Assembly: GCF_900104265.1 (NCBI RefSeq)
Contig: NZ_FNJJ01000004.1
Location: forward strand, 62,001-126,000
Direction: 5' to 3'
DNA length: 64,000 nt
From: Ectopseudomonas guguanensis
GTDB lineage: Bacteria > Pseudomonadota > Gammaproteobacteria > Pseudomonadales > Pseudomonadaceae
Positions 1-64,000 of the stretch are shown in pieces; position 1 is the first letter of the stretch; the number at the start of each line of letters is the position of its first letter. The notes under the pieces were generated by a model, which ran no database searches, was not told the DNA's origin, and saw only the letters and a list, made by a program, of their open reading frames with translations. The position numbers were made by a program, and so were the translations under genes.

Positions 1-924
1 TTTGATCGCGCGGTCGGTCTTCAGATACTGATCCACCGGGTCGACGAAACTCACCCCGAAGTTGCGCCCGAACAGGTCCTGGCAACGGTCAGCGCCCACG
101 CAGCCGCGCAATGCATCCTCCAGGTTGGTGGCGAAGAAGCTGGTCTGCCACTCGGCCGTGAAACCCGCAGCGCTGATCTCGCGACTGCTCGGCAGGTATT
201 CGCCGACGAAGCTCGGATGCGGCCAGTCGGAGTGCAGCTTGACCCGGCTATCGCGCCCGACCGGCACTATCGAGAGCTGCTCGGTGCCCTGCAGTTTCAG
301 ATCGAAGGCGAACTCCAGCGTCTGCCCGCCCTGCGCATCCAGAGCTGGTAGCGGCGCATGCACACCGGCGCCGAAATTATCGTCGCCGCTGCCCGGTGCG
401 AAACTCAACGTCTGGCCATTCAGGCGCAGTTGCAGGTCGTTGCTGATGCCACGGATATCGCTGATGCCGACGGCGAGGAAGGGTTTTTCGAAGCGGTAGA
501 AGCCCAGGTCGTCACCCAGGCCCAGGCGCGCCGGCAGGCGGAATTGACCGCTGATCTGGCTGTCGCTGCGGTACAGACGCGCTTCGTAAATGCCGCGCGC
601 TCGCAGCTCGGTACAGACCTGCCCTTCGAGCACGAAGCGCTCCGGCAGGAAATACAGGCGGCCGCGGCGCTGACGCTCCTCGCTATAGCGCTCGCCAGTC
701 TTCTCGTTGGTTTTCCACTCGTGAGTGGTCTTGATGTAGGGCAGCACCAGGATCGGCCCGGTGATCTGCTGGCGGTAGCTGGAACTGCGGGCGATATCCT
801 GCAGCACCTGATAGCGCAGGCCCTGACGCTCATCGACCAGCCCGTCGATCATCAGCAGGGGAATCATCAACAACAGCATCAACAGGGCGATGGCGCCCAG
901 CTTGAAACCCAGGGAACGGCTCAT
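1..924 (-). CDS. creD: CreD inner-membrane protein, 3' end cut by window start
   Basis: Translating the minus strand from the ATG at 924 gives 308 residues in frame to the window edge. It opens with a hydrophobic segment (about residues 7-26, rich in Leu/Met/Ile) followed by a long extracytoplasmic domain containing 'PILVLPY' and 'RRGRLYFLPE'. This is the pattern of the CreD family (about 450 residues); the C-terminal membrane helices would lie outside the window. CreD is the membrane effector of the CreBC two-component system and affects envelope integrity and beta-lactam response. It normally follows creC directly, but creC here ends at 9381, so the locus is interrupted. I saw only one TTCAC half-site upstream, not a full paired Cre tag. 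Confidence 0.88.
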   Translation of the reverse strand, partial: MSRSLGFKLGAIALLMLLLMIPLLMIDGLVDERQGLRYQVLQDIARSSSYRQQITGPILVLPYIKTTHEWKTNEKTGERYSEERQRRGRLYFLPERFVLEGQVCTELRARGIYEARLYRSDSQISGQFRLPARLGLGDDLGFYRFEKPFLAVGISDIRGISNDLQLRLNGQTLSFAPGSGDDNFGAGVHAPLPALDAQGGQTLEFAFDLKLQGTEQLSIVPVGRDSRVKLHSDWPHPSFVGEYLPSSREISAAGFTAEWQTSFFATNLEDALRGCVGADRCQDLFGRNFGVSFVDPVDQYLKTDRAIK

Positions 925-1196
925 GGCACGGCTCTCCGTAGCGAGTGAAGGTACGGCAGAGTCTGGGCGGCGCGGATGGTCGCTTTATGGAGCGCCGATG
1001 GAGGGCAGATGGAGAATGTGTGGAGTTCTAGACGTCACAGACACGCGTGATTGCACGCCTACAGCGGCAGTGCGACCGTTCGTCAATTCCACTGGAATAC
1101 AGAGATTTTTGCACTAAGGTACTAACTCACTTGTTGCTCACAAGGCGACCGGTAACCGGTTTCATCACGATTTATCCAATCTGATAAGGGACAGAC

Positions 1197-2618
1197 ATGA
1201 ACGAGCGCCAATGGATTTGCGTGGCCAGCGCATGCTTGCTGCTGGCCAGCACCAACCTGTTCGCCCACGGCTATATCAAGCAACCTGAAGCACGCGGCTA
1301 CCTGTGCAAACTGGGTGAGAACAGCGGATGCGGTGCAGTGCAATGGGAACCGCAAAGCCTGGAAGGCTACTCCGGCTTCCCGCAGAGCGGCCCCGCCGAT
1401 GGCCAGATCGCCAGCGCCGGGCTGGCACAATTCGCCCCCCTCAATGAACAGACCGTCAGCCGCTGGGCCAAACGCCCCATTCAGGCGGGACCGACGAACT
1501 TCACCTGGCGCTTCACCGCCAACCACGTCACGCGCAACTGGCGCTACTACATCACCCGCCCCGACTGGTTGGCCAATCAGCCGTTGAACCGCGCCGCGTT
1601 CGAGCTGGTGCCGTTTTGCGTGGTCGATGGCGGCATGCGCCAGCCGCCGCAGGAAGCCACCCACAACTGCGATGTACCGCCGCGCGAAGGCTATCAGGTG
1701 ATCCTGGGCGTCTGGGAAGTGGGCGATACGCCGATGAGCTTCTACAACGTGATCGACGTGATGTTCGGCGATGTGATGACACCGCCCGATCCGTCCGCCT
1801 GGCACGTCAAGGGCATGCTCTACCCCTCGGTGGATCTGCAAGTCGGCGACCAGGCGCTGACCCGCGTATTCGATGCCAGCGGTGAGCGCAGTGACTTGCA
1901 GACTCGCCTGCAGATTGAAACCAGCGAGCAGGGCCAGCGCAACCAGTGGACCTACCTGCTGGCCAGCCGGATCAACCAGCAACAGAGCCAGCTCAAAGCC
2001 GGTCAGCGCGGCAGCAACGGCGCAATTGAGCCGGTGTACGGCCAGAACAGCCTGTATGCTCGCGCCGACAGCGGCATCCAGCGCATCGAGGTGCAGATCG
2101 ACAAGGCCACTGCACCTGACCACGAACTGTTGGTCGACGGCCTGCAGCCCAGCTATCGCATCCGCGGCAGCCAGCTGCGGCTTGACTTCAACGTCACCGC
2201 CGTGGGGGCGCTGCAGATCAGCAGCTACCTCTACGACCACGACGGCAATGCCAAAGGCTTTGCCGCCGCCGAGCTGACCAACAGTAGCCAGCCCTTGAGC
2301 ATAGAGGTCGACAACCCTGCGCCCGGCCATCACCAACTGGTGATCAGTGCCAGAGTGGCCGGCGGCGAGGAGCTGTTTCAGAAAACCTTCGACATGATGT
2401 TCGTCGCAGACGACGAGAGCGCCACCTACGACTTCACCTTCCCTGACGGCCTGCACAGTTACACGGCCGGCACCCGGGTGCTGCAACCCAAGACGGGAAG
2501 GCTGTATCAGTGTCGTCCCTTTCCGCAGAGTGGCTATTGCACGCAATGGTCAGCCGCCTCGACCCAGTTCGAGCCCGGCATCGGCAGCCATTGGCAAGAC
2601 GCCTGGATAGCTGACTGA
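1197..2618 (+). CDS. Secreted AA10 lytic polysaccharide monooxygenase, GbpA-like
   Basis: The 473-residue protein starts with a signal peptide ending at Ala23, so the mature chain begins with His24 (HGYIKQPEARG). This N-terminal His is the first half of the copper histidine brace. The second His is in 'FTANHVTRNW' (His110). The AA10 domain spans roughly residues 24-200, followed by two linker-type domains (about 205-410) and a C-terminal chitin-binding module rich in aromatic residues (about 415-473, ending 'HWQDAWIAD'). That order matches GbpA/colonisation-factor proteins. Expected role: oxidative cleavage of chitin or adhesion to GlcNAc surfaces after type II secretion. The start is supported by an AAGGGA ribosome site. 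It lies within the segment separating creD from creBC. Confidence 0.93.
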   Translation: MNERQWICVASACLLLASTNLFAHGYIKQPEARGYLCKLGENSGCGAVQWEPQSLEGYSGFPQSGPADGQIASAGLAQFAPLNEQTVSRWAKRPIQAGPTNFTWRFTANHVTRNWRYYITRPDWLANQPLNRAAFELVPFCVVDGGMRQPPQEATHNCDVPPREGYQVILGVWEVGDTPMSFYNVIDVMFGDVMTPPDPSAWHVKGMLYPSVDLQVGDQALTRVFDASGERSDLQTRLQIETSEQGQRNQWTYLLASRINQQQSQLKAGQRGSNGAIEPVYGQNSLYARADSGIQRIEVQIDKATAPDHELLVDGLQPSYRIRGSQLRLDFNVTAVGALQISSYLYDHDGNAKGFAAAELTNSSQPLSIEVDNPAPGHHQLVISARVAGGEELFQKTFDMMFVADDESATYDFTFPDGLHSYTAGTRVLQPKTGRLYQCRPFPQSGYCTQWSAASTQFEPGIGSHWQDAWIAD

Positions 2619-2627
2619 GCCAAGCAC

Positions 2628-2656
2628 CGCGCCAGCCGAACTGCCTGGCTGGCGCG
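2628..2656 (+). terminator. Hairpin after the LPMO gene
   Basis: The arms CGCGCCAGCC (2628-2637) and GGCTGGCGCG (2647-2656) pair perfectly over ten bases. They begin 9 bases after the LPMO stop. No T-run follows, so termination is plausible but unproven. Confidence 0.45.
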
Positions 2657-3007
2657 ACCACCCCAATACCCCTGAAAACACCTACGGCACAGGCGCATCC
2701 GCTGCGCCTTGGCGTACCTCTTTGTGGAGCCACAGGCATGCCCAGGCACTGACCCATACCCCCTGACCGCCAGCGTTGCGTGGATCACCCCCTCCCTTTT
2801 CCGGTGTAACCGCAGATCTGGGCCAGGTACCAGCAGCAGTGTTTCCCCTCTCCTTTCGGGCGCCCAAAGGCCGCCTTAGATTTGCTATAAGCTTTTGATT
2901 TTATTGATTTTTTAACACCTTAAAAACGACGAACGGCCTTGGCATTTCGGCACAGTCTCCTAGGGTTCTGACAGCTGCACTACGCGGCACACATTTGGGA
3001 GATAACC
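2657..3007. other. Intergenic region with an AT-rich promoter-like segment
   Basis: About 350 bases without a convincing gene separate the LPMO and protease genes. Most is GC-rich, but roughly 2880-2932 is strikingly AT-rich for this genome, with TATAAG and runs of T and A. This is the natural place for the protease promoter. A GGGAGATAACC ribosome site precedes the ATG at 3008. I could not define a confident -35/-10 pair. Confidence 0.5.
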
Positions 3008-4567
3008 ATGCAAGGATTTCAACGCACCACCGTCTTACTGCTATTGCTCAGCGCAGGCTGCTCGGTCCAGGCCGACGAGAAACCCAGCTTCGCGGCCCAA
3101 GCGCAGATCGCTGTGGACGATCAGCAATCACCGCGCTACATCATCAAATACAAGGAGCTGGCCCCCTCACCGATGAGCCAGGCCAATCAGCCGCAACCCC
3201 TGAGTGCCGGCCGATTCGAAAGCCGCGCCGCCCAGCGCCTGCTCAGCCAGGCCCAGGTGCAACCGCTGATGCATCTGGACAGCCAGGCTGCCAGCGTGGC
3301 GCACCTGAGCCCGGCGCAACTCAAGCAGCTGCAGGCAAACCCGGCGATCGACTATATCGAGCTCGACCCACGCCGCTACCTGATGGCCGAGCAGGTGCCC
3401 TACGGCATCCCCATGGTGCAGGCCGACCTGCTACCGGACAACGCCATTTCCAACATGAAGGTGTGCATCATCGACTCCGGGTACGACCTCGGCCATCAGG
3501 ATCTGCCCTCGGCGGGCATCACTGGCAATGACGGCTATGGCAGCGTCAACAGCGGCAACTGGTATGAGGATGGCGATGGCCACGGCACCCACGTCGCCGG
3601 AACCATCGCCGCGCTGGGCGGCAACAACCTCGGTGTAGTCGGCGTCAGCCCCTCGGGCAATCTGGGGCTGCATATCGTCAAGGTGTTCAACAACAGCGGC
3701 AGCTGGGCCTATGGTTCGGACCTGGTGATGGCCATCCAGCAGTGCCGCGCGGCCAGCTCGACGGTGATCAGCATGAGCCTGGGCGGCGGCGCTTCTTCGA
3801 TAACCGAACGCAATGCCATGGATGCGGCCTACCAGAACGGGGTGCTGGTCGTTGCAGCTGCCGGCAACAGTGGCAACAGCACGCTCTCCTATCCTGCATC
3901 CTATGACTCGGTCGTGTCGGTCGCAGCGGTCGACAGCAGCGGTAATCACGCATCCTTCTCGCAGTACAACAACCAGGTCGAAGTCGCCGCCCCCGGCGTT
4001 GGCGTGCGCTCCACCCTGCCTGGCAACCGCTACGCGAGCTATAACGGCACCTCGATGGCCACACCGCATGTATCGGCGGTTTACGCTCTTGTGTGGAGCC
4101 AGCACCGCCAGTGCACCCCTGCGCAGATTCGCAGGGTGGTCAACATCACCGCCGAAGACCGCGGCACGCCAGGCCGCGACCCCTACTACGGCTACGGCAT
4201 CGTCAAGGCCAAGCGGGCCAGCGACCTGATTGCCCAGCGCGGCTGCGATGTCAGTGATGGCGGCAGTGGTGAAGAGCAGACCTACCCCAACCTCTCCGGC
4301 GCGCGGGGAGCCTGGGTACGCCACAGCGTGGCGGTACCCAGCGGTGCCCGGCGTCTGACGGTGCGGATCAGTGGCGGCAGCGGTGATGCCGACCTTTACA
4401 CCCGCCTGGGCAGCCAGCCCACTACCAGCCAATGGACCTGCCGGCCCTACCTGGAAGGCAATCAGGAAACCTGCATTCAGGAAAATCCTGCCGCCGGCAC
4501 CTGGCATATTGGCGTTATGGGCTATTCCAGCTTCTCTGGCGTGACCCTCTACTGGCGCTACGAGTAG
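3008..4567 (+). CDS. Secreted S8 subtilisin-like serine protease with C-terminal PPC domain
   Basis: The 519-residue protein begins with a hydrophobic leader ending near 'LLSAGC', which could be a Sec signal or a loose lipobox. A propeptide (about 25-135) contains 'RYIIKYKE' and 'IDYIELDPRRYL', typical inhibitor I9-like features. The catalytic triad is visible as Asp156 (IIDSGYD), His192 (GHGTHVAGT) and Ser349 (NGTSMATPH), with the oxyanion Asn287 (AAAGNSGNS). The last 85 residues ('RLTVRISGGSGDADLYTR') form a pre-peptidase C-terminal domain, normally removed after secretion. Function: extracellular proteolysis, substrate unknown. It sits between the LPMO and an SOS operon and has its own terminator, so it is probably monocistronic. 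Confidence 0.94.
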   Translation: MQGFQRTTVLLLLLSAGCSVQADEKPSFAAQAQIAVDDQQSPRYIIKYKELAPSPMSQANQPQPLSAGRFESRAAQRLLSQAQVQPLMHLDSQAASVAHLSPAQLKQLQANPAIDYIELDPRRYLMAEQVPYGIPMVQADLLPDNAISNMKVCIIDSGYDLGHQDLPSAGITGNDGYGSVNSGNWYEDGDGHGTHVAGTIAALGGNNLGVVGVSPSGNLGLHIVKVFNNSGSWAYGSDLVMAIQQCRAASSTVISMSLGGGASSITERNAMDAAYQNGVLVVAAAGNSGNSTLSYPASYDSVVSVAAVDSSGNHASFSQYNNQVEVAAPGVGVRSTLPGNRYASYNGTSMATPHVSAVYALVWSQHRQCTPAQIRRVVNITAEDRGTPGRDPYYGYGIVKAKRASDLIAQRGCDVSDGGSGEEQTYPNLSGARGAWVRHSVAVPSGARRLTVRISGGSGDADLYTRLGSQPTTSQWTCRPYLEGNQETCIQENPAAGTWHIGVMGYSSFSGVTLYWRYE

Positions 4568-4571
4568 TTCG

Positions 4572-4607
4572 CAAGGTCCCGAGGCAGGTAACTGCCCGGG
4601 GCCTTTC
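4572..4607 (+). terminator. Terminator of the S8 protease gene
   Basis: An imperfect hairpin pairs AAGGTCCCGAGGCAG with CTGCCCGGGGCCTT around a GTAA loop. It starts a few bases after the protease stop and is followed by TTTCCCTGTCT. It insulates the protease from the downstream repair operon. Confidence 0.65.
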
Positions 4608-4690
4608 CCTGTCTACCTGTACCGAACGCACCTGCAGGGTTGCAGGCCATCCGTCCCGCCGCCATTGCGTGGCAGCACAGGCACTGGTAT

Positions 4691-4706
4691 CTGTACAAAA
4701 AACCAG
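4691..4706 (+). promoter_or_regulatory. LexA (SOS) box upstream of the FAN1/DinG pair
   Basis: The sequence CTGTACAAAAAACCAG fits the LexA consensus CTG-N10-CAG and is flanked by TA on the right, as in classic SOS boxes. It ends four bases before the ATG at 4711, where repressor binding would block the promoter or ribosome access. From memory, the P. aeruginosa homologues of the next two genes (PA1044, PA1045) belong to its LexA regulon. The inner bases are less symmetric than in the box at 43167. Confidence 0.8.
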
Positions 4707-4710
4707 TACC

Positions 4711-6354
4711 ATGCTCCTCCTCATGCTCGCTCTCGACGCCCCCGAACTCTATTACCTGGCCAACTTCCGCAAGGCTCTCGACTGGCTCGACGCCCATCAC
4801 CGCGACCTGATGGACGACGCCGAGCGCGCCTTCGTCGTGGATTTTCTCCAGCTCCCCCTGCCCGCGCAGGCGCTGTTGGTGCGCCTGGTGATGCGCAAGG
4901 GCGTCCACTTTCGTGTCAGCAAGCTGCGCTATGTGGAGATCGGCGATATTCCAACCGCCGCCGCGCCCTTGCTGGAACTGGGCTGGCTGATTGATTGCGC
5001 CGCACTGAGCTTCGACGAACTTGGCGCCCTGCTGCTCAAGGACGAACTGGCCACGCATTTCGCGGGCGACCTACCTGGCGGCAACCTGAAGAAAAGCGAA
5101 GTGCTCGACTGCCTGCGCGAGCTGCATGTCGAAGCGCGCAGCCTGAGCGACTGGTGCCCGCAACTGGACGAGTGCCTGCTGAGCCTGGCCATCGGCCCGC
5201 TGTGCGACCGCCTGCGCCTGATGTTCTTCGGCAACCTGGCGCAGGACTGGTCGGAGTTCGTCCTGGCCGATCTGGGCATCTTCCGCTACGAGCAGGTACC
5301 GATCACGCCGGGCTCGCGCGGCTTCCGCGACCGTAAGGACGTGGACGATTACCTGCACCTGCGCGCCTGCCGCGAGGCCTTCGACGCAGGCATGGCGGTC
5401 ACCGAGGTGCTGCGGCAGCTTGGCGATTTTTCCAGTGACAACCCCCATATCGGTGAACGCCACCAGCGTCTGCTGCTGCAACTGGCGCAGCATCTGGAAC
5501 GCGCCGGTGAACTGGAATCAGCACTGACGCTGTACCGCGATACCCACGCAGTAGGCTCGCGGCAACGACAGATCCGCGTGCTCGAGCGACTGCATCGGGA
5601 TGGCGAAGCGCTGGCCCTGGCCGAGCAGGTGATCGCAGCGCCGCACAACGCCGAAGAAGCGCAACTGGCCGAACGGGCGCGCACCCGCCTACGCAGGCGT
5701 CTCGGCCTGGCACCTGCGGCCAGGGCGGCGAAGCTGATCGAAGATCGCCTCGACCTGTGCCTGCCGCGCGCCGCCAGTGTCGAACTGGCCGTGGCCATGC
5801 ACCTGGCCGAACCCGATGCCCCCGTGCATTACGTGGAAAACACGCTGATCTGCGGGCTGTTCGGCCTGCTCTGCTGGGAGGCGATCTTCGCTCCGCTGCC
5901 CGGCGCCTTCTTCCACCCCTTCCACGCCGGCCCGGTGGATCTGCACCGCGCCGACTTCCACGCACGGCGCAGCGAACTGTTCGCCGCCTGCCTGGCGCGC
6001 CTGGATGATGGCAGTTACGTCGAGGCCATGCGCCGCACCCACGCCGAGAAGTTCGGCATCCAGTCGCCGTTCGTATTCTGGGATCTGCTCGACGCAGAGC
6101 GCCTGGAACAGGCACTGGCCTGCCTGCCGCCCGCGCACCTGAGTGCCTGGTTCCGCCGCCTGCTCGCAGACATCCGCGAGAACCGCGCGGGCATGCCCGA
6201 CCTGATCCAGTTCTGGCCCAGTGAGGCGCGCTACCGGATGATCGAGGTGAAAGGCCCTGGCGACCGCCTGCAGAACAACCAGAAACGCTGGCTGGCCTTC
6301 TGTGCCGAACACGGCATGCCGGTCAGCGTCTGCTACGTGGAGTGGGACGATTGA
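4711..6354 (+). CDS. FAN1-like structure-specific nuclease, VRR-NUC domain
   Basis: From the ATG at 4711 the protein is 547 residues; an in-frame ATG at 4723 is an equally good start, and neither has a clear Shine-Dalgarno. The C-terminus carries the VRR-NUC signature: Asp497 in 'PDLIQFW' and Glu512/Lys514 in 'IEVKGPGDRLQNNQKRW', the PD-(D/E)XK active site. The middle is helical and repeat-like ('ALTLYRDTHA', 'EALALAEQVI'), as in the TPR region of bacterial FAN1. FAN1 incises flaps and interstrand crosslinks near junctions. It overlaps the next gene by a few bases and follows a LexA box, which indicates an SOS-induced crosslink-repair operon. Confidence 0.9.
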   Translation: MLLLMLALDAPELYYLANFRKALDWLDAHHRDLMDDAERAFVVDFLQLPLPAQALLVRLVMRKGVHFRVSKLRYVEIGDIPTAAAPLLELGWLIDCAALSFDELGALLLKDELATHFAGDLPGGNLKKSEVLDCLRELHVEARSLSDWCPQLDECLLSLAIGPLCDRLRLMFFGNLAQDWSEFVLADLGIFRYEQVPITPGSRGFRDRKDVDDYLHLRACREAFDAGMAVTEVLRQLGDFSSDNPHIGERHQRLLLQLAQHLERAGELESALTLYRDTHAVGSRQRQIRVLERLHRDGEALALAEQVIAAPHNAEEAQLAERARTRLRRRLGLAPAARAAKLIEDRLDLCLPRAASVELAVAMHLAEPDAPVHYVENTLICGLFGLLCWEAIFAPLPGAFFHPFHAGPVDLHRADFHARRSELFAACLARLDDGSYVEAMRRTHAEKFGIQSPFVFWDLLDAERLEQALACLPPAHLSAWFRRLLADIRENRAGMPDLIQFWPSEARYRMIEVKGPGDRLQNNQKRWLAFCAEHGMPVSVCYVEWDD

Positions 6355-8660
6355 GCCTGCGCGTCGCCGTACGCGAACTGTGCGAGTTCACCGCCAAGGA
6401 GGGTGACCTCGACCTGCGCTTCACCCCCTCGCCCACCGCCGCCGAAGGTATGGCCGGACACGCCACCGTGGTCGCCCGGCGCGGCCCGGATTACGTTTCC
6501 GAGCTGCCGCTGGTCGGCGAGTTCGAGGGGCTGACGGTAAGCGGCCGCGCCGACGGCTTTGACCCCGAGTTTCGTCTGCTGGAAGAGATCAAGACCCATC
6601 GCGGCGACATCTCGCGCATCCCCGCCAACCATCGCCTGCTGCACTGGGCGCAGGTCAAGGTGTACGGCTGGCTGCTGTGCCAGGAGCTGGGCTTCGAGGA
6701 ACTGGATCTGGCGGTGGTCTACTTCAACGTCATCACCCAGCAGGAAACGGTGTTCCGCGAACGCCATAGCGCCGCCTCGCTGGGCGAGTTCTTCGCCCTG
6801 CACTGCCGCCGCTATATCGATTGGGCGCGCCAGGAACAGGCGCACCAGCAGGCGCGCAACAAGGCATTGGAGAGTTTGAGCTTCCCCTACGGCGAATTCC
6901 GTCATGGTCAGCGGCAACTGGCCGAAGCCGTGTACCGTGCCGCGCGCGACGGCCACTACCTGCTGGCGCAGGCCACCACCGGCATCGGCAAGACCCTCGG
7001 CACCCTGTTCCCGCAGCTCAAGGCCATGCCCGGCCAGCAGCTCGACCGCCTGTTCTTCCTCAGTGCCAAGACACCGGGCCGGCGCCTGGCGCTGGATGCC
7101 CTGCAACGCCTGCGGGGTCCGGACACCCCACTGCGCGTGCTGGAACACGTGGCCCGCGACAAGGCCTGCGAACACCCGAGCAAGGCCTGCCATGGCGACT
7201 CCTGCCCATTGGCCAAGGGCTTCTACGACCGCCTGCCAGCGGCGCGCAGTGCGGCGCTCAAGGAACGCTGGCTGGATCAGCAGGCCGTGCGCAATATCGC
7301 CATCGCCCACGGCGTGTGCCCCTACTACCTGAGCCAGGAGCTGTGCCGCTGGAGCGACGTGGTGGTGTGCGACTACAACTACTACTTCGACCTCGGCGCC
7401 CTGCTGCACAGCCTCACCCTGATCAACCAGTGGCGCGTCTGCCTGCTGGTGGACGAAGCGCACAACCTGGTGGAGCGCGGGCGTGGCATGTACAGCGCCG
7501 AACTGGATCAGGCCCGTTTCAAGGCCATGTGCCGCGACGCGCCGAAACGCCTGAAAAGCGTGCTGGAACGGGTCGACCGCCACTGGGAGCAACTGCACCG
7601 CGAGCAGGAGGTGCCCTATCAGGTATACCCGCTGGCGCCGGACTTGCTGCTGGCCGCCCTGGGCAAGGCGGTCAGCGCCATCACCGACCTGTTGACCGAT
7701 CAACCCGAAGGCAATGGCGGCGAGCTGCTCAGCTTCTACCTGGACGCCATGCTGTTCTGCCGCCTGGCGGAAAGCTTCGGCCCGCACTCGCTGTTCGACA
7801 TCAGCCGCGTCGAGGCTGGCAATGGGCGCAGCTACTCGACCCTGTGCATCCGCAACATCCTCCCGGCGCCCTTCCTCGGCCCGCGCTTCGAGGAGGCCCA
7901 CAGCGCCACGCTGTTCTCCGCCACCCTCAGCCCCAGCCACTACTATCTCGACCTGCTCGGCCTGCCGGAAGAGACCCAGTGTCTGGATGTCGCCTCGCCG
8001 TTCAGCGCCGAACAACTGCACGTACAGGTGGTGCGCAACCTGTCCACCCGCTACCAGCACCGCGACGCCTCGCTGGCGCCGATCAGCCAGTTGATGGCGC
8101 GCCAATACGCCGAACGCCCCGGCAACTATCTGGCCTTTTTCAGCAGCTACCAGTATCTGGAGCAGGTGCTGCAGCAACTGCGCCGCGACTACCCGCAGAT
8201 TCCGGTGTGGACGCAATCCCGGCAGATGGACGAAGCGGCGCGTCAGGGCTTTATCGAGCGCTTCCAGATCGGCGGACGCGGCATCGGCTTCGCCGTGCTC
8301 GGCGGCGTATTCGGTGAGGGCGTGGATCTACCCGGTGAACGCCTGATCGGCGCCTTCGTCGCCACCCTCGGCCTGGCCCAGCTCAACCCGATCAACGAAG
8401 AAATCCGCCAGCGCATGGACACCCTGTTCGGCAATGGCTACGACTACACCTACCTCTACCCCGGCCTGCAGAAGGTGGTGCAGGCTGCCGGCCGGGTAAT
8501 CCGCACACCCGAAGACACGGGCGTGCTCTACCTGATCGACGACCGCTTCGCCCGCCCGCAAGTGCGCAGACTGCTGCCGAGCTGGTGGCAGGTGGAACTA
8601 CTGCGCTTGCCCGCAGAAACGACGAAGGCGCCCGAACGGGCGCCTTCAGTCGAAAGCTGA
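6351..8660 (+). CDS. DinG/XPD-family ATP-dependent DNA helicase with iron-sulfur cluster motif
   Basis: The reading frame opens at GTG 6342, but TTG 6351, overlapping the upstream stop, gives the expected 'MSLRVAVREL' start, so 6351 is preferred. The N-terminal ~150 residues resemble a RecB/Cas4-like nuclease region ('EEIKTHRGD', 'QVKVYGWLL'). The helicase shows Walker A 'ATTGIGKT', a four-cysteine region ('ACEHPSKACHGDSCPLAKG', 'GVCPYYLSQELC') typical of the XPD/DinG 4Fe-4S domain, a DEAH box ('LLVDEAHNL') and a late 'QAAGRVIRT' motif VI. It probably unwinds damaged or branched DNA for the FAN1-like partner. The final codons run through a terminator-like hairpin at 8625-8646. Confidence 0.9.
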   Translation: MSLRVAVRELCEFTAKEGDLDLRFTPSPTAAEGMAGHATVVARRGPDYVSELPLVGEFEGLTVSGRADGFDPEFRLLEEIKTHRGDISRIPANHRLLHWAQVKVYGWLLCQELGFEELDLAVVYFNVITQQETVFRERHSAASLGEFFALHCRRYIDWARQEQAHQQARNKALESLSFPYGEFRHGQRQLAEAVYRAARDGHYLLAQATTGIGKTLGTLFPQLKAMPGQQLDRLFFLSAKTPGRRLALDALQRLRGPDTPLRVLEHVARDKACEHPSKACHGDSCPLAKGFYDRLPAARSAALKERWLDQQAVRNIAIAHGVCPYYLSQELCRWSDVVVCDYNYYFDLGALLHSLTLINQWRVCLLVDEAHNLVERGRGMYSAELDQARFKAMCRDAPKRLKSVLERVDRHWEQLHREQEVPYQVYPLAPDLLLAALGKAVSAITDLLTDQPEGNGGELLSFYLDAMLFCRLAESFGPHSLFDISRVEAGNGRSYSTLCIRNILPAPFLGPRFEEAHSATLFSATLSPSHYYLDLLGLPEETQCLDVASPFSAEQLHVQVVRNLSTRYQHRDASLAPISQLMARQYAERPGNYLAFFSSYQYLEQVLQQLRRDYPQIPVWTQSRQMDEAARQGFIERFQIGGRGIGFAVLGGVFGEGVDLPGERLIGAFVATLGLAQLNPINEEIRQRMDTLFGNGYDYTYLYPGLQKVVQAAGRVIRTPEDTGVLYLIDDRFARPQVRRLLPSWWQVELLRLPAETTKAPERAPSVES
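8625..8646 (-). terminator. Hairpin shared by the dinG-like 3' end and the convergent small gene
   Basis: The arms AAGGCGCCCG and CGGGCGCCTT pair perfectly around two bases. The hairpin lies inside the last codons of the helicase gene and downstream of the minus-strand stop at 8672. On the minus strand it is followed by CGTCGTTTC, so it more plausibly ends the small minus-strand gene. Confidence 0.5.
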
Positions 8661-8671
8661 GCGAGGCGGTA

Positions 8672-8935
8672 TCAACCGATACGGCTGGCGCCAACGCGAT
8701 CCGAGCCATCAGCAGCAACACGATTGGCGCCCACACGATCCGCACCATCAGCAGCGATGCGATTCACGCCCACGCGGTCCGCACCATCGGCAGCGATGCG
8801 ATTCACGCCCACGCGGTCCGCACCATCTTCGGCAACCACCGGGGCATCGAGTTGTTCAACGGAAACCTGCGGCAGGGCGAAAGCGCTGGCGGACAAGGCG
8901 GCGATAACGAAGCTGGCGAGGATTTGCTTTTTCAT
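8672..8935 (-). CDS. Small secreted protein with four 13-residue DRVG repeats
   Basis: The 87-residue product has a clear signal peptide (MKKQILASFVIAALSASAFA), then a short linker, then four consecutive 13-residue units of the type 'AADGADRVGVNRI' (about residues 35-86). The repeat is also visible in DNA as a 39-base period. I recall similar short Pseudomonas proteins rich in 'DGxDRxGxxR' with no established function. The unit carries acidic and basic residues in a fixed pattern and no cysteine, so a periplasmic or extracellular role in binding or assembly is possible but unproven. It is convergent with the dinG-like gene and next to a repeat block. Confidence 0.72.
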   Translation of the reverse strand: MKKQILASFVIAALSASAFALPQVSVEQLDAPVVAEDGADRVGVNRIAADGADRVGVNRIAADGADRVGANRVAADGSDRVGASRIG

Positions 8936-9060
8936 GGTCAGGCTCCTGAGCGGGCTGGAAAGTGGCTACGGAACCTATGCTACTCATATAAATTTGATTA
9001 AAAATCGCAAATAAACAAACAAAACAATCGTATTAATCGATTAATATCACAACAACACGG

Positions 9061-9375
9061 ACCGTAGGGTGCGCCATGCGCACCAATGCACCAATCAGCC
9101 AAGCATCCCACCACTGCGCGATGGATCGACAACCCCGTACAGGCGGTGCGCGCGGCGCACCCTACGGGTTTCCAACAAGACGGAGGGGGCAGGCCGTAGG
9201 GTGCGCCGTGCGCACCAATGCACCAATCAGCCAGGCATCCCACCGCTCGCGCTAATGATCGACACCCAATACAAGCGGTGCGCGCGGCGCACCCTACGGG
9301 GCTCCAACAAGACGGAAAAGATCAGGCCGTAGGGTGCGCCGTGCGCACCAGCACCATTCGAGCTTGCCATCCACG
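9061..9375. repeat. Tandem extragenic palindrome block, period about 132 bases
   Basis: The motif GTAGGGTGCGCC-TGCGCACC begins at 9064, 9196 and 9329, spaced 132 and 133 bases. The inverted partner (GGTGCGCGCGGCGCACCCTA) lies near the end of units one and two. Each unit also shares 'CAATGCACCAATCAGCCA'. This is a tandemly amplified REP-type doublet directly after the creC stop codon. Open frames across it are artefacts of the repeat. Single copies of the motif occur elsewhere in the window (38360, 42616, 60086, 63728). Confidence 0.85.
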
Positions 9376-9380
9376 GTGCC

Positions 9381-10802
9381 CTAGGCCGGCAGTATCAGCC
9401 GCACCTCCACCCCACCTTCAACATTGCCGATACGCAGCTCACCGCCATGCAGTTCGGCCACTTCCTGGACGAAGTTCAGGCCCAGCCCGGTACTCTTGCG
9501 GCCGCCATTGGGGCGCGGCAGGGAGTAGAAGCGTTCGGTCAGTCGATCCAGCGCGTAGTCGGGAATGGCTTCACCCTGGTTGAACAGGCACAAGACGATG
9601 CGCTCGCCCTGGCGCTCGGCGGCGATGCGGATGCGCCCGCCAGGCGGGGTGAAATCCAATGCGTTGTCGAGCAGGTTGGCCAGCGCCTGGCGCAGCAGGA
9701 AACGCTCGCCGCGCAGGTTGAGGCCTGGCGACAGTGCCTGCTCGATTTGCAGATCAGCAGCAGTGATGCGTGCCTGCTGCGCCTGCAGCAGTTCGTCCAC
9801 CAGTGGCGCCAGCGGCACCGCCACACGCTCCTCCAGGCCCTGGCGCTGTTCCACCTGGGCCAGGTGCAGCAGGCGTTCGATCAGGTTCTGCAGGCGCGCA
9901 CTTTCCTGCTGGATATTGGCCACGAAGCGCTGGCGCTGCTCGGCCGGCATATCGCCGTCGAGCAGCTCGGCCGCGCCGCGAATGGCGGCCAGCGGGCTTT
10001 TCAGCTCGTGGGTCAGGGTATGCACATAGCGCTCTACATACGCCTTGCCCTCCAGCTCGGTGCGCATGCGCTCCACCGCCACGGCCAGTTGCCGCAGTTC
10101 GCCGCCACGTACCTGCGGCGCCTCGGCGCGCTGGCCCTCGCTGACCGCCTGGGCGTAGCGGGTAAGCTTGCCCAGCGCGGCGCTGAGCCACCAGGACAGC
10201 AGCGCGCCGATCAGCAGGCCAAGGCCGATCAGCCCGGCGCCAAGCCAGCCCAGGCGCGTCTGCGAACGTTCGATATAGGGCTGCAGGGTACGATTGGGCT
10301 TGGCCACCGAGACCACGCCGATGATGCGCTCGCCATCCCTGATCGGCGCGGCCACGTACATCACCGAGGAATCCGGGTCGTCCGGGTCCTCGCGGGTCGA
10401 ACGCGCGCCGTACTGACCGCGCAGGGTCAGCAGTACGTCGTTCCAGCGCGAATAGTCCTGGCCAACCGCCAGACCGGTGGAATCGAGCAGGACGATGCCC
10501 TGGGCGTCGGTAACGTAGATGCGGTGGTTGACCTCGGCCTTGGTCACGCCCCAGATGCTCGCCTGCGGCTGACGCCGGCCATAGGCCTCCAGCGCCTCGT
10601 GCAGACGGCCCTGGCCAAGGGTGCCGGCCTTGACCTCGTCGCGCAGGATCTCGGCCAGCAGGTTGGCGGTGTCGACCAGGGTCTCCTCGGTGCTCTGGCG
10701 CACGCCGGGGCGGATCTCGTCCATCACCGTACTGAGCACGAACCAGCCGGCCAGACCGACGAAAAGGAAGTAGACGAGAAAGATGCGTACGCCCAGCGGC
10801 AT
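9381..10802 (-). CDS. creC: CreC sensor histidine kinase
   Basis: The 473-residue kinase has an N-terminal membrane helix (about 6-26), a periplasmic sensor region and a second helix (about 188-208, 'LGWLGAGLIGLGLLIGALLSWWL'). It continues with a HAMP-like linker, the H-box 'HTLTHELKSPLAAIRGAAELL', and an ATPase domain with 'NLLDNALDFT' and 'STGLGLNFVQEVAELHGG'. Its position 12 bases after creB and overall design identify CreC, which phosphorylates CreB. The pathway responds to carbon state and envelope or penicillin-binding-protein stress. The expected next gene, creD, is not adjacent; repeats and about 8 kb of other genes follow. Confidence 0.92.
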   Translation of the reverse strand: MPLGVRIFLVYFLFVGLAGWFVLSTVMDEIRPGVRQSTEETLVDTANLLAEILRDEVKAGTLGQGRLHEALEAYGRRQPQASIWGVTKAEVNHRIYVTDAQGIVLLDSTGLAVGQDYSRWNDVLLTLRGQYGARSTREDPDDPDSSVMYVAAPIRDGERIIGVVSVAKPNRTLQPYIERSQTRLGWLGAGLIGLGLLIGALLSWWLSAALGKLTRYAQAVSEGQRAEAPQVRGGELRQLAVAVERMRTELEGKAYVERYVHTLTHELKSPLAAIRGAAELLDGDMPAEQRQRFVANIQQESARLQNLIERLLHLAQVEQRQGLEERVAVPLAPLVDELLQAQQARITAADLQIEQALSPGLNLRGERFLLRQALANLLDNALDFTPPGGRIRIAAERQGERIVLCLFNQGEAIPDYALDRLTERFYSLPRPNGGRKSTGLGLNFVQEVAELHGGELRIGNVEGGVEVRLILPA

Positions 10803-10814
10803 GGTAAGAGCCTC

Positions 10815-11495
10815 TCAGGTTTCTGGCTCGTAGCTGTAGCCCAGGCCGCGATGGGTCTGGATCGGCTCTTCGCTCGGGGCGATGGCGCGCAGCTTGGCGC
10901 GCACACTCTTGATATGGCTGTCGATATTGCGCTCGTAGCCGGCCTCGCTGGCCACCCCGAGGGCGTCGAGCAGTTGCTCGCGGGAAAAGACCCGGCGCGG
11001 CTGGCCAAGCAGGGTGCGCAGCAGACGAAACTCGTGCCGGGTCAGGCTCAGCGCCTGGCCGTGGTAGTGGATGCGAAAGGCGGCATCGTCGATCTGGAAG
11101 GCGCTCGGCGCGGCGGCTTGCGGCGTTTCGCGCGGAGCCACGCGTTTGAGGATGGCCTTGACCCGGGCGGCCACCTCGCGCGGGCTGAAGGGCTTGACCA
11201 CGTAATCGTCGGCACCGATTTCCAGGCCCACCACGCGGTCGATTTCCTCGCTGCGCGCGGTCAGGAAGATCACCGGCACCTCGGAGAAACGGCGCAGGCG
11301 TTTGCACAGTTCGAAGCCGCTGATATCCGGCAGGCCGACATCGAGGATGGCCAGGTCGAAGGCGCCGTTTTCCAGCAGCGTCAGCGCCTCGCCGGCAAGG
11401 CTCGTCCACCGCGTGACGAAGCCTTCGGCCTGCAGGGCATAGACCAGCGTATCGGCAATCGCGGCTTCGTCTTCGACTATGAGTATCTGCGGCAT
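10815..11495 (-). CDS. creB: CreB response regulator, OmpR family
   Basis: This 226-residue protein has a receiver domain (about 1-120) with the phospho-acceptor in 'LAILDVGLPD', conserved 'FLTARSEEID' and 'YVVKPFSPREVAARV'. It also has a winged-helix DNA-binding domain (about 130-222) with 'LSLTRHEFRLLRTLL' and 'VFSREQLLDAL'. CreB activates creD and other genes through tandem TTCAC sites in characterised species. It lies directly upstream of creC on the same strand. The start ATG fits the conserved 'MPQILIVEDE' opening. Confidence 0.93.
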   Translation of the reverse strand: MPQILIVEDEAAIADTLVYALQAEGFVTRWTSLAGEALTLLENGAFDLAILDVGLPDISGFELCKRLRRFSEVPVIFLTARSEEIDRVVGLEIGADDYVVKPFSPREVAARVKAILKRVAPRETPQAAAPSAFQIDDAAFRIHYHGQALSLTRHEFRLLRTLLGQPRRVFSREQLLDALGVASEAGYERNIDSHIKSVRAKLRAIAPSEEPIQTHRGLGYSYEPET

Positions 11496-11758
11496 CGGGC
11501 GTCCTGCACCTTTGGGGCGACGGCGGCAGACTGCCGGGGGGCGGTTCGTGCGTCAAGCGAGCGATAACGCAGGAGGGGCAGGTCGTCGGGGAGATTGGCG
11601 GGTTACACCCGCCCTACGCGACGATCGCCGCTGCCACTGCATGGATGCAGGAGATGGAACGAAGCCGGATGCCGGAGTCGAAAGCGCCTCCCACAAGGCT
11701 TGCCGGTCGCCGCAACCGGATGCAACACGACTTCCCGGATTGCATCCGGGCTACGCGC
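11496..11758. other. Intergenic region with two repeat palindromes
   Basis: This stretch upstream of creB and downstream of the CBS-domain gene holds a GGCGGGTTACACCCGCCCTA palindrome near 11598-11617 and one copy of the GGATTGCATCCGGGCTACG repeat at 11737-11755. No gene is supported. The creB promoter should lie near its right of start (11496-11580). Confidence 0.6.
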
Positions 11759-12199
11759 TTACGGAATCTCGCCGCGGATGTACTGTTCCAACTGGCGGAT
11801 CAGGTCAGCCTGTTCGGCGATGGTTTCCTTGACCAGGTCACCGATGGACAGCAGGCCGATCAGCTCGCCTTCGGCCAGCACCGGCAGGTGGCGCAGGCGG
11901 CGCTCGGTCATCAACTCCATGCAGTGCTGCACGCTATCGCGCGGGCCGACGCTGATCACTTCGCGGGTCATGATTTCGCTGATCTTGGTGTTGAGCAGGG
12001 AGCGCTCGGCCAGCGCCACCTTGCGCACGTAGTCACGCTCGCTGACGATGCCGACCAGGCGCCCACCGGAGAGCACCACCAGCGCACCGATGCCCTTCTC
12101 GGCAAGGATACGCAGACCGTCGAGCAGCGAATCCTCACTGTCGACGCTGTAAACGTAGGCGTGGGCCTTACTGCGAATAACTTCTGCGACGGTTTTCAT
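11759..12199 (-). CDS. Stand-alone CBS-pair protein
   Basis: The 146-residue protein consists of two CBS motifs, about residues 8-64 ('GIGALVVLSGGRLVGIVSERDYVRK') and 75-130 ('RRLRHLPVLAEGELIGLLSIGDLVK'), followed by a short C-terminal helix. CBS pairs bind adenine nucleotides and regulate partner proteins; the motif '(G)IVSERDYVRK' is typical of the small bacterial members. No catalytic domain is present. It is transcribed alone, 59 bases downstream of the chemoreceptor gene. The partner and ligand are not evident. Confidence 0.9.
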   Translation of the reverse strand: MKTVAEVIRSKAHAYVYSVDSEDSLLDGLRILAEKGIGALVVLSGGRLVGIVSERDYVRKVALAERSLLNTKISEIMTREVISVGPRDSVQHCMELMTERRLRHLPVLAEGELIGLLSIGDLVKETIAEQADLIRQLEQYIRGEIP

Positions 12200-12258
12200 G
12201 CGGGCGGCTCCTTATCGTTGTTATCCGTTTTTAGCAGAGTTGGCCGCCGCGGTCAGCC

Positions 12259-14289
12259 TCAGTCGAGGCTGAATCGCCCGGTATTGCGCGCCAGCCCCTC
12301 GCTGCCCCTGCGCAGTTGCTCGGCGGCACTGCTCACCGCCTGGGCGCCATCGAGCAGTTGCCCGGCAGCCTGATCGACCTGCTGGATATTGCCGCTGACC
12401 TCGTCGGCCGTGGCCGCCTGCTGCTCGGCGGCAGTGGCGATCTGCGCCAGACGGTCGCTGACGCGCTGCACCGAGTCGACGATGTTCTGCAGTTCGTCGC
12501 CCATCGCCAGCACGCTGCCGATGTCGCCATCGGCCTGGTTGCAGGCTTCCTCCATCAGGGTGACCGACTGGCCGACCACGCGCTGCAGGTTCTCCACGGT
12601 CTGGGCGATTTCCTGGGTAGAATCCTGGGTGCGCCTGGACAGCGAGCGCACCTCGTCGGCGACCACGGCGAAGCCGCGCCCGGCCTCGCCTGCGCGTGCG
12701 GCTTCGATGGCGGCGTTGAGCGCCAGCAGGTTGGTCTGCTCGGCGATGCCCTTGATCACCTCGACCACGCGGTTGATCTGCTGGGTCTGTTCGCGCAGCT
12801 GCTGCAGGGCCGCGGCGCTGTCGCCCAGGCGGCTGCTGAGCTGGCGCATGCTGGCGCTGGTGCGCTCGCTGCGCTGGTTGCTGCCGAGCGCCACCTCGCG
12901 GGTCTGCTGCGCCTCCATGGCGGCCTGCTCGCAACTTTGCGCGACGCTCTGTGCGGTCGCGGCCATCTGCGTCGCCGCGGTGGCAATCTGGCTCATCTGC
13001 GCCTGCTGCTGCTCGACGGCGTCCAGCGCATCGCGCGCCTGGCCACCCAGCAGCTGCACCGTGGCGTCGAGTTGCCGGCTTTCATGATTGACGCCTTGCA
13101 GCGAGTCGCGCATCTGCTCCACCGCGGTATTCAGTGCCTGGGCGATGGCAGCCAGGTCGTCGCGGCCGTTGACCTGCATGCGCACGCGCAGGTCGCCGTC
13201 ACGCAGGCTGCGCGCTGCATCTATGATGTTGCTGGTACCGATGCGGATCGAGGCGTTCAGGCACAGCAGCACGTACATGGCCAGCAGGGTGAGGGCGACG
13301 AAGGCACCGATCACCTCGATCATCGCCTGCAACGCCTGCTGCCGATAGTCGTCGAGGCTGGCGCCGAACTGCTGATAGAGCGCCTGCTGCAGGGCCTGCA
13401 ACTGGCCTTCGAGGGCTTCGACGCGCTGCACGAACTGCTCGGGCGACAGCCCCATGGGGCTGGCCTCGAACATGTCCCGATCGATCTGCGCGAGGAAGTC
13501 GTCGAATGCCTTGAGCGAGGCGTCGAACGGTGCACTCAGCTGGCGCATGGCCTGCGGCGCTTCGCGCGACAGGGTGGTTTGCGCCTTGACCAGCTGCGCG
13601 CGCTGTTCGTCCAGGCCGCGCCGCAGGTCGCGGATCAGCACGCGGCTCTGCAGGGTGAAATGCTGCGAGACCACGGCGCCATGGCCCTGCGCGGCGAAGG
13701 TGCCGAGCTGTTCGAGCAGCCGCGGCATGATGTAGGTGATCTGCTCCATCATCAGGTAGGTGTCGAGGCGCGGATCGAGAATCAGCGTGCTGTCGGTGGC
13801 CACCTGCTCGCGCAGGGCGATCAGGTAGAGCAGCGCCTTCTGGTAGCGCTCCAGGGCATCGGGCAGCGGCACCCTGGTCAGACCGGCCGCGCGCAGGCCA
13901 TCGCGCTCGCCCTGCAGGGCCCGGAAGTGCTGCCGTGCCTGATCGCTGATCAGGTTGCTCTGCAGCGGCTCGGCCGCCTGCTGCAGGGCCTCGTCGAGCT
14001 GCGCCTCGCGCTGCAGCAGCAGGCCCTCGGCAGCCTTGTCGGTACCCTTCCAGCGCGCCAGCAGGGTGCGCTGGGCGATCAGCTCGTGCTGCACGCGCGC
14101 CATGCGCTCGAGCGCTTGCGCGCCTTCCACCTCATGGTCGATCGATTGCAGGCGGGACAGGTAGTCGGTGCCGATGATCCACAGCGCGTAACCGAGCGGC
14201 AGCGCGAACAACAGAAACACCAGCTGGAACTTGTGGGCAAAACTGAAACGCTGTAGCAGCCGTACACCCGGCTTGAGTACTCCCGTCAT
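12259..14289 (-). CDS. Methyl-accepting chemotaxis protein with helical sensor domain
   Basis: The 676-residue receptor has a membrane helix near 20-42, a large all-helical periplasmic domain (about 43-320), a second helix (about 322-345), a HAMP domain ('[26 protein letters not shown]') and a cytoplasmic signalling hairpin. The hairpin tip reads '[20 protein letters not shown]' with '[19 protein letters not shown]', the CheA/CheW contact region. The periplasmic segment with '[19 protein letters not shown]' resembles NIT-like or other long helical-bundle sensors; the ligand cannot be assigned. No che genes are nearby, so it is an orphan receptor feeding a distant array. Confidence 0.93.
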
Positions 14290-14450
14290 AGCGACACCTC
14301 AGCGACCTAAAGGGCCTACAGGCCTGGCAAAGAATTGCACGTAGCAAAAAGCAGGCCCGACGCCCCTGTCGGCAGGAAGTCGTTACTGGGCACTCTCCAC
14401 GAGTGTAATGGCCAATGACTATCAGCCTTTTCTGAAATGCGACAATTTAC

Positions 14451-14969
14451 TCAGCATTGCGGACGATCACGGGTGTAGCGCTCGGCCGGATCCACCGCTG
14501 CACCAAGATCGCGCATGGCACTGGCACCGATCAGCAGCGGATAGCGGAAGGTGCTGCGGTCGGTCAGGTTGACCTCGATGGTGCGCTGCTCTGCGCCCAG
14601 GCAGATCGGCATCTCGATCACCGGACGTTGCGAGTAGGCGACCTCCTGAACCTCGGCGTCGCTCTCTTCGGCGCGTTTCTTGATCTCGGCGATGCGCACC
14701 AGGGGGTGTTCGTAGACGGTGTCTTCGGCGCCCTCCACCGCCAGGCGGAAACGTACCCAGTCTTCGCCATCGCGCTTGAAGGGCTCGATGTCCTTGGCCG
14801 ACAGCGACGCGGTCATGGCGCCGGTGTCCATCTTGGCCTTGAGGGTCTGGCCGAGGGCGGGGAGCTTGATCAGCTCGTAGCGGCCATAGAGATCGGGTTG
14901 CTGGTTGGCCATGGTCGGCAGGCTGATTGCAGCGGCCAGCAGAAACAGGGCGTATTTCAAGGTCGGCAC
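14451..14969 (-). CDS. RimK-locus retropepsin-like aspartic protease family protein
   Basis: The 172-residue protein has a signal peptide (to about residue 21, 'SLPTMA'), then a retropepsin-like fold beginning with 'LKAKMDTGAMTASLSAKDIEPF', the D-T-G-A active-site motif of the DUF785 family once called ATP-dependent zinc protease. 'FRYPLLIGASAMRDLG' is the conserved second half. Such proteins act as periplasmic aspartic proteases or scaffolds; I recall a homologue in the P. aeruginosa cre neighbourhood. It is a single gene ending before a non-coding stretch upstream of the chemoreceptor. Confidence 0.88.
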   Translation of the reverse strand: MPTLKYALFLLAAAISLPTMANQQPDLYGRYELIKLPALGQTLKAKMDTGAMTASLSAKDIEPFKRDGEDWVRFRLAVEGAEDTVYEHPLVRIAEIKKRAEESDAEVQEVAYSQRPVIEMPICLGAEQRTIEVNLTDRSTFRYPLLIGASAMRDLGAAVDPAERYTRDRPQC

Positions 14970-15041
14970 TCCTGTGCAGGGAAAGTCCCGTTATCCGACT
15001 GCCCCAGCCCGGTGGTGTTCCCCCTCAAGGATGACAAAGCG

Positions 15042-16283
15042 TTACCGCCGGGGTCGCTGCTGGGGCATGCCGCTCCAGAGTTCATCGAGGTGTTCGAAGC
15101 CCCAGGCTGCCGCCGACTCGCGACCGACAATGCGGTCCTGAGCGGTCGGTTTGCTCAAGTCGATCACCACCGGCGGAATCTGCACCCTGGACTTGGCCAG
15201 GAAGAAGGCCTTCACCTTGGGCACGAGCAGGGATTTGGCATTCTGCTCCAGCACCACCGCCAGACGCCCGCTCTCCAGACGCACCAGCGCGCCGACCGGA
15301 TAGATGCCTACGGCCTTGACGAAGGCCTGGAACACCGCCTCGTCGAAATGCCCCTTCCACTCGGCCATCTTGCGAATCGACTCGGCCGGGTCCCAGCCCG
15401 CCTTGTAGGGGCGATTGGAGGTGATGGCGTCGTACACGTCGCACACTGCGCCCATCCTGGCGAACAGGCTGATCTGCTCGCCCTGCAGGCCATGCGGGTA
15501 ACCGCTGCCGTCGACCTTCTCGTGGTGGTGCAGGCAGACATCCAGCACCAGCGCGCTGACCTGCCTGCCGGCCCGAAGAATCTCGCCGCCCGCCTCAGGA
15601 TGGCGGCGTACCGCCGAGAACTCGGCGTCGCTGAGCTTGCCGGGCTTGTTCAGCACGTCGTGATCGATGGCCATCTTGCCCACATCGTGCAGCAGCCCGG
15701 CCAGACCGGCCTCGCGCACCACCCCCTCACCCAGGCCAAGCTGGCGGGCCAGGGCGATCATCAGCGCACAGACCGCCACCGAATGCATGTAGGTGTATTC
15801 ATCGGCATGCTTGAGCCGCGCCAGGCTGATCAGGGCATTGGGATGGCGCATCACCGAGTCGGAGATTTCCGCCACCAGCGACTCGGCCTGTTCGAAATCC
15901 AGCGCCTTGCCCATGCGCGCATCGCTGAACATGCTGATGACCGCCTGCTTGGAGCGAGCGCACAGCTTGGCGGCGCGCTCCAGTTCGAGATCCATCGGGG
16001 CGCTCGGCGCAGGGCTGCGCGGCTGTACCGCCGCCATCAGCGTGGCCTCGACCTCCTTCTGTGCCTCTGCCTCGCTACGGGCAACGGCACCGGCCTCGAC
16101 ATCCAGGCCCTTGCTGACGTCGATCCACAGCTCGCTGATGCTGCTGGCCTGGATGCGCCGCAGGTCCTGGGGAGAATCGAGAAGGAATTTCGACTTCCAG
16201 AACGGATGATCCATCCATGACCCGCAAAACTCCTGGATGTACATGCCGATGCGCAGATCGGCCACCGCAATGCGTTTCAACAT
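15042..16283 (-). CDS. HD-GYP phosphodiesterase with DUF3391 domain
   Basis: The frame opens at 16334, but the conserved family start 'MLKRIAVADLRIGMYI' corresponds to 16283, giving 413 residues; a GGGGGG-preceded ATG at 16334 is a possible longer form. The N-terminal DUF3391 (about 1-130) is followed by an HD-GYP domain with 'HSVAVCALMIALARQLG', 'AGLLHDVGKMAIDHDVLNKPG', 'HHHEKVDGSGYPHGLQG' and 'AICDVYDA'-like 'GAVCDVYDAITSNRPY'. The HD pair and the GYP motif are intact, so it should hydrolyse cyclic-di-GMP. It diverges from the acyltransferase gene. Confidence 0.9.
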   Translation of the reverse strand: MLKRIAVADLRIGMYIQEFCGSWMDHPFWKSKFLLDSPQDLRRIQASSISELWIDVSKGLDVEAGAVARSEAEAQKEVEATLMAAVQPRSPAPSAPMDLELERAAKLCARSKQAVISMFSDARMGKALDFEQAESLVAEISDSVMRHPNALISLARLKHADEYTYMHSVAVCALMIALARQLGLGEGVVREAGLAGLLHDVGKMAIDHDVLNKPGKLSDAEFSAVRRHPEAGGEILRAGRQVSALVLDVCLHHHEKVDGSGYPHGLQGEQISLFARMGAVCDVYDAITSNRPYKAGWDPAESIRKMAEWKGHFDEAVFQAFVKAVGIYPVGALVRLESGRLAVVLEQNAKSLLVPKVKAFFLAKSRVQIPPVVIDLSKPTAQDRIVGRESAAAWGFEHLDELWSGMPQQRPRR

Positions 16284-16473
16284 CGAAATCATCCAGATCA
16301 GATTGGCAGGGGTTCGACCGCGACGCCTGTGCATCGTCGAACGCCCCCCTTACATTGCACACCGATCAGCATCGACCCCTTCGAGGAAAATGGCCATAGG
16401 CCAGTAGTCGCAATTTTGAGACAAAACCTTCAGGTGCTTATGATGGCCGCTTCGCGCCCGCCAAGGAGTTGAT

Positions 16474-17364
16474 ATGCGTCCCGTGCTGACCGGCCTGTTC
16501 AATATAGCCCTGCTGCTGAGCAACACCCTGCTGCTGATCGGCCCGCTGCTGCTGATCGCCCTGGCCAAGTTCGTGCTGCCAGGCCAGGCCGCGCGCGACG
16601 CCTGTTCGCGCGGGGTGATGTGGGTGGCCGAGTTCTGGGCGGAGAACTGCAAACGCATCTTCGCCCTGCTGACCCCGACCCATTGGGACATCCGCGGTAC
16701 TGCCGAGCTGCGCCGCGACCGCTCCTACCTGGTGATCAGCAATCACCAGTCCTGGGTCGATATCCCGGCGCTGGTGCAGGCCTTCAACCGCAAGACGCCC
16801 TATTTCAAGTTCTTCCTCAAGCAGCAGCTGATCTGGGTGCCCTTTCTCGGCCTGGCCTTCTGGGCGCTCGACTACCCCTTCATGAAGCGCTACTCCAAGG
16901 CCTTTCTGCAAAAGAATCCGCACATGAAGGGCAAGGACCTGGAAATCACCAAGGCCGCCTGCGAGAAGTTCAAGCGCCTGCCGGTGACCGTGGTCAACTA
17001 CCTCGAAGGCACCCGTTTCACCCCGGCCAAGCAGGCGCAGCAGGCTTCGCCCTACCGCTACCTGCTCAAGCCCAAGGCCGGCGGTGTGGCCTTCGTGCTC
17101 GCTACCTTGGGTGAGCAGATCGACGCCGTACTGGATGTCACCCTGGTCTACCCCGGCGAGCAGGTGCCGGGCTTCTGGGCGCTGCTCAGCGGCCAGGTGC
17201 CGAAGGTGATCATGGATATCCGCACCCTCGCGCTCGATCCGGCGCTGTATCAGGGCGATTACGAGAACGACCCGGCCTTCCGCCTGCAGATGCAGGACTG
17301 GGTTTCCGACCTCTGGCTGGCCAAGGACAAGCGCATCGAACAGCTGCGCAGCGAGGCCGACTGA
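16474..17364 (+). CDS. PlsC/YihG-type membrane acyltransferase
   Basis: The 296-residue protein has an N-terminal membrane helix (about 8-32), then the lysophosphatidate acyltransferase motifs: 'NHQSWVD' (the HX4D catalytic motif), 'YFKFFLKQQLIWVPFLG', 'YLEGTRFTP' (EGTR motif) and a late 'DVTLVYPG'. This is the YihG/PatB subgroup, secondary 1-acyl-glycerol-3-phosphate or ornithine-lipid type acyltransferases of Pseudomonas. It would remodel membrane phospholipids at the inner membrane. It is divergent from the HD-GYP gene and convergent with fdhA. Confidence 0.9.
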   Translation: MRPVLTGLFNIALLLSNTLLLIGPLLLIALAKFVLPGQAARDACSRGVMWVAEFWAENCKRIFALLTPTHWDIRGTAELRRDRSYLVISNHQSWVDIPALVQAFNRKTPYFKFFLKQQLIWVPFLGLAFWALDYPFMKRYSKAFLQKNPHMKGKDLEITKAACEKFKRLPVTVVNYLEGTRFTPAKQAQQASPYRYLLKPKAGGVAFVLATLGEQIDAVLDVTLVYPGEQVPGFWALLSGQVPKVIMDIRTLALDPALYQGDYENDPAFRLQMQDWVSDLWLAKDKRIEQLRSEAD

Positions 17365-17374
17365 GGCCGGGCAG

Positions 17375-17400
17375 AAAAAAGGGAGCCCGAGGGCTCCCGA
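17375..17400 (-). terminator. Intrinsic terminator downstream of fdhA
   Basis: A perfect GGGAGCCC-GA-GGGCTCCC hairpin (17381-17398) is followed on the minus strand by TTTTTT. It is oriented for transcripts of the sox-purU-fdhA operon and lies about 110 bases beyond the fdhA stop. Confidence 0.85.
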
Positions 17401-17509
17401 AGAGAAGGCGCGGACCAATGCGCCTGGCAATAAACCTGTCTGCGACGCGCACAGCGCGCCGCCAGCGCAACTGCTGGCCCGCAACAGCGCCGGGCCATGC
17501 AGCTCGGCA

Positions 17510-18709
17510 TCACGCCGCGCTGAACATCTTGTGCGGGTCGATGACGAATTTCTTCGGCACGCCGGCGTCGAACTCGCCGTAACCACGCGGTGCGTCGTCC
17601 AGGCTGATGACCTGTACGCCGACGATCTCGGCGATGTTGAGGCGATCCCACATGATGGCCTGCATCAGCGCGCGGTTGTACTTCATCACCGGGGTCTGGC
17701 CGGTGTGGAAGCTGTGCGACTTGGCCCAGCCGAGGCCGAAGCGGATGCTCAGGCTGCCCATCTTCGCCGCGGCGTCCACGGCGCCCGGGTCTTCGGTGAC
17801 GTACAGACCGGGGATGCCGATCTTGCCGGCGACGCGGGTGACCTGCATCAGCGAGTTGAGTACGGTGGCCGGGGCCTCGTGCTTGGCGCCTTCGTGACCA
17901 TGACCACGGGCCTCGAAGCCCACGCAGTCGATGGCGCAGTCGACTTCCGGCTCGCCCAGCAGCGCGGCGATCTGCTCGTGCAGCGGCGTGTCCAGCGACA
18001 GGTCGGCGATCTCGAAGCCCTGCGCCTTGGCGTGCGCCAGACGTGCCGGGTTGAGGTCACCGACGATGACCACGGCAGCGCCGAGCAGACGCGCCGAAGC
18101 AGCAGCGGCCAGACCGACCGGGCCGGCACCGGCGACGTAGACGGTGGAGCCCGGGCCGACGCCAGCGGTAACGGCGCCGTGGTAGCCGGTGGGCAGAATG
18201 TCGGACAGGCAGGTCAGGTCACGGATCTTCTCCATGGCCTTGTCGCGATCCGGCAGCTTGAGCAGGTTGAAATCGGCGTAGGGCACCAGCACGTATTCGG
18301 CCTGGCCACCGGTCCAGTCGCCCATGTCGACGTAGCCGTAGGCGCCGCCGGCACGCGCCGGGTTGACGGTCAGGCACACGCCGGTGTGCTGCTCCTTGCA
18401 GCTGCGGCAGCGACCGCAGGCGACGTTGAAGGGCACGGAAACCAGGTCACCGATCTGCAGACGCTCGACGTCGCGGCCCTTCTCGATCACCTCGCCGGTG
18501 ATCTCGTGACCCAGCACCAGACCGACCTGAGCGGTGGTGCGACCGCGCACCATGTGCTGGTCGGAGCCGCAGATGTTGGTGGAAACGACTTTGAGGATGA
18601 CCCCGTGCTCGATCTTCTTGCCGCGCGGGTCCTGCATTTTCGGGTAGTCGATCTTCTGCACTTCGACCTTGCCCGCGCCGAGGTAAACCACACCACGATT
18701 ATCAGACAT
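17510..18709 (-). CDS. fdhA: Glutathione-independent formaldehyde dehydrogenase
   Basis: Starting at 'MSDNRGVVYLGAGKVEV' (18709) gives 399 residues, the size of the P. putida enzyme; the upstream extension lacks conservation and a GGAG-type site precedes this ATG. The zinc alcohol dehydrogenase fold is clear: catalytic zinc motif 'NICGSDQHMVRG' and 'GHEITGEVIEKG', structural zinc 'CGRCRSCKEQHTGVC', and the NAD fingerprint 'VAGAGPVGLAAAASARLLGA'. It oxidises formaldehyde released when sarcosine is demethylated. It is the last gene of the glyA-sox-purU-fdhA set, separated from purU by a repeat-filled gap. Confidence 0.94.
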   Translation of the reverse strand: MSDNRGVVYLGAGKVEVQKIDYPKMQDPRGKKIEHGVILKVVSTNICGSDQHMVRGRTTAQVGLVLGHEITGEVIEKGRDVERLQIGDLVSVPFNVACGRCRSCKEQHTGVCLTVNPARAGGAYGYVDMGDWTGGQAEYVLVPYADFNLLKLPDRDKAMEKIRDLTCLSDILPTGYHGAVTAGVGPGSTVYVAGAGPVGLAAAASARLLGAAVVIVGDLNPARLAHAKAQGFEIADLSLDTPLHEQIAALLGEPEVDCAIDCVGFEARGHGHEGAKHEAPATVLNSLMQVTRVAGKIGIPGLYVTEDPGAVDAAAKMGSLSIRFGLGWAKSHSFHTGQTPVMKYNRALMQAIMWDRLNIAEIVGVQVISLDDAPRGYGEFDAGVPKKFVIDPHKMFSAA

Positions 18710-18821
18710 GCGTAACTCTCCTTTCTTGTTGTGGATACAAGACGCGACCGGCGGCCGCGCGGCCTTGCACTGGAGCTTTTCGTCTGTTGCCGGACACCGC
18801 CGGTACAACCTGGCAGGGCGG

Positions 18822-19006
18822 GTTCCGTAGGGTGAGCCGGGCGGTGATCCGCTTCAGTCCACCAATAGCGTTTTACGTTGAGACTGGTGGGCTAAAGCCC
18901 ACCCTACGAGTCGCATCGTTAACGTTGGGTGGGCTTCAGTCTGTAGGGTGGGCTTCAGCCCACCGAAAGAGTCTGTGGGCTGAAGCCCACCCTACGCGAC
19001 TGCGAT
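18822..19006. repeat. Palindromic repeat cluster between purU and fdhA
   Basis: Several copies of the GTGGGCTGAAGCCCACCCTA type palindrome occur in both orientations around 18886-18906, 18923-18963 and 18975-18996, next to a diverged GTAGGGTGAGCC element at 18828. They fill most of the 302-base gap between purU and fdhA. No gene is supported here. Confidence 0.85.
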
Positions 19007-19011
19007 TACCC

Positions 19012-19875
19012 TCACGCGTTGAGCACCACCGTACGATTGGCATTGAGGAACACGCGGCGGTCGAGGTGGTAACCGACTGCACGCGCCAGGGTCAGGCATT
19101 CGATGTCGCGGCCCTTGGCGATCAGGTCCTCGGGGTAGTGGGCATGGTCCACCGCCTCCACGCCCTGGGCGATGATCGGGCCCTCGTCGAGGTGGTCGTT
19201 GACGTAGTGGGCGGTAGCACCGACCAATTTGACGCCCTTCTGGTACGCCTGATGGTAGGGCTTGGCGCCCTTGAAACCGGGCAGCAGCGAGTGGTGGATA
19301 TTGATCGCCCAGCCGTCCAGCCTGCGGCATAGCTCGGGCGACAGCACCTGCATGTAGCGGGCGAGCACCACCAGCTCCGCGCCGGTCTCTTCGATCACCT
19401 GCAGCACCTTGCGCTCCTGCGCCGGCTTGTCGGCCGGGTCGAGCGGAAAGTGGTGATAGGGAATGCCATGCCAGCGCGCCAGCGGCTCCAGATCCGGGTG
19501 GTTGGACACCACCGCCACCACGTCCATGGCCAGCTGGCCGATGCGCTGGCGATAGAGCAGATCGTTCAGGCAGTGGTCAGCCTTGGACACCATCAGCACC
19601 ACCTTGGCGCGATAGCCTGGCGGCGTCAGCTCGACCTGCATGCCGAATGGTGCCAGCCGCTCGGCCACGCCGGCACGGAACGCTGCCTCGTCGAAACCCT
19701 CCGGCTGGCGGAACTCGACGCGGATGAAAAAGCGCGAGGACAGCCGGTCATCGAACGAATGGTGCTCGGTGACGTAGCAACGCTGCTCGAACAGAAAGCG
19801 CGTTACCGCATCCACCGTGCCGAGCACGCTCGGGCAGTGGGCGGTGAGAATCCAGGTGTCGGGGGTGCGGCTCAT
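19012..19875 (-). CDS. purU: Formyltetrahydrofolate deformylase
   Basis: The 287-residue enzyme has an N-terminal ACT domain (about 8-85, 'WILTAHCPSVLGTVDAVTRFL') and a formyltransferase-fold domain with 'VVSNHPDLEPLARWHGIPYH', 'INIHHSLLPGFKGAKPYHQA' and 'GATAHYVNDHLDEGPII'. It hydrolyses 10-formyl-THF to formate and THF. In this operon it recycles folate loaded with one-carbon units from sarcosine oxidation. It lies 123 bases after soxG, with palindromic repeats in between. P. aeruginosa carries a second copy for purine metabolism, so this one is probably the catabolic paralogue. Confidence 0.93.
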   Translation of the reverse strand: MSRTPDTWILTAHCPSVLGTVDAVTRFLFEQRCYVTEHHSFDDRLSSRFFIRVEFRQPEGFDEAAFRAGVAERLAPFGMQVELTPPGYRAKVVLMVSKADHCLNDLLYRQRIGQLAMDVVAVVSNHPDLEPLARWHGIPYHHFPLDPADKPAQERKVLQVIEETGAELVVLARYMQVLSPELCRRLDGWAINIHHSLLPGFKGAKPYHQAYQKGVKLVGATAHYVNDHLDEGPIIAQGVEAVDHAHYPEDLIAKGRDIECLTLARAVGYHLDRRVFLNANRTVVLNA

Positions 19876-19897
19876 GGTAGGGGCTCCGCTTAATGGC

Positions 19898-19985
19898 CCC
19901 CCTCTCCCATTTATGGGAGAGGGGCTGGGGGAGAGGGTAAAGCGGCCCTCTCCCTAACCCTCTCCCGCAAGCGGGAGAGGGGACG
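19898..19985. repeat. CCCTCTCCC-type palindromes between soxG and purU
   Basis: Two inverted pairs of the CCCTCTCCC / GGGAGAGGG type occur ('CCTCTCCCATTTATGGGAGA' and 'CTCTCCCGCAAGCGGGAGAG'). The same family recurs in the soxB-soxD gap and before metX. Confidence 0.85.
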
Positions 19986-19998
19986 GTTCGCGTGCGGC

Positions 19999-20628
19999 TC
20001 AGGCCTCGACCGCCAACCCATACTCGGCGCTGGCATCCTGCAGCCACAGCCAGAAGTAGTCGGAGAAGCTGCGACGAATCAGCAGCTCCCAGGTGTCCTC
20101 GCCCGTGTGGCGAATCACCAGCTGCGACTTGGCGAACACCGTGCCGACTGCCTTGCCCACCGGGAAGTTGCTCGGATGCACGTCGTAGCTGCTGGATTTC
20201 ATCAGCAGTTCACGCACCTTGGGGCCACGCAGTTCGAGCAGGGTCTGCCCGCCGCTGACGTTGACCACCGAAATGTGCTGCCCCTCCAGCGCCTCGCGCA
20301 GCTTGCGCTCGACCTCGAACTCGGTACCGCCAGGCACGATCAGCAGCCACTCGTCCGGGCCCAGCCACTGCAGCGAGGTATCGCCGTTGGCCACCAGGGT
20401 CAGTGCCACCGGCAGCTCCAGGCCCAGGGCCTTGTGCACGCCGCCGGCGAAGTTGGCATCGTCGGCGTGGCCACGCAGGACCAGGTGGCCCAGCAGCTTC
20501 TTCTCGCGCAGGGTTACCCCGGCGCCCTTGCGGCCCTTGCCGGCCAGCTCGTGAAGGCCGGCGTGGTGCAGCGGCGATTGCCCGGCGACATCGTCGGGAC
20601 GTTGCTTGTAGACATTGACGTTAGACAT
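19999..20628 (-). CDS. soxG: Sarcosine oxidase gamma subunit
   Basis: Starting at 'MSNVNVYKQRPDD' (20628) gives 209 residues, the usual length. The sequence contains 'SLQWLGPDEWLLI' and 'LLIRRSFSDYFWLWLQDA', characteristic of SoxG. It overlaps the soxA stop by eight bases, which supports translational coupling. The gamma subunit contributes to the heterotetramer that oxidises sarcosine to glycine, with 5,10-methylene-THF and hydrogen peroxide as products. Confidence 0.93.
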   Translation of the reverse strand: MSNVNVYKQRPDDVAGQSPLHHAGLHELAGKGRKGAGVTLREKKLLGHLVLRGHADDANFAGGVHKALGLELPVALTLVANGDTSLQWLGPDEWLLIVPGGTEFEVERKLREALEGQHISVVNVSGGQTLLELRGPKVRELLMKSSSYDVHPSNFPVGKAVGTVFAKSQLVIRHTGEDTWELLIRRSFSDYFWLWLQDASAEYGLAVEA

Positions 20629-23600
20629 TCTGGCGGTCCCCTTTCGGGTCATAGAACACGGGGCTGACGATTTCGGCTTCGATCACGCTGCCATCGGCCA
20701 GCGGCGCGAACACGCGCTCGCCGATACGCGACAGGCCACCCCTGACCAGGGCCATGGCGAAGCTGTAACCCATGGCTGCGCTCATGTAGCTGGAGGTGAC
20801 GTGACCGACCATGGTCATCGGAATCGGCTGCTTGGGATCGAACACCAACTGCGCGCCTTCCGGCAGAACCTTGTTCGGATCCAGCGGCTTGAGGCCGATC
20901 AGCTGTTTGCGGTTTTCCTTCAGGCAGTCCTCGCGGTTCATGCCGCGCCAGCCGATCCAGGAGAACGGCTTGGTACGACCGACGCACCAGCCCATGCCCA
21001 GATCGTCCGGGGTGACCGAGCCGTCGGTGTCCTGGCCGACGATGATGAAGCCCTTCTCGGCGCGCAGCACGTGCATGGTCTCGGTGCCGTACGGGGTCAA
21101 GCCATATTTCTTGCCTGCCTCGATGAGCTGCTCCCACACGCCCAGGGCGTAGTCGGCCTGTACGTTGACTTCGTAGGAGAGCTCACCGGTGAAGGAGATG
21201 CGGAACACGCGGGCCGGCACGCCACCGACCTTGCCTTCCTTCCAGCTCATGAAGGGGAAGGCATCCTTGTCCAGATCGATGTCGGTGACCTCGGCCAGCA
21301 GCTTGCGGCTGTTGGGGCCGGACAGGGTCATGGTCGCCCAGTGGTCGGTGACCGAGGTGAAGTACACCTTAAGCTCCGGCCATTCGGTCTGGTGGTAGAG
21401 CTCCAGCCACTCCATCACACGGCCGGCGCCGCCGGTGGTGGTGGTCATGACGAAATGGTTGTCGGCCAGACAGGCGGTGACGCCGTCGTCGAAGACCATG
21501 CCGTCTTCCTTGCACATCAGGCCGTAGCGGGCCTTGCCCACGTCCAGCTTGGTCCAGGCGTTGGTGTAGACGCGGTTGAGGAACTCGCGCGCATCCGGGC
21601 CCTGGATGTCGATCTTGCCCAGGGTCGAGGCGTCGAGGATGCCCACCGCGTTACGCACGGCCAGGCACTCGCGGGCCACGGCGGCGTGCATGTCCTCGCC
21701 ATTCTTGGGGAAGTACCAGGGACGCTTCCACTGGCCGACGTCCTCGAACTCGGCGCCGTTTTCCAGGTGCCATTTCTGCAGGGCGGTGTAGCGCTTGGGC
21801 TCGAACAGCTCGCCACAGTGGCGGCCGGCGATGGCGCCGAAGGTCACCGGGGTGTAGTTCGGGCGGAACATGGTGGTGCCCATCTCGGCAATGCTGATGC
21901 CCAGCGACTTGGCGGCGATGGCCAGGCCGTTGATGTTGCCCAGCTTGCCCTGGTCGGTGCCGAAGCCCAGCGCGGTGTAGCGCTTGACGTGCTCGACCGA
22001 CTCGAAGCCTTCACGGGTGGCCAGCTCGATGCCGGCGGCGGTGACATCGTTCTGCTGATCGACGAACTGCTTCGGCGCACGGGAAGTGCCCTTGTCGTGC
22101 GGCACCTGGAACAGCGCGACCGAGGCTTCCTCGATACGCTTCTCGGCCTTCGGCAGGCTGCCGGTGACGGCCTTGAAGCCGACTTCGGCTGCGGCCTTGG
22201 CGCCGGCTTCGAAGCCATCGGCCAGGGCGTCGCCCAGACCGAACACACCGTTCACGGCACCGGCGCAGTGACGCTTCTGGAAACCTTCACCCGGGACGAA
22301 GGCGAGGATGTCCTCACGCCAGATCGGACGCCCGCCCAGGTGCGAAGCCAGGTGCACCACCGGGCTGTAGCCGCCGGAGCTGACGATCAGGTCGCAGTCG
22401 AGCACTTCGCCCGGGCTGGTGACCTTGTGCTTGGCCAGATCGATGGCGCAGATGCGCGCACCGGTGACGCGCTTGCTGCCACGCGCCTCGACCACGGCAC
22501 TGCCGGTAAGTACGCGCACGCCACGCCGGCGCGCTTCTTCGACCCAGCTGCCACGCGGGTTACTGCGCGCGTCGGCCACGGCCACCACCTGGCGCCCGGC
22601 GTCGAGCCAGTCGAGCACCACGCGGTAGGCGTAATCGTTGTTGGTCGACAGCACCAGCTTCTGACCGGGCGCCACACCGTAACGACGCACGTAGGTCGAC
22701 ACGGCATCGGCCAGCATGTTGCCGGGCACGTCGTTGTTGGCGTACACCAGCGGGCGCTCGTGGGCACCGGTGGCCAGCACCACGCGACCGGCACGCACAC
22801 GGTGCATGCGCTGGCGCGGCTGGCCCATCGGCGCGACTTCGCCGAGGTGATCGGTCAGGCGCTGGTGAATGGTGAGGAAGTTGTGGTCGTGGTAGCCGTT
22901 GACCGTGGCACGCGGCAGCAGGGTCACTTCCGGCATCTTTTGCAGCTCGGCGATGGCCTTGGCAGCCCAGTCGGCGGCCGGCTTGTCATCGAGCATCTCG
23001 CGGGTGGACAGCAGGCTGCCACCGAACTCTTCCTGCTCGTCGGCGAGGATCACCCGTGCACCGCTGCGCCCGGCGGCCAGGGCCGCGGCCAGACCGGCAG
23101 GGCCGGCACCGACCACCAGCACGTCGCAGTGCTGGTTCATGTAGTCGTAGATATCCGGGTCGTTTTCCTTCGGCGAGCGCCCCAGACCTGCCGCCTTACG
23201 GATGTACTTCTCGTAGGTCAGCCAGAGGTTCTGTGGGTACATGAAGGTCTTGTAGTAGAACCCGGGCGGCATCATGCCGCCGCCGACCTTGCCGAGAATG
23301 CCCATCAGGTCGGTGTTGACGCTCGGCCAGCCGTTGGTGCTGGTGGCGGTCAGGTTCGCGTACAGCGCCTGCTGGGTGGCACGCACGTTGGGGATCTGCG
23401 CCGCCTCGGTGGAGCCGATCTGCAGCACGGCATTGGGCTCTTCGGCACCGGCGGCAACGATGCCGCGCGGACGCGAGTATTTGAAGCTGCGGCCGACCAC
23501 GTCGACACCGTTGGCCAGCAGCGCGGCGGCCAGGGTGTCGCCGGCGTAACCCTGATAGGTCTGGCCATTGAAGCTGAAGGTCAGGGGCTGGCTGCGGTCG

Positions 23601-23638
23601 ATGCGGCCACCCTGGGCAAGACGATTGACCTGGCTCAT
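20621..23638 (-). CDS. soxA: Sarcosine oxidase alpha subunit
   Basis: The 1005-residue protein has the full heterotetrameric alpha architecture. An N-terminal ferredoxin-like 2Fe-2S fold region lies at about 15-100 ('FNGQTYQGYAGDTLAAALLA'), then an NAD-binding Rossmann domain ('CDVLVVGAGPAGLAAALAAG', about 170-430). A C-terminal GcvT-like tetrahydrofolate-binding domain (about 620-990) has 'VGILDASTLGKIDIQGPD' and 'SGPNSRKLLAEV'. It overlaps soxD by four bases and soxG by eight. A 1033-residue open frame on the other strand is a shadow of this gene's codon bias. Confidence 0.95.
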   Translation of the reverse strand: MSQVNRLAQGGRIDRSQPLTFSFNGQTYQGYAGDTLAAALLANGVDVVGRSFKYSRPRGIVAAGAEEPNAVLQIGSTEAAQIPNVRATQQALYANLTATSTNGWPSVNTDLMGILGKVGGGMMPPGFYYKTFMYPQNLWLTYEKYIRKAAGLGRSPKENDPDIYDYMNQHCDVLVVGAGPAGLAAALAAGRSGARVILADEQEEFGGSLLSTREMLDDKPAADWAAKAIAELQKMPEVTLLPRATVNGYHDHNFLTIHQRLTDHLGEVAPMGQPRQRMHRVRAGRVVLATGAHERPLVYANNDVPGNMLADAVSTYVRRYGVAPGQKLVLSTNNDYAYRVVLDWLDAGRQVVAVADARSNPRGSWVEEARRRGVRVLTGSAVVEARGSKRVTGARICAIDLAKHKVTSPGEVLDCDLIVSSGGYSPVVHLASHLGGRPIWREDILAFVPGEGFQKRHCAGAVNGVFGLGDALADGFEAGAKAAAEVGFKAVTGSLPKAEKRIEEASVALFQVPHDKGTSRAPKQFVDQQNDVTAAGIELATREGFESVEHVKRYTALGFGTDQGKLGNINGLAIAAKSLGISIAEMGTTMFRPNYTPVTFGAIAGRHCGELFEPKRYTALQKWHLENGAEFEDVGQWKRPWYFPKNGEDMHAAVARECLAVRNAVGILDASTLGKIDIQGPDAREFLNRVYTNAWTKLDVGKARYGLMCKEDGMVFDDGVTACLADNHFVMTTTTGGAGRVMEWLELYHQTEWPELKVYFTSVTDHWATMTLSGPNSRKLLAEVTDIDLDKDAFPFMSWKEGKVGGVPARVFRISFTGELSYEVNVQADYALGVWEQLIEAGKKYGLTPYGTETMHVLRAEKGFIIVGQDTDGSVTPDDLGMGWCVGRTKPFSWIGWRGMNREDCLKENRKQLIGLKPLDPNKVLPEGAQLVFDPKQPIPMTMVGHVTSSYMSAAMGYSFAMALVRGGLSRIGERVFAPLADGSVIEAEIVSPVFYDPKGDRQNV

Positions 23639-23961
23639 GCCGTTACTCCTTGGTCAGCGGCCTTTTTCGCGGCGACGGTGGCCTCAGTGACGCTGGGGCG
23701 CTCGCCGATCTTGTAGGTTTCGAGAATCTCGTAGCTCACCGTGTGGCGAGTGACGTTGAAGTACTGGCGGCAGCCGGCGGCGTGGATCCACAGCTCGTGG
23801 TGGATGCCGCGCGGGTTGTCGCGGAAGAACAGGTACTCGCCCCACTCCTCGTCGGTGCAGGCGTTCGGGTCCAGCGGGCGGGCGATGTGCGCCTGACCGC
23901 CAACATGGAATTCTTCTTCGGAACGCAGTTCGCCACAGTGAGGGCAGAAGATGTGCAGCAT
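23635..23961 (-). CDS. soxD: Sarcosine oxidase delta subunit
   Basis: Starting at 'MLHIFCPHCGELRSEEEFH' gives 108 residues. Cys6, Cys9 and His residues of this motif plus a downstream Cys/His form the delta-subunit zinc site. 'DPNACTDEEWGEYLFFRDNP' and 'HAAGCRQYFNVTRHT' are strongly conserved in SoxD. A much longer upstream extension in the same frame reads through the palindromic repeats and is rejected. The stop overlaps the soxA start. Confidence 0.93.
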   Translation of the reverse strand: MLHIFCPHCGELRSEEEFHVGGQAHIARPLDPNACTDEEWGEYLFFRDNPRGIHHELWIHAAGCRQYFNVTRHTVSYEILETYKIGERPSVTEATVAAKKAADQGVTA

Positions 23962-24020
23962 GGTTGCTACCTCCGGTAAATCTTCAAACCCGCTCGGATA
24001 ACCGCGCGGGGCAAGCTTGT

Positions 24021-24271
24021 CTCCCCTCTCCCGCGGGAGAGGGGTTGTGGGTGAGGGGTGCGGTGTCCACCGCTCTACCCTCTCCCGCCCTTCGGGCACC
24101 TCTCCCATCAATGGCAGAGGGCGTTTGTTCTCCCCTCTCCCGCTTGCGGGAGAGGGGTTGTGGGTGAGGGTACGGTGTCGACCGCACCACCCTCTCCCGG
24201 CCCTTCGGGCCACCCTCTCCCATCAATGGCAGAAGGCTTTTGTTCTCCCCTCTCCCGCGAGCGGGAGAGGG
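24021..24271. repeat. CCCTCTCCC-type palindrome array between soxB and soxD
   Basis: About 250 bases contain at least six CCCTCTCCC or GGGAGAGGG boxes in paired orientation, with near-identical sub-blocks ('TTCTCCCCTCTCCCGC' and 'CATCAATGGCAGA' appear twice or more). The gap between soxB and soxD is 341 bases, far longer than in a compact sox operon. Predicted frames here are repeat artefacts. Confidence 0.88.
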
Positions 24272-24302
24272 TCATCGGATGTCATCCCTGCGGGATGAAT
24301 GT

Positions 24303-25553
24303 TTAATGGGCCACACCGGCTGCGCCGTGCTCGTCGATCAGCGCACCGTTGTGGAAGCGCTCGATGGAGAAGGCCTTGGCCAGCGGGTGCATCTCGCCCT
24401 TGGCCAGGCTGGCGGCGAACACGTGGCCCGAACCCGGGGTGGCCTTGAAGCCGCCGGTGCCCCAGCCGCAGTTGAAGTACAGGTTCTTCACCGGCGTCTT
24501 GGCGATGATCGGGCAGGCGTCCGGCGTGGTGTCGACGATGCCGCCCCACTGACGGTTCATGCGCACGCGCGAAAGCACCGGGAACATCTCGACGATGGCC
24601 TGCAGGGTGTGCTCGATGGTCGGGTAGGAACCGCGTTGGCCGTAGCCGTTGTAGCCGTCGATACCGGCGCCGATGACCAGGTCGCCCTTGTCCGACTGGC
24701 TGATGTAGCCGTGCACGGCGTTGGACATGATCACGGTGTCGATGATCGGCTTGATCGGTTCGGACACCAGCGCCTGCAGCGGGTGCGATTCCAGCGGCAG
24801 GCGGAAACCGGCGAGCTTGGCCAGGTGCCCGGAGTTACCGGCAGCGACCACACCGACGCGCTTGGCGCCGATGAAACCCTTGCTGGTTTCCACGCCGATC
24901 ACCGCGCCGTTTTCCTTGCGGAAACCGATCACTTCGGTCTGCTGGATCAGGTCGACGCCCAGGGCATCGGCGGCACGGGCGAAGCCCCAGGCCACGGCGT
25001 CGTGACGGGCCACGCCGCCACGGCGCTGCAGCGAGGCGCCGAGAATCGGGTAACGGGTGTTCTTCGAGCAATCCAGGTAGGGGATCATCTCCGCCACCTG
25101 CTTGGCGTCCACCACCTCGCCGTCGATACCGTTGAGGCGGTTGGCGCTGACACGGCGCTCGATGTCGCGCATGTCCTGCAGGGTGTGGCCGAGGTTGAAC
25201 ACGCCGCGCTGGGAGAACATGACGTTGTAGTTCAGGTCCTGGGACAGGCCTTCCCACAGCTTCATCGCGTGCTCGTACAGGTGCGCGGACTCGTCCCACA
25301 GGTAGTTGGAACGCACGATGGTGGTGTTGCGCGCGGTGTTGCCACCGCCCAGCCAGCCCTTCTCGACCACGGCGACGTTCTTCACGCCGAACTCCTTGGC
25401 CAGGTAATAGGCGGTGGCCAGGCCGTGACCGCCACCGCCGACGATGATCACGTCGTAAACCGGCTTGGGCGTTGGATTACGCCACATGCGCTGCCAGTTC
25501 TCATGGTGACTGAACGAGTGCTTGAACAGGCCGAAGCCGGAATAACGTTGCAT
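24303..25553 (-). CDS. soxB: Sarcosine oxidase beta subunit
   Basis: Starting at 'MQRYSGFGLFKHSFSHHENW' gives 416 residues, the normal size. The FAD-binding motif 'YDVIIVGGGGHGLATAYYLAKEFG' is near residue 33. 'LQRRGGVARHDAVAWGFARAA' carries the conserved His near the covalent FMN site, and 'WGGIVDTTPDACPIIAKT' with 'FNCGWGTGGFKATPGSG' closes the FAD domain. This is the catalytic subunit that oxidises the N-methyl group of sarcosine. It follows glyA by 66 bases. Confidence 0.95.
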   Translation of the reverse strand: MQRYSGFGLFKHSFSHHENWQRMWRNPTPKPVYDVIIVGGGGHGLATAYYLAKEFGVKNVAVVEKGWLGGGNTARNTTIVRSNYLWDESAHLYEHAMKLWEGLSQDLNYNVMFSQRGVFNLGHTLQDMRDIERRVSANRLNGIDGEVVDAKQVAEMIPYLDCSKNTRYPILGASLQRRGGVARHDAVAWGFARAADALGVDLIQQTEVIGFRKENGAVIGVETSKGFIGAKRVGVVAAGNSGHLAKLAGFRLPLESHPLQALVSEPIKPIIDTVIMSNAVHGYISQSDKGDLVIGAGIDGYNGYGQRGSYPTIEHTLQAIVEMFPVLSRVRMNRQWGGIVDTTPDACPIIAKTPVKNLYFNCGWGTGGFKATPGSGHVFAASLAKGEMHPLAKAFSIERFHNGALIDEHGAAGVAH

Positions 25554-25619
25554 GGGCATGCTCCAGGGTTCTACTGCCCTCTCGCGACTGCGCAAGAGGG
25601 ACCGAGCGAGAGGTTTGGC

Positions 25620-26873
25620 TTAGCGATAGACCGGGTAATCCGCGCACAGCCCGGCCACCAGCTTGGCCACCTGCGCCTCGACATCGGCATCGCCGAGGTG
25701 GTCGAGGATGTCGCAGATCCAACCGGCCAGCGCCTGGCACTGGGCGACCTTGAAGCCGCGGGTGGTCACCGCCGGGGTACCGATACGGATGCCGGAGGTC
25801 ACGAACGGCGATTGCGGGTCGTTCGGCACGGCGTTCTTGTTCACGGTGATGCCGGCGCGGCCAAGGGCGGCGTCGGCCTCCTTGCCGGTCAGGCCCTGCT
25901 TGATCAGGCTGAGCAGGAACAGGTGGTTGTCGGTACCGCCGGACACCACCTCGTAGCCGCGCTCGATGAACACCTTGGCCATGGCCTGGGCGTTGTCGAT
26001 CACCTGCTGCTGGTAGGCCTTGAACTCAGGCTCCATGGCTTCCTTGAAGCACACCGCCTTGGCGGCGATGACGTGCATCAGCGGGCCACCCTGGGCGCCG
26101 GGGAACACGGCGGAGTTGAGCTTCTTCTCGATCTCTTCGTTGGCCTTGGCCAGGATCAGACCGCCACGCGGACCACGCAGGGTCTTGTGGGTGGTGGTGG
26201 TGACCACGTCGGCGAAGGGAATCGGGTTCGGATACAGGCCAGCGGCAACCAGACCGGCGACGTGCGCCATGTCGACGAACAGCAGCGCACCGACCTTGTC
26301 GGCGATGGCGCGAAAGCGCGGGAAATCCAGGGTCTTGGAATAGGCGGAGAAGCCGGCCACGATCATCTTCGGCTTGTGCTCGACAGCCAGACGCTCGACC
26401 TCGTCGTAGTCGATCAGGCCGGTGGCGGGGTTCAGCCCGTACTGCACGGCGTTGTACAGCTTGCCCGAGGACGACACCTTGGCGCCGTGGGTCAGGTGGC
26501 CGCCGTGGGCCAGGCTCATGCCGAGAATGGTGTCGCCGGCATTGAGCAGCGCCAGGTACACGGCGCTGTTGGCGGACGAGCCGGAGTGCGGCTGAACGTT
26601 GGCGAAGTCGGCGCCGAACAGTTGCTTGGCGCGATCGATGGCGAGCTGCTCGACCTTGTCGACGTACTCGCAACCACCGTAATAACGCTTGCCCGGGTAG
26701 CCTTCGGCGTACTTGTTGGTCAGGCCGCTGCCCTGCGCTTCCATCACGCGCTGGCTGCAGTAGTTCTCCGAGGCGATCAGCTCGATGTGCTCTTCCTGAC
26801 GGCGTTCTTCCTGATCGATCGCCGCGAGCAACTCGTCGTCGTAACCCTGAATCTGATCCTGCTTGCTGAACAT
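25620..26873 (-). CDS. glyA: Serine hydroxymethyltransferase (sox-linked copy)
   Basis: Starting at '[20 protein letters not shown]' (26873) gives 417 residues. The fold-type I PLP enzyme signature includes '[21 protein letters not shown]', '[18 protein letters not shown]' and the PLP lysine motif '[14 protein letters not shown]'. It converts glycine and methylene-THF to serine, draining both products of sarcosine oxidase. It is first in the operon and has a 690-base upstream region that carries a perfect inverted repeat and DnaA-like boxes. Longer in-frame starts extend into that region and lack conservation. Confidence 0.95.
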
Positions 26874-26993
26874 CTCGGCTCTCCTGCGGCGCCTGTGCGG
26901 CGGTCTTGGACGGACGGGCCGGCAAGGCCCTGTGCAGCGATGGTAGGGCCGCCCCTGCCCCCTCAGATGCCTGCCAACGCCGCGAGAGCATTC

Positions 26994-27019
26994 GTTTGCG
27001 ACATGCCCCTGTCGCAAAC
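26994..27019. promoter_or_regulatory. Perfect 10-bp inverted repeat upstream of glyA (candidate operator)
   Basis: The arms GTTTGCGACA and TGTCGCAAAC are exact reverse complements around a TGCCCC spacer, about 120 bases upstream of the glyA start. TGTCGC/GCGACA half-sites recur in the gbcB-gbcA intergenic region. In Pseudomonas, glycine-betaine and sarcosine catabolism is controlled by AraC-family regulators (GbdR, SouR). Assigning this element to either is inference. Confidence 0.6.
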
Positions 27020-27045
27020 AGGCGCGTCGCCAAAAGCGGGTCGCT

Positions 27046-27505
27046 TTGCGCACAAATGACGGGGATCAAGTTGTGGATAAGCGGTGCATAGGGTACGCCG
27101 CTCCAGAGCACCCGGGGCCTGCCGCGAAAAGGTCATTTCCTGATCGATATCAATCAGTTAACAACCTGCTCCATGCACAGAAAGGGTGGATTAACCTGTG
27201 GACAAGCTGTCGATCGATGGCTGCAGGGCCGGTAGGCTCTGAGGCTGCCGGCATTGAGTGCCTAGCGCACAGCCGAGCGGCAGCGCGGCTTATCCACCCG
27301 CGACAGCAGGAGCGCAGAGACGGCGTCTGGGGATATGCACAGAAGGTGTGGATGAGCGTGTGCATAGCCTGTTCGAGGCGGGCGCAAGGCCAATGCCGCC
27401 GGGGCCTCCCGGGATGCGTGCAAAAATCGAACAGGATCAAGGAGATAGGCTAGGCTTGTGCACAAATGTTGTGGGCGGGATTGTGCACTACCTGTGGAAA
27501 TTTCG
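27046..27505. repeat. Cluster of degenerate repeats with DnaA-box-like cores
   Basis: Four blocks near 27048, 27173, 27335 and 27459 each begin GCACA(A/G)A(A/T)G or close, followed within 10-25 bases by one or two TGTGGA or TGTGCA motifs. One core, TGTGGATAA at 27072-27080, is a perfect DnaA box in reverse; TTATCCACC at 27290 has one mismatch. Spacing is about 125-160 bases. No gene is credible here. Function as a DnaA titration or regulatory site is speculative. Confidence 0.55.
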
Positions 27506-27564
27506 CGCCAGGCCAGAGCCAGCGGGGCTCCGACCTGAATGCGCGCTATTTGCTCAGCGGACGA

Positions 27565-27864
27565 TCAGGGCTTGAGCTTGCTGCTGCAACTGCCCGACGC
27601 ATTCACCAGGCGTTGCTGCATGGTCGGGTCAGGCGGGGACTGGCGGCTGATTTCCTGCAGCTCGGCCTCACTGAACTCCTGACTGACCTTGGTTGCAGCA
27701 CAGTCGCAATAGGCGCGCAATTGTGGCTCCTCGTAGCCCGCCGGTGCGCCAGCGATGCACTGCTGAACGAACTCGGTCTTGGCGTTATCCGACCACTCGG
27801 CAGCGGAAACGGGCAGCGCCACGGCCAGAGGCAGGGCAAGGGCGAGCAGGTGACGATAGGTCAT
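27565..27864 (-). CDS. Small secreted protein of unknown function
   Basis: Starting at 'MTYRHLLALALPLAVALPVSAAEW' gives 99 residues with a signal peptide cleaved near Ala21-Ala22. The mature part contains 'VQQCIAGAP', 'LRAYCDCAATKV' and a final 'GSCSSKLKP', giving four cysteines that could form two disulfides. An unnamed gene occupies the equivalent position between ltaE and glyA in P. aeruginosa as I recall it. It is divergent from ltaE. No function is assigned. Confidence 0.75.
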   Translation of the reverse strand: MTYRHLLALALPLAVALPVSAAEWSDNAKTEFVQQCIAGAPAGYEEPQLRAYCDCAATKVSQEFSEAELQEISRQSPPDPTMQQRLVNASGSCSSKLKP

Positions 27865-28102
27865 ATGACACTCCTTCTCTTGATTGCGTAGGGCGGATCG
27901 AGTGCCGCCCTCTGTTAGGTGTGAGCCCCACGACACGCCTCAAGTTCCATCTCCAGGCCGGACGGCCGTCCACGAACGGACCAGGCAGTACGCATCGGCG
28001 CAACAACTCGTCGCCGCTACGGACGCATGCCAGACGCGTCAGGAGTACAGTGGGGGCTTTGCCGGCAGACCTGCCGCCAGGCTTTTCAGAAGGAACGCGC
28101 CA

Positions 28103-29143
28103 ATGCCCGACAATGCCCAGCAATTCGCCAGTGACAACTACTCCGGCATCTGTCCCGAAGCCTGGGCCGCCATGGCCGAGGCTAACCAGGGCCACCAGCG
28201 CGCCTACGGCGATGACGAATGGACGGCGCGCGCCGCCGATCACTTCCGCCGCCTGTTCGAGACCGACTGCGAAGTGTTCTTCGCCTTCAACGGCACCGCC
28301 GCCAACTCCCTGGCCCTGGCCTCGTTGTGCCAGAGCTACCACAGCGTGATCTGCTCGGAGACCGCTCACGTCGAGACCGACGAATGCGGCGCGCCGGAAT
28401 TCTTCTCCAACGGCTCCAAGCTGCTGCTGGCCAGAACCGAGAACGGCAAGCTGACGCCGCAGGCCATCCGCGAAATCGCCCTCAAGCGCCAGGACATCCA
28501 CTATCCGAAACCGCGAGTGGTCACCCTCACCCAGGCCACCGAAGTCGGCACCGTGTATCGCCCGGAAGAAGTCCGCGCCATCAGCCAGGTCTGCAAGGAG
28601 CTGAACCTCAACCTGCACATGGACGGCGCGCGTTTCTCCAACGCCTGCGCCTTCCTCGGCTGCAGCCCGGCGGAACTGACCTGGAAGGCCGGCGTCGACG
28701 TGCTGTGCTTCGGCGGCACCAAGAACGGCATGGCGGTGGGCGAGGCGATCATCTTCTTCAACAAGGCGCTGGCCGAGGACTTCGACTACCGCTGCAAGCA
28801 GGCCGGCCAGCTGGCCTCGAAGATGCGCTACCTGTCGGCGCCCTGGGTCGGCATCCTGCAGGATGACGCCTGGCTGAAATACGCCAACCACGCCAACCGC
28901 TGCGCGCAGCTGCTGGCATCACTGGTGCAAGACGTACCCGGCGTGAGCCTGATGTTCCCGGTGGAAGCCAACGGCGTGTTCCTGCAACTGTCGGAACCGG
29001 CCATCGCCGCCCTCACCGCCCGCGGCTGGCGTTTCTACACCTTCATCGGTGCCGGTGGCGCGCGCTTCATGTGCTCGTGGGATACCGACGAAGCGCGTGT
29101 ACGCCAGTTGGCCGCCGACATCCGTGAAGTCATGAGCGCCTGA
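28103..29143 (+). CDS. ltaE: Low-specificity L-threonine aldolase
   Basis: Starting at 'MPDNAQQFASDNYSGICPEAW' behind an AAGGAAC ribosome site gives 346 residues, the size of the P. putida enzyme. The PLP-binding region 'LCFGGTKNGMAVGEAIIFF' contains the Schiff-base lysine, and 'MDGARFSNACAFLG' is a second family signature. It cleaves threonine/allo-threonine to glycine and acetaldehyde, so it meets the glycine pool made by sarcosine oxidase. It lies between the gbc and sox gene sets, on the opposite strand from glyA. Confidence 0.93.
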   Translation: MPDNAQQFASDNYSGICPEAWAAMAEANQGHQRAYGDDEWTARAADHFRRLFETDCEVFFAFNGTAANSLALASLCQSYHSVICSETAHVETDECGAPEFFSNGSKLLLARTENGKLTPQAIREIALKRQDIHYPKPRVVTLTQATEVGTVYRPEEVRAISQVCKELNLNLHMDGARFSNACAFLGCSPAELTWKAGVDVLCFGGTKNGMAVGEAIIFFNKALAEDFDYRCKQAGQLASKMRYLSAPWVGILQDDAWLKYANHANRCAQLLASLVQDVPGVSLMFPVEANGVFLQLSEPAIAALTARGWRFYTFIGAGGARFMCSWDTDEARVRQLAADIREVMSA

Positions 29144-29189
29144 AGACGCCATGACGCGCCTGTGGGAGGGGCTTTAGCCGCGCCCCTGG

Positions 29190-29244
29190 CCCGGATGCAA
29201 TCCGGGAAAAAGGATCAACCACCCCGGATTGCATCCGGGCTACG
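29190..29244. repeat. Pair of GCATCCGGG palindromic repeats
   Basis: CCCGGATGCAATCCGGG (29190-29206) and GGATTGCATCCGGGCTACG (about 29225-29243) lie between ltaE and gbcB. The second is identical to copies near 11737 and 42586. Confidence 0.8.
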
Positions 29245-29258
29245 AACCTTCGTGGCGA

Positions 29259-30362
29259 TCAATAATCGATCGCCACGTCTCCTTTCGGCACGCTGCAGCA
29301 CGACAGGATGTAGCCCTCGGCCACGTCCTCGTCGGTGATGCCGCCGTTGTGCTCCATGTCCACTTCGCCTGCCGTTTTCATCACCTTGCAGGTGCCGCAG
29401 ATGCCCATGCCGCAGGCCTTGGGAATATGCAGGCCGAGCTTGGCGGCAGCGGCATGCACGGTTTCGCCGGGGGCGACGCGGATGCTCTTGCCGGTGCTGG
29501 TGAACTCCACCTGGTTGAGCTCGCCGATCGGCAGCTCCGGGGCCTCGGCGGCTTCGGCAGCCAGTTCCTTGACCTCGGCGCGAATCTCCGGCGGCGTCGG
29601 GCCGAAGGCCTCCTCGTGATAACGGCTCATGTCGTAGCCGGCTGCCTCGAGCAGACGCTTGACCGCGCTCATGTAGGGCGTCGGGCCGCAGCAGAAGATC
29701 TCGCGCTCGAGGAAGTCCGGCGCAATCAGCTCCAGCATCGGCTTGTTCAGGTAGCCGCGATAGCCGGCCCAGGCCTCGCCCAGACCATGCTTCTCGCAGA
29801 TCAGGTGCAGGCTGAAGTTGGTGATCCGCGACGCCATGTGCTCCAGCTCGCGGTGGTAGATGATGTCCTTCGGCGAACGGGCGCTGTGCACGAAGACCAT
29901 ATCGACGTTGGCGTTGGTGTCGAAGAACCAGCGCGCCATCGACATCACCGGGGTGATGCCGACGCCGCCGGAAAGGAACAGCACCTTGTCGGCCGGGAAA
30001 TCGATGGCGTTGAACAGCCCCACCGGACCGTGCACCGGCAGCTCGTCACCCTCCCTGAGGTTGTCGTGCAACCAGTTCGACACCTTGCCGCCCGGCACCC
30101 GCTTGATGGTGATGGAGAAGCTGTAGGGCACCGAGGGCGAACTGGAGATGGTGTAGGAGCGCATGATCGGCTGACCGTCGATCTCCAACTCCAGGGTGAC
30201 GAACTGCCCCGGCTTGAAGAAGAACAGCACCGGCTGATCGGCCATGAAGCAGAAGGTGCGCACGTCCCAGGTTTCCTGGATCACCTTGACGCAACGCACC
30301 AGGTGGCGGCCATTGGTCCAGGTCTGGGTGGTAACCGGGTTGAGGAAGGCGTTGGTGGTCAT
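29259..30362 (-). CDS. gbcB: Glycine betaine demethylase reductase subunit GbcB
   Basis: The 367-residue flavoprotein has a ferredoxin-reductase FAD domain (about 15-120, 'RSYTISSSPSVPYSFSITIK'), an NAD domain ('VLFLSGGVGITPVMSM' and 'IFCCGPTPYMSAV') and a C-terminal plant-type 2Fe-2S domain (about 280-367). The cluster ligands lie in 'CGMGICGTCKVM' and 'YILSCCSVPKG'. It passes electrons from NAD(P)H to the Rieske oxygenase GbcA, encoded divergently 313 bases away. Together they convert glycine betaine to dimethylglycine and formaldehyde. Confidence 0.93.
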   Translation of the reverse strand: MTTNAFLNPVTTQTWTNGRHLVRCVKVIQETWDVRTFCFMADQPVLFFFKPGQFVTLELEIDGQPIMRSYTISSSPSVPYSFSITIKRVPGGKVSNWLHDNLREGDELPVHGPVGLFNAIDFPADKVLFLSGGVGITPVMSMARWFFDTNANVDMVFVHSARSPKDIIYHRELEHMASRITNFSLHLICEKHGLGEAWAGYRGYLNKPMLELIAPDFLEREIFCCGPTPYMSAVKRLLEAAGYDMSRYHEEAFGPTPPEIRAEVKELAAEAAEAPELPIGELNQVEFTSTGKSIRVAPGETVHAAAAKLGLHIPKACGMGICGTCKVMKTAGEVDMEHNGGITDEDVAEGYILSCCSVPKGDVAIDY

Positions 30363-30397
30363 GAACAGCTCTCCACGCGGCCGGATATCGGCCTATA

Positions 30398-30519
30398 TGT
30401 CGCGGATTGTGCGAAAGGCCGCCGGTCGTCATTTATCTGCCAGCGACATCCGCATGCTTATCGCGACCTGCCTGATGGCACGGGGCCTGGCGCGTCGGAA
30501 ACGCATCCGGCCATGTCGC
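30398..30519. promoter_or_regulatory. TGTCGC/GCGACA half-sites in the gbcB-gbcA divergent region
   Basis: Half-sites occur at 30398-30403 (TGTCGC), 30443-30448 (GCGACA) and 30514-30519 (TGTCGC), with a GCGACC variant at 30463. The 313-base divergent region must carry promoters for both genes. The shared hexamer with the glyA operator suggests one regulator for both; this is inference. Confidence 0.4.
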
Positions 30520-30675
30520 CCATGGATAAGGTTTGCCCCTCTGCCGGCTCCACACTCCGCCTCACCAAGCATGTGCGCCCTTTGCAGGCGGCAGCGATTG
30601 ATCCAGACCTTGCGGCACATACCGTATCAGCCACTTTTTCCGGCAGGCGCGCCGCGCCGCCAATGAGGAGCCAAC

Positions 30676-31968
30676 ATGGACTGCACCCAAAACCTGAGCC
30701 TGGGCGACCCACTGGAGCCCGTCCGCAAGGCCACCGCCCAGATGCTGCACGAGCGCGACCACAGCTTCTCGCTGCCGCAACCCTTCTACAACGACGAACG
30801 CCTGTTCCAGGTCGACATGCAGGAGATCTTCCACAAGGAGTGGCTGATCGCCGGCATGACCTGCGAGATTCCGACCAAGGGCAACTTCCTCACCGTGCAG
30901 ATCGGCGACAACCCGATCATCGTCATCCGCGGCGCCGAAGGTCAGATCCATGCCTTCCACAACGTCTGCCGCCATCGCGGTTCGCGCCTGTGCGTCAGCG
31001 ACAAGGGCAAGGTCGCCAAACTGGTGTGCCCCTACCACCAGTGGACCTACGAGCTGGACGGCCGCCTGCTGTTCGCCGGCACCGAGATGGGTGAAGGCTT
31101 CAAGCTGTCCGACTACAACCTCAAGCCGGTCAACTGCAAGACCGCCGGCGGCTTCATCTTCATCAGCCTGGCGGACAATCCGCCGGCCATCGACGAGTTC
31201 CTCGCGACCCTGGCTCACTACATGGAGCCGTACGATATGGAGAACACCAAGGTCGCGGTGCAGAGCACCATGCGCGAGCAGGCCAACTGGAAGCTGGTGA
31301 TCGAGAACAACCGCGAGTGCTACCACTGCAACGGATCGCACCCGGAGCTGCTCAACACCCTGCTGGAATGGGACGACGTCACCGACCCGCGCGCCAGCCA
31401 GGCGTTCAAGGACCAGGTCGCCGAGTGCACCACGCGCTGGGACAGGGACAACATCCCCTACGCCCACGCCAGCTTCGGCCTGCGCAACCGCATCGTGCGC
31501 ATGCCGCTGCTCAAGGGCACCGTGTCCATGACCATGGACGGCAAGCAGGGCTGCAAGAAGCTGATGGGCCGCATCACCGACCCGGACCTGGGCTCGATGC
31601 GCATCCTGCACCTGCCGCACTCCTGGAACCACTGCATGGGTGATCACCTGATCAACTTCACCGTGTGGCCGGTCAGCGCCCAGGAATCGATCGTCATCAC
31701 CAAGTGGCTGGTACACAAGGATGCGGTCGAAGGCGTCGACTACGACGTGGCGCGCCTGCGCGAAGTCTGGGACGCCACCAACGACCAGGACCGTCGCCTC
31801 GGCGAGGAAAACCAGCGCGGCATCAACTCCACCGCCTACCAGCCCGGCCCGTACTCCAAGACCTACGAGTTCGGCGTGATCAACTTCCTCGACTGGTACA
31901 GCGAGCGCATGCTCAACAACCTCGACGACACCCCGGCGCAAACTCTGCGCCAGGTAGCAGGCGAGTGA
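30676..31968 (+). CDS. gbcA: Glycine betaine demethylase oxygenase subunit GbcA
   Basis: The 430-residue Rieske oxygenase shows the 2Fe-2S ligands in 'NVCRHRGSRLCVSDKG' and 'LVCPYHQWTYELDG' (about residues 95-125). The mononuclear iron site is in 'ENNRECYHCNGSHPELLN' (about 213-230). An AATGAGGAGCC ribosome site precedes the ATG. It removes a methyl group from glycine betaine as formaldehyde with electrons from GbcB. The stop codon TGA overlaps the ATG of a short hydrophobic reading frame. Confidence 0.94.
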   Translation: MDCTQNLSLGDPLEPVRKATAQMLHERDHSFSLPQPFYNDERLFQVDMQEIFHKEWLIAGMTCEIPTKGNFLTVQIGDNPIIVIRGAEGQIHAFHNVCRHRGSRLCVSDKGKVAKLVCPYHQWTYELDGRLLFAGTEMGEGFKLSDYNLKPVNCKTAGGFIFISLADNPPAIDEFLATLAHYMEPYDMENTKVAVQSTMREQANWKLVIENNRECYHCNGSHPELLNTLLEWDDVTDPRASQAFKDQVAECTTRWDRDNIPYAHASFGLRNRIVRMPLLKGTVSMTMDGKQGCKKLMGRITDPDLGSMRILHLPHSWNHCMGDHLINFTVWPVSAQESIVITKWLVHKDAVEGVDYDVARLREVWDATNDQDRRLGEENQRGINSTAYQPGPYSKTYEFGVINFLDWYSERMLNNLDDTPAQTLRQVAGE

Positions 31969-32042
31969 TGACGCTCAGCCTGCTGCTGGTGATCGGGCTG
32001 GCGATCTACGGGCTGCTGGCCTGTCGGCCACAGCGCGGCTGA
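31968..32042 (+). CDS. Possible 24-residue single-helix membrane peptide coupled to gbcA
   Basis: The gbcA stop and an ATG overlap as ATGA, opening a 24-codon frame: MTLSLLLVIGLAIYGLLACR, then PQRG. The first 18 residues form an uninterrupted hydrophobic helix followed by a basic end, a typical single-pass small membrane protein. The frame ends 10 bases before a strong terminator, so it is on the gbcA transcript. I do not recognise a family, and a frame this short can occur by chance. The coupling and composition argue for it. Confidence 0.5.
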   Translation: MTLSLLLVIGLAIYGLLACRPQRG

Positions 32043-32052
32043 AGGAGAACAG

Positions 32053-32085
32053 CCCCGGTGTCCCCGCGGACACCGGGGCCTTGTT
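32053..32085 (+). terminator. Strong terminator after gbcA and the small peptide
   Basis: An 11-base perfect stem, CCCCGGTGTCC (32053-32063) and GGACACCGGGG (32068-32078), with a four-base loop is followed by CCTTGTTG. Confidence 0.8.
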
Positions 32086-32133
32086 GCGCAGCAACTCAGC
32101 GGGGCCGAGGCTCGCCCCGAGGAACCTGCATGC

Positions 32134-32889
32134 TCAAACGGCCTCCAGAGCCCCGCCGGAAAGGCCGCGCGCCCGGTCGCGACGCCTCTTGTTGGCCAGA
32201 CTCAATCTGCGCACCAGATGCCTGAGCCGCCAGCTCAGGGGCTTGTCGATGGCGGCCAGCAGCAAGGGCACCTCTTCGACGAAGTCGACATCATCCGTTT
32301 CGTCGTGAATATCCACGAAGACCCGGCGCTCGATGGCCTTGCTATCGGACAATGGCAGTCCCGCCATCAATCGATAGAACGACCAGAAGCTCTGGTTTCC
32401 CGTGTCCTGGTAAAACCTGATGGCACGCTCCAACGCGTCGCGCGCACGCCCACGGTCAGCATCGGCGATACGCACGGCGAACAGCTCGCCATAGTCCTTG
32501 AAGGTATAGGCACTGCGCCCGTCGCGCCCGTAGAAGCGAGTTCCCTGGCTGGCCAGGATGGTGTCGATGGCTGCCTCGGAGTAATACACATCGCTGTAGA
32601 GCACCAGCAGATCCCCGGCGGCCGTCACGGCTTCAGCCGCAAGCAGGCTGTGAGCCTTGGTTTCTCGCTGCAGCGGGCACCAGCTCGGCACCGGATAACT
32701 GGCCAGCGCCTCACTCGCCGTCAGCAACCAGGGCGCCTGCACCCCGCGCTCGGCGAGCAGACGCAACGTGCGTGCGAGAAGCGCCTCACCACGCACCTGG
32801 ATCAATTGCTTGGGGACTGCAGACTCAGCCCAACGCGTCTGTTTTACACCACTCTCCGCAGCCAGAATCAGCACTGCCAGACCATTCAT
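32134..32889 (-). CDS. Sugar-nucleotidyltransferase-like protein
   Basis: Starting at 'MNGLAVLILAAESGVKQTRW' (32889) gives 251 residues; the frame itself opens at 32913. The N-terminus is a degenerate NTP-transferase signature, LAAE-G-K-R followed by 'PKQLIQVRGEALLARTLRLL', and 'LLVLYSDVYYS' supplies the metal-binding Asp. The C-terminal third ('DIHDETDDVDFVEEVPLLLAA' then a basic tail) is less familiar. MobA-like or sugar-phosphate nucleotidyltransferases fit the fold, but the substrate is unknown. It is a lone gene bounded by terminators and unrelated neighbours, with slightly lower GC, which suggests accessory origin. Confidence 0.7.
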   Translation of the reverse strand: MNGLAVLILAAESGVKQTRWAESAVPKQLIQVRGEALLARTLRLLAERGVQAPWLLTASEALASYPVPSWCPLQRETKAHSLLAAEAVTAAGDLLVLYSDVYYSEAAIDTILASQGTRFYGRDGRSAYTFKDYGELFAVRIADADRGRARDALERAIRFYQDTGNQSFWSFYRLMAGLPLSDSKAIERRVFVDIHDETDDVDFVEEVPLLLAAIDKPLSWRLRHLVRRLSLANKRRRDRARGLSGGALEAV

Positions 32890-33036
32890 TGGTTTACACC
32901 TTCCTAGACGCAATCATGCAGGCACCGAACCGAAGCGATCAGGCCCCGCCCCTCGATACCAACTCGTTATTCCGCACGGATAAAGAGCCTCCGTGCCTCC
33001 CTTCAACCCAACACGCAAGGCTGGAGATGAAATGCA

Positions 33037-33068
33037 AAGGCCCCGCCAGATCGCTCTGACGGGGCCTT
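33037..33068 (-). terminator. Terminator downstream of typA
   Basis: The arms AAGGCCCCG (33037-33045) and CGGGGCCTT (33060-33068) pair perfectly. On the minus strand they are followed by TTGCATTTC. The hairpin lies about 50 bases beyond the typA stop. Confidence 0.65.
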
Positions 33069-33074
33069 GCTTTC

Positions 33075-33109
33075 GCTTCTAGCTTCTAGCTTCTAGCTTG
33101 CAGCCTAGA
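33075..33109. repeat. Heptamer tandem repeat (GCTTCTA)
   Basis: Three exact copies of GCTTCTA are followed by GCTTGCA and GCCTAGA, five heptamers in register. It sits between the typA stop and its terminator, so it is non-coding. The related register GCAGCCT appears in the hemW repeat at 55408. Confidence 0.85.
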
Positions 33110-33119
33110 CGCAGCCGCC

Positions 33120-34937
33120 TTAGACCTTGCTACGCTCGTAGCGCTTGCGGTCGTTCTCGTTGAGCAGCTTCTTGCGCAGACGAATGGACTTCGGCGTCAC
33201 TTCCACCAGCTCGTCCTCGTCGATGAACTCCAGCGCCTGCTCCAGGGTGAACTTCAGCGCCGGGGTCAGCTGGATGGTCTCGTCCTTGCCGGAAGCACGC
33301 ATGTTGTCGAGCTTCTTGGCCTTGGTCGGGTTGATCACCAGGTCGTTGTCGCGGCTGTGGATGCCGGCCAGCTGGCCTTCGTAGACTTCATCGCCCGGGG
33401 AGAGGAACAGCTTGCCGCGATCCTGCAGGGTTTCCAGCGAGTAGGTCAGCGCGGTGCCGGTGGCCATGGAAACCAGCACGCCGTTCTGGCGGTGGGCGAC
33501 GTCACCGGCCTTCACCGGACCGTAGTGGTCGAAGGTGGAGGTGAGGATGCCGGTGCCCGAGGTCATGGTCAGGAAGGCGTTGCGGAAGCCGATCAGGCCG
33601 CGCGCCGGGATCACGTACTCCAGACGGATACGGCCCTTGCCGTCGGGGATCATGTTGGTCATGTCGCCCTTGCGCATGCCCATCTGCTCCATCACCGGGC
33701 CCTGGTGCTGCTCTTCGATGTCGATGGTGACGTTCTCGTACGGCTCCTGCTTCTCGCCGTCCTTCTCGATGATCACCACTTCCGGACGGCCCACGGCCAG
33801 CTCGAAGCCTTCACGGCGCATGGTTTCGATCAGCACCGACAGGTGCAGCTCGCCACGGCCGGAGACCTTGAACTTCTCGGGCGAATCGCCCTGCTCGACG
33901 CGCAGCGCGACGTTGTGCAGCAGCTCCTTGTCCAGGCGGTCCTTGATGTTGCGGCTGGTGACGAACTTGCCTTCCTTGCCGGCGAACGGCGAGTCGTTGA
34001 CCTGGAAGGTCATGCTCACGGTCGGCTGGTCGACGGTCAGCGGCGGCAGGGCCTCGACGTTGGCCGGGTCGCACAGGGTGTCGGAGATGAACAGCTCGTC
34101 CATGCCCGATACGCAGACGATGTCGCCCGCCTCGGCCTCGGCGACTTCGACGCGCTGCAGGCCCGAGTGGCCCATGATCTTCAGCACACGGCCATTACGC
34201 TTGCTGCCGTCGTCGCTGATGGCCACCACCGGGGTGTTGGTCTTGATGCGGCCGCGGGCGATGCGGCCGATGCCGATCACGCCGAGGAAGCTGTTGTAGT
34301 CCAGCTGGGAAATCTGCATCTGGAACGGGCCGTCGACGTCGACGACCGGAGCCGGCACGTGGTCGATGATGGCCTGGAACAGGGCGTCCATGTTGTCGTC
34401 CATCTTCTCGTGATCCATGCCGGCGATGCCGTTCAGGGCCGAGGCATAGACGATCGGGAAGTCCAGCTGCTCGTCGGTGGCGCCGAGATTGTCGAACAGG
34501 TCGAAGATCTGGTCGATGACCCAGTCGGGACGCGCGCCCGGACGGTCGATCTTGTTCACGACGACGATCGGGCGCAGGCCGGCCTTGAACGCCTTCTGGG
34601 TCACGAAACGGGTTTGCGGCATCGGGCCGTCCTGGGCGTCGACCACCAGCAGCACGGAGTCGACCATGCTCATCACGCGCTCCACTTCACCGCCGAAGTC
34701 GGCGTGTCCGGGGGTGTCGACGATGTTGATGTTGTAGCCGTTCCACTTGATGGCGGTGTTCTTCGCCAGAATGGTGATACCGCGCTCTTTCTCCTGGTCG
34801 TTGGAGTCCATCACGCGCTCGGATTCCGCTTCTTTGCGGTCGAGGGTGCCGGAGAGCTTCAGCAGTTTGTCCACCAGGGTGGTCTTGCCATGGTCAACGT
34901 GGGCGATGATGGCGATGTTGCGCAGTTTTTCGATCAC
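33120..34937 (-). CDS. typA: Ribosome-associated GTPase TypA/BipA
   Basis: The 605-residue translational GTPase shows G1 '[15 protein letters not shown]', G2 'RGITILAKN', G3 '[14 protein letters not shown]' and G4 '[12 protein letters not shown]'. These are followed by EF-G-like domains and the TypA-specific C-terminal region ('[19 protein letters not shown]'). It assists ribosome assembly and stress adaptation. The length matches the family (about 605). It is divergent in direction from nothing nearby; thiI is upstream on the same strand across 150 bases. Confidence 0.96.
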
Positions 34938-35087
34938 TGTGTGTATCTCGATCAGAGGATTCGGTGTGCCGTCCAGCCTGGACGACGAATATGAAGAAAA
35001 CTGTTTCAGCGAACCAGACAGGGCATCGCTTGAAGCGCTAGGTCGGGAGGGCGATGGCGGATACTCCCGCCATTGAGCCCCGGCGTC

Positions 35088-36542
35088 CTATGCCGGACGA
35101 TAAACGCGCACATTGGCATGCCCCTCGCTCAGCAGGTGATGGGCATGCAGGCGACTCATGACGCCCTTGTCGCAATAGAGCAGGTACTGGCGGTTCTCAT
35201 CCAGTTCCTTGAATTTGTTGTTCAGCGCGTAGAACGGCAGCGCCTGCACCTCGACGCCAGGCACGTCCAGCGGCTCGTCTTCGGCGGCATCGGGGTGGCG
35301 GATGTCGATGACGATCTGCCCGGCCAGGGCCTCGCGCACTTCCTCGACCTGCACGTCCTTGCCCAGCTCGTCGATCACCCGATCGATGGGCAACTGGGTG
35401 GCGCGCTCCAGGGCGCGATCGAGGATGGCCATGTCGAACTGCGCCTCCTCGTGCTCGATGCGGTAGCCACGGGCCCTGGTAGTCGGGTTGACCGAGATCA
35501 CGCCGCAGTACTCGGGCATGTTCTTGGCGAATTCGGCGGTGCCGATCTGCGTGGCGGTGTCGATGATGTCCTGCTTGTGGCTGGCGATCAGCGGGCGCAT
35601 CACCAGCATGTCGGTGGCCGAATCGATCACTGCCAGGTTGGTCAGGGTCTGGCTGGATACCTGGCTGATCGCCTCACCGGTGACCAGCGCCTCGATCTGC
35701 AGATTTTCCGCCACACGAGTGGCGGCACGCAGCATCATGCGCTTGAGGATCACGCCCATCTGGCTGTTGTCGACCTTGGACAGGATCTCGCCGACCACCT
35801 CCTCGAACGGCACGCTGACGAACAGCACCCGCTGCGAGCGGCCGAACTTCTGCCAGATGTAGTGCGCCACTTCCATCACGCCCAGCTCGTGGGCACGGCC
35901 GCCGAGATTGAAGAAGCAGAAGTGGCTGACCAGGCCGCGACGCATCATCTGATAGGCCGCCACGGTGGAGTCGAAGCCGCCGCTCATCAGCACCAGGGTC
36001 TGTTCCAGCGAACCGAGCGGGTAGCCGCCCAGGCCTTCGTGGCGGTTGTGCACCACGAACAGGCGCTGGTCGCGGATCTCCATGCGCACTTCGACTTCCG
36101 GCTTCTTCAGGTCGATGCCGGCGGCACCGCACTCCTGGCGCAGGCGCGAACCGACATGGCGCTCGACGTCGATGGAGGAAAACGCGTGCTTGCCGCCGCG
36201 TTTGCAGCGCACGGCGAAGATCTTGCCCGGCAACTGGTCGGCGTAGTGGCGCTTGCAGTGCTCGGTGATCTCGTCCAGATCGCCCAGCGGGTATTCGTTG
36301 ACCTCGAGGAACAGGCCGATGCCCGGCGTGTTGCGCAGGCGTTCGGTCATCTCGGCGAGCAGCTTGGGATCGTTCTGGTCGGTCTCGACCTCCAGGTTGT
36401 CCCAGACACCGGTGACCCGCAGCTCGGGGTCAAGATCGCGCAGCACGGCGCGGATGTTCTTCCCCAACTGGCGGATGAACTGCTTGCGCACCGGGCGACT
36501 CTTGATGGTGATTTCCGGGAAAACTTTGACGATCAGCTTCAT
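35088..36542 (-). CDS. thiI: tRNA 4-thiouridine synthase / thiamine sulfurtransferase
   Basis: Starting at '[21 protein letters not shown]' (36542) gives 484 residues. The order is a ferredoxin-like domain, a THUMP domain (about 60-165), a PP-loop ATPase ('[20 protein letters not shown]', about 180-350), and a C-terminal rhodanese domain with '[15 protein letters not shown]', whose Cys carries the persulfide. It makes s4U8 in tRNA and donates sulfur to thiamine synthesis. It is divergent from glnA. Confidence 0.95.
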
Positions 36543-36639
36543 GAATAGGCCGCCCGCTTGGGGGACGAAAAAACAGGGGCGCGGATTATAGCGGAAATTG
36601 CTCAAGCTTTGACCAAAAATACTTCAACACTCACACAGC

Positions 36640-36686
36640 GCACCAAAATAGGTCTTTGCGATATTTTGCAGCCCTCAAATGGTGCA
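36640..36686 (+). promoter_or_regulatory. NtrC-binding half-sites upstream of glnA
   Basis: GCACCAAAATAGGT (36640-36653) matches the left half of the NtrC consensus GCACC-N5-GGTGC with a partial right half, and TGGTGCA (36680-36686) is a strong half-site. They lie about 75-120 bases upstream of the sigma-54 promoter, a usual enhancer distance. Confidence 0.6.
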
Positions 36687-36758
36687 AATATCCATGCGAA
36701 TTTGCCGTCCAGGCGGCGTAGCGCCTGAGTTTCGCGGCTTCTGCCCAATAAAGGGCAC

Positions 36759-36774
36759 TGGCATGCAATTTGCT
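36759..36774 (+). promoter_or_regulatory. Sigma-54 promoter of glnA
   Basis: TGGCATGCAATTTGCT matches the -24/-12 consensus TGGCAC-N5-TTGCW, with GG and GC separated by exactly ten bases. Transcription would start near 36785, about 87 bases before the glnA ATG. Confidence 0.88.
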
Positions 36775-36871
36775 CCCTTGTGAGGCAGGTCGCCCTGAAG
36801 GACTATCCCGCCGGGCTTCACCGCATATATCGGGGCTCCACGAAGCGAGCCTTTTCCACCTGGAGGACAAC

Positions 36872-38278
36872 ATGTCTAAGGCTGTTCAACTGATCAAAGA
36901 ACACGACGTGAAGTGGGTAGACCTGCGCTTCACCGACACCAAGGGCAAGCAGCACCACGTGACCATGCCGGCCCGTGACGCCCTGGACGAAGATTTCTTC
37001 GAGCACGGCAAGATGTTCGACGGCTCCTCCATCCATGGCTGGAAAGGCATCGAAGCCTCCGACATGATCCTGATGCCGGTGGACGACACCGCCGTGCTGG
37101 ACCCGTTCACCGAAGAACCGACCCTGATCCTGGTCTGCGACATCATCGAGCCGAGCACCATGCAGGGCTACGATCGCGACCCGCGCTCCATCGCCAAGCG
37201 CGCCGAAGAGTTCCTGAAAACCACCGGCATCGGTGACACCGTATTCGTAGGCCCGGAGCCCGAGTTCTTCATCTTCGACGAAGTGAAGTTCAAGTCCGAC
37301 ATCTCCGGCTCGATGTTCAAGATCTACTCCGAGCAAGGCTCCTGGATGACCGACGGCGATGTCGAAGGCGGCAACAAGGGCCACCGCCCGGCCGTCAAGG
37401 GCGGTTACTTCCCGGTTCCGCCGTGCGACCACGACCACGAAATCCGTACCGCCATGTGCAACGCCATGGAAGAGATGGGCCTGGTCGTCGAAGTGCACCA
37501 CCACGAAGTGGCCACTGCCGGTCAGAACGAAATCGGCGTGAAGTTCAACACCCTGGTGGCCAAGGCTGACGAAGTTCAGACCCTGAAGTACTGCGTGCAC
37601 AACGTCGCCGATGCCTACGGCAAGACCGCTACCTTCATGCCGAAGCCGCTGTATGGCGACAACGGTTCGGGCATGCACGTGCACATGTCGATCTCCAAGG
37701 ACGGCAAGAACACCTTCGCAGGCGAAGGCTATGCCGGTCTGTCCGAGACCGCTCTGTACTTCATCGGCGGCATCATCAAGCACGGTAAGGCCCTGAACGG
37801 CTTCACCAACCCGTCGACCAACTCCTACAAGCGTCTGGTTCCGGGCTTCGAAGCACCGGTCATGCTGGCCTACTCGGCTCGCAACCGCAGCGCCTCGATC
37901 CGCATCCCCTACGTTGCCAGCCCGAAAGCCCGCCGTATCGAAGCGCGCTTCCCGGACCCGGCTGCCAACCCCTACCTGGCCTTCGCTGCCCTGCTGATGG
38001 CCGGTATCGACGGTATCCAGAACAAGATCCACCCGGGCGATGCAGCCGACAAGAACCTGTACGATCTGCCGCCGGAAGAAGGCAAGCTGATCCCGCAGGT
38101 GTGCGGCAGCCTGAAGGAAGCCCTGGAAGAGCTGGACAAGGGCCGTGCGTTCCTGACCAAGGGCGGCGTGTTCTCCGACGACTTCATCGATGCCTACATC
38201 GAGCTGAAATCCGAAGAAGAAATCAAGGTGCGCACCTTCGTGCACCCGCTGGAATACGACCTGTACTACAGCGTCTAA
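36872..38278 (+). CDS. glnA: Glutamine synthetase type I
   Basis: Starting at '[20 protein letters not shown]' behind TGGAGGACAAC gives 468 residues, typical of GSI-beta. Visible motifs are '[18 protein letters not shown]', '[13 protein letters not shown]', '[17 protein letters not shown]' and the adenylylation site Tyr in '[12 protein letters not shown]'. The dodecamer makes glutamine from glutamate and ammonia. A longer in-frame TTG start at 36770 lies within the promoter and is rejected. The upstream sigma-54 promoter and NtrC sites indicate induction under nitrogen limitation. Confidence 0.97.
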
Positions 38279-38310
38279 GCCAGTTTGCGCCGCCTCATGC
38301 GGCGCGTTCG

Positions 38311-38346
38311 AAAGCCCCGCCCGGCTCTGCCTGGCGGGGCTTTTTT
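38311..38346 (+). terminator. Intrinsic terminator of glnA
   Basis: The arms AAAGCCCCGCC (38311-38321) and GGCGGGGCTTT (38333-38343) pair perfectly and run into TTTTTT. Confidence 0.92.
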
Positions 38347-38560
38347 CATTTCCCACCTGCAGGGTGCGCCGCGCGCACCGATAGCCACAGCGCCAGAGAG
38401 CCAGAGCGCCGGAGAATCTGCAGAATAGGATGCGCACAGCCTGGGCGGCCCCATGGCCCGAACCGATTTGTAGCCAAACATCACAGCCACGGCGCCCCGC
38501 GCTTGCCAGGAACCCATAGCAGTGCAAGGCTTAGGGCACCACCCGAGGAAGGACCGGCCC

Positions 38561-39127
38561 ATGCGCCCATTACTCGCCTGCCTGCTGCTCGTCCTGGCCC
38601 TGCCGGCCAGCGCGCAGATCTACAAGTACACCGACGCCAACGGCAATACGGTGTTCACCAACCAGCCGCCGGACGGTACGGCGGCCGAAAGCGTCGACCT
38701 GCCGCCGACCAATACGGTCGAGATGCAGACCCCCAAGATGCCGGCCGATGCCCCTGGCAACAGTTCGACGCAGAGCGAGGCGCCCTATTCGGTGCTGCGC
38801 CTGACCGGCATTCCGGACGAGGAAGCCATGCGCGCCAACAACGGCACCTTCATCGTCAGCGTCAGCATCGAGCCACGCCTGCAGCCGGGCCATCGCCTGC
38901 GCCTGATCCTCGACGGCGAGCCCTACGGCCAGGCGAGCAACGTACCCAGCCTGCAACTGACCAATGTCGACCGCGGCGAGCACAGCCTGGCGGTGGCGGT
39001 CGTCGCCGGCGAACGCATCGTCCAGCAGAGCGCCACCGAGACCTTCACCGTGCAGCGCATCAGCGTCAACAGCCCTGCCCGCCCCCCTGTAACGCCACCG
39101 CGTCCGACCCCAAGGCCTGCGAACTGA
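38561..39127 (+). CDS. Secreted DUF4124 protein, first tandem copy
   Basis: Starting at 'MRPLLACLLLVLALPASAQIY' behind GAGGAAGGA gives 188 residues. A signal peptide ends at Ala18, followed by the DUF4124 motif 'IYKYTDANGNTVFTNQPP'. A second beta-rich region has 'LQPGHRLRLILDGEPYGQ' and 'VDRGEHSLAVAVV'. No catalytic motif is seen. The next gene has the same two-part layout, so they are tandem paralogues. The position between glnA and ntrBC is also what I recall for other Pseudomonas. Function unknown; periplasmic location is inferred. Confidence 0.85.
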   Translation: MRPLLACLLLVLALPASAQIYKYTDANGNTVFTNQPPDGTAAESVDLPPTNTVEMQTPKMPADAPGNSSTQSEAPYSVLRLTGIPDEEAMRANNGTFIVSVSIEPRLQPGHRLRLILDGEPYGQASNVPSLQLTNVDRGEHSLAVAVVAGERIVQQSATETFTVQRISVNSPARPPVTPPRPTPRPAN

Positions 39128-39132
39128 TCACG

Positions 39133-39747
39133 ATGCGTACATTGCTGCTCTGCCTGCTGCTCATCACCCAAGCAGCTTCGGCTCAGGTCTACACCTACAT
39201 CGACGCGGAAGGTAACCGCGTATTCACCGACAAACCCCGCAGCAGCAATGCCGAGCGGGTAATGCTGGCGCCTTCCAACAGCGTGCAGCTGAACCAGCCC
39301 AAACCCACGGTGCACATGGCCCCGCCTGCCGTGACCAAACCGACCGTGCACTACCAGCTGCTGCGTATCCTCGTGCCTGAGCCGGACGCCTCGATCCACA
39401 ACGGTTCCGGGGACATGATCGTCACCCTCAGCAGCGAGCCGGGCCTGCTGCCCGGCCACAGCTACCGGCTGCTGCTCGACGGCGAACCGCAGGGTGAAAC
39501 CAGCCGCAGCCCGGTGTTCTCCCTGCGCCATGTCGATCGCGGCACGCACCAACTGGTGGCGGAAATCATCGATTCGGCGGGCCTCATCGTCGAGCGCACC
39601 CCCGCGCAGCCCTTCCACATGCACCGCATGACCCTGGCGCAGAAGCGCAAGATCAATCCCTGCAAGAAGGACGACTACGGCGTTCGCCCCGAATGCCCGC
39701 TGAAGGACAAGCCCAAGGAAGACGTCAGCATCCTTCCGTTCTTCTGA
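39133..39747 (+). CDS. Secreted DUF4124 protein, second tandem copy
   Basis: The 204-residue protein starts five bases after the first copy ends. It has a signal peptide ('MRTLLLCLLLITQAASAQ'), the DUF4124 opening 'VYTYIDAEGNRVFTDKPR', and the second domain 'LLPGHSYRLLLDGEPQGE' with 'VDRGTHQLVAEIIDSAG'. The C-terminus adds a Lys/Asp-rich tail with two cysteines. The clear parallel with the preceding gene shows duplication. An NtrC site begins ten bases after its stop. Confidence 0.85.
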   Translation: MRTLLLCLLLITQAASAQVYTYIDAEGNRVFTDKPRSSNAERVMLAPSNSVQLNQPKPTVHMAPPAVTKPTVHYQLLRILVPEPDASIHNGSGDMIVTLSSEPGLLPGHSYRLLLDGEPQGETSRSPVFSLRHVDRGTHQLVAEIIDSAGLIVERTPAQPFHMHRMTLAQKRKINPCKKDDYGVRPECPLKDKPKEDVSILPFF

Positions 39748-39756
39748 AACAGTCGA

Positions 39757-39775
39757 TTGCACCTTAATGGTGCAA
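39757..39775 (+). promoter_or_regulatory. Perfect NtrC-binding palindrome upstream of ntrB
   Basis: TTGCACCTTAATGGTGCAA is a perfect inverted repeat matching TGCACC-N5-GGTGCA. A further half-site, GCACCA, follows at about 39782. The site lies about 195 bases upstream of the ntrB sigma-54 promoter and supports autoregulation by NtrC. Confidence 0.9.
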
Positions 39776-39965
39776 TCGAACGCACCACCTCCTAAGCTCT
39801 CCCTGTTTTGGGTCGCTTTTCGCCGCCCAGCCTTGTCGCAGCACCCGCAAGACCCGAGCAGGTCGCGTCACAAATAGCCGCAAGCCATTTTTGGCGCCCC
39901 GTACGACGGCCCAAAGAAGGGCCGCCAGGGAGGCAGATCACAAAAAATGCGTCTTTTCGGGGCCT

Positions 39966-39981
39966 TGGTTTGCTTCTTGCA
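39966..39981 (+). promoter_or_regulatory. Sigma-54 promoter of ntrBC
   Basis: TGGTTTGCTTCTTGCA keeps the GG and GC dinucleotides with ten bases between them and a perfect TTGCA -12 element. The -24 element is weaker (TGGTTT). It lies 31 bases before the ntrB ATG. Confidence 0.7.
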
Positions 39982-40012
39982 TTTTCCTGCCCATCGCCGG
40001 AACGCACTGCCT

Positions 40013-41097
40013 ATGACCATCAACGACGCGCTGCACCGCCTGCTACTCGACAACCTGACCACCGCCACCCTGCTGCTCAACAGCCAGTTGTGCCTTGAGT
40101 ACATGAACCCGGCGGCGGAAATGCTCCTGGCCGTCAGCGGCCAGCGCAGCCACGGTCAGTTCATCAGCGACCTGTTCACCGAATCGCCCGAAGCACTGTC
40201 ATCCTTGCGCCAGGCGGTGGAGCAGGCGCATCCGTTCAACAAGCGTGAAGCGGTGCTGACCTCGGTCACCGGCCAGACGCTGACCGTGGACTACGCGGTG
40301 ACGCCGCTGTTCAGCAAGGGCGAGACCCTGCTGCTGCTGGAAGTGCACCCACGCGACCGCCTGCTGCGCATCACCAAGGAAGAGGCGCAGCTGTCCAAGC
40401 AGGAGACCACCAAACTGCTGGTGCGCGGCCTGGCCCACGAGATCAAGAATCCGCTCGGCGGCATCCGTGGCGCCGCCCAGCTGCTATCGCGCGAGCTGCC
40501 CAACGAAGAGCTCAAGGACTACACCAACGTCATCATCGAAGAGGCCGACCGCCTGCGTAACCTGGTCGACCGCATGCTCGGCTCGAACAAGCTGCCGTCG
40601 CTGGCGATGACCAACGTGCACGAGGTGCTCGAGCGCGTCGCCAACCTGATCGAGGCGGAAGCGCAAGGCAGCATCACGTTGGTGCGCGACTATGACCCAA
40701 GCATCCCGGACCTGCTGATCGACCGCGAGCAGATGATCCAGGCCGTACTCAACATCGTGCGGAACGCCATGCAGGCCATCGCCGGGCAGAAGCACGACAT
40801 GGGGCTTGGGCGCATCAGCCTGCGCACCCGTACCCTGCGCCAGTTCACCATCGGCCACACGCGCCACCGCCTGGTGGTCAAGGTCGAGATCATCGACAAC
40901 GGCCCCGGCATTCCGCCGGAGCTGCAGGAAACCATCTTCTATCCCATGGTCAGCGGGCGTGCCGACGGCACCGGCCTGGGCCTGGCCATCACCCAGAACA
41001 TCATCAGTCAGCACCAGGGCCTGATCGAGTGCGAGAGCCACCCCGGCCACACCGTGTTCTCGATCTTCCTGCCGCTGGAACAAGGAGCGCCCACGCC

Positions 41098-41101
<4 letters not shown>
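40013..41101 (+). CDS. ntrB: Nitrogen regulation histidine kinase NtrB
   Basis: Starting at 'MTINDALHRLLLDNLTTATL' gives 362 residues. A PAS domain (about 10-110) is followed by the H-box 'RGLAHEIKNPLGGIRGAAQLL' and the ATPase domain with 'NIVRNAMQAI', 'DNGPGIPPELQETIFYPMVS' and 'GTGLGLAITQNIISQH'. It is cytosolic, controlled by PII proteins, and phosphorylates NtrC. Its stop overlaps the ntrC start (ATGA). The upstream NtrC palindrome and sigma-54 promoter suggest transcription independent of glnA. Confidence 0.96.
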
Positions 41102-42531
<1,430 letters not shown>

Positions 42532-42548
42532 TCCCGCCAGCATTACGA

Positions 42549-42576
42549 AAAAGGGCATCCCATGGGATGCCCTTTT
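42549..42576. terminator. Bidirectional terminator between ntrC and the TM2 gene
   Basis: A 13-base perfect stem, AAAAGGGCATCCC and GGGATGCCCTTTT, with a two-base loop has U-runs on both strands, serving ntrC and the convergent TM2 gene. Confidence 0.9.
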
Positions 42577-42583
42577 CATTTCC

Positions 42584-42636
42584 CCGGATTGCATCCGGGC
42601 TACGACGCGACGCCCGTAGGGTGCGCCGTGCGCACC
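42584..42636. repeat. Adjacent copies of two extragenic repeat families
   Basis: A GGATTGCATCCGGGCTACG copy (about 42586-42604) is directly followed by a GTAGGGTGCGCCGTGCGCAC copy (42616-42635). Both lie between the convergent ntrC and TM2 genes. Confidence 0.85.
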
Positions 42637-42655
42637 GCCAATTGTCGCCGCCCGA

Positions 42656-43054
42656 TCAACCGCGCTGCGCGTTCTTGATCGAGATCTGCGTATTGAGCGT
42701 CCAGAAGTCGTAGAGCACGCCGATCAGGAACAGGCCGCCGGTCAGCAGGTAGAGGATCCCGGTGATCCACTTGCCCTGATACATGCGGTGCACCCCGAAC
42801 ACGCCGAGGAAGGTCAGCAGGATCCAGGCGACGTTGTAGTCGGTATCGCCGGCGGTGAAGCGCAGGTCCGCCTCGCGATCCATCGAGGGGATCAGGAACA
42901 GGTCGATGATCCAGCCGATGAACAGCAGACCGAGGGTGAAGAACCAGATGGTGCCGGTCACCGGCTTGCCGTAATAGAAACGGTGCGAACCGAGAAAACC
43001 GAAGATCCACAGCAGGTAGCCGATCAGCTTGCTATGGGTGTCCTGTCGTTGCAT
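42656..43054 (-). CDS. TM2-domain membrane protein
   Basis: Starting at 'MQRQDTHSKLIGYLLWIFGF' (43054) behind AAGGAG gives 132 residues. It contains two TM2 units: 'GFLGSHRFYYGKPVTGTIWF' with a following hydrophobic pair, and 'GVFGVHRMYQGKWITGILYL' with 'LTGGLFLIGVLYDFWTLN'. Four membrane helices are likely. TM2 proteins are widespread and poorly understood. It is divergent from the SOS radical-SAM operon; an upstream frame extension to 43339 is not supported. Confidence 0.9.
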   Translation of the reverse strand: MQRQDTHSKLIGYLLWIFGFLGSHRFYYGKPVTGTIWFFTLGLLFIGWIIDLFLIPSMDREADLRFTAGDTDYNVAWILLTFLGVFGVHRMYQGKWITGILYLLTGGLFLIGVLYDFWTLNTQISIKNAQRG

Positions 43055-43166
43055 GGCGAACTCCTTGTGCGAGATGCAGCTATGACGCTGCGCGCCGAGT
43101 GAAGGTTTCATCTGCGGCGAGGCGGTGCAACTCAACGAATGGCTTGATAGCTGTACGACGCCCATA

Positions 43167-43186
43167 TACTGTATAAAAAAACAGTA
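43167..43186 (+). promoter_or_regulatory. LexA (SOS) box upstream of the radical-SAM repair pair
   Basis: TACTGTATAAAAAAACAGTA matches the extended LexA operator almost exactly, with symmetric TACTGT and ACAGTA arms. It ends 15 bases before the ATG at 43202. I recall PA0069, the P. aeruginosa homologue of the next gene, as a LexA target. Confidence 0.93.
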
Positions 43187-43201
43187 TAGATATCGCCTGC
43201 C

Positions 43202-44413
43202 ATGCAATTGATCGACAAGCTCACCATCCTCGCCGACGCCGCCAAGTACGATGCCTCCTGCGCCAGCAGCGGCGCGCCCAAGCGCAGCTCCAAGGGCAAG
43301 GACGGCATCGGCTCGACCAACGGCATGGGCATCTGCCACAGCTACACGCCGGACGGGCGCTGCGTGGCGCTGCTGAAGATCCTGCTGACCAACTTCTGCC
43401 TGTACGACTGCCAGTACTGCATCAACCGCCGCTCCAGCGACGTGCCACGGGCGCGCTTCACCCCCGAGGAAGTGGTCACCCTGACCCTGGACTTCTACAA
43501 ACGCAACTGCATCAGCGGCCTGTTCCTCAGCTCAGGCATCATCCGCTCGGCCGACTACACCATGGAGCAGCTGATCCGCGTCGCCAAGCTGCTGCGCCAG
43601 GAGCACCAGTTCCGCGGCTACATTCATCTGAAGACCATCCCCGATGCGGCACCGGAGCTGATCGCCGAGGCCGGGCTGTATGCCGACCGCCTCAGCGTCA
43701 ATATCGAACTGCCCACCGAGACCAGCCTGGTGCGCCTGGCGCCGGAAAAGAACGTCGACAGCATTCACCAGGCCATGCACAGCATCCACCAGGGCGAACG
43801 CGAGGCCCAGGAAGAACGCCGCGCGCCGCGCTTCGCCCCGGCCGGGCAGAGCACGCAGATGATCGTCGGCGCCGACGCCACCGACGACAGCACCATCCTG
43901 CACAACGCGCAGAGCCTGTATCAGGACTATCGCCTGCGCCGCGTCTACTACTCGGCCTTCAGCCCCATCCCGCAAAGCCCGAAAACCGTGCCGTTCGAGG
44001 CACCGCCCCTGCTGCGCGAGCATCGCCTCTACCAGGCCGATTTCCTTATGCGCGGCTACGGATTCAGCGCCACGGAGCTATTGGCCGGCCCCGGCAACCT
44101 GGCGCTGGATATCGACCCCAAGCTGGCCTGGGCCCTGGCAAACCGCGAGCAGTTCCCGGTGGACCTGAACCGCGCCGACGAGTCGCTGATCGCCCGCGTG
44201 CCCGGTATCGGCGTACTCAGCGCCAGGCGCCTGGGCGCGCTGCGGCGAGAACGGCGCATCCGCTATGAGGATCTGACCCGCCTGCGCTGCGTGCTGGAAA
44301 AGGCCAAGCCCTTCATCGTCACTCAGGATTACCGGCCACCGCGGGCCGAACACGAATCCCAGGTGCTGCGCCAGCAGTTGCGCGACACCCCGGCGCAGAT
44401 GGCCCTGTGGTGA
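43202..44413 (+). CDS. Putative DNA modification/repair radical-SAM protein
   Basis: The 403-residue protein has the radical-SAM cysteines in 'LLTNFCLYDCQYCINRRS' (CX3CX2C, about residues 64-71) and ends in helix-hairpin-helix DNA-binding motifs ('VDLNRADESLIARVPGIGVL' followed by 'RRLGALR'). This is the family annotated as a putative DNA modification/repair protein, related in layout to spore photoproduct lyase and always paired with the next gene. The biochemical reaction is not established. The strong LexA box places it in the SOS response. Its stop overlaps the next start (TGATG). Confidence 0.92.
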   Translation: MQLIDKLTILADAAKYDASCASSGAPKRSSKGKDGIGSTNGMGICHSYTPDGRCVALLKILLTNFCLYDCQYCINRRSSDVPRARFTPEEVVTLTLDFYKRNCISGLFLSSGIIRSADYTMEQLIRVAKLLRQEHQFRGYIHLKTIPDAAPELIAEAGLYADRLSVNIELPTETSLVRLAPEKNVDSIHQAMHSIHQGEREAQEERRAPRFAPAGQSTQMIVGADATDDSTILHNAQSLYQDYRLRRVYYSAFSPIPQSPKTVPFEAPPLLREHRLYQADFLMRGYGFSATELLAGPGNLALDIDPKLAWALANREQFPVDLNRADESLIARVPGIGVLSARRLGALRRERRIRYEDLTRLRCVLEKAKPFIVTQDYRPPRAEHESQVLRQQLRDTPAQMALW

Positions 44414-45300
44414 TGCACAGCCTGCGCTTCGACGGCACCTTCGCCACCTGGCGCCAGGCCGCGCGCCGCGCATTGTTGCAAGGCCTGGCACCGCATCAGC
44501 TGCAGTGGCTGGACGAAGAAGCGGCGCCCGGCCTGTTCGATCAACCCGCCGAACGCGCGCCGGAACCCAATGGTCGCCTGCGCGTATCGCCCGAACTGCT
44601 GGAGCTGCTGGAAAGCGCCGCGCAGTACTGCGGCGAGGAGCGCTGGAGCCTGCTCTACCGCGTGCTCTGGCGCTTCGTGCAGGGCGAGCGCAGCGCGGTG
44701 CTGGCCGGCGATCCCGACGGTAGCGAGCTGCATCGGCGACTCAAGGCGGTGCGCCGCGAGGCGCATCACCTGCATGCCTTCGTGCGCTTTCAGCCAAGCA
44801 AGGCGCAGGGCGCGCCGGATTTCGTCGCCTGGTTCGAGCCGGCGCACGACATCCTGGCGTCGGCCAGCGGCCATTTCGCCGAGCGCCTGGGCAAGCACAG
44901 TTGGCTGATCGCCACGCCGCGCGATGGCGTGTTCTGGGATGGCCAGCGTCTACAGCACGAGCGCCACTGCCCGGTGCAGTGGCAAGCCTGGGCACGGCAG
45001 CCCGAGGATGATGGCCAGGCCCTTTGGCGCGCCTATTACGGCAGCACCTTCAACCCGGCGCGCCTTAACCGCACGGTGATGCAGCAGCATTTGCCAGTGC
45101 GCTTCTGGAAGCACCTGCCGGAAGGCCCGCTGATTCCGCAACTGATGAGCGAAGCGCGCGCCGGCGCGCAGCGCGATGGCCAGGCATTGGTGCTGGCCGG
45201 CAGAAAGGGCAAACGCATCGCCCAGATAAACGAAGGGGACGCAGTGCGTCCCCCGTCAGGCAGCGTCAGCGGAAGCGACGCCCCGGATCTTCCTCGCTGA
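44413..45300 (+). CDS. DNA-metabolism partner protein of the radical-SAM enzyme (TIGR03915-like)
   Basis: Starting at 'MHSLRFDGTFATWRQAARRA' overlapping the upstream stop gives 295 residues. The conserved core includes 'LLYRVLWRFVQGER', 'KAVRREAHHLHAFVRFQ' and 'APDFVAWFEPAHDIL', then 'WLIATPRDGVFWDGQ' and 'YYGSTFNPARLN'. These features define the partner family of the SOS radical-SAM protein; some members are fused to uracil-DNA-glycosylase-like domains, which is not seen here. The last 35 bases overlap the pilU 3' end on the opposite strand, and the C-terminal ~25 residues look unconserved. Confidence 0.88.
   Translation: MHSLRFDGTFATWRQAARRALLQGLAPHQLQWLDEEAAPGLFDQPAERAPEPNGRLRVSPELLELLESAAQYCGEERWSLLYRVLWRFVQGERSAVLAGDPDGSELHRRLKAVRREAHHLHAFVRFQPSKAQGAPDFVAWFEPAHDILASASGHFAERLGKHSWLIATPRDGVFWDGQRLQHERHCPVQWQAWARQPEDDGQALWRAYYGSTFNPARLNRTVMQQHLPVRFWKHLPEGPLIPQLMSEARAGAQRDGQALVLAGRKGKRIAQINEGDAVRPPSGSVSGSDAPDLPR
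45236..45254 (-). terminator. Terminator-like hairpin for pilU inside the convergent gene
   Basis: GGGGACGCAGTGCGTCCCC is a near-perfect palindrome within the last codons of the plus-strand gene. On the minus strand it follows the pilU stop by 11 bases and is followed by TTCGTTTAT. Confidence 0.6.
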
Positions 45301-46411
45301 CCTCCAGCGCCAGGCCCTGGGCCATGCTGGTCAGGTGATCGCCGTCGGTTTCCGAACCGAGCTTGATCATCAGGCGCAGGTCGTTGGCCGAGTCGGCGTA
45401 GAGCAGCGCGTCTTCATAAGTGATCTCGCCCTGGGTGTAGAGGTTGTACAGCGCCTGGTCGAAGGTCTGCATGCCCTGCTCGGTGGAGCGTTTCATCAGG
45501 CCCTTGAGCTCGTGCACCTCTCCCTTGCGGATCAGGTCGGCGGCCAGCGGGGTGTTGATCAGCACCTCGATCACCGCGCGACGGCCCTTGCCGTCCGGGG
45601 TCGGCACCAGCTGCTGGGCGACGATGGCCTTGAGGTTGAGCGACAGGTCCATCCACACCTGGTTCTGCCGGTCGGCCGGGAAGAAGTTGATGATGCGATC
45701 CAGCGCCTGGTTGGCGTTGTTGGCGTGCAGGGTGGCCAGGCACAGGTGACCGGTTTCGGCGAAGGCCACGGCATGGTCCATGGTCTCGCGGGTCCGCACC
45801 TCACCGATGAGGATCACGTCCGGCGCCTGACGCAGGGTGTTCTTCAGCGCCACCTCGAAAGACTCGGTGTCGATGCCCACCTCGCGCTGGGTGACGATGC
45901 AGTTCTGGTGCTGGTGGATGTATTCGATCGGGTCTTCGATGGAGATGATGTGGCCGCTGCTGTTCTTGTTGCGGTAGCCGATCATCGCCGCCAGCGAGGT
46001 GGACTTGCCGGTACCGGTGGCACCGACGAACAGCACCAGGCCGCGCTTGGTCAGCGCCAGCTTCTTGAGAATCTCCGGCAGCTTGAGGTCGTCGATGGTG
46101 GGGATGTTGGTCTCGATGCGGCGCAGCACCATGCCCACCAGGTTGCGCTGGTAGAAGGCACTGACGCGGAAACGACCGATGCCACGGGCGCTGATGGCGA
46201 AGTTGCACTCGTGGTTCTCGGCAAAGTCGCGGCGCTGCGCTTCGTTCATCACACCCAGCACGGTTTCGCGGGTCTGCTCCGGCGACATGGCGTTCTTGGT
46301 CACCGGCATGATCTTGCCATTGACCTTCATCGACGGCGGCACGCCGGCGGTGATGAACAGGTCGGAACCGCCTTTTTCGACCATCAGGCGCAACAGTTTT
46401 TCGAATTCCAT
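45266..46411 (-). CDS. pilU: Type IV pilus retraction ATPase accessory protein PilU
   Basis: Starting at 'MEFEKLLRLMVEKGGSDLFI' (46411) gives 381 residues. The PilT-type ATPase motifs are Walker A 'GATGTGKSTSLAAMIG', the Asp box 'IISIEDPIEYIHQHQNC', Walker B 'APDVILIGEVRTRETMDH' and the His box 'ETGHLCLATLHANNANQ'. PilU works with PilT to retract type IV pili under load in twitching motility. It follows pilT on the same strand across a REP-containing gap of 127 bases. Confidence 0.95.
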   Translation of the reverse strand: MEFEKLLRLMVEKGGSDLFITAGVPPSMKVNGKIMPVTKNAMSPEQTRETVLGVMNEAQRRDFAENHECNFAISARGIGRFRVSAFYQRNLVGMVLRRIETNIPTIDDLKLPEILKKLALTKRGLVLFVGATGTGKSTSLAAMIGYRNKNSSGHIISIEDPIEYIHQHQNCIVTQREVGIDTESFEVALKNTLRQAPDVILIGEVRTRETMDHAVAFAETGHLCLATLHANNANQALDRIINFFPADRQNQVWMDLSLNLKAIVAQQLVPTPDGKGRRAVIEVLINTPLAADLIRKGEVHELKGLMKRSTEQGMQTFDQALYNLYTQGEITYEDALLYADSANDLRLMIKLGSETDGDHLTSMAQGLALEVSEEDPGRRFR

Positions 46412-46464
46412 CGTCGTTCTCGCAGCTTCGTGTGCAATGCCGTTCGGCAGCCGTCTGCCTAATC

Positions 46465-46530
46465 GTAGGAGCGAGCTCTGCTCGCGAACAGGGTGAAGCC
46501 AAAAGCTTCGCGAGCAGGGCTCGCTCCTAC
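46465..46530. repeat. Classic Pseudomonas REP doublet between pilT and pilU
   Basis: Two inverted units, GTAGGAGCGAGCTCTGCTCG (from 46465) and CGAGCAGGGCTCGCTCCTAC (to 46530), flank an AAAGC-containing spacer. The sequence is the well-known Pseudomonas REP type. Confidence 0.9.
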
Positions 46531-46538
46531 ACCAGTTC

Positions 46539-47573
46539 CTAGAAGTTTTCCGGGCTCTTGGCCTTCTCGCGCGCACTGTCGCGGCTGATAAGACCTTTGG
46601 ACACCAGCGTCTTCAGGCACGCATCGAGGGTCTGCATGCCCAGGGCGCCGCCGGTCTGGATCGCCGAATACATCTGCGCCACCTTGTCCTCGCGGATCAG
46701 GTTACGGATGGCCGGGGTGCCGATCATGATTTCGTGCGCCGCCACGCGACCGCCGCCGATCTTCTTCAGCAGGGTCTGCGAGATCACCGCCTGCAGCGAT
46801 TCGGAGAGCATCGAACGGACCATGGATTTCTCTTCGGCAGGGAACACGTCGACGACACGGTCGATGGTCTTGGCCGCCGAGGTGGTGTGCAGGGTGCCGA
46901 ATACCAGGTGACCGGTTTCCGCGGCGGTCAGCGCCAGGCGGATGGTTTCCAGGTCGCGCATCTCGCCCACCAGGATGATGTCCGGGTCTTCACGCAGGGC
47001 CGAGCGCAGCGCTTCGGAGAAGCCGTGGGTGTCGCGGTGCACCTCACGCTGGTTGACCAGGCACTTCTTCGACTCGTGAACGAATTCGATGGGGTCCTCG
47101 ATGGTGAGGATATGGTGGTACTTGTTGCTGTTGAGGTAGTCGAGCATCGCCGCCAGGGTGGTCGACTTGCCCGAACCGGTGGGGCCGGTGACCAGCACCA
47201 GGCCGCGCGGCACGTCGGTGATCTTGCGGAACACCTCACCCATGCCCAGGTCTTCCATGGTCAGCACTTTCGAGGGAATGGTACGGAACACCGCACCGGC
47301 ACCACGGTTCTGGTTGAAGGCGTTGACCCGGAAGCGCGCCACGCCCGGCACCTCGAAGGAGAAGTCGGTCTCGAGGAACTCTTCGTAATCCTTGCGCTGC
47401 TTGTCGTTCATGATGTCGTAGATCAGCGCGTGTACCTGCTTGTGATCCAGCGGCGGCAGGTTGATGCGGCGCACATCGCCGTCGACGCGGATCATCGGCG
47501 GCAGACCCGCCGAGAGGTGCAAATCCGACGCACCTTGCTTGGCGCTGAAGGCGAGCAGCTCAGTGATATCCAT
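46539..47573 (-). CDS. pilT: Type IV pilus retraction ATPase PilT
   Basis: Starting at 'MDITELLAFSAKQGASDLHL' (47573) gives 344 residues, the P. aeruginosa length. Motifs are Walker A 'GPTGSGKSTTLAAMLDYL', the Asp box 'ILTIEDPIEFVHESKKC', Walker B 'DPDIILVGEMRDLETIR', the His box 'ETGHLVFGTLHTTSAAK' and the C-terminal 'AIRNLIREDKVAQMYSAIQ', required for retraction. It is divergent from yggS, as in many Pseudomonas. Confidence 0.97.
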   Translation of the reverse strand: MDITELLAFSAKQGASDLHLSAGLPPMIRVDGDVRRINLPPLDHKQVHALIYDIMNDKQRKDYEEFLETDFSFEVPGVARFRVNAFNQNRGAGAVFRTIPSKVLTMEDLGMGEVFRKITDVPRGLVLVTGPTGSGKSTTLAAMLDYLNSNKYHHILTIEDPIEFVHESKKCLVNQREVHRDTHGFSEALRSALREDPDIILVGEMRDLETIRLALTAAETGHLVFGTLHTTSAAKTIDRVVDVFPAEEKSMVRSMLSESLQAVISQTLLKKIGGGRVAAHEIMIGTPAIRNLIREDKVAQMYSAIQTGGALGMQTLDACLKTLVSKGLISRDSAREKAKSPENF

Positions 47574-47648
47574 GGGACTCCCCAATTACAAGCAAGCAGG
47601 TAGAATGCCGCGAACCCTCTAAAGGTCGGGCTTTGTAGAGCGCAGGTA

Positions 47649-48341
47649 ATGTCCACGATAGCAGAGAATATTGCAAAGGTCGGAGCGCGTATCCGTGAGG
47701 CGGCGCAAGCCTCGCAGCGCAATTTGGCTGACATCGGCCTGCTGGCGGTGAGCAAGACCAAACCGGCCGACGCCATCCGCGAAGCGCACGCCGCCGGCCT
47801 GCGCGATTTCGGCGAGAACTACCTGCAGGAAGCCCTGGAAAAGCAGGCTGCGCTGAGCGACCTGGCCTTGATCTGGCACTTCATCGGCCCCATTCAGTCG
47901 AACAAGACCCGGCCCATCGCCGAGCACTTCGACTGGGTGCACTCCGTGGATCGCCTGAAAATCGCCCAACGCCTGTCCGACCAGCGCCCCGCGCACCTGG
48001 CGCCGCTGAATATCTGTCTGCAGGTCAACGTCAGCGCTGAGGACAGCAAATCCGGCTGCAGCCCGGAGGAACTGCCGGAGCTGGCCAGAGCCGTTAGCGC
48101 CCTGCCCAACCTCAAGCTGCGCGGGCTGATGGCGATTCCCGAACCCACCGACGACGTCGCCGCGCAACATGCCGCCTTCGCCCGCCTGCGCCAGTTGCGC
48201 GATGACCTGGCGCTCGACCTCGATACCCTGTCCATGGGCATGAGTCATGACCTGGAAGCCGCCATCGCCGAGGGTGCCACCTGGGTGCGCATCGGCACTG
48301 CCCTGTTCGGCGCCCGCGACTACGGCCAGCCCACTCACTGA
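47649..48341 (+). CDS. yggS: PLP homeostasis protein YggS/PLPBP
   Basis: The 230-residue TIM-barrel protein shows the PLP lysine motif 'IGLLAVSKTKPADAIREAH', 'FGENYLQEALEK', 'WHFIGPIQSNKTRPIAEHF' and the late 'LSMGMSHDLEAAIAEGATWVRIGTALFG'-type phosphate site. It binds and buffers pyridoxal phosphate without known catalysis. It heads a likely operon with proC (17 bases on), yggT and yggU. Confidence 0.95.
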   Translation: MSTIAENIAKVGARIREAAQASQRNLADIGLLAVSKTKPADAIREAHAAGLRDFGENYLQEALEKQAALSDLALIWHFIGPIQSNKTRPIAEHFDWVHSVDRLKIAQRLSDQRPAHLAPLNICLQVNVSAEDSKSGCSPEELPELARAVSALPNLKLRGLMAIPEPTDDVAAQHAAFARLRQLRDDLALDLDTLSMGMSHDLEAAIAEGATWVRIGTALFGARDYGQPTH

Positions 48342-48358
48342 ATGAAGGAATTCCCGTA

Positions 48359-49177
48359 ATGAGCAACCCGATCATCGCCTTCGTCGGCGCCGGCAACATG
48401 GCCGCCAGCCTGATTGGCGGCCTGCGCGCCCAGGGCGTGGCGGCCAGTGCCATCCGCGCCAGCGAGCCTGGCGGCGAGCAGCGCGCGCGCCTGCAGCAGG
48501 AGCACGGCATCGCCACCTTCGCCGACAACGGCGAGGCCATCAAAGGCGCCGAGCTGATCGTGCTGGCGGTCAAGCCGCAGGTGATGAAGGCGGTGTGCCT
48601 GGATCTGGCGCCGCACCTGTCCGCCAACCAGGTGATCATCTCCATCGCCGCCGGCATCAGCTGCGCCAGCCTGGAAAACTGGCTGGGCGAACATCCGGTG
48701 GTGCGCTGCATGCCCAACACGCCGGCGCTGCTGCGCCAGGGTGTATCCGGCCTGTTCGCCAATCCGCGCGTCAGCGCCGCACAGAAGGCCCAGGCCGAAC
48801 AGGTGCTGAGCGCCGTCGGCCTGGCCCTGTGGCTGGATGAAGAAGCCCAGCTCGACGCCGTTACCGCGGTGTCCGGCAGTGGCCCGGCCTATTTCTTCCT
48901 GCTGATCGAAGCGATGACTGCGGCCGGCGAGCAGCTCGGCCTGCCGCGTGAAACCGCCGCCCGCCTGAGCATCCAGACCGCACTGGGCGCCGCGCGCATG
49001 GCCAGCGAGAGCGATGTCGATGCCGCCGAATTGCGTCGCCGTGTGACCTCGCCGAACGGAACCACCGAAGCGGCGATCAAAACCTTCCAGGCCGGCGGCT
49101 TCGAAGCGCTGGTACAACAGGCGCTCAACGCCGCCGCCAATCGCTCGGCCGAACTCGCCGAACAACTGGGTCAATAA
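48359..49177 (+). CDS. proC: Pyrroline-5-carboxylate reductase
   Basis: The 272-residue enzyme starts with the NADPH-binding fingerprint 'IAFVGAGNMAASLIGGL' and has 'VLAVKPQVMKAV' and 'VVRCMPNTPALLRQG'. The C-terminal dimer signature 'AVTAVSGSGPAYFFLLIEAM' and 'RRRVTSPNGTTEAAIKTFQ' follow. It performs the last step of proline synthesis. It lies between yggS and yggT with short spacings (17 and 10 bases), the usual Pseudomonas order. Confidence 0.96.
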   Translation: MSNPIIAFVGAGNMAASLIGGLRAQGVAASAIRASEPGGEQRARLQQEHGIATFADNGEAIKGAELIVLAVKPQVMKAVCLDLAPHLSANQVIISIAAGISCASLENWLGEHPVVRCMPNTPALLRQGVSGLFANPRVSAAQKAQAEQVLSAVGLALWLDEEAQLDAVTAVSGSGPAYFFLLIEAMTAAGEQLGLPRETAARLSIQTALGAARMASESDVDAAELRRRVTSPNGTTEAAIKTFQAGGFEALVQQALNAAANRSAELAEQLGQ

Positions 49178-49187
49178 GGAAGCACAC

Positions 49188-49781
49188 ATGTCCGGACTCA
49201 TCGAAGCCCTCATCTATATCATCCAGACCCTGGGCAGCCTGTATCTGCTGATCGTGCTGCTGCGCTTCATCCTGCAGCTGGTGCGCGCCGACTTCTACAA
49301 TCCGCTGAGCCAGTTCATCGTCAAGGCCACCCAGCCGCTGCTGACGCCGCTGCGGCGCATCATCCCGGGCTTCGCCGGGCTGGACCTGGCCTCGCTGGTG
49401 CTGGCCATCCTGGTGCAGCTGCTGCTGATGGTCGTCACCCTGACCCTGATGGGCTACAACGTCGGCGGTTTCATTGCGCAGTTGCTGGTGTGGTCGGTGA
49501 TCGGCGTGACCTCGCTGTTCCTCAAGGTGTTCTTCTTCGCCCTGATCATCAGCGTGATCCTCTCCTGGGTCGCCCCAGGCAGCTACAACCCTGGCGCGCA
49601 ACTGGTGAACCAGATTTGCGAGCCGCTGCTGGCACCGTTTCGCAAGCTGCTGCCGAACCTCGGCGGCCTGGATATCTCGCCGATCTTCGCCTTCATCACC
49701 ATCAACCTGATCGACCGCTTCGTCATCGGCGCTCTGGCCGCCTCCACCGGCCTGCCGCCGATGCTCAGCCCCTTCCTTTGA
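49188..49781 (+). CDS. yggT: YggT-family inner-membrane protein
   Basis: The 197-residue protein contains two YGGT repeats, about residues 8-80 ('LLRFILQLVRADFYNPLSQF') and 105-180 ('ISVILSWVAPGSYNPGAQLV'), each with two hydrophobic segments, so four membrane helices are likely. Family members affect osmotic tolerance and membrane organisation; the mechanism is unclear. It sits in the yggS-proC-yggT-yggU operon. Confidence 0.92.
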   Translation: MSGLIEALIYIIQTLGSLYLLIVLLRFILQLVRADFYNPLSQFIVKATQPLLTPLRRIIPGFAGLDLASLVLAILVQLLLMVVTLTLMGYNVGGFIAQLLVWSVIGVTSLFLKVFFFALIISVILSWVAPGSYNPGAQLVNQICEPLLAPFRKLLPNLGGLDISPIFAFITINLIDRFVIGALAASTGLPPMLSPFL

Positions 49782-49785
49782 TAGC

Positions 49786-50076
49786 GTGAGCTACTTTCGC
49801 TGGGACGGCGAGGACCTGATCCTCGACTGTCGCCTGCAGCCCAAGGCGAGCAAGGACGAGTTCGCCGGGCTGCATGGTGAGCGGCTGAAGATCCGTCTCA
49901 CCGCCCCGCCGGTCGATGGCAAGGCCAACGCCCATCTGCTGGCCTTCCTGGCCAAGGCGTTCGGCGTGGCCAAGAGCCAGGTGAGCCTGGAAAGCGGCGA
50001 ACTCAATCGGCAGAAACGCCTGCGCATTCGCGCCCCACAGAGCCTGCCGCCGATTCCCGGCCTGCAGCGCCTATGA
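49786..50076 (+). CDS. yggU: DUF167 / YggU-family protein
   Basis: The 96-residue protein starts with GTG ('MSYFRWDGEDLILDCRLQPK') four bases after the yggT stop. The DUF167 signature 'RLTAPPVDGKANAHLLAFLA' and 'VSLESGELNRQKRLRI' is intact. Function is unknown across the family. It is the last gene of the yggS operon. Confidence 0.9.
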   Translation: MSYFRWDGEDLILDCRLQPKASKDEFAGLHGERLKIRLTAPPVDGKANAHLLAFLAKAFGVAKSQVSLESGELNRQKRLRIRAPQSLPPIPGLQRL

Positions 50077-50129
50077 CGACCATTCAGCCACCACAGCCGA
50101 CCATAAGGCGGGACTGTAGAAGTGGCCAA

Positions 50130-50157
50130 TTGACGGCCGCCTTGCAGCTCGCATAAT
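50130..50157 (+). promoter_or_regulatory. Sigma-70 promoter for the dynamin-like GTPase
   Basis: TTGACG (50130-50135) and CATAAT (50152-50157) are separated by 16 bases, a near-consensus promoter about 100 bases before the GTPase ATG. Confidence 0.72.
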
Positions 50158-50258
50158 GCAGGCTGTTCTCGCGCAATGCCGTGCTTCCTGGCGGCACACC
50201 CAACCCAACCGTCATGCAACCCCAGCAAGTGGATGAACTTGCCGAGAGGAGAGCCAGG

Positions 50259-52235
50259 ATGAGCATGGAACGTCTCAGCCAGCAGGTTGACGCCTACGTC
50301 GCCTGGAAACGCGAACTGATGCGCGAAATCACGCGCTATCGCAGTTGGCTGGAGCACAACCGACTCAACTCCGAGGCGGTTCAGGCCAAGCTCGAACGCG
50401 CACTGAAGATCCTCCGTACCGACCACATCACCCTGGCCTTCGTCGGCGAGTTCTCGCGCGGCAAGACCGAGCTGATCAACAGCCTGTTCTTCTCCGAATA
50501 CGGCCAGCGCATGCTGCCTTCGCATGCCGGGCGCACCACCATGTGCCCGACCGAGCTGTTCTTCGACCCGCGTTCGGAACGCCCCTACATTCGCCTGCTG
50601 CCGATCGAGACCCGCACCGCTTCGGCCAGCGTCGCACAGTTCAAACGTATTCCCCGGCACTGGGTGAACATTCCGCTGGATACCAGCGACCCAGCCAACA
50701 TGGCCCTGGCCTTCAGCCAGGTGGCCAAGACCAAACCCATGGCCGTGGAACAGGCGATCCAGCTCGGCTTCCACCCGGATATGCTCGAAGGCACCGGCAA
50801 GCGCGGCCAGGTGCTGGTGCCGGCCTGGCGCCACGCCATGGTCAACTTCGACCACCCGCTGCTGCGCCAGGGCCTGCGCATTCTCGACACGCCCGGCCTC
50901 AACGCGCTGGGCAGCGAGCCGGAGCTGACCCTGTCGATGCTGCCCAACGCCCAGGCGATCATCTTCCTGCTCTCCGCCGATACCGGCGTGACCGCCAGCG
51001 ACATGAGCATCTGGCAGCAGCACATTCGCCAGCTCGACGAAGACACCCAGACCTGCCTGTTCGCCGTGCTGAACAAGATCGACGTACTGTGGGACGACCT
51101 GGCCGGCGAAACCTTCGTGCAGAACGCCATCAGCCAGATCCAGGGCGCCACCGCCAAACAGCTGGGCATCGCCAAGCAGGACGTGCTGCCGCTGTCGGCC
51201 AAGCAGGCGCTGCTGGCCAAGGTGCGCAAGGACGAAGAACTGCTGGCACGCAGCCAGATGGCCAACCTGGAGAACCTGCTGTGCGAGCGCATCGTCGCGC
51301 AGAAGGAACGCCTGATCGAAGATCAGGTGGTGCGTCAGGTCCTGGCGCTGCTGAACAACAGCCAACACGTACTCAACCTGCGCCTGGAGAAGGTCAGCGA
51401 ACAACTGGCCCTGCTCGGCAATCACCAGCAGGACAACGGCCAGTTGCTGTTCGAGCTGACCGCCAAGACCAAGGAAGACCACACTCAGCATCACAAGCGC
51501 CTGCTGAGCCTCAAGACCAACCAGCGCCTGCTGCAACGCCAGGGTCAGCTGCTGCGCCACGCCGCGCGCGCCGAGCGCCTGGAACAACACCTGAGCGAGG
51601 TGCGCCGCAACCTCACCGGCAGCTGGACCACCCTCGGCATCAACCAGGCCATCCTGCATTTCTTCCGTGCCGTCGAGCAGGACCTGCACAACCTGCAGCA
51701 CGAAGCGGAGATGGCCAACAAGATGGTCGCCGCCATTTATCGCCGGCATAACGAAGACAACCCGCTGGGTGGCGTCGATGCGCCGCAGTTCAGGATCCAG
51801 CGCTATTTGCGCGAGCTGAAGAAACTGCAGGACAAGGGCGATCAGTTCCGCCTGCATGTGAAGACCCTGCTCACCGAACAGCGCAGCCTGACCCGACGCT
51901 TCTTCGCCACCCTGGCCCAGGAAGTGATCGGCCTGCACCAGCGCCTGCGCCTGGACGCCGAGCAGTGGGCCGCCGATGCGCTGATGCCGCTGATGCAGCA
52001 CACCCTGGAGCACAAGCAGATGCTGGAAAGCCACATGCTGCGCCTCAAGGCGCTGGCCCAGGAAACCCAGCAGACGCGCAAACGCAGCCAGCAACTGGCG
52101 CGCTACCGCGAAGAGCTGGAGCAACAGCTGGCCCTGGCCAGCGACATGCTCCGCGTGCTGCGCCGCCCGGCTCCAGTGCAACGCCAGGGCAAGGTGGTCA
52201 GCCTGCCGGTGGCGGCGCGCCCGCAAAGTCTGTAA
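50259..52235 (+). CDS. Dynamin-like GTPase
   Basis: Starting at 'MSMERLSQQVDAYVAWKREL' behind a GAGAGGAGAG ribosome site gives 658 residues. The GTPase domain has G1 'FVGEFSRGKTELINSLF', a G2 Thr in 'AGRTTMCPTELFF', G3 'LRILDTPGLNALGSEPEL' and G4 'FAVLNKIDVLWDD'. The remaining ~350 residues are almost entirely helical and Gln/Leu-rich ('LNLRLEKVSEQLALLGNHQQ'), consistent with a dynamin stalk/tip. No transmembrane helix is evident. Bacterial dynamin-like proteins remodel or protect membranes. It is monocistronic between the proC operon and metX; I recall an uncharacterised homologue at this position in P. aeruginosa. Confidence 0.87.
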   Translation: MSMERLSQQVDAYVAWKRELMREITRYRSWLEHNRLNSEAVQAKLERALKILRTDHITLAFVGEFSRGKTELINSLFFSEYGQRMLPSHAGRTTMCPTELFFDPRSERPYIRLLPIETRTASASVAQFKRIPRHWVNIPLDTSDPANMALAFSQVAKTKPMAVEQAIQLGFHPDMLEGTGKRGQVLVPAWRHAMVNFDHPLLRQGLRILDTPGLNALGSEPELTLSMLPNAQAIIFLLSADTGVTASDMSIWQQHIRQLDEDTQTCLFAVLNKIDVLWDDLAGETFVQNAISQIQGATAKQLGIAKQDVLPLSAKQALLAKVRKDEELLARSQMANLENLLCERIVAQKERLIEDQVVRQVLALLNNSQHVLNLRLEKVSEQLALLGNHQQDNGQLLFELTAKTKEDHTQHHKRLLSLKTNQRLLQRQGQLLRHAARAERLEQHLSEVRRNLTGSWTTLGINQAILHFFRAVEQDLHNLQHEAEMANKMVAAIYRRHNEDNPLGGVDAPQFRIQRYLRELKKLQDKGDQFRLHVKTLLTEQRSLTRRFFATLAQEVIGLHQRLRLDAEQWAADALMPLMQHTLEHKQMLESHMLRLKALAQETQQTRKRSQQLARYREELEQQLALASDMLRVLRRPAPVQRQGKVVSLPVAARPQSL

Positions 52236-52257
52236 ATCCTATATTCATGCACGCTTT

Positions 52258-52371
52258 GCCCCCTCTCCCATTCATGGGAGAGGGCTGGGGAGAGGGTGAT
52301 TCGGGCGACTCGGAGACGCCAGGTAGATAGACCCTCTCCCCTGCCCCTCTCCCGCAAGCGGGAGAGGGGAG
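52258..52371. repeat. CCCTCTCCC-type palindromes upstream of metX
   Basis: Two inverted pairs ('CCCTCTCCCATTCATGGGAG' and 'CCTCTCCCGCAAGCGGGAGA') belong to the family found in the sox operon. They occupy most of the gap before metX. Confidence 0.85.
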
Positions 52372-52445
52372 ACCAGACCGCTCGCTTGCCGCTCGGGTCA
52401 CCGCTCTTTAGACTGGCGCCCTCCTCCGATTCGTTAGCCACGTCC

Positions 52446-53585
52446 ATGCCCACTGCCTTTCCCGAAGATTCCGTCGGCCTGGTCAGCCCCCAGGTATTTC
52501 GTTTCAGCGAGCCGCTGGCGCTGGCCTGCGGGCGCAGCCTGGCCGAGTACGAACTGGTCGTCGAAACCTACGGCGAGCTGAATGCCGCGCGCAGCAATGC
52601 CGTGCTGATCTGCCACGCCCTGTCCGGCCATCATCATGCCGCCGGCTACCACAGCCCGGATGATCGCAAGCCCGGCTGGTGGGACAGCTGCATCGGCCCC
52701 GGCAAGCCCATCGACACCAACAAGTTCTTCGTCGTCAGCCTCAACAACCTCGGCGGCTGCAACGGCTCCACCGGCCCCAGCAGCACCAACCCGGCCACCG
52801 GCAAGCCTTATGGCGCGGATTTCCCGGTGATGACCGTGGAAGACTGGGTGCATAGCCAGGCACGCCTGGCCGATGTACTCGGCATCGAGCAATGGGCGGC
52901 GGTGATCGGCGGCAGCCTGGGTGGCATGCAGGCCCTGCAGTGGACCATCAGCTACCCCGAGCGCGTGCGCCACTGCCTGACCATCGCCTCGGCCCCCAAG
53001 CTGTCGGCGCAGAACATCGCCTTCAACGAGGTGGCGCGCCAGGCGATTCTCACCGACCCGGAATTCCATGGCGGGCATTTCCAGGAGCAGGGCGTGATTC
53101 CCAAGCGCGGGCTGATGCTGGCGCGCATGGTCGGCCATATCACCTACCTGTCCGATGACGCCATGGGCGAGAAATTCGGCCGCGGTCTGAAGAGCGAGAA
53201 GCTCAACTACGACTTCCACAGCGTCGAGTTCCAGGTGGAAAGCTACCTGCGCTACCAGGGCGAGGAATTCTCCGGACGCTTCGACGCCAATACCTACCTG
53301 CTGATGACCAAGGCCCTGGACTACTTCGACCCGGCCGCCGCCCACGATGGCGACCTGGCCAGGACCCTGGCCGTGGCCAAGGCGGACTTCTGCCTGATGT
53401 CCTTCACCACCGACTGGCGCTTCTCCCCCGCCCGCTCGCGGGAGATCGTCGACGCGCTGCTGGCGGCGAAGAAGAACGTCTGCTACCTGGAGATCGACGC
53501 ACCGCAGGGTCACGACGCCTTCCTCATGCCGATCCCGCGTTACCTGCAGGCATTCGGCAGCTACATGAAGCGAATCGAGGTATGA
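52446..53585 (+). CDS. metX: Homoserine O-acyltransferase MetX
   Basis: Starting at '[20 protein letters not shown]' gives 379 residues. This alpha/beta-hydrolase shows the nucleophile elbow '[14 protein letters not shown]' and the late catalytic pair in '[12 protein letters not shown]' and '[11 protein letters not shown]'. '[20 protein letters not shown]' is a strong family mark. In Pseudomonas this enzyme uses succinyl-CoA for methionine synthesis despite its acetyltransferase-like sequence. Its stop overlaps the metW start. Longer starts run into the repeats and are rejected. Confidence 0.95.
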
Positions 53586-54208
53586 GCATGCGAGCGGATC
53601 TGGACATCATCCAGGAATGGATCGCCCCGGGCAGCCGCGTGCTCGACCTGGGCTGCGGCGACGGCGAACTGCTCGCCTGGCTGCGCGACAACAAGCAGGT
53701 TTCCGGCTACGGCCTGGAAATCGACCCGGACAAGATCGCCCTGTGCATCGAGCGCGGCGTCAACGTCATCGAGCAGAACCTCGACCTGGGCCTGGGCAAC
53801 TTCGCCAGCAACAGCTTCGACGTGGTGGTCATGACCCAGTCGCTGCAGGCGCTGCACTACCCGGACAAGGTGCTGGCCGAGATGCTGCGCGTCGGCAAGA
53901 CCTGCATCATCACCTTCCCCAACTTCGGCCACTGGCGCTGCCGCTGGTACCTGACCACCAAGGGCCGCATGCCGGTGTCGGACTTCCTGCCCTACACCTG
54001 GTACAACACGCCGAATATCCACTTCTGCACCTTCGAGGACTTCGAGCGTCTATGTCACGCCCAGGGTGCGCGAGTGGAGGAACGCCTGGCCGTGGACCGC
54101 GACCACCGCCATGGCTGGGCCAGCCGTGCCTGGCCTAATCTGTTGGGTGAGATCGGCATCTACCGCATCCGCGGAGCGGATCTCGCAGCCCACCGCGTCG
54201 CGGTCTGA
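53582..54208 (+). CDS. metW: Methionine biosynthesis protein MetW
   Basis: The 208-residue class I methyltransferase-like protein has the SAM motif '[18 protein letters not shown]' and '[20 protein letters not shown]', plus the MetW mark '[19 protein letters not shown]'. It is needed with MetX for efficient homoserine acylation in pseudomonads. The start overlaps the metX stop as ATGA. Confidence 0.95.
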
Positions 54209-54229
54209 ACCTGCCCGAGGAGAACCATC

Positions 54230-54646
54230 ATGCGTCGCATCATCCCCTTTCTGATCGCCCTGTGCCTGGCCCTGCCGGCCGCCGCCGAACGCAAGCAAAG
54301 CTTCGGCGACCTCGACGTGCACTACAGCGTGTTCAATTCCAGCTTCATCCAGCCAGACATCGCCGCAGCGGCCGGCCTGGTGCGCAGCAAGACCCAGGGC
54401 GTGGTCAACGTCGCCGTGCTCAAGGCGGGCAAGGCCAGCACCGCGCAGGTCAGCGGCCAGGTGAAGAACCTGCTGGGACAGAGCACCGCGCTGACCTTCA
54501 GGCAGGTCACCGAGAGCGGCGCCATCTACTACCTGGCGCAGTTCCCCTTCTCCAGCCGCGAGATAATCAGCTTCACCCTCGACGTGCGTCAGGGCGACAA
54601 CACGCAGCGCATCACCTTCAACCAGGAAATGTTCCCGGATGACTGA
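54230..54646 (+). CDS. Secreted DUF4426 protein
   Basis: The 138-residue protein has a signal peptide ('MRRIIPFLIALCLALPAAA') and a beta-rich mature domain with 'SFGDLDVHYSVFNSSFIQPD' and 'IYYLAQFPFSSREIISFTLD', typical of DUF4426. It follows metW by 21 bases, so it is probably in the same transcript. Function unknown; periplasmic location is inferred. Confidence 0.88.
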   Translation: MRRIIPFLIALCLALPAAAERKQSFGDLDVHYSVFNSSFIQPDIAAAAGLVRSKTQGVVNVAVLKAGKASTAQVSGQVKNLLGQSTALTFRQVTESGAIYYLAQFPFSSREIISFTLDVRQGDNTQRITFNQEMFPDD

Positions 54647-54673
54647 TGCCGCAAGCGCTGCCGGCGTCTTTGC

Positions 54674-54736
54674 GTAGGAGCCCCGCCCCGGGGGCGAAGC
54701 TTTCATCCTGATTCGCGGCGGGGCGCCGCTCCTGCA
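54674..54736. repeat. REP-type doublet upstream of rdgB
   Basis: GTAGGAGCCCCGCCCCGGGG (from 54674) and its inverted partner CGGCGGGGCGCCGCTCCT (to about 54733) form a long stem across TTTCATCCTGATT. It is the GC-rich variant of the REP seen at 46465. Confidence 0.8.
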
Positions 54737-54776
54737 GGTTCTGTAATTCAACGCTCAACCAACAGGCAATATCCGC

Positions 54777-55370
54777 ATGATCGACTTCAAGGAACTGGTG
54801 CTGGCCAGCCATAACGCCGGCAAGCTCAAGGAACTGCAGGCCATGCTCGGCGACGCCGTGCGCGTGCGTTCGATCGGCGAATTCTCTAGCGTCGAGCCGG
54901 AGGAAACCGGCCTGTCGTTCGTCGAGAACGCCATCCTCAAGGCGCGCAATGCCGCACGTATCTCCGGGCTGCCGGCGCTCGCCGACGACTCCGGTCTGGC
55001 GGTGGACGCCCTCGGCGGCGCGCCGGGTATCTACTCGGCGCGCTACGCCGATGGTCAGGGCGATGCGGCGAACAATGCCAAGCTACTCGCGGCGCTCAGG
55101 GACGTACCGGATGCCGAGCGCGGCGCCCAATTCGTCTGCGCCCTGGCACTGGTGCGCCACGCCGACGACCCGCTGCCGATCCTCTGCGAAGGCCTGTGGC
55201 ACGGCAGCATCCTGCACGAGGCGCGCGGCGAGCACGGCTTCGGCTACGACCCGCTGTTCTGGGTACCGGAAACCGAATGTTCCAGTGCCGAACTGCCGGC
55301 CGAACAGAAGAACCGCCTGAGCCACCGCGCCCGCGCCATGGCGCTGCTCCTGCAGCGCCTGGGGCTATGA
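54777..55370 (+). CDS. rdgB: dITP/XTP pyrophosphatase RdgB
   Basis: The 197-residue enzyme has the HAM1 signature '[18 protein letters not shown]', '[20 protein letters not shown]', '[20 protein letters not shown]' and '[12 protein letters not shown]'. It hydrolyses non-canonical purine triphosphates and protects DNA from deaminated bases. Its stop overlaps the hemW start. Confidence 0.96.
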
Positions 55371-56566
55371 AAGCGTCCCCAGGCAGGCCGCAGGCCACAG
55401 GCTCGAACCTGCAGCCTGCAGCCTGCAGCCTGCAGCTACCGCCTCTGGCGGCTTACATCCATATCCCCTGGTGCGTGCGCAAATGTCCTTACTGCGACTT
55501 CAACTCCCACGCTGCCGGGCCGAGCCTGCCTGAAGAGGAATACGTCGACGCGCTGCTGGCCGACCTCGACGTCGACCTGCAACACGTGCACGGCCGGCCG
55601 CTGACTTCGATTTTCTTCGGCGGCGGCACCCCAAGCCTGTTCTCCGACCGCGCCCTGGGCCGTCTGCTGGAGGGCATCGAACGGCGTGTGACCTTCGCGC
55701 CGGATATCGAGATCACCCTGGAGGCCAACCCCGGCACCTTCGAGCAGGCCAAATTCAAGGGCTATCGCAGCCTCGGCATCAATCGCCTGTCCATCGGCGT
55801 GCAGAGTTTTCAGGAAGCCAAGCTCAAGGCGCTGGGGCGCATCCACGATGGCAACGAGGCAATCCGCGCTGCCGATATGGCGCGCGCCGCCGGCTTCGAC
55901 AATTTCAACCTCGACCTGATGCACGGCCTGCCCGAGCAGAGCATCGAGGACGCCCTGTTCGACCTGCGCACCGCCATCAGCCAGGGCCCGACGCACCTCT
56001 CCTGGTACCAGCTGACCATGGAGCCGAACACGGTGTTCTGGAGCCAGCCGCCGGTGCTGCCGGAGGACGATCTGCTGTGGGACATCCAGGAGGCCGGCCA
56101 GGCCCTGCTGGCGGCCGAGGGTTACCTGCAGTACGAGGTGTCCGCCTACGCCCGGCCAGGCAAGCAGGCGCGGCACAATCTCAACTACTGGACCTTCGGT
56201 GATTTTCTCGGCATCGGTGCCGGCGCCCACGCCAAGCTGAGCACGACTGACGGGCGCATCCTGCGCACCTGGAAGACCCGCCTGCCCAAGGACTATCTGG
56301 ACCCGGCCAAGCCCTTCCAGGCGGGTGAGCGCGTGCTCGGCGCCGACGAGCTGCCCTTCGAATTTCTCATGAACGTGCTGCGCCTGACCGAAGGCGCACC
56401 CGTCGAGCTGTTCAACCAACGCACCGGCCTGCCGCTGCAGCAGCTCGAGCAGGCACGCCGCGAAGCCGAACGCCAGGGCCTGTTGCAGGCCGATCCGGCG
56501 CGCCTGGTGGCCACCGCCAGGGGCCAGCTGTTCCTCAACGACCTGCTGCAGCACTTCCTGCCCTGA
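55367..56566 (+). CDS. hemW: Heme chaperone HemW (HemN-like radical SAM)
   Basis: From the ATG at 55367, overlapping the rdgB stop, the protein is 399 residues. The radical-SAM cysteines are in '[17 protein letters not shown]' (CX3CX2C), with '[12 protein letters not shown]' and '[20 protein letters not shown]' following. HemW binds heme and delivers it to target proteins. The first ~25 residues ([20 protein letters not shown]) are unlike other HemW starts and are encoded partly by four CCTGCAG heptamers. No other ATG or GTG lies between the repeat and the conserved domain. Confidence 0.92.
55408..55435 (+). repeat. CCTGCAG heptamer tandem repeat inside hemW
   Basis: Four exact head-to-tail copies of CCTGCAG occupy 55408-55435, about 14 codons after the hemW ATG. 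Because seven is not a multiple of three, gain or loss of one unit would shift the reading frame. Confidence 0.92.
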
Positions 56567-56842
56567 GGCGCGCCCGGCTGCCGGCTGGAAGGCCGGCGTC
56601 CGCCTCGCGCGTGGCGCGCTGGCGTCGTGCCCCGCCACTCGGGTGCCATGTCCGCCCGCTCCAACAGAACCGCACCGGCAAACGACCAAACGAGACGCAA
56701 TAGACCCTGCAGGTGAGACAGGCGTCCAACTTAGCGCCCTCGCCTCGCGCCGCTCGGCCTGGCTGTGAAGTGCATAGCGATTTTCTGGCACCCGCGTACC
56801 TAGACTGCCCCCTTTCGCCTTACCAGAGGAAGGAGCAATGGC

Positions 56843-57511
56843 ATGTCAAAACGCTGGATAACCGCCGTGGTCGCCACGGTAATAGTGGGCGGCACCCTGG
56901 GCTTCGTGCTGTCGGAAGCCCTGCAGCCAGAAGGCGACACGGCGCAGAAGCAACCGGCAGGCTCGCCGGCCAGCCCCGCTGCTCCGGCCCTCGCCACCGC
57001 CGCCGCACCGGCCACGCTGCCGGACGCTGAGGGCAGGACGCAAGCGCAACCGAGCGCCAGCACACCGGCAGCGGCGCAAGTGACGCTGTGGCAAGCCGCG
57101 TCGCTGCAGGAAGAGGAAACGGACGGCATCGTCCGTCACCTCACCCAGCTCGATCCTCAGCAGCTGACAACCCTGCATACCGGCCAGGTCGTGGCCTTTG
57201 CCCTGCCGGGACGCCAGCACCCCGTGCGTGCGCGCCTTGGCGAAACCCGCAATACCGCCGGCAGCGCCGTCTGGCATGGCGCCCTGCTCGACGGCGATGC
57301 GATGGAAAGCATGACCCTGGTGCGCGGCACGCTGGAAACCCACATCACCCTCGCCACCCTCGACGGCAGCCTGTCGATCATCGTCGACAACGCCACCGGC
57401 AAGACCGTGATCACCGACGAGAACCAGCTGGTGTTGCGCGCCGACCCCAACGATCACCTGCATTACCAGCACAAGGAACTGCCTCCCCTGCCGCCGCCCG
57501 CCCAGGGCTGA
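56843..57511 (+). CDS. Membrane-anchored propeptide-like partner of the downstream metalloprotease
   Basis: The 222-residue protein has a membrane helix (about 5-27, 'WITAVVATVIVGGTLGFVL'), an Ala/Pro-rich linker (about 35-78), and a globular domain (about 80-205). The domain contains 'QQLTTLHTGQVVAFALPG', 'VWHGALLDGDAMESMTLVRG' and 'ITLATLDGSLSIIVDN', which matches in layout the N-terminal propeptide of M12/M72-type secreted metalloproteases ('gq..lplPdG', 'W.G.l.g', 'G.i.t.dG'). The protease gene 37 bases downstream lacks such a propeptide. It may be a trans-acting folding aid or inhibitor tethered in the inner membrane. Homology is by eye only. Confidence 0.68.
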   Translation: MSKRWITAVVATVIVGGTLGFVLSEALQPEGDTAQKQPAGSPASPAAPALATAAAPATLPDAEGRTQAQPSASTPAAAQVTLWQAASLQEEETDGIVRHLTQLDPQQLTTLHTGQVVAFALPGRQHPVRARLGETRNTAGSAVWHGALLDGDAMESMTLVRGTLETHITLATLDGSLSIIVDNATGKTVITDENQLVLRADPNDHLHYQHKELPPLPPPAQG

Positions 57512-57548
57512 TGCACCTCTCTTACCCCCCCGCACAAGGATCGCAGAC

Positions 57549-59339
57549 ATGAAGAACGTGCAATGGTTATCCGCTCTGGCCCTGGCTCTGGCCGCCCATC
57601 ACGCCCAGGCCAGCCCCGAGACCGTCGATATCATGGTGCTCTACACCAAGGACGCCCAGGCCCTGCCCAATGGCCGCGACATCGACGCGCGCATCGCCAG
57701 CTACATTGAGTACACCAACAACGCCTACGCCAAGAGCGGGGTCAACCTGCGCCTGCGCCTGGTGCACAAGCAGCTGCTCGACTGGGCCGACTACTACGAC
57801 GTGTCATCGGCCAACCTCAACAAGTTCACCTACGACACCCGCGTGCAGCGTCTGCGCGAGCAGTACGGCGCGGACCTGGTGCAGCTGATCAACCGCACCA
57901 CCCAGGGGCAGGGCTACGGCGTCTGCGGCATCGCCTGGATGGGCACCGGGCCGAAGAACAGCGACCGCTTCAACAGCGGCGCCAAGGAGATGGCCTACGG
58001 CCTGACCGGGGTCGACTGCAGCCTCAGCACCTTCGCCCACGAGGCCGGCCACAACATGGGTCTGCGCCACTCCTACGAGCAGGATCTGCAGGAAGGCTAC
58101 TACAACGCCAACGGCCACAACGGCACCCATGAGTGGAGCCGCGGCTACGGCGTGCAGGGTCAGTTCAGCACCATCATGGCCTACCCCCAGGTGTTCGGCG
58201 CGCGCCGCCAGGCGCCGGTGTTCTCCAACCCGCAGCTGCGCGACAGCGAATGCGCCAATCAGGCCTGCGGCCAGCACGAGCTTGCCGACGCGGTGCGTGC
58301 GCTGAACGCCATGGCCAGCCAGATCGCGGCATTCCGCCCGACTCTGGTACCCATCACCGGCAATCCGGGAACCACCAACCCCGGTACGCCGCCGGCCGAG
58401 CTGGCATGGTGCAGCAAACCGGCGCTGCAGGGGCTGGTACGCAATGGCGAATTCACCAACAGCGAAGGCTGGCGTGGACTCTTCGGCCAGTCCGACCTGA
58501 GCCTGGTCAACGTGGCCCTGAACTGCCGCGACAATGCCCTGCAGATGGACGCGCGCGGCTTCGACATCCTGGCCACACCGGTCAGCGGCCTGCGTGAGGG
58601 TGTGCAGTATCGGCTGAGGGCCAACAGCATGCTCAAGGCCCGCAACAGCCGCGAAGACGTGCGCCTGGCGATCCTCCAGGAGGGCGTCGACGGCCGCCTG
58701 ACCTACAGCGCGGAGCAGTCGACCAGTCTCTCGGTCAGCGGCAACGAGTTCAGTCGCCTGGAAAAAACCTTCACCTACCGTGCGCCCGCCAACGCGCGCG
58801 AGCTTTATGTGGCGGTCTGGAGCGAAAGCGGCAGCAGCCTGCTGATCGACGAAGTGGAGCTGCAGGAGGTTCAGAGCAACACGCCGCCAGCGGCACCGGC
58901 GCAGTTCGGCTGGGACTTCGAGAGTGGCATCGGCGGCTGGTCCGGTTACCACGGCAGCACGCGAATGAGCACCTACGCCAGCAGCGGTCGCCAGGCGCTC
59001 GAGGCCTACCAGCGCGAGTACGAAGGCTCCGGCGCCAGCGTCAGCCTGCTCGGCAACCTGGAGGCCGGCAAGCGCTACCGCATCGAAGCGGACCTGAGCA
59101 TCGGTCGCAGCGCCTCGGTCAGCGCCGTCGCCTATGCCTACCTCTACGTGGAGGACAGCAGCGGGCGCGGTCAGTACCTGCCGCTCGGTCAACGCAACAC
59201 CCGCGGCGGCAGCTGGAGCAGGCTGCAGCATGAAGTGCAGCTGCCTGCCGGCCCCCTGCGCCGTGCCGAGCTGTTGCTGCTTGGCACGCAACGCAGCCAG
59301 TCGCTGTTCATCGACAACGTCAGCGTGACCCGGCTGTAA
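57549..59339 (+). CDS. Secreted zinc metalloprotease (reprolysin/M12-like) with two C-terminal jelly-roll modules
   Basis: The 596-residue protein has its own signal peptide ('MKNVQWLSALALALAAHHAQA') and goes straight into the catalytic domain ('ETVDIMVLYTKDAQALPNGR'). The metzincin motif is His164-Glu165...His168...His174 ('FAHEAGHNMGLRH') with a Met-turn at Met210 ('STIMAYP'). After a Pro/Thr linker (about 270-290), two beta-sandwich modules follow (about 295-445, 'NGEFTNSEGWRGLFGQ', and 455-596, 'WDFESGIGGWSGYHGS'), resembling CBM4/9-type carbohydrate binding. The usual N-terminal propeptide is missing and appears as the separate upstream gene. Probable role: extracellular proteolysis with surface or polysaccharide targeting. 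Confidence 0.9.
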   Translation: MKNVQWLSALALALAAHHAQASPETVDIMVLYTKDAQALPNGRDIDARIASYIEYTNNAYAKSGVNLRLRLVHKQLLDWADYYDVSSANLNKFTYDTRVQRLREQYGADLVQLINRTTQGQGYGVCGIAWMGTGPKNSDRFNSGAKEMAYGLTGVDCSLSTFAHEAGHNMGLRHSYEQDLQEGYYNANGHNGTHEWSRGYGVQGQFSTIMAYPQVFGARRQAPVFSNPQLRDSECANQACGQHELADAVRALNAMASQIAAFRPTLVPITGNPGTTNPGTPPAELAWCSKPALQGLVRNGEFTNSEGWRGLFGQSDLSLVNVALNCRDNALQMDARGFDILATPVSGLREGVQYRLRANSMLKARNSREDVRLAILQEGVDGRLTYSAEQSTSLSVSGNEFSRLEKTFTYRAPANARELYVAVWSESGSSLLIDEVELQEVQSNTPPAAPAQFGWDFESGIGGWSGYHGSTRMSTYASSGRQALEAYQREYEGSGASVSLLGNLEAGKRYRIEADLSIGRSASVSAVAYAYLYVEDSSGRGQYLPLGQRNTRGGSWSRLQHEVQLPAGPLRRAELLLLGTQRSQSLFIDNVSVTRL

Positions 59340-59344
59340 GCCAG

Positions 59345-59375
59345 CGCGCCCGTGGCCCACGCAAACACGGGCGCG
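59345..59375 (+). terminator. Hairpin after the metalloprotease gene
   Basis: The arms CGCGCCCGTG (59345-59354) and CACGGGCGCG (59366-59375) pair perfectly, six bases after the stop. There is no T-run, so confidence is limited. Confidence 0.45.
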
Positions 59376-59684
59376 TCAGCGCCGAATGCGCCCGGCTCAG
59401 GCCGGGTGCGGCCTGGATAGCCGCGCACACGAGACCGGCCCGCGCGGGTGCACACAGGTCGATACGAATCCGTTAGTCTATGGCGCCGGAACGTGCGCCA
59501 ACAGAGCTCGCCCGCGCGCTAGCCGCACGCAGGCACCTCGACGCCCGCCAGTGCGGCATCCCCTTTCGTTTGCCCGGCACCGGCCAGCTGCGCAGAGACG
59601 GCCAATGCCGTTCATGCCCCTTCGCCGTGCGGTCGGCCAACCTGCTGCGCGACCCGTTCTGCGCCGCGTCAACAAGGAGCCCCA
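59376..59684. other. Intergenic region without a supported gene
   Basis: About 310 GC-rich bases separate the metalloprotease hairpin from the DUF3392 gene. Open frames cross it on both strands but have no signal sequence, family motif or convincing ribosome site. The promoter for the DUF3392 gene should lie here; I could not define it. Confidence 0.5.
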
Positions 59685-60008
59685 ATGGATTTGCTACTGG
59701 ACCTGATCGTCACCCTGTCGCGCTGGAGCCGCAGCCACCTTGGCGACATTTCCCTGGCCATCATGGCCACCCTGCTGGTGCTGTTCGGCCCGGCCATCAA
59801 CGCCTGGGTTCAGCGCACCATCGGCAACCTCAACTTCGTGCTGCGCACCCTGCTGTTCGTGGTGTTCTGCGCGGTCGGCTACGGCCTGGCGATCGTCTTT
59901 CTCACGCCCTGGCTGGCCAAGGGCCTGGCGCACTTCAACAACTACACCCTGGCCCCGGTGCTGATCCTGATCTTCGTGGTGATCGGCATCATGGCCGACC
60001 GCAATTAG
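59685..60008 (+). CDS. DUF3392 membrane protein
   Basis: The 107-residue protein starts behind an AAGGAG site. It has three hydrophobic segments (about 20-40, 50-72 and 83-103, the last 'YTLAPVLILIFVVIGIMADR'). The layout matches DUF3392, a small inner-membrane family with no known function. It appears monocistronic. Confidence 0.87.
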   Translation: MDLLLDLIVTLSRWSRSHLGDISLAIMATLLVLFGPAINAWVQRTIGNLNFVLRTLLFVVFCAVGYGLAIVFLTPWLAKGLAHFNNYTLAPVLILIFVVIGIMADRN

Positions 60009-60085
60009 GGCCTGCCGCCAGCGGCAGGTGCTCACAGCTGCCGCGCGCAAGGTGCAGCGTGCGCAGCACATAACGAGTTGCCGGC

Positions 60086-60106
60086 GGTTCGCACGGCGCA
60101 CCCTAC
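60086..60106. repeat. Single inverted copy of the GGTGCGC/GTAGGG repeat
   Basis: GGTTCGCACGGCGCACCCTA (60086-60105) is an inverted, slightly diverged copy of the family seen as a tandem block at 9061-9375. Confidence 0.8.
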
Positions 60107-60139
60107 GCAGCCACCGGCCAATACCAGAGCCCCCATGAA

Positions 60140-60173
60140 AAACGCCGCGCTCCGGTGAAGGAGCGCGGCGTTT
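60140..60173 (-). terminator. Intrinsic terminator of the DUF1329 gene
   Basis: The arms AAACGCCGCGCTCC and GGAGCGCGGCGTTT pair perfectly over 14 bases, followed on the minus strand by TTCATG. The hairpin lies about 30 bases after the DUF1329 stop. Confidence 0.85.
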
Positions 60174-60203
60174 CGCTTGTACCAGCGCCGCTGGCCGCCT
60201 GGC

Positions 60204-61547
60204 TCAGTTACCTTCGCGACGCAGGGCCTGCGGGGTGAAGTCGCGCGGGCTCAGCCGGGCGTTGAAGTCGTACATCTTCTCGTTGTTGTCCAGGCCGTCA
60301 GCGAAGTAGCGGCCACCCTTGAGGTCGTAGATGGTCTCCAGGGTCGAGCCAAACATCGGTACGTCGTAGTAGCTGATCGGGTGCGCTTCCTGCAGGCCGA
60401 TCAGCGCGCCGCTGCGGTCATACAGGTCGACGGCGAGGATCTGCCAGCTGTCCTCGTCCAGGTAGAAGCGGCGTTTGGCGTAAGGGTGGCTGAAACCGGT
60501 GCGCAGGTCCGCCTCCACCACCCAGACGCGATGCAACTCGTAGCGCAGCAGCTCGGGGTTGATGTGCCTGGCCTGCAGGATGTCGGCATAGGGAATGCCC
60601 TGCTGGTGCACCGCGTAGCTGTTGTAGGGCACCAGCATCTCGCGTTTGCCCAGCAGCTGCCACTCGTAGCGATCCGGCGCACCGTTGTAGGCGTCGACCT
60701 GGTCGGCAGTGGCCATGCCGTTGGTATCGGGCTGCAGGGTGTCGTAGGCGAGCATCGGCAGGCGGCGCACGCGACGCTCGCCGCGGTTGAAGCGCCAGGC
60801 CTTGCGGATCGCCAGCACCTGATCGAGGGTTTCCTGCACCACCAGGGCAGAGCCGGCCAGCTTGGCCGGCGCCACCACCTTGTACTTGTAGTGGAACAGA
60901 GTGTTGTCCAAGTCCTGCGGAGCTATGCCCTCACGGCCGTAGACGAAGTAGATGTCACGCTCGAGCTTGAGCAGGTTGTAGCTGCCGTTGGCGAGCACCG
61001 CCGCCTGGTTGGTGGCCATGCTGATCTGGTCGCCGCGGTAACGCATGACGTGGTTCCAGATCGCCTCCTGGCCGTTCTGCGCAATGGGGAACGGCACGCC
61101 GGCCGCGGCGCCCTGCACGCCATTGCCGCCGGAGATCAGCTCGGCATTGAGCGCATTGAAGCGCGTGGCATCGTAGATGCGCTGTGGCGCGGCGGCGCTG
61201 CGACGAGTCGGGAACACGCGCAGGTAGAAGCTGGGGTTCTGCTGCAGCAGGGCCTTGAGGCCGACCGGCAGTTGTTGCTCGTACTGCGCCAGGTTCTGGC
61301 CATCGACGCGATACAGCGGCTTGTCGCCTACGTAGGGGTCCGGGTGGTGCATGCCTGGCTGGTAACCGGCTGGCGGCGTGGACAGGCCGCCTGACCACGC
61401 CGGGATGGTGCCCGCCGCATTGCCCGCACGCTCGCCGCCCAGTGGGGTCAGGTCCTGCTCCAGGCGTGCAGCCTGGCTGGCGTCGACCTTGGCCTGAGCC
61501 TGAAAGGCCAGGGCGGTCAGCAGAAGAATGGAAACCGATCTCAACAC
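60204..61547 (-). CDS. Secreted DUF1329 outer-membrane-lipoprotein-sorting-like protein
   Basis: A GTG at 61547, six bases after AAGGAG, gives 447 residues starting 'VLRSVSILLLTALAFQAQA', a good signal peptide; the ATG at 61586 would bury it. The body contains the DUF1329 marks 'LTPLGGERAGNAAGTIPAWSG', 'YDPHPDPYVGDKPLY'-type region, and 'VWVVEADLRTGFSHPYAKRR' with 'FYLDEDSWQILAVDLYD'. The family has a LolA/LolB-like fold, is often linked to RND exporters or ester metabolism, and lacks a settled function. No such partner lies nearby, so it stands alone here. Confidence 0.88.
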   Translation of the reverse strand: MLRSVSILLLTALAFQAQAKVDASQAARLEQDLTPLGGERAGNAAGTIPAWSGGLSTPPAGYQPGMHHPDPYVGDKPLYRVDGQNLAQYEQQLPVGLKALLQQNPSFYLRVFPTRRSAAAPQRIYDATRFNALNAELISGGNGVQGAAAGVPFPIAQNGQEAIWNHVMRYRGDQISMATNQAAVLANGSYNLLKLERDIYFVYGREGIAPQDLDNTLFHYKYKVVAPAKLAGSALVVQETLDQVLAIRKAWRFNRGERRVRRLPMLAYDTLQPDTNGMATADQVDAYNGAPDRYEWQLLGKREMLVPYNSYAVHQQGIPYADILQARHINPELLRYELHRVWVVEADLRTGFSHPYAKRRFYLDEDSWQILAVDLYDRSGALIGLQEAHPISYYDVPMFGSTLETIYDLKGGRYFADGLDNNEKMYDFNARLSPRDFTPQALRREGN

Positions 61548-61627
61548 AATGCTCTCCTTGCGGCGCCATGGCAGCGGCGTCGCCAATATCTACAGGCCTT
61601 GCAGGCATGCTTATCGTTGTTGTGTAT

Positions 61628-61773
61628 TGAGAGCCTTTTCACGATCTCGCGAGCTAGCGCGATACAAGGCAAAAGCAAGCGAGGAAGCAGAGTTTACAAG
61701 TGGTAAAAGAGCATCCGAGCTTGTTTTTAACGCAGTAGCGCCGACGCGCAGCAGATCGTGAACAGGTTCTGAG
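61628..61773. repeat. MITE-like element with imperfect terminal inverted repeats
   Basis: The left end GAGAGCCTTTTCACGATCT (61630-61648) is matched in inverse at the right end by AGATCGTGAACAGGTTCTGA (61754-61773). They share an exact TTCACGATCT core and about 17 of 21 positions. The interior is AT-richer than the surroundings and has no long frame. About 146 bases in total, it fits a non-autonomous miniature element between the DUF1329 gene and trmB. Confidence 0.65.
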
Positions 61774-61838
61774 GTGAGGCGCCATCCTGGCCGTCGGTTT
61801 ATCCCGATCTAGTCATGCATCCTTCAGGTTCTAGCCTA

Positions 61839-61864
61839 GGCGATCCCTGTCGACAGGGATCGCC
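61839..61864 (-). terminator. Perfect 26-base palindrome downstream of trmB
   Basis: GGCGATCCCTGTC and GACAGGGATCGCC form a perfect inverted repeat just beyond the trmB stop. No U-run follows, so termination or another role is possible. Confidence 0.55.
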
Positions 61865-61870
61865 CGGTCA

Positions 61871-62587
61871 TCATTGCTGGCGCTGGAACTTGAGGTCCCA
61901 TACGCCGTGACCGAGGCGTTCGCCACGGCGTTCGAACTTGGTTACCGGGCGCTCCTCGGGGCGCGGCACGTAGGTGCCATCGGCAGCCAGGTTGCGATAG
62001 CCCGGTGCCGCGTTCATCACCTCGAGCATGTGCTCGGCATAATTCTCCCAGTCGGTGGCCATGTGCAGCACACCGCCGATCTTCAGCTTGCTGCGCACCA
62101 GCTCGGCGAAGGCCGGCTGCACGATGCGGCGCTTGTGGTGGCGGGACTTGTGCCAGGGATCAGGGAAGAACAGCAACACGCGATCGAGACTGGCATCGGC
62201 GACGCAATCACGCAGCACTTCCAGCGCATCGCAGCTGTACACACGGATGTTGCTCAGGTTCTGCGCCATGGCGCCATTGAGCAGCGCACCGACACCGGGC
62301 TTGTGCACCTCGACGCCGATGAAATCCTGCTCGGGCGCGGCGGCGGCCATCTCCAGGGTGGAATGGCCCATGCCGAAGCCGATCTCGAAGGTGCGCGGCG
62401 CGCTGCGCCCGAACACCTGATCGAAGTCACGCAGGCCGTCTTCCAGTTCCAGGCCGAACAGCGGCCAACCCTTGTCGATGCCACGCTGCTGGCCTTCGGT
62501 CATGCGCCCGGCGCGCATCACGAAGCTCTTGATGGTACGGCGCTGGCGACCGTCTTCGGTCAGTTCGGGCTGTTGGGTATCGGTCAT
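61871..62587 (-). CDS. trmB: tRNA (guanine-N7-)-methyltransferase
   Basis: The 238-residue SAM enzyme shows '[20 protein letters not shown]', '[18 protein letters not shown]', '[20 protein letters not shown]' and the C-terminal '[20 protein letters not shown]', all typical of TrmB. It makes m7G46 in tRNA. It starts ten bases after the thiG stop, so it is the third gene of a thiS-thiG-trmB operon. Confidence 0.96.
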
Positions 62588-62597
62588 GTGAAGCTCG

Positions 62598-63392
62598 TTA
62601 GTTGATCAGGCCGGTGAGGGGCGACGACGCACTGGCATAAAGTTTCTTCGGCATACGGCCGGCCAGGTAGGCCAGGCGACCAGCCTCGACGGCATGCTGC
62701 ATGGCACGCGCCATCAGCACCGGGTTCTGCGCTTCGGCGATGGCGCTGTTCATCAGCACCGCCTCGCAGCCCAGCTCCATGGCGATGGTGGCATCGGAGG
62801 CCGTGCCCACGCCGGCATCGACCAGCACCGGCACCTTGGATTCCTCGAGGATGATGCGCAGGTTGTAGGGGTTGCAGATGCCCAGGCCCGAGCCGATCAG
62901 GCCGGCCAGCGGCATCACCGCGATACAGCCGATCTCGGCCAGCTGGCGAGCAATGATCGGATCGTCGCTGGTGTACACCATGACGTCGAAGCCGTCCTTG
63001 ACCAGCACTTCGGCGGCCTTGATGGTTTCGATCACGTTGGGAAACAAGGTTTTCTGGTCGGCCAGCACTTCCAGCTTGACCAGGTTGTGGCCGTCGAGCA
63101 GCTCACGCGCCAGGCGGCAGGTGCGCACGGCCTCGACGGCGTCGTAGCAGCCGGCGGTGTTGGGCAGGATGGTGTACTTGTCCGGGCTGATCACGTCGAG
63201 CAGGTTCGGCTCGCCGGGATTCTGGCCGATATTGGTGCGGCGCACGGCCACGGTGACGATCTCGGCGCCGGAAGCGGCGATGGCGTCACGGGTTTCGTCC
63301 ATATCCTTGTACTTGCCGGTCCCCACCAGCAGGCGCGACTGGAACGTACGACCGGCCAGGGTGAAGGGCTTGTCGCTGCGAACTTGGCTCAT
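62598..63392 (-). CDS. thiG: Thiazole synthase ThiG
   Basis: The 264-residue TIM-barrel enzyme has '[20 protein letters not shown]', '[20 protein letters not shown]', '[19 protein letters not shown]' (with the Schiff-base Lys) and '[20 protein letters not shown]'. It forms the thiazole ring of thiamine using ThiS-thiocarboxylate. It follows thiS by 18 bases. Confidence 0.96.
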
Positions 63393-63410
63393 GGAATACT
63401 CCTCGTGAAG

Positions 63411-63611
63411 TCAACCGCCGCCGATGGCGTGCACCACTTCCACCTGATCGCCTTCGGCGAGCTGGGTGCTGTCGTGCTGGCTGCGTGGAACGATGTCCAG
63501 ATTGAGCTCGACCGCCACACGGCGCCCGGTCAGGTCGAGGCGAACCAACAGGTCGGCGACGCTCTGGTTATCCGGCAGTTCGAAGGGTTCACCATTCAAC
63601 TGGATACGCAT
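63411..63611 (-). CDS. thiS: Sulfur carrier protein ThiS
   Basis: The 66-residue ubiquitin-like protein starts 'MRIQLNGEPFELPDNQSVAD' and ends 'VVHAIGGG', supplying the C-terminal Gly-Gly that becomes the thiocarboxylate. 'GRRVAVELNLDIVPRSQHD' is the conserved middle. It heads the thiS-thiG-trmB operon. Confidence 0.94.
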   Translation of the reverse strand: MRIQLNGEPFELPDNQSVADLLVRLDLTGRRVAVELNLDIVPRSQHDSTQLAEGDQVEVVHAIGGG

Positions 63612-63727
63612 GACGACTCGGTCACAACTAGGAAGAGGGCCGGCATTCTAGCCCGACAGCCGTCTGCGACCAAGGCTAAAAGGCGCCATTCGTCCTCATT
63701 TCTGACGCCAGGGTCAGGTCGGACACA

Positions 63728-63748
63728 GTAGGGTGCGCCGTGCGCACC
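63728..63748. repeat. Single copy of the GTAGGGTGCGCC repeat
   Basis: GTAGGGTGCGCCGTGCGCAC begins at 63728, between thiS and the DUF423 gene. It matches the tandem block at 9061-9375. Confidence 0.82.
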
Positions 63749-63783
63749 GCCAGTCGTCCCAGCGCCTGAACAGCGCACGCGGC

Positions 63784-64000
63784 CTAGGCCAGCCTCCAGG
63801 CCGCCAAACCCAGGCACAGCCAGCCGATCAGGAAGGCGACGCCGCCGAACGGGGTGATCATGCCGAGCTTGCCGATGCCGCTGAGGGTCAGCAGGTAGAG
63901 GCTGCCGGAGAACAGCAGGATGCCCACGGCGAAGGCGCCGCCAGCCAGGTTTATCAAACGTCCGGGCATGTGCAGCGCCAGCAGACCGACGCCGAACAGG
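63784..64000 (-). CDS. DUF423 membrane protein, 5' end cut by window end
   Basis: The minus-strand frame is open from the stop at 63784 through the window edge; 71 codons are visible, reading 'LFGVGLLALHMPGRLINLAG' and then 'LLFSGSLYLLTLSG', 'ITPFGGVAFLIGWLCLGLAA'. This is the C-terminal part of DUF423 (about 120 residues, four helices). An internal Met at 63969 is not the true start because family homology continues beyond it. The neighbourhood next to thiS matches other Pseudomonas. Function unknown. Confidence 0.88.
   Translation of the reverse strand, partial: LFGVGLLALHMPGRLINLAGGAFAVGILLFSGSLYLLTLSGIGKLGMITPFGGVAFLIGWLCLGLAAWRLA

What the first reader, a model, noticed from the sequence alone, without database searches (positions are those of the whole stretch)
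56843..59339. Split metalloprotease: propeptide-like domain encoded as a separate membrane-anchored protein
Secreted metzincins of this type normally carry an N-terminal propeptide. Here the catalytic gene begins immediately after its signal peptide, while a protein with the expected propeptide pattern, but fused to a membrane anchor and linker, is encoded 37 bases upstream. This suggests a two-component system in which an anchored partner folds or inhibits the protease at the inner membrane before release.
Basis: inference. Interest (0 to 1): 0.72.

Follow-up and report, generated by a model that had tools for sequence, protein, structure and literature searches.

The report
Separately encoded, membrane-anchored protease prodomain (BamI–Mep72)
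A secreted zinc protease in a Pseudomonas lacks the usual built-in "safety cap", and the cap is instead made by the neighbouring gene as a membrane-tethered protein; the pair itself is already known (BamI and Mep72), but that the partner is a detached cap of the standard kind is, as far as I could find, a new and testable reading.

Summary
Window 56843-57511 encodes a 222-aa protein with an N-terminal anchor and Ala/Pro-rich linker; 37 bases downstream, 57549-59339 encodes a 596-aa metzincin whose catalytic domain follows its signal peptide directly. The genes are orthologues of a published pair: BamI (NF052435, 255 bits, cut-off 180) and Mep72 (NF052434, 757 bits, cut-off 645). For P. aeruginosa it is published that they form an operon, bind each other, that BamI relieves Mep72 toxicity in E. 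coli, and that Mep72 leaves by type II secretion (PMC4222646, PMC4334185). PMC4713064 already lists the partner as a putative membrane-anchored secretion chaperone.

The BamI model (pLDDT 82, core about 90) best matches CpaB, chaperone of the protease CpaA (6o38), then profragilysin zymogens. The BamI profile's only significant non-self hit in 369 genomes is the propeptide of a single-chain metzincin, which itself models as a zymogen. Profile-profile comparisons agree. Split pairs recur in Pseudomonadales, once in reversed gene order. BamI's disordered last ten residues are its most conserved segment. Direct evidence of zinc-site blocking is lacking.

The parts
56763..56782 (.). Vfr/CRP-like site (CTGTGAAGTGCATAGCGATT), 14 of 18 specified positions, 61-80 bases before bamI
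   Evidence: best score in the intergenic region; of 231 same-length tiles of the window only one reaches 14. Also found upstream of L003, L054, L055 (close relatives). Direct Vfr control of this operon is published for PAO1 (PMC4222646); not shown here.
56828..56834 (+). likely ribosome-binding site (GGAAGGA) of bamI
   Evidence: sequence
56843..57511 (+). bamI: membrane-anchored partner, 222 aa
   Evidence: NCBIfam NF052435, 255 bits against cut-off 180; single copy in the genome
56855..56914 (+). BamI residues 5-24, transmembrane anchor
   Evidence: hydropathy 2.1, no lipobox; PMC4713064 predicts TM 5-24 for the PAO1 orthologue
56915..57079 (+). BamI residues 25-79, Ala/Pro/Ser-rich linker
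   Evidence: composition, least conserved part, 0.40
57080..57439 (+). BamI residues 80-199, all-beta prodomain-like domain
   Evidence: AF2 core pLDDT about 90; Foldseek to CpaB and profragilysin; profile match to fused propeptides
57440..57508 (+). BamI residues 200-222, disordered C-terminal tail ending LPPLPPPAQG, proposed active-site plug
   Evidence: pLDDT below 50 for most of it, yet last ten residues are the most conserved segment, 0.84 against 0.66 for the beta domain; plug role inferred from CpaB (PMC7542363)
57549..59339 (+). mep72: secreted metzincin, 596 aa
   Evidence: NCBIfam NF052434, 757 bits against cut-off 645; single copy
57549..57611 (+). Mep72 signal peptide (about residues 1-21)
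   Evidence: sequence; catalytic domain families start at residue 23
57612..58340 (+). Mep72 catalytic domain (M12B/reprolysin-like), no propeptide before it
   Evidence: PF13582, PF13688, PF13583
58038..58070 (+). zinc-binding motif HEAGHNMGLRH (residues 164-174)
58170..58184 (+). Met-turn TIMAY (residues 208-212)
58914..59255 (+). carbohydrate-binding module CBM_4_9 (better of two stretches)
   Evidence: PF02018, E 2e-14, two stretches

Best explanation
BamI is the prodomain of a metzincin zymogen, encoded as a separate gene and tied to the inner membrane. Mep72 enters the periplasm through Sec without a prodomain of its own. The BamI beta-domain, held at the membrane by its anchor and a flexible linker, binds the Mep72 catalytic domain in trans, as the prodomain does in cis in single-chain relatives. 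The conserved Pro-rich C-terminal tail then lies in the active-site cleft and blocks it, as the CpaB tail does in CpaA. This keeps the protease harmless in the periplasm and probably helps it fold, until it is handed to the type II secretion system; the anchored BamI stays behind and can be used again. Shown elsewhere for the PAO1 orthologues: operon, complex, relief of toxicity, Xcp-dependent export. Shown here: homology and fold of the domain, recurrence of the split pair, conserved tail. Inferred: tail in the active site, folding role, hand-over and re-use.
For: Fold: best six PDB matches of the BamI model are the six CpaB chains of 6o38 (E 3e-5 to 7e-4, TM 0.58), followed by profragilysins (E 0.03-0.1, prob about 0.99). 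Rosetta stone: the BamI profile's only non-self hit with E below 0.001 in 369 genomes is the N-terminal propeptide of a 517-aa single-chain metzincin; an orthologue of it is the third-ranked non-self hit (E 0.03). That protein's model aligns along both domains (335-345 columns) with profragilysin zymogens and also matches ADAM17 zymogens, and its propeptide has the same order of strands and helix as BamI. Profile-profile: BamI to distant split partners E 1.5e-7; those to fused propeptides 3.8e-12; BamI directly to fused 2.7e-5. Context: 19 of 19 Mep72 genes have bamI next to them; distant split pairs in other genera and one other family; swapping paralogous partners always worsens the match of the two distance matrices, 0 of 63 swaps as good. 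A T2SS secretin (GspD) is in this genome. Published: complex, toxicity relief, T2SS export (PMC4334185); CpaB tail blocks the CpaA catalytic site (PMC7542363).
Against: Direct BamI-to-fused similarity is modest (probability 74%, 18% identity), and no sequence search links BamI to CpaB or any PDB chain. One of 200 shuffled controls for the distant-split comparison gave a score above the real one; it did not recur in 500 further shuffles (maximum 19.8 against 70.3), but I could not explain it. I could not model the BamI-Mep72 complex, and no zinc-binding residue in the tail is identified. BamI was refolded from inclusion bodies in the published pull-down. Some related proteases have neither propeptide nor a partner I could find, so lack of a propeptide does not always mean a detached one.
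Confidence: 0.74

Rival explanations
1. BamI is a plain inhibitor unrelated to prodomains, which only neutralises Mep72 that stays in the periplasm, as AprI does for AprA. It has no part in folding or export.
For: This is how the pair was named and compared in PMC4334185: coexpression relieves toxicity in E. coli, and the authors liken BamI to AprI.
Against: No AprI structure is among the listed best 50 fold matches of BamI; CpaB and zymogens are. AprI is not membrane-anchored (general knowledge), BamI is. The profile links BamI to propeptides.
Confidence: 0.12
2. BamI is mainly a secretion chaperone (CpaB type): it stabilises Mep72 and presents it to the type II machinery, and blocking the active site is a side effect.
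For: Fold match to CpaB; CpaB is needed for CpaA stability and secretion (PMC7542363, PMC4713064); PMC4713064 lists the PAO1 partner in this class; GspD is present.
Against: Overlaps with the best explanation rather than excluding it, so the two confidences do not add up to a partition. No secretion data for a bamI mutant. The tail is the most conserved part, which points to active-site occupation as a main function.
Confidence: 0.3
3. The fold match reflects only a common small beta-sandwich or calycin-like fold, and the pair is a coincidental neighbour of the propeptide type.
For: Retinol-binding proteins and clathrin domains also appear lower in the list; sequence identity is 9-16%.
Against: The top 18 matches are all metzincin chaperone or fragilysin-type zymogen chains, and the independent sequence-profile hit falls in exactly the propeptide of a related metzincin.
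Confidence: 0.05

Closest known systems
BamI-Mep72 (PA2782-PA2783) of Pseudomonas aeruginosa
   Same: Orthologous genes above curated cut-offs, same order and short gap, same domains; published operon, complex, toxicity relief and T2SS export
   Different: Gap 37 bases here, 78 in PAO1 (PMC4222646). The prodomain relationship is not stated in the papers I could read.
CpaB-CpaA of Acinetobacter (chaperone and secreted metzincin, PDB 6o38)
   Same: Anchored periplasmic partner, cognate T2SS-exported metzincin, same fold; CpaB C-terminal tail blocks the active site (PMC7542363)
   Different: No sequence similarity of BamI to CpaB detected by phmmer or profile; Mep72 matches the CpaA family model at 48 bits against a cut-off of 750, over the catalytic domain only; Mep72 has C-terminal carbohydrate-binding modules
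Prodomains of single-chain metzincins (profragilysin, ADAM17, bacterial reprolysin-like proteases such as L117)
   Same: Fold and secondary-structure order, position relative to the catalytic domain, profile similarity
   Different: There it is part of the same chain and is cut off; here it is a separate, membrane-anchored protein
Lipase-specific foldases (Lif/LipB)
   Same: N-terminal anchor, Ala/Pro-rich linker, periplasmic domain, cognate T2SS enzyme next door
   Different: No foldase family or structure match; different client
AprI inhibitor of the metzincin AprA
   Same: Gene next to its metzincin; suppresses activity in the producer
   Different: Not among the listed fold matches; AprA leaves by type I secretion (PMC4334185); no anchor (general knowledge)

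Membership tests
BamI family (NF052435) | Equivalog score above 180 bits over the full model | tested here: met
   255 bits, model 1-226 of 226
Mep72 family (NF052434) | Equivalog score above 645 bits over the full model | tested here: met
   757 bits, model 1-573 of 573
Metzincins (M12B/reprolysin-like) | HExxHxxGxxH zinc motif and Met-turn | tested here: met
   HEAGHNMGLRH 164-174, TIMAY 208-212; PF13582 E 6e-24
BamI-Mep72 pair | Physical complex and relief of protease toxicity | not testable with these tools
   Published for PAO1 orthologues (PMC4334185)
Metzincin prodomain | Prodomain fold | tested here: met
   Foldseek to profragilysin, prob about 0.99 but E 0.03-0.1; same element order as the fused homologue
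Metzincin prodomain | Sequence homology to propeptides in the same chain as a metzincin | tested here: met
Metzincin prodomain | Part of the same polypeptide as the protease | tested here: not met
   Separate ORFs in different reading frames, 37 bases apart
Metzincin prodomain | Residue coordinating or covering the catalytic zinc | not testable with these tools
   No complex prediction available; tail is only a candidate
CpaB chaperones | CpaB fold | tested here: met
   Six CpaB chains rank first, TM 0.58
CpaB chaperones | Detectable sequence homology to CpaB | tested here: not met
   phmmer and profile searches of PDB sequences do not list CpaB
Anchored T2SS chaperones (class of PMC4713064) | Adjacent to the effector gene, N-terminal TM, periplasmic C-terminal region | tested here: met
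   periplasmic topology is inferred
Anchored T2SS chaperones (class of PMC4713064) | Required for secretion of the effector | not testable with these tools
   No bamI mutant secretion data found
Lipase-specific foldases | Lipase chaperone family match | tested here: not met
   No such Pfam match up to E 10
AprI-type metzincin inhibitors | AprI fold | tested here: not met
   No such entry among the 50 best fold matches listed

The most novel reading that the evidence does not exclude
BamI, CpaB and the distant anchored partners found here are one class: metzincin prodomains detached from their proteases and tied to the inner membrane, where each acts in trans as a reusable foldase, active-site plug and type II secretion escort. 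The conserved C-terminal tail is the plug.
Probability: 0.55. Interest if true: 0.62.

Novelty: new member of a known kind. Interest (0 to 1): 0.45.

Why it matters
The gene pair is known, but its partner has been described as an inhibitor with unfolded regions (PMC4334185) or as a putative chaperone (PMC4713064), without an origin. If it is a detached prodomain, inhibition and chaperoning become one activity with a clear evolutionary source, BamI and CpaB become related cases, and the mechanism can be tested with a short tail deletion. It would also show how a one-use propeptide can become a reusable anchored factor in bacteria that export enzymes through type II secretion.

Tried and rejected
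Pfam gives no family for BamI, and PDB sequence searches give only chance matches; only structure comparison and profile-profile comparison were informative. The search used the uncorrected alignment, a single wrong residue in one of 19 rows. The search with the whole L117 protein was mostly filled by its calcium-binding repeats, but gave more fused homologues. The genome-contig scan found only two close relatives. The short Vfr half-site pattern of PMC4222646 matches everywhere at two mismatches (362 matches) and says nothing. The promoter scan found nothing. The paper with the CpaA-CpaB structure is not held, so CpaB facts come from PMC7542363. I did not fetch CpaA or CpaB sequences from Acinetobacter. 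The AprI-like reading was considered and ranked low because AprI is absent from the listed fold matches.

Full report
The observation. Two ORFs lie at the stated coordinates on the + strand: 56843-57511 (222 aa) and 57549-59339 (596 aa), separated by 37 bases. The first has a single hydrophobic segment near its start, an Ala/Pro/Ser-rich linker and a C-terminal domain. The second has a signal peptide followed directly by a reprolysin-like metzincin catalytic domain and C-terminal carbohydrate-binding modules.

What the genes are. NCBIfam names them: BamI, 'biofilm-associated metzincin protease inhibitor' (255 bits, cut-off 180), and Mep72, 'biofilm-associated metzincin protease' (757 bits, cut-off 645). 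Both are single-copy in this genome. The closest named relatives of BamI are in Pseudomonas alcaliphila and Pseudomonas sp. P818 (83-84% identity). Published work on P. aeruginosa shows that the two genes form an operon bound by Vfr (PMC4222646), that they are biofilm-induced, that Mep72 leaves through the Xcp type II system, that Mep72 alone is toxic in E. coli, and that BamI relieves this and binds Mep72 (PMC4334185). A survey of type II substrates lists the same partner (as 'Hypothetical (PA2872)', evidently PA2782) among putative membrane-anchored chaperones with a TM segment at 5-24 (PMC4713064). The two-component idea is therefore not new. The papers I could read do not say what BamI's domain is.

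Test of the propeptide idea by structure. Against 350,542 PDB chains the first six matches are the six CpaB chains of the CpaA-CpaB complex 6o38 (E 3e-5 to 7e-4, TM 0.58). The next twelve are fragilysin-type structures (E about 0.03-0.06, probability 0.98-1.00), and an ADAM17 zymogen appears at rank 32 with a poor fit. The fragilysin matches are not significant by E-value alone; their weight comes from being the whole upper part of the list below CpaB. The tool does not print target residue ranges, so that the match lies in the prodomain half is an inference from the all-beta fold and from the next test.

Test by sequence. A profile of BamI and distant split partners was run against 369 gammaproteobacterial genomes. 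Besides the window itself there is one hit below 0.001: the N-terminal propeptide of a 517-aa single-chain metzincin (G340, L117, E 7e-4). Its orthologue in the same genus is the third-ranked non-self hit (E 0.03). The single-chain protein was then modelled (pLDDT 78, pTM 0.85). It aligns over 335-345 columns, through both domains, with several profragilysin zymogens, and it also matches ADAM17 prodomain-metalloproteinase structures. Its propeptide has the same succession of elements as BamI: strand, short helix, then seven strands. Profile-profile comparison gives E 1.5e-7 (BamI to distant split partners), 3.8e-12 (distant split partners to fused propeptides), 2.7e-5 (BamI directly to fused) and 1.2e-9 (both split groups to fused). 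Column shuffles gave no score as high, except one of 200 in the second comparison. That outlier, 131 against 70, is unexplained; in 500 further shuffles the maximum was 19.8.

Distribution. In 198 genomes of the family, 13 carry Mep72 above cut-off, in 19 copies, and every copy has bamI directly upstream. Four genomes of one genus carry two divergent operons head to head, so the pair is duplicated as a unit. The distance matrices of BamI and Mep72 catalytic domains correlate at 0.97, and none of 63 swaps of paralogous partners does as well; linked inheritance alone could produce this, so it shows only that partners are not exchanged. More distant proteases with other C-terminal modules have an anchored partner of the same design (L037-L041), and so does one in another family of the order (L164). 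In L163 an upstream partner was missing, and a profile search found it directly downstream of the protease. One genome (G533) has both a split pair and a fused relative. In a tree of 38 catalytic domains the split proteases fall into one or two groups (two changes on the best tree; one origin not ruled out), apart from the fused ones. The tree is unrooted. Fission of an ancestral fused protease is my preferred direction because metzincin prodomains are generally fused, but this is inference. A third set has neither propeptide nor visible partner, so the rule is not universal.

Mechanism. BamI's last ten residues (LPPLPPPAQG) are disordered in the model but are its most conserved segment: mean column identity 0.84, against 0.66 for the beta domain and 0.40 for the linker, over 16 non-redundant sequences. 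In CpaA-CpaB the chaperone's C-terminal tail blocks the catalytic site in the manner of a zymogen (PMC7542363). The simplest reading is that BamI's beta domain docks on the Mep72 catalytic domain and its tail fills the cleft. I could not model the complex. A type II secretin gene (GspD) is present in the genome, so the published export route is available.

Regulation. A Vfr/CRP-like site (14 of 18 positions) lies 61-80 bases before bamI; of 231 same-sized tiles of the window only one scores as high. It is also found before bamI in three close relatives. The spacing differs from that published for PAO1 (-58 to -38), so this is only a candidate.

Verdict. The part that appears new is the link from BamI to metzincin prodomains and CpaB.

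Noticed in passing
L008/L018, L010/L019, L009/L020, L007/L021 (G122, G040, G108, G052): Two complete bamI-mep72 operons arranged head to head in four genomes of one genus; the pair is duplicated as a unit.
   Followed up: partly
L163 (G595), protease about 1934-3325, partner open frame from 3379: Split pair with the anchored partner downstream of the protease instead of upstream; found by profile after no upstream partner was seen.
   Followed up: yes
L042 (G135): Single-chain, membrane-anchored relative with propeptide and catalytic domain in two overlapping frames; looks frameshifted or broken.
   Followed up: no
L134 (G628), 698-aa open frame: Fused relative with a long, probably coiled-coil insert between prodomain and catalytic domain, and a Pro-rich stretch (LPPPES) after the prodomain that recalls the BamI tail.
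   Followed up: no
L095, L098, L103 and relatives (family f193): A clade of small secreted metzincins (HELGHLMGLNHG) with neither propeptide nor visible partner; several start a few bases from, or overlap, a gene that looks like a phosphotransferase.
   Followed up: no
window 56763-56782: Vfr/CRP-like palindromic site upstream of bamI, shared with close relatives.
   Followed up: partly
PMC4713064, table of putative chaperones: The partner of Mep72 is printed as PA2872; the gene next to PA2783 is PA2782, so this looks like a misprint.
   Followed up: no
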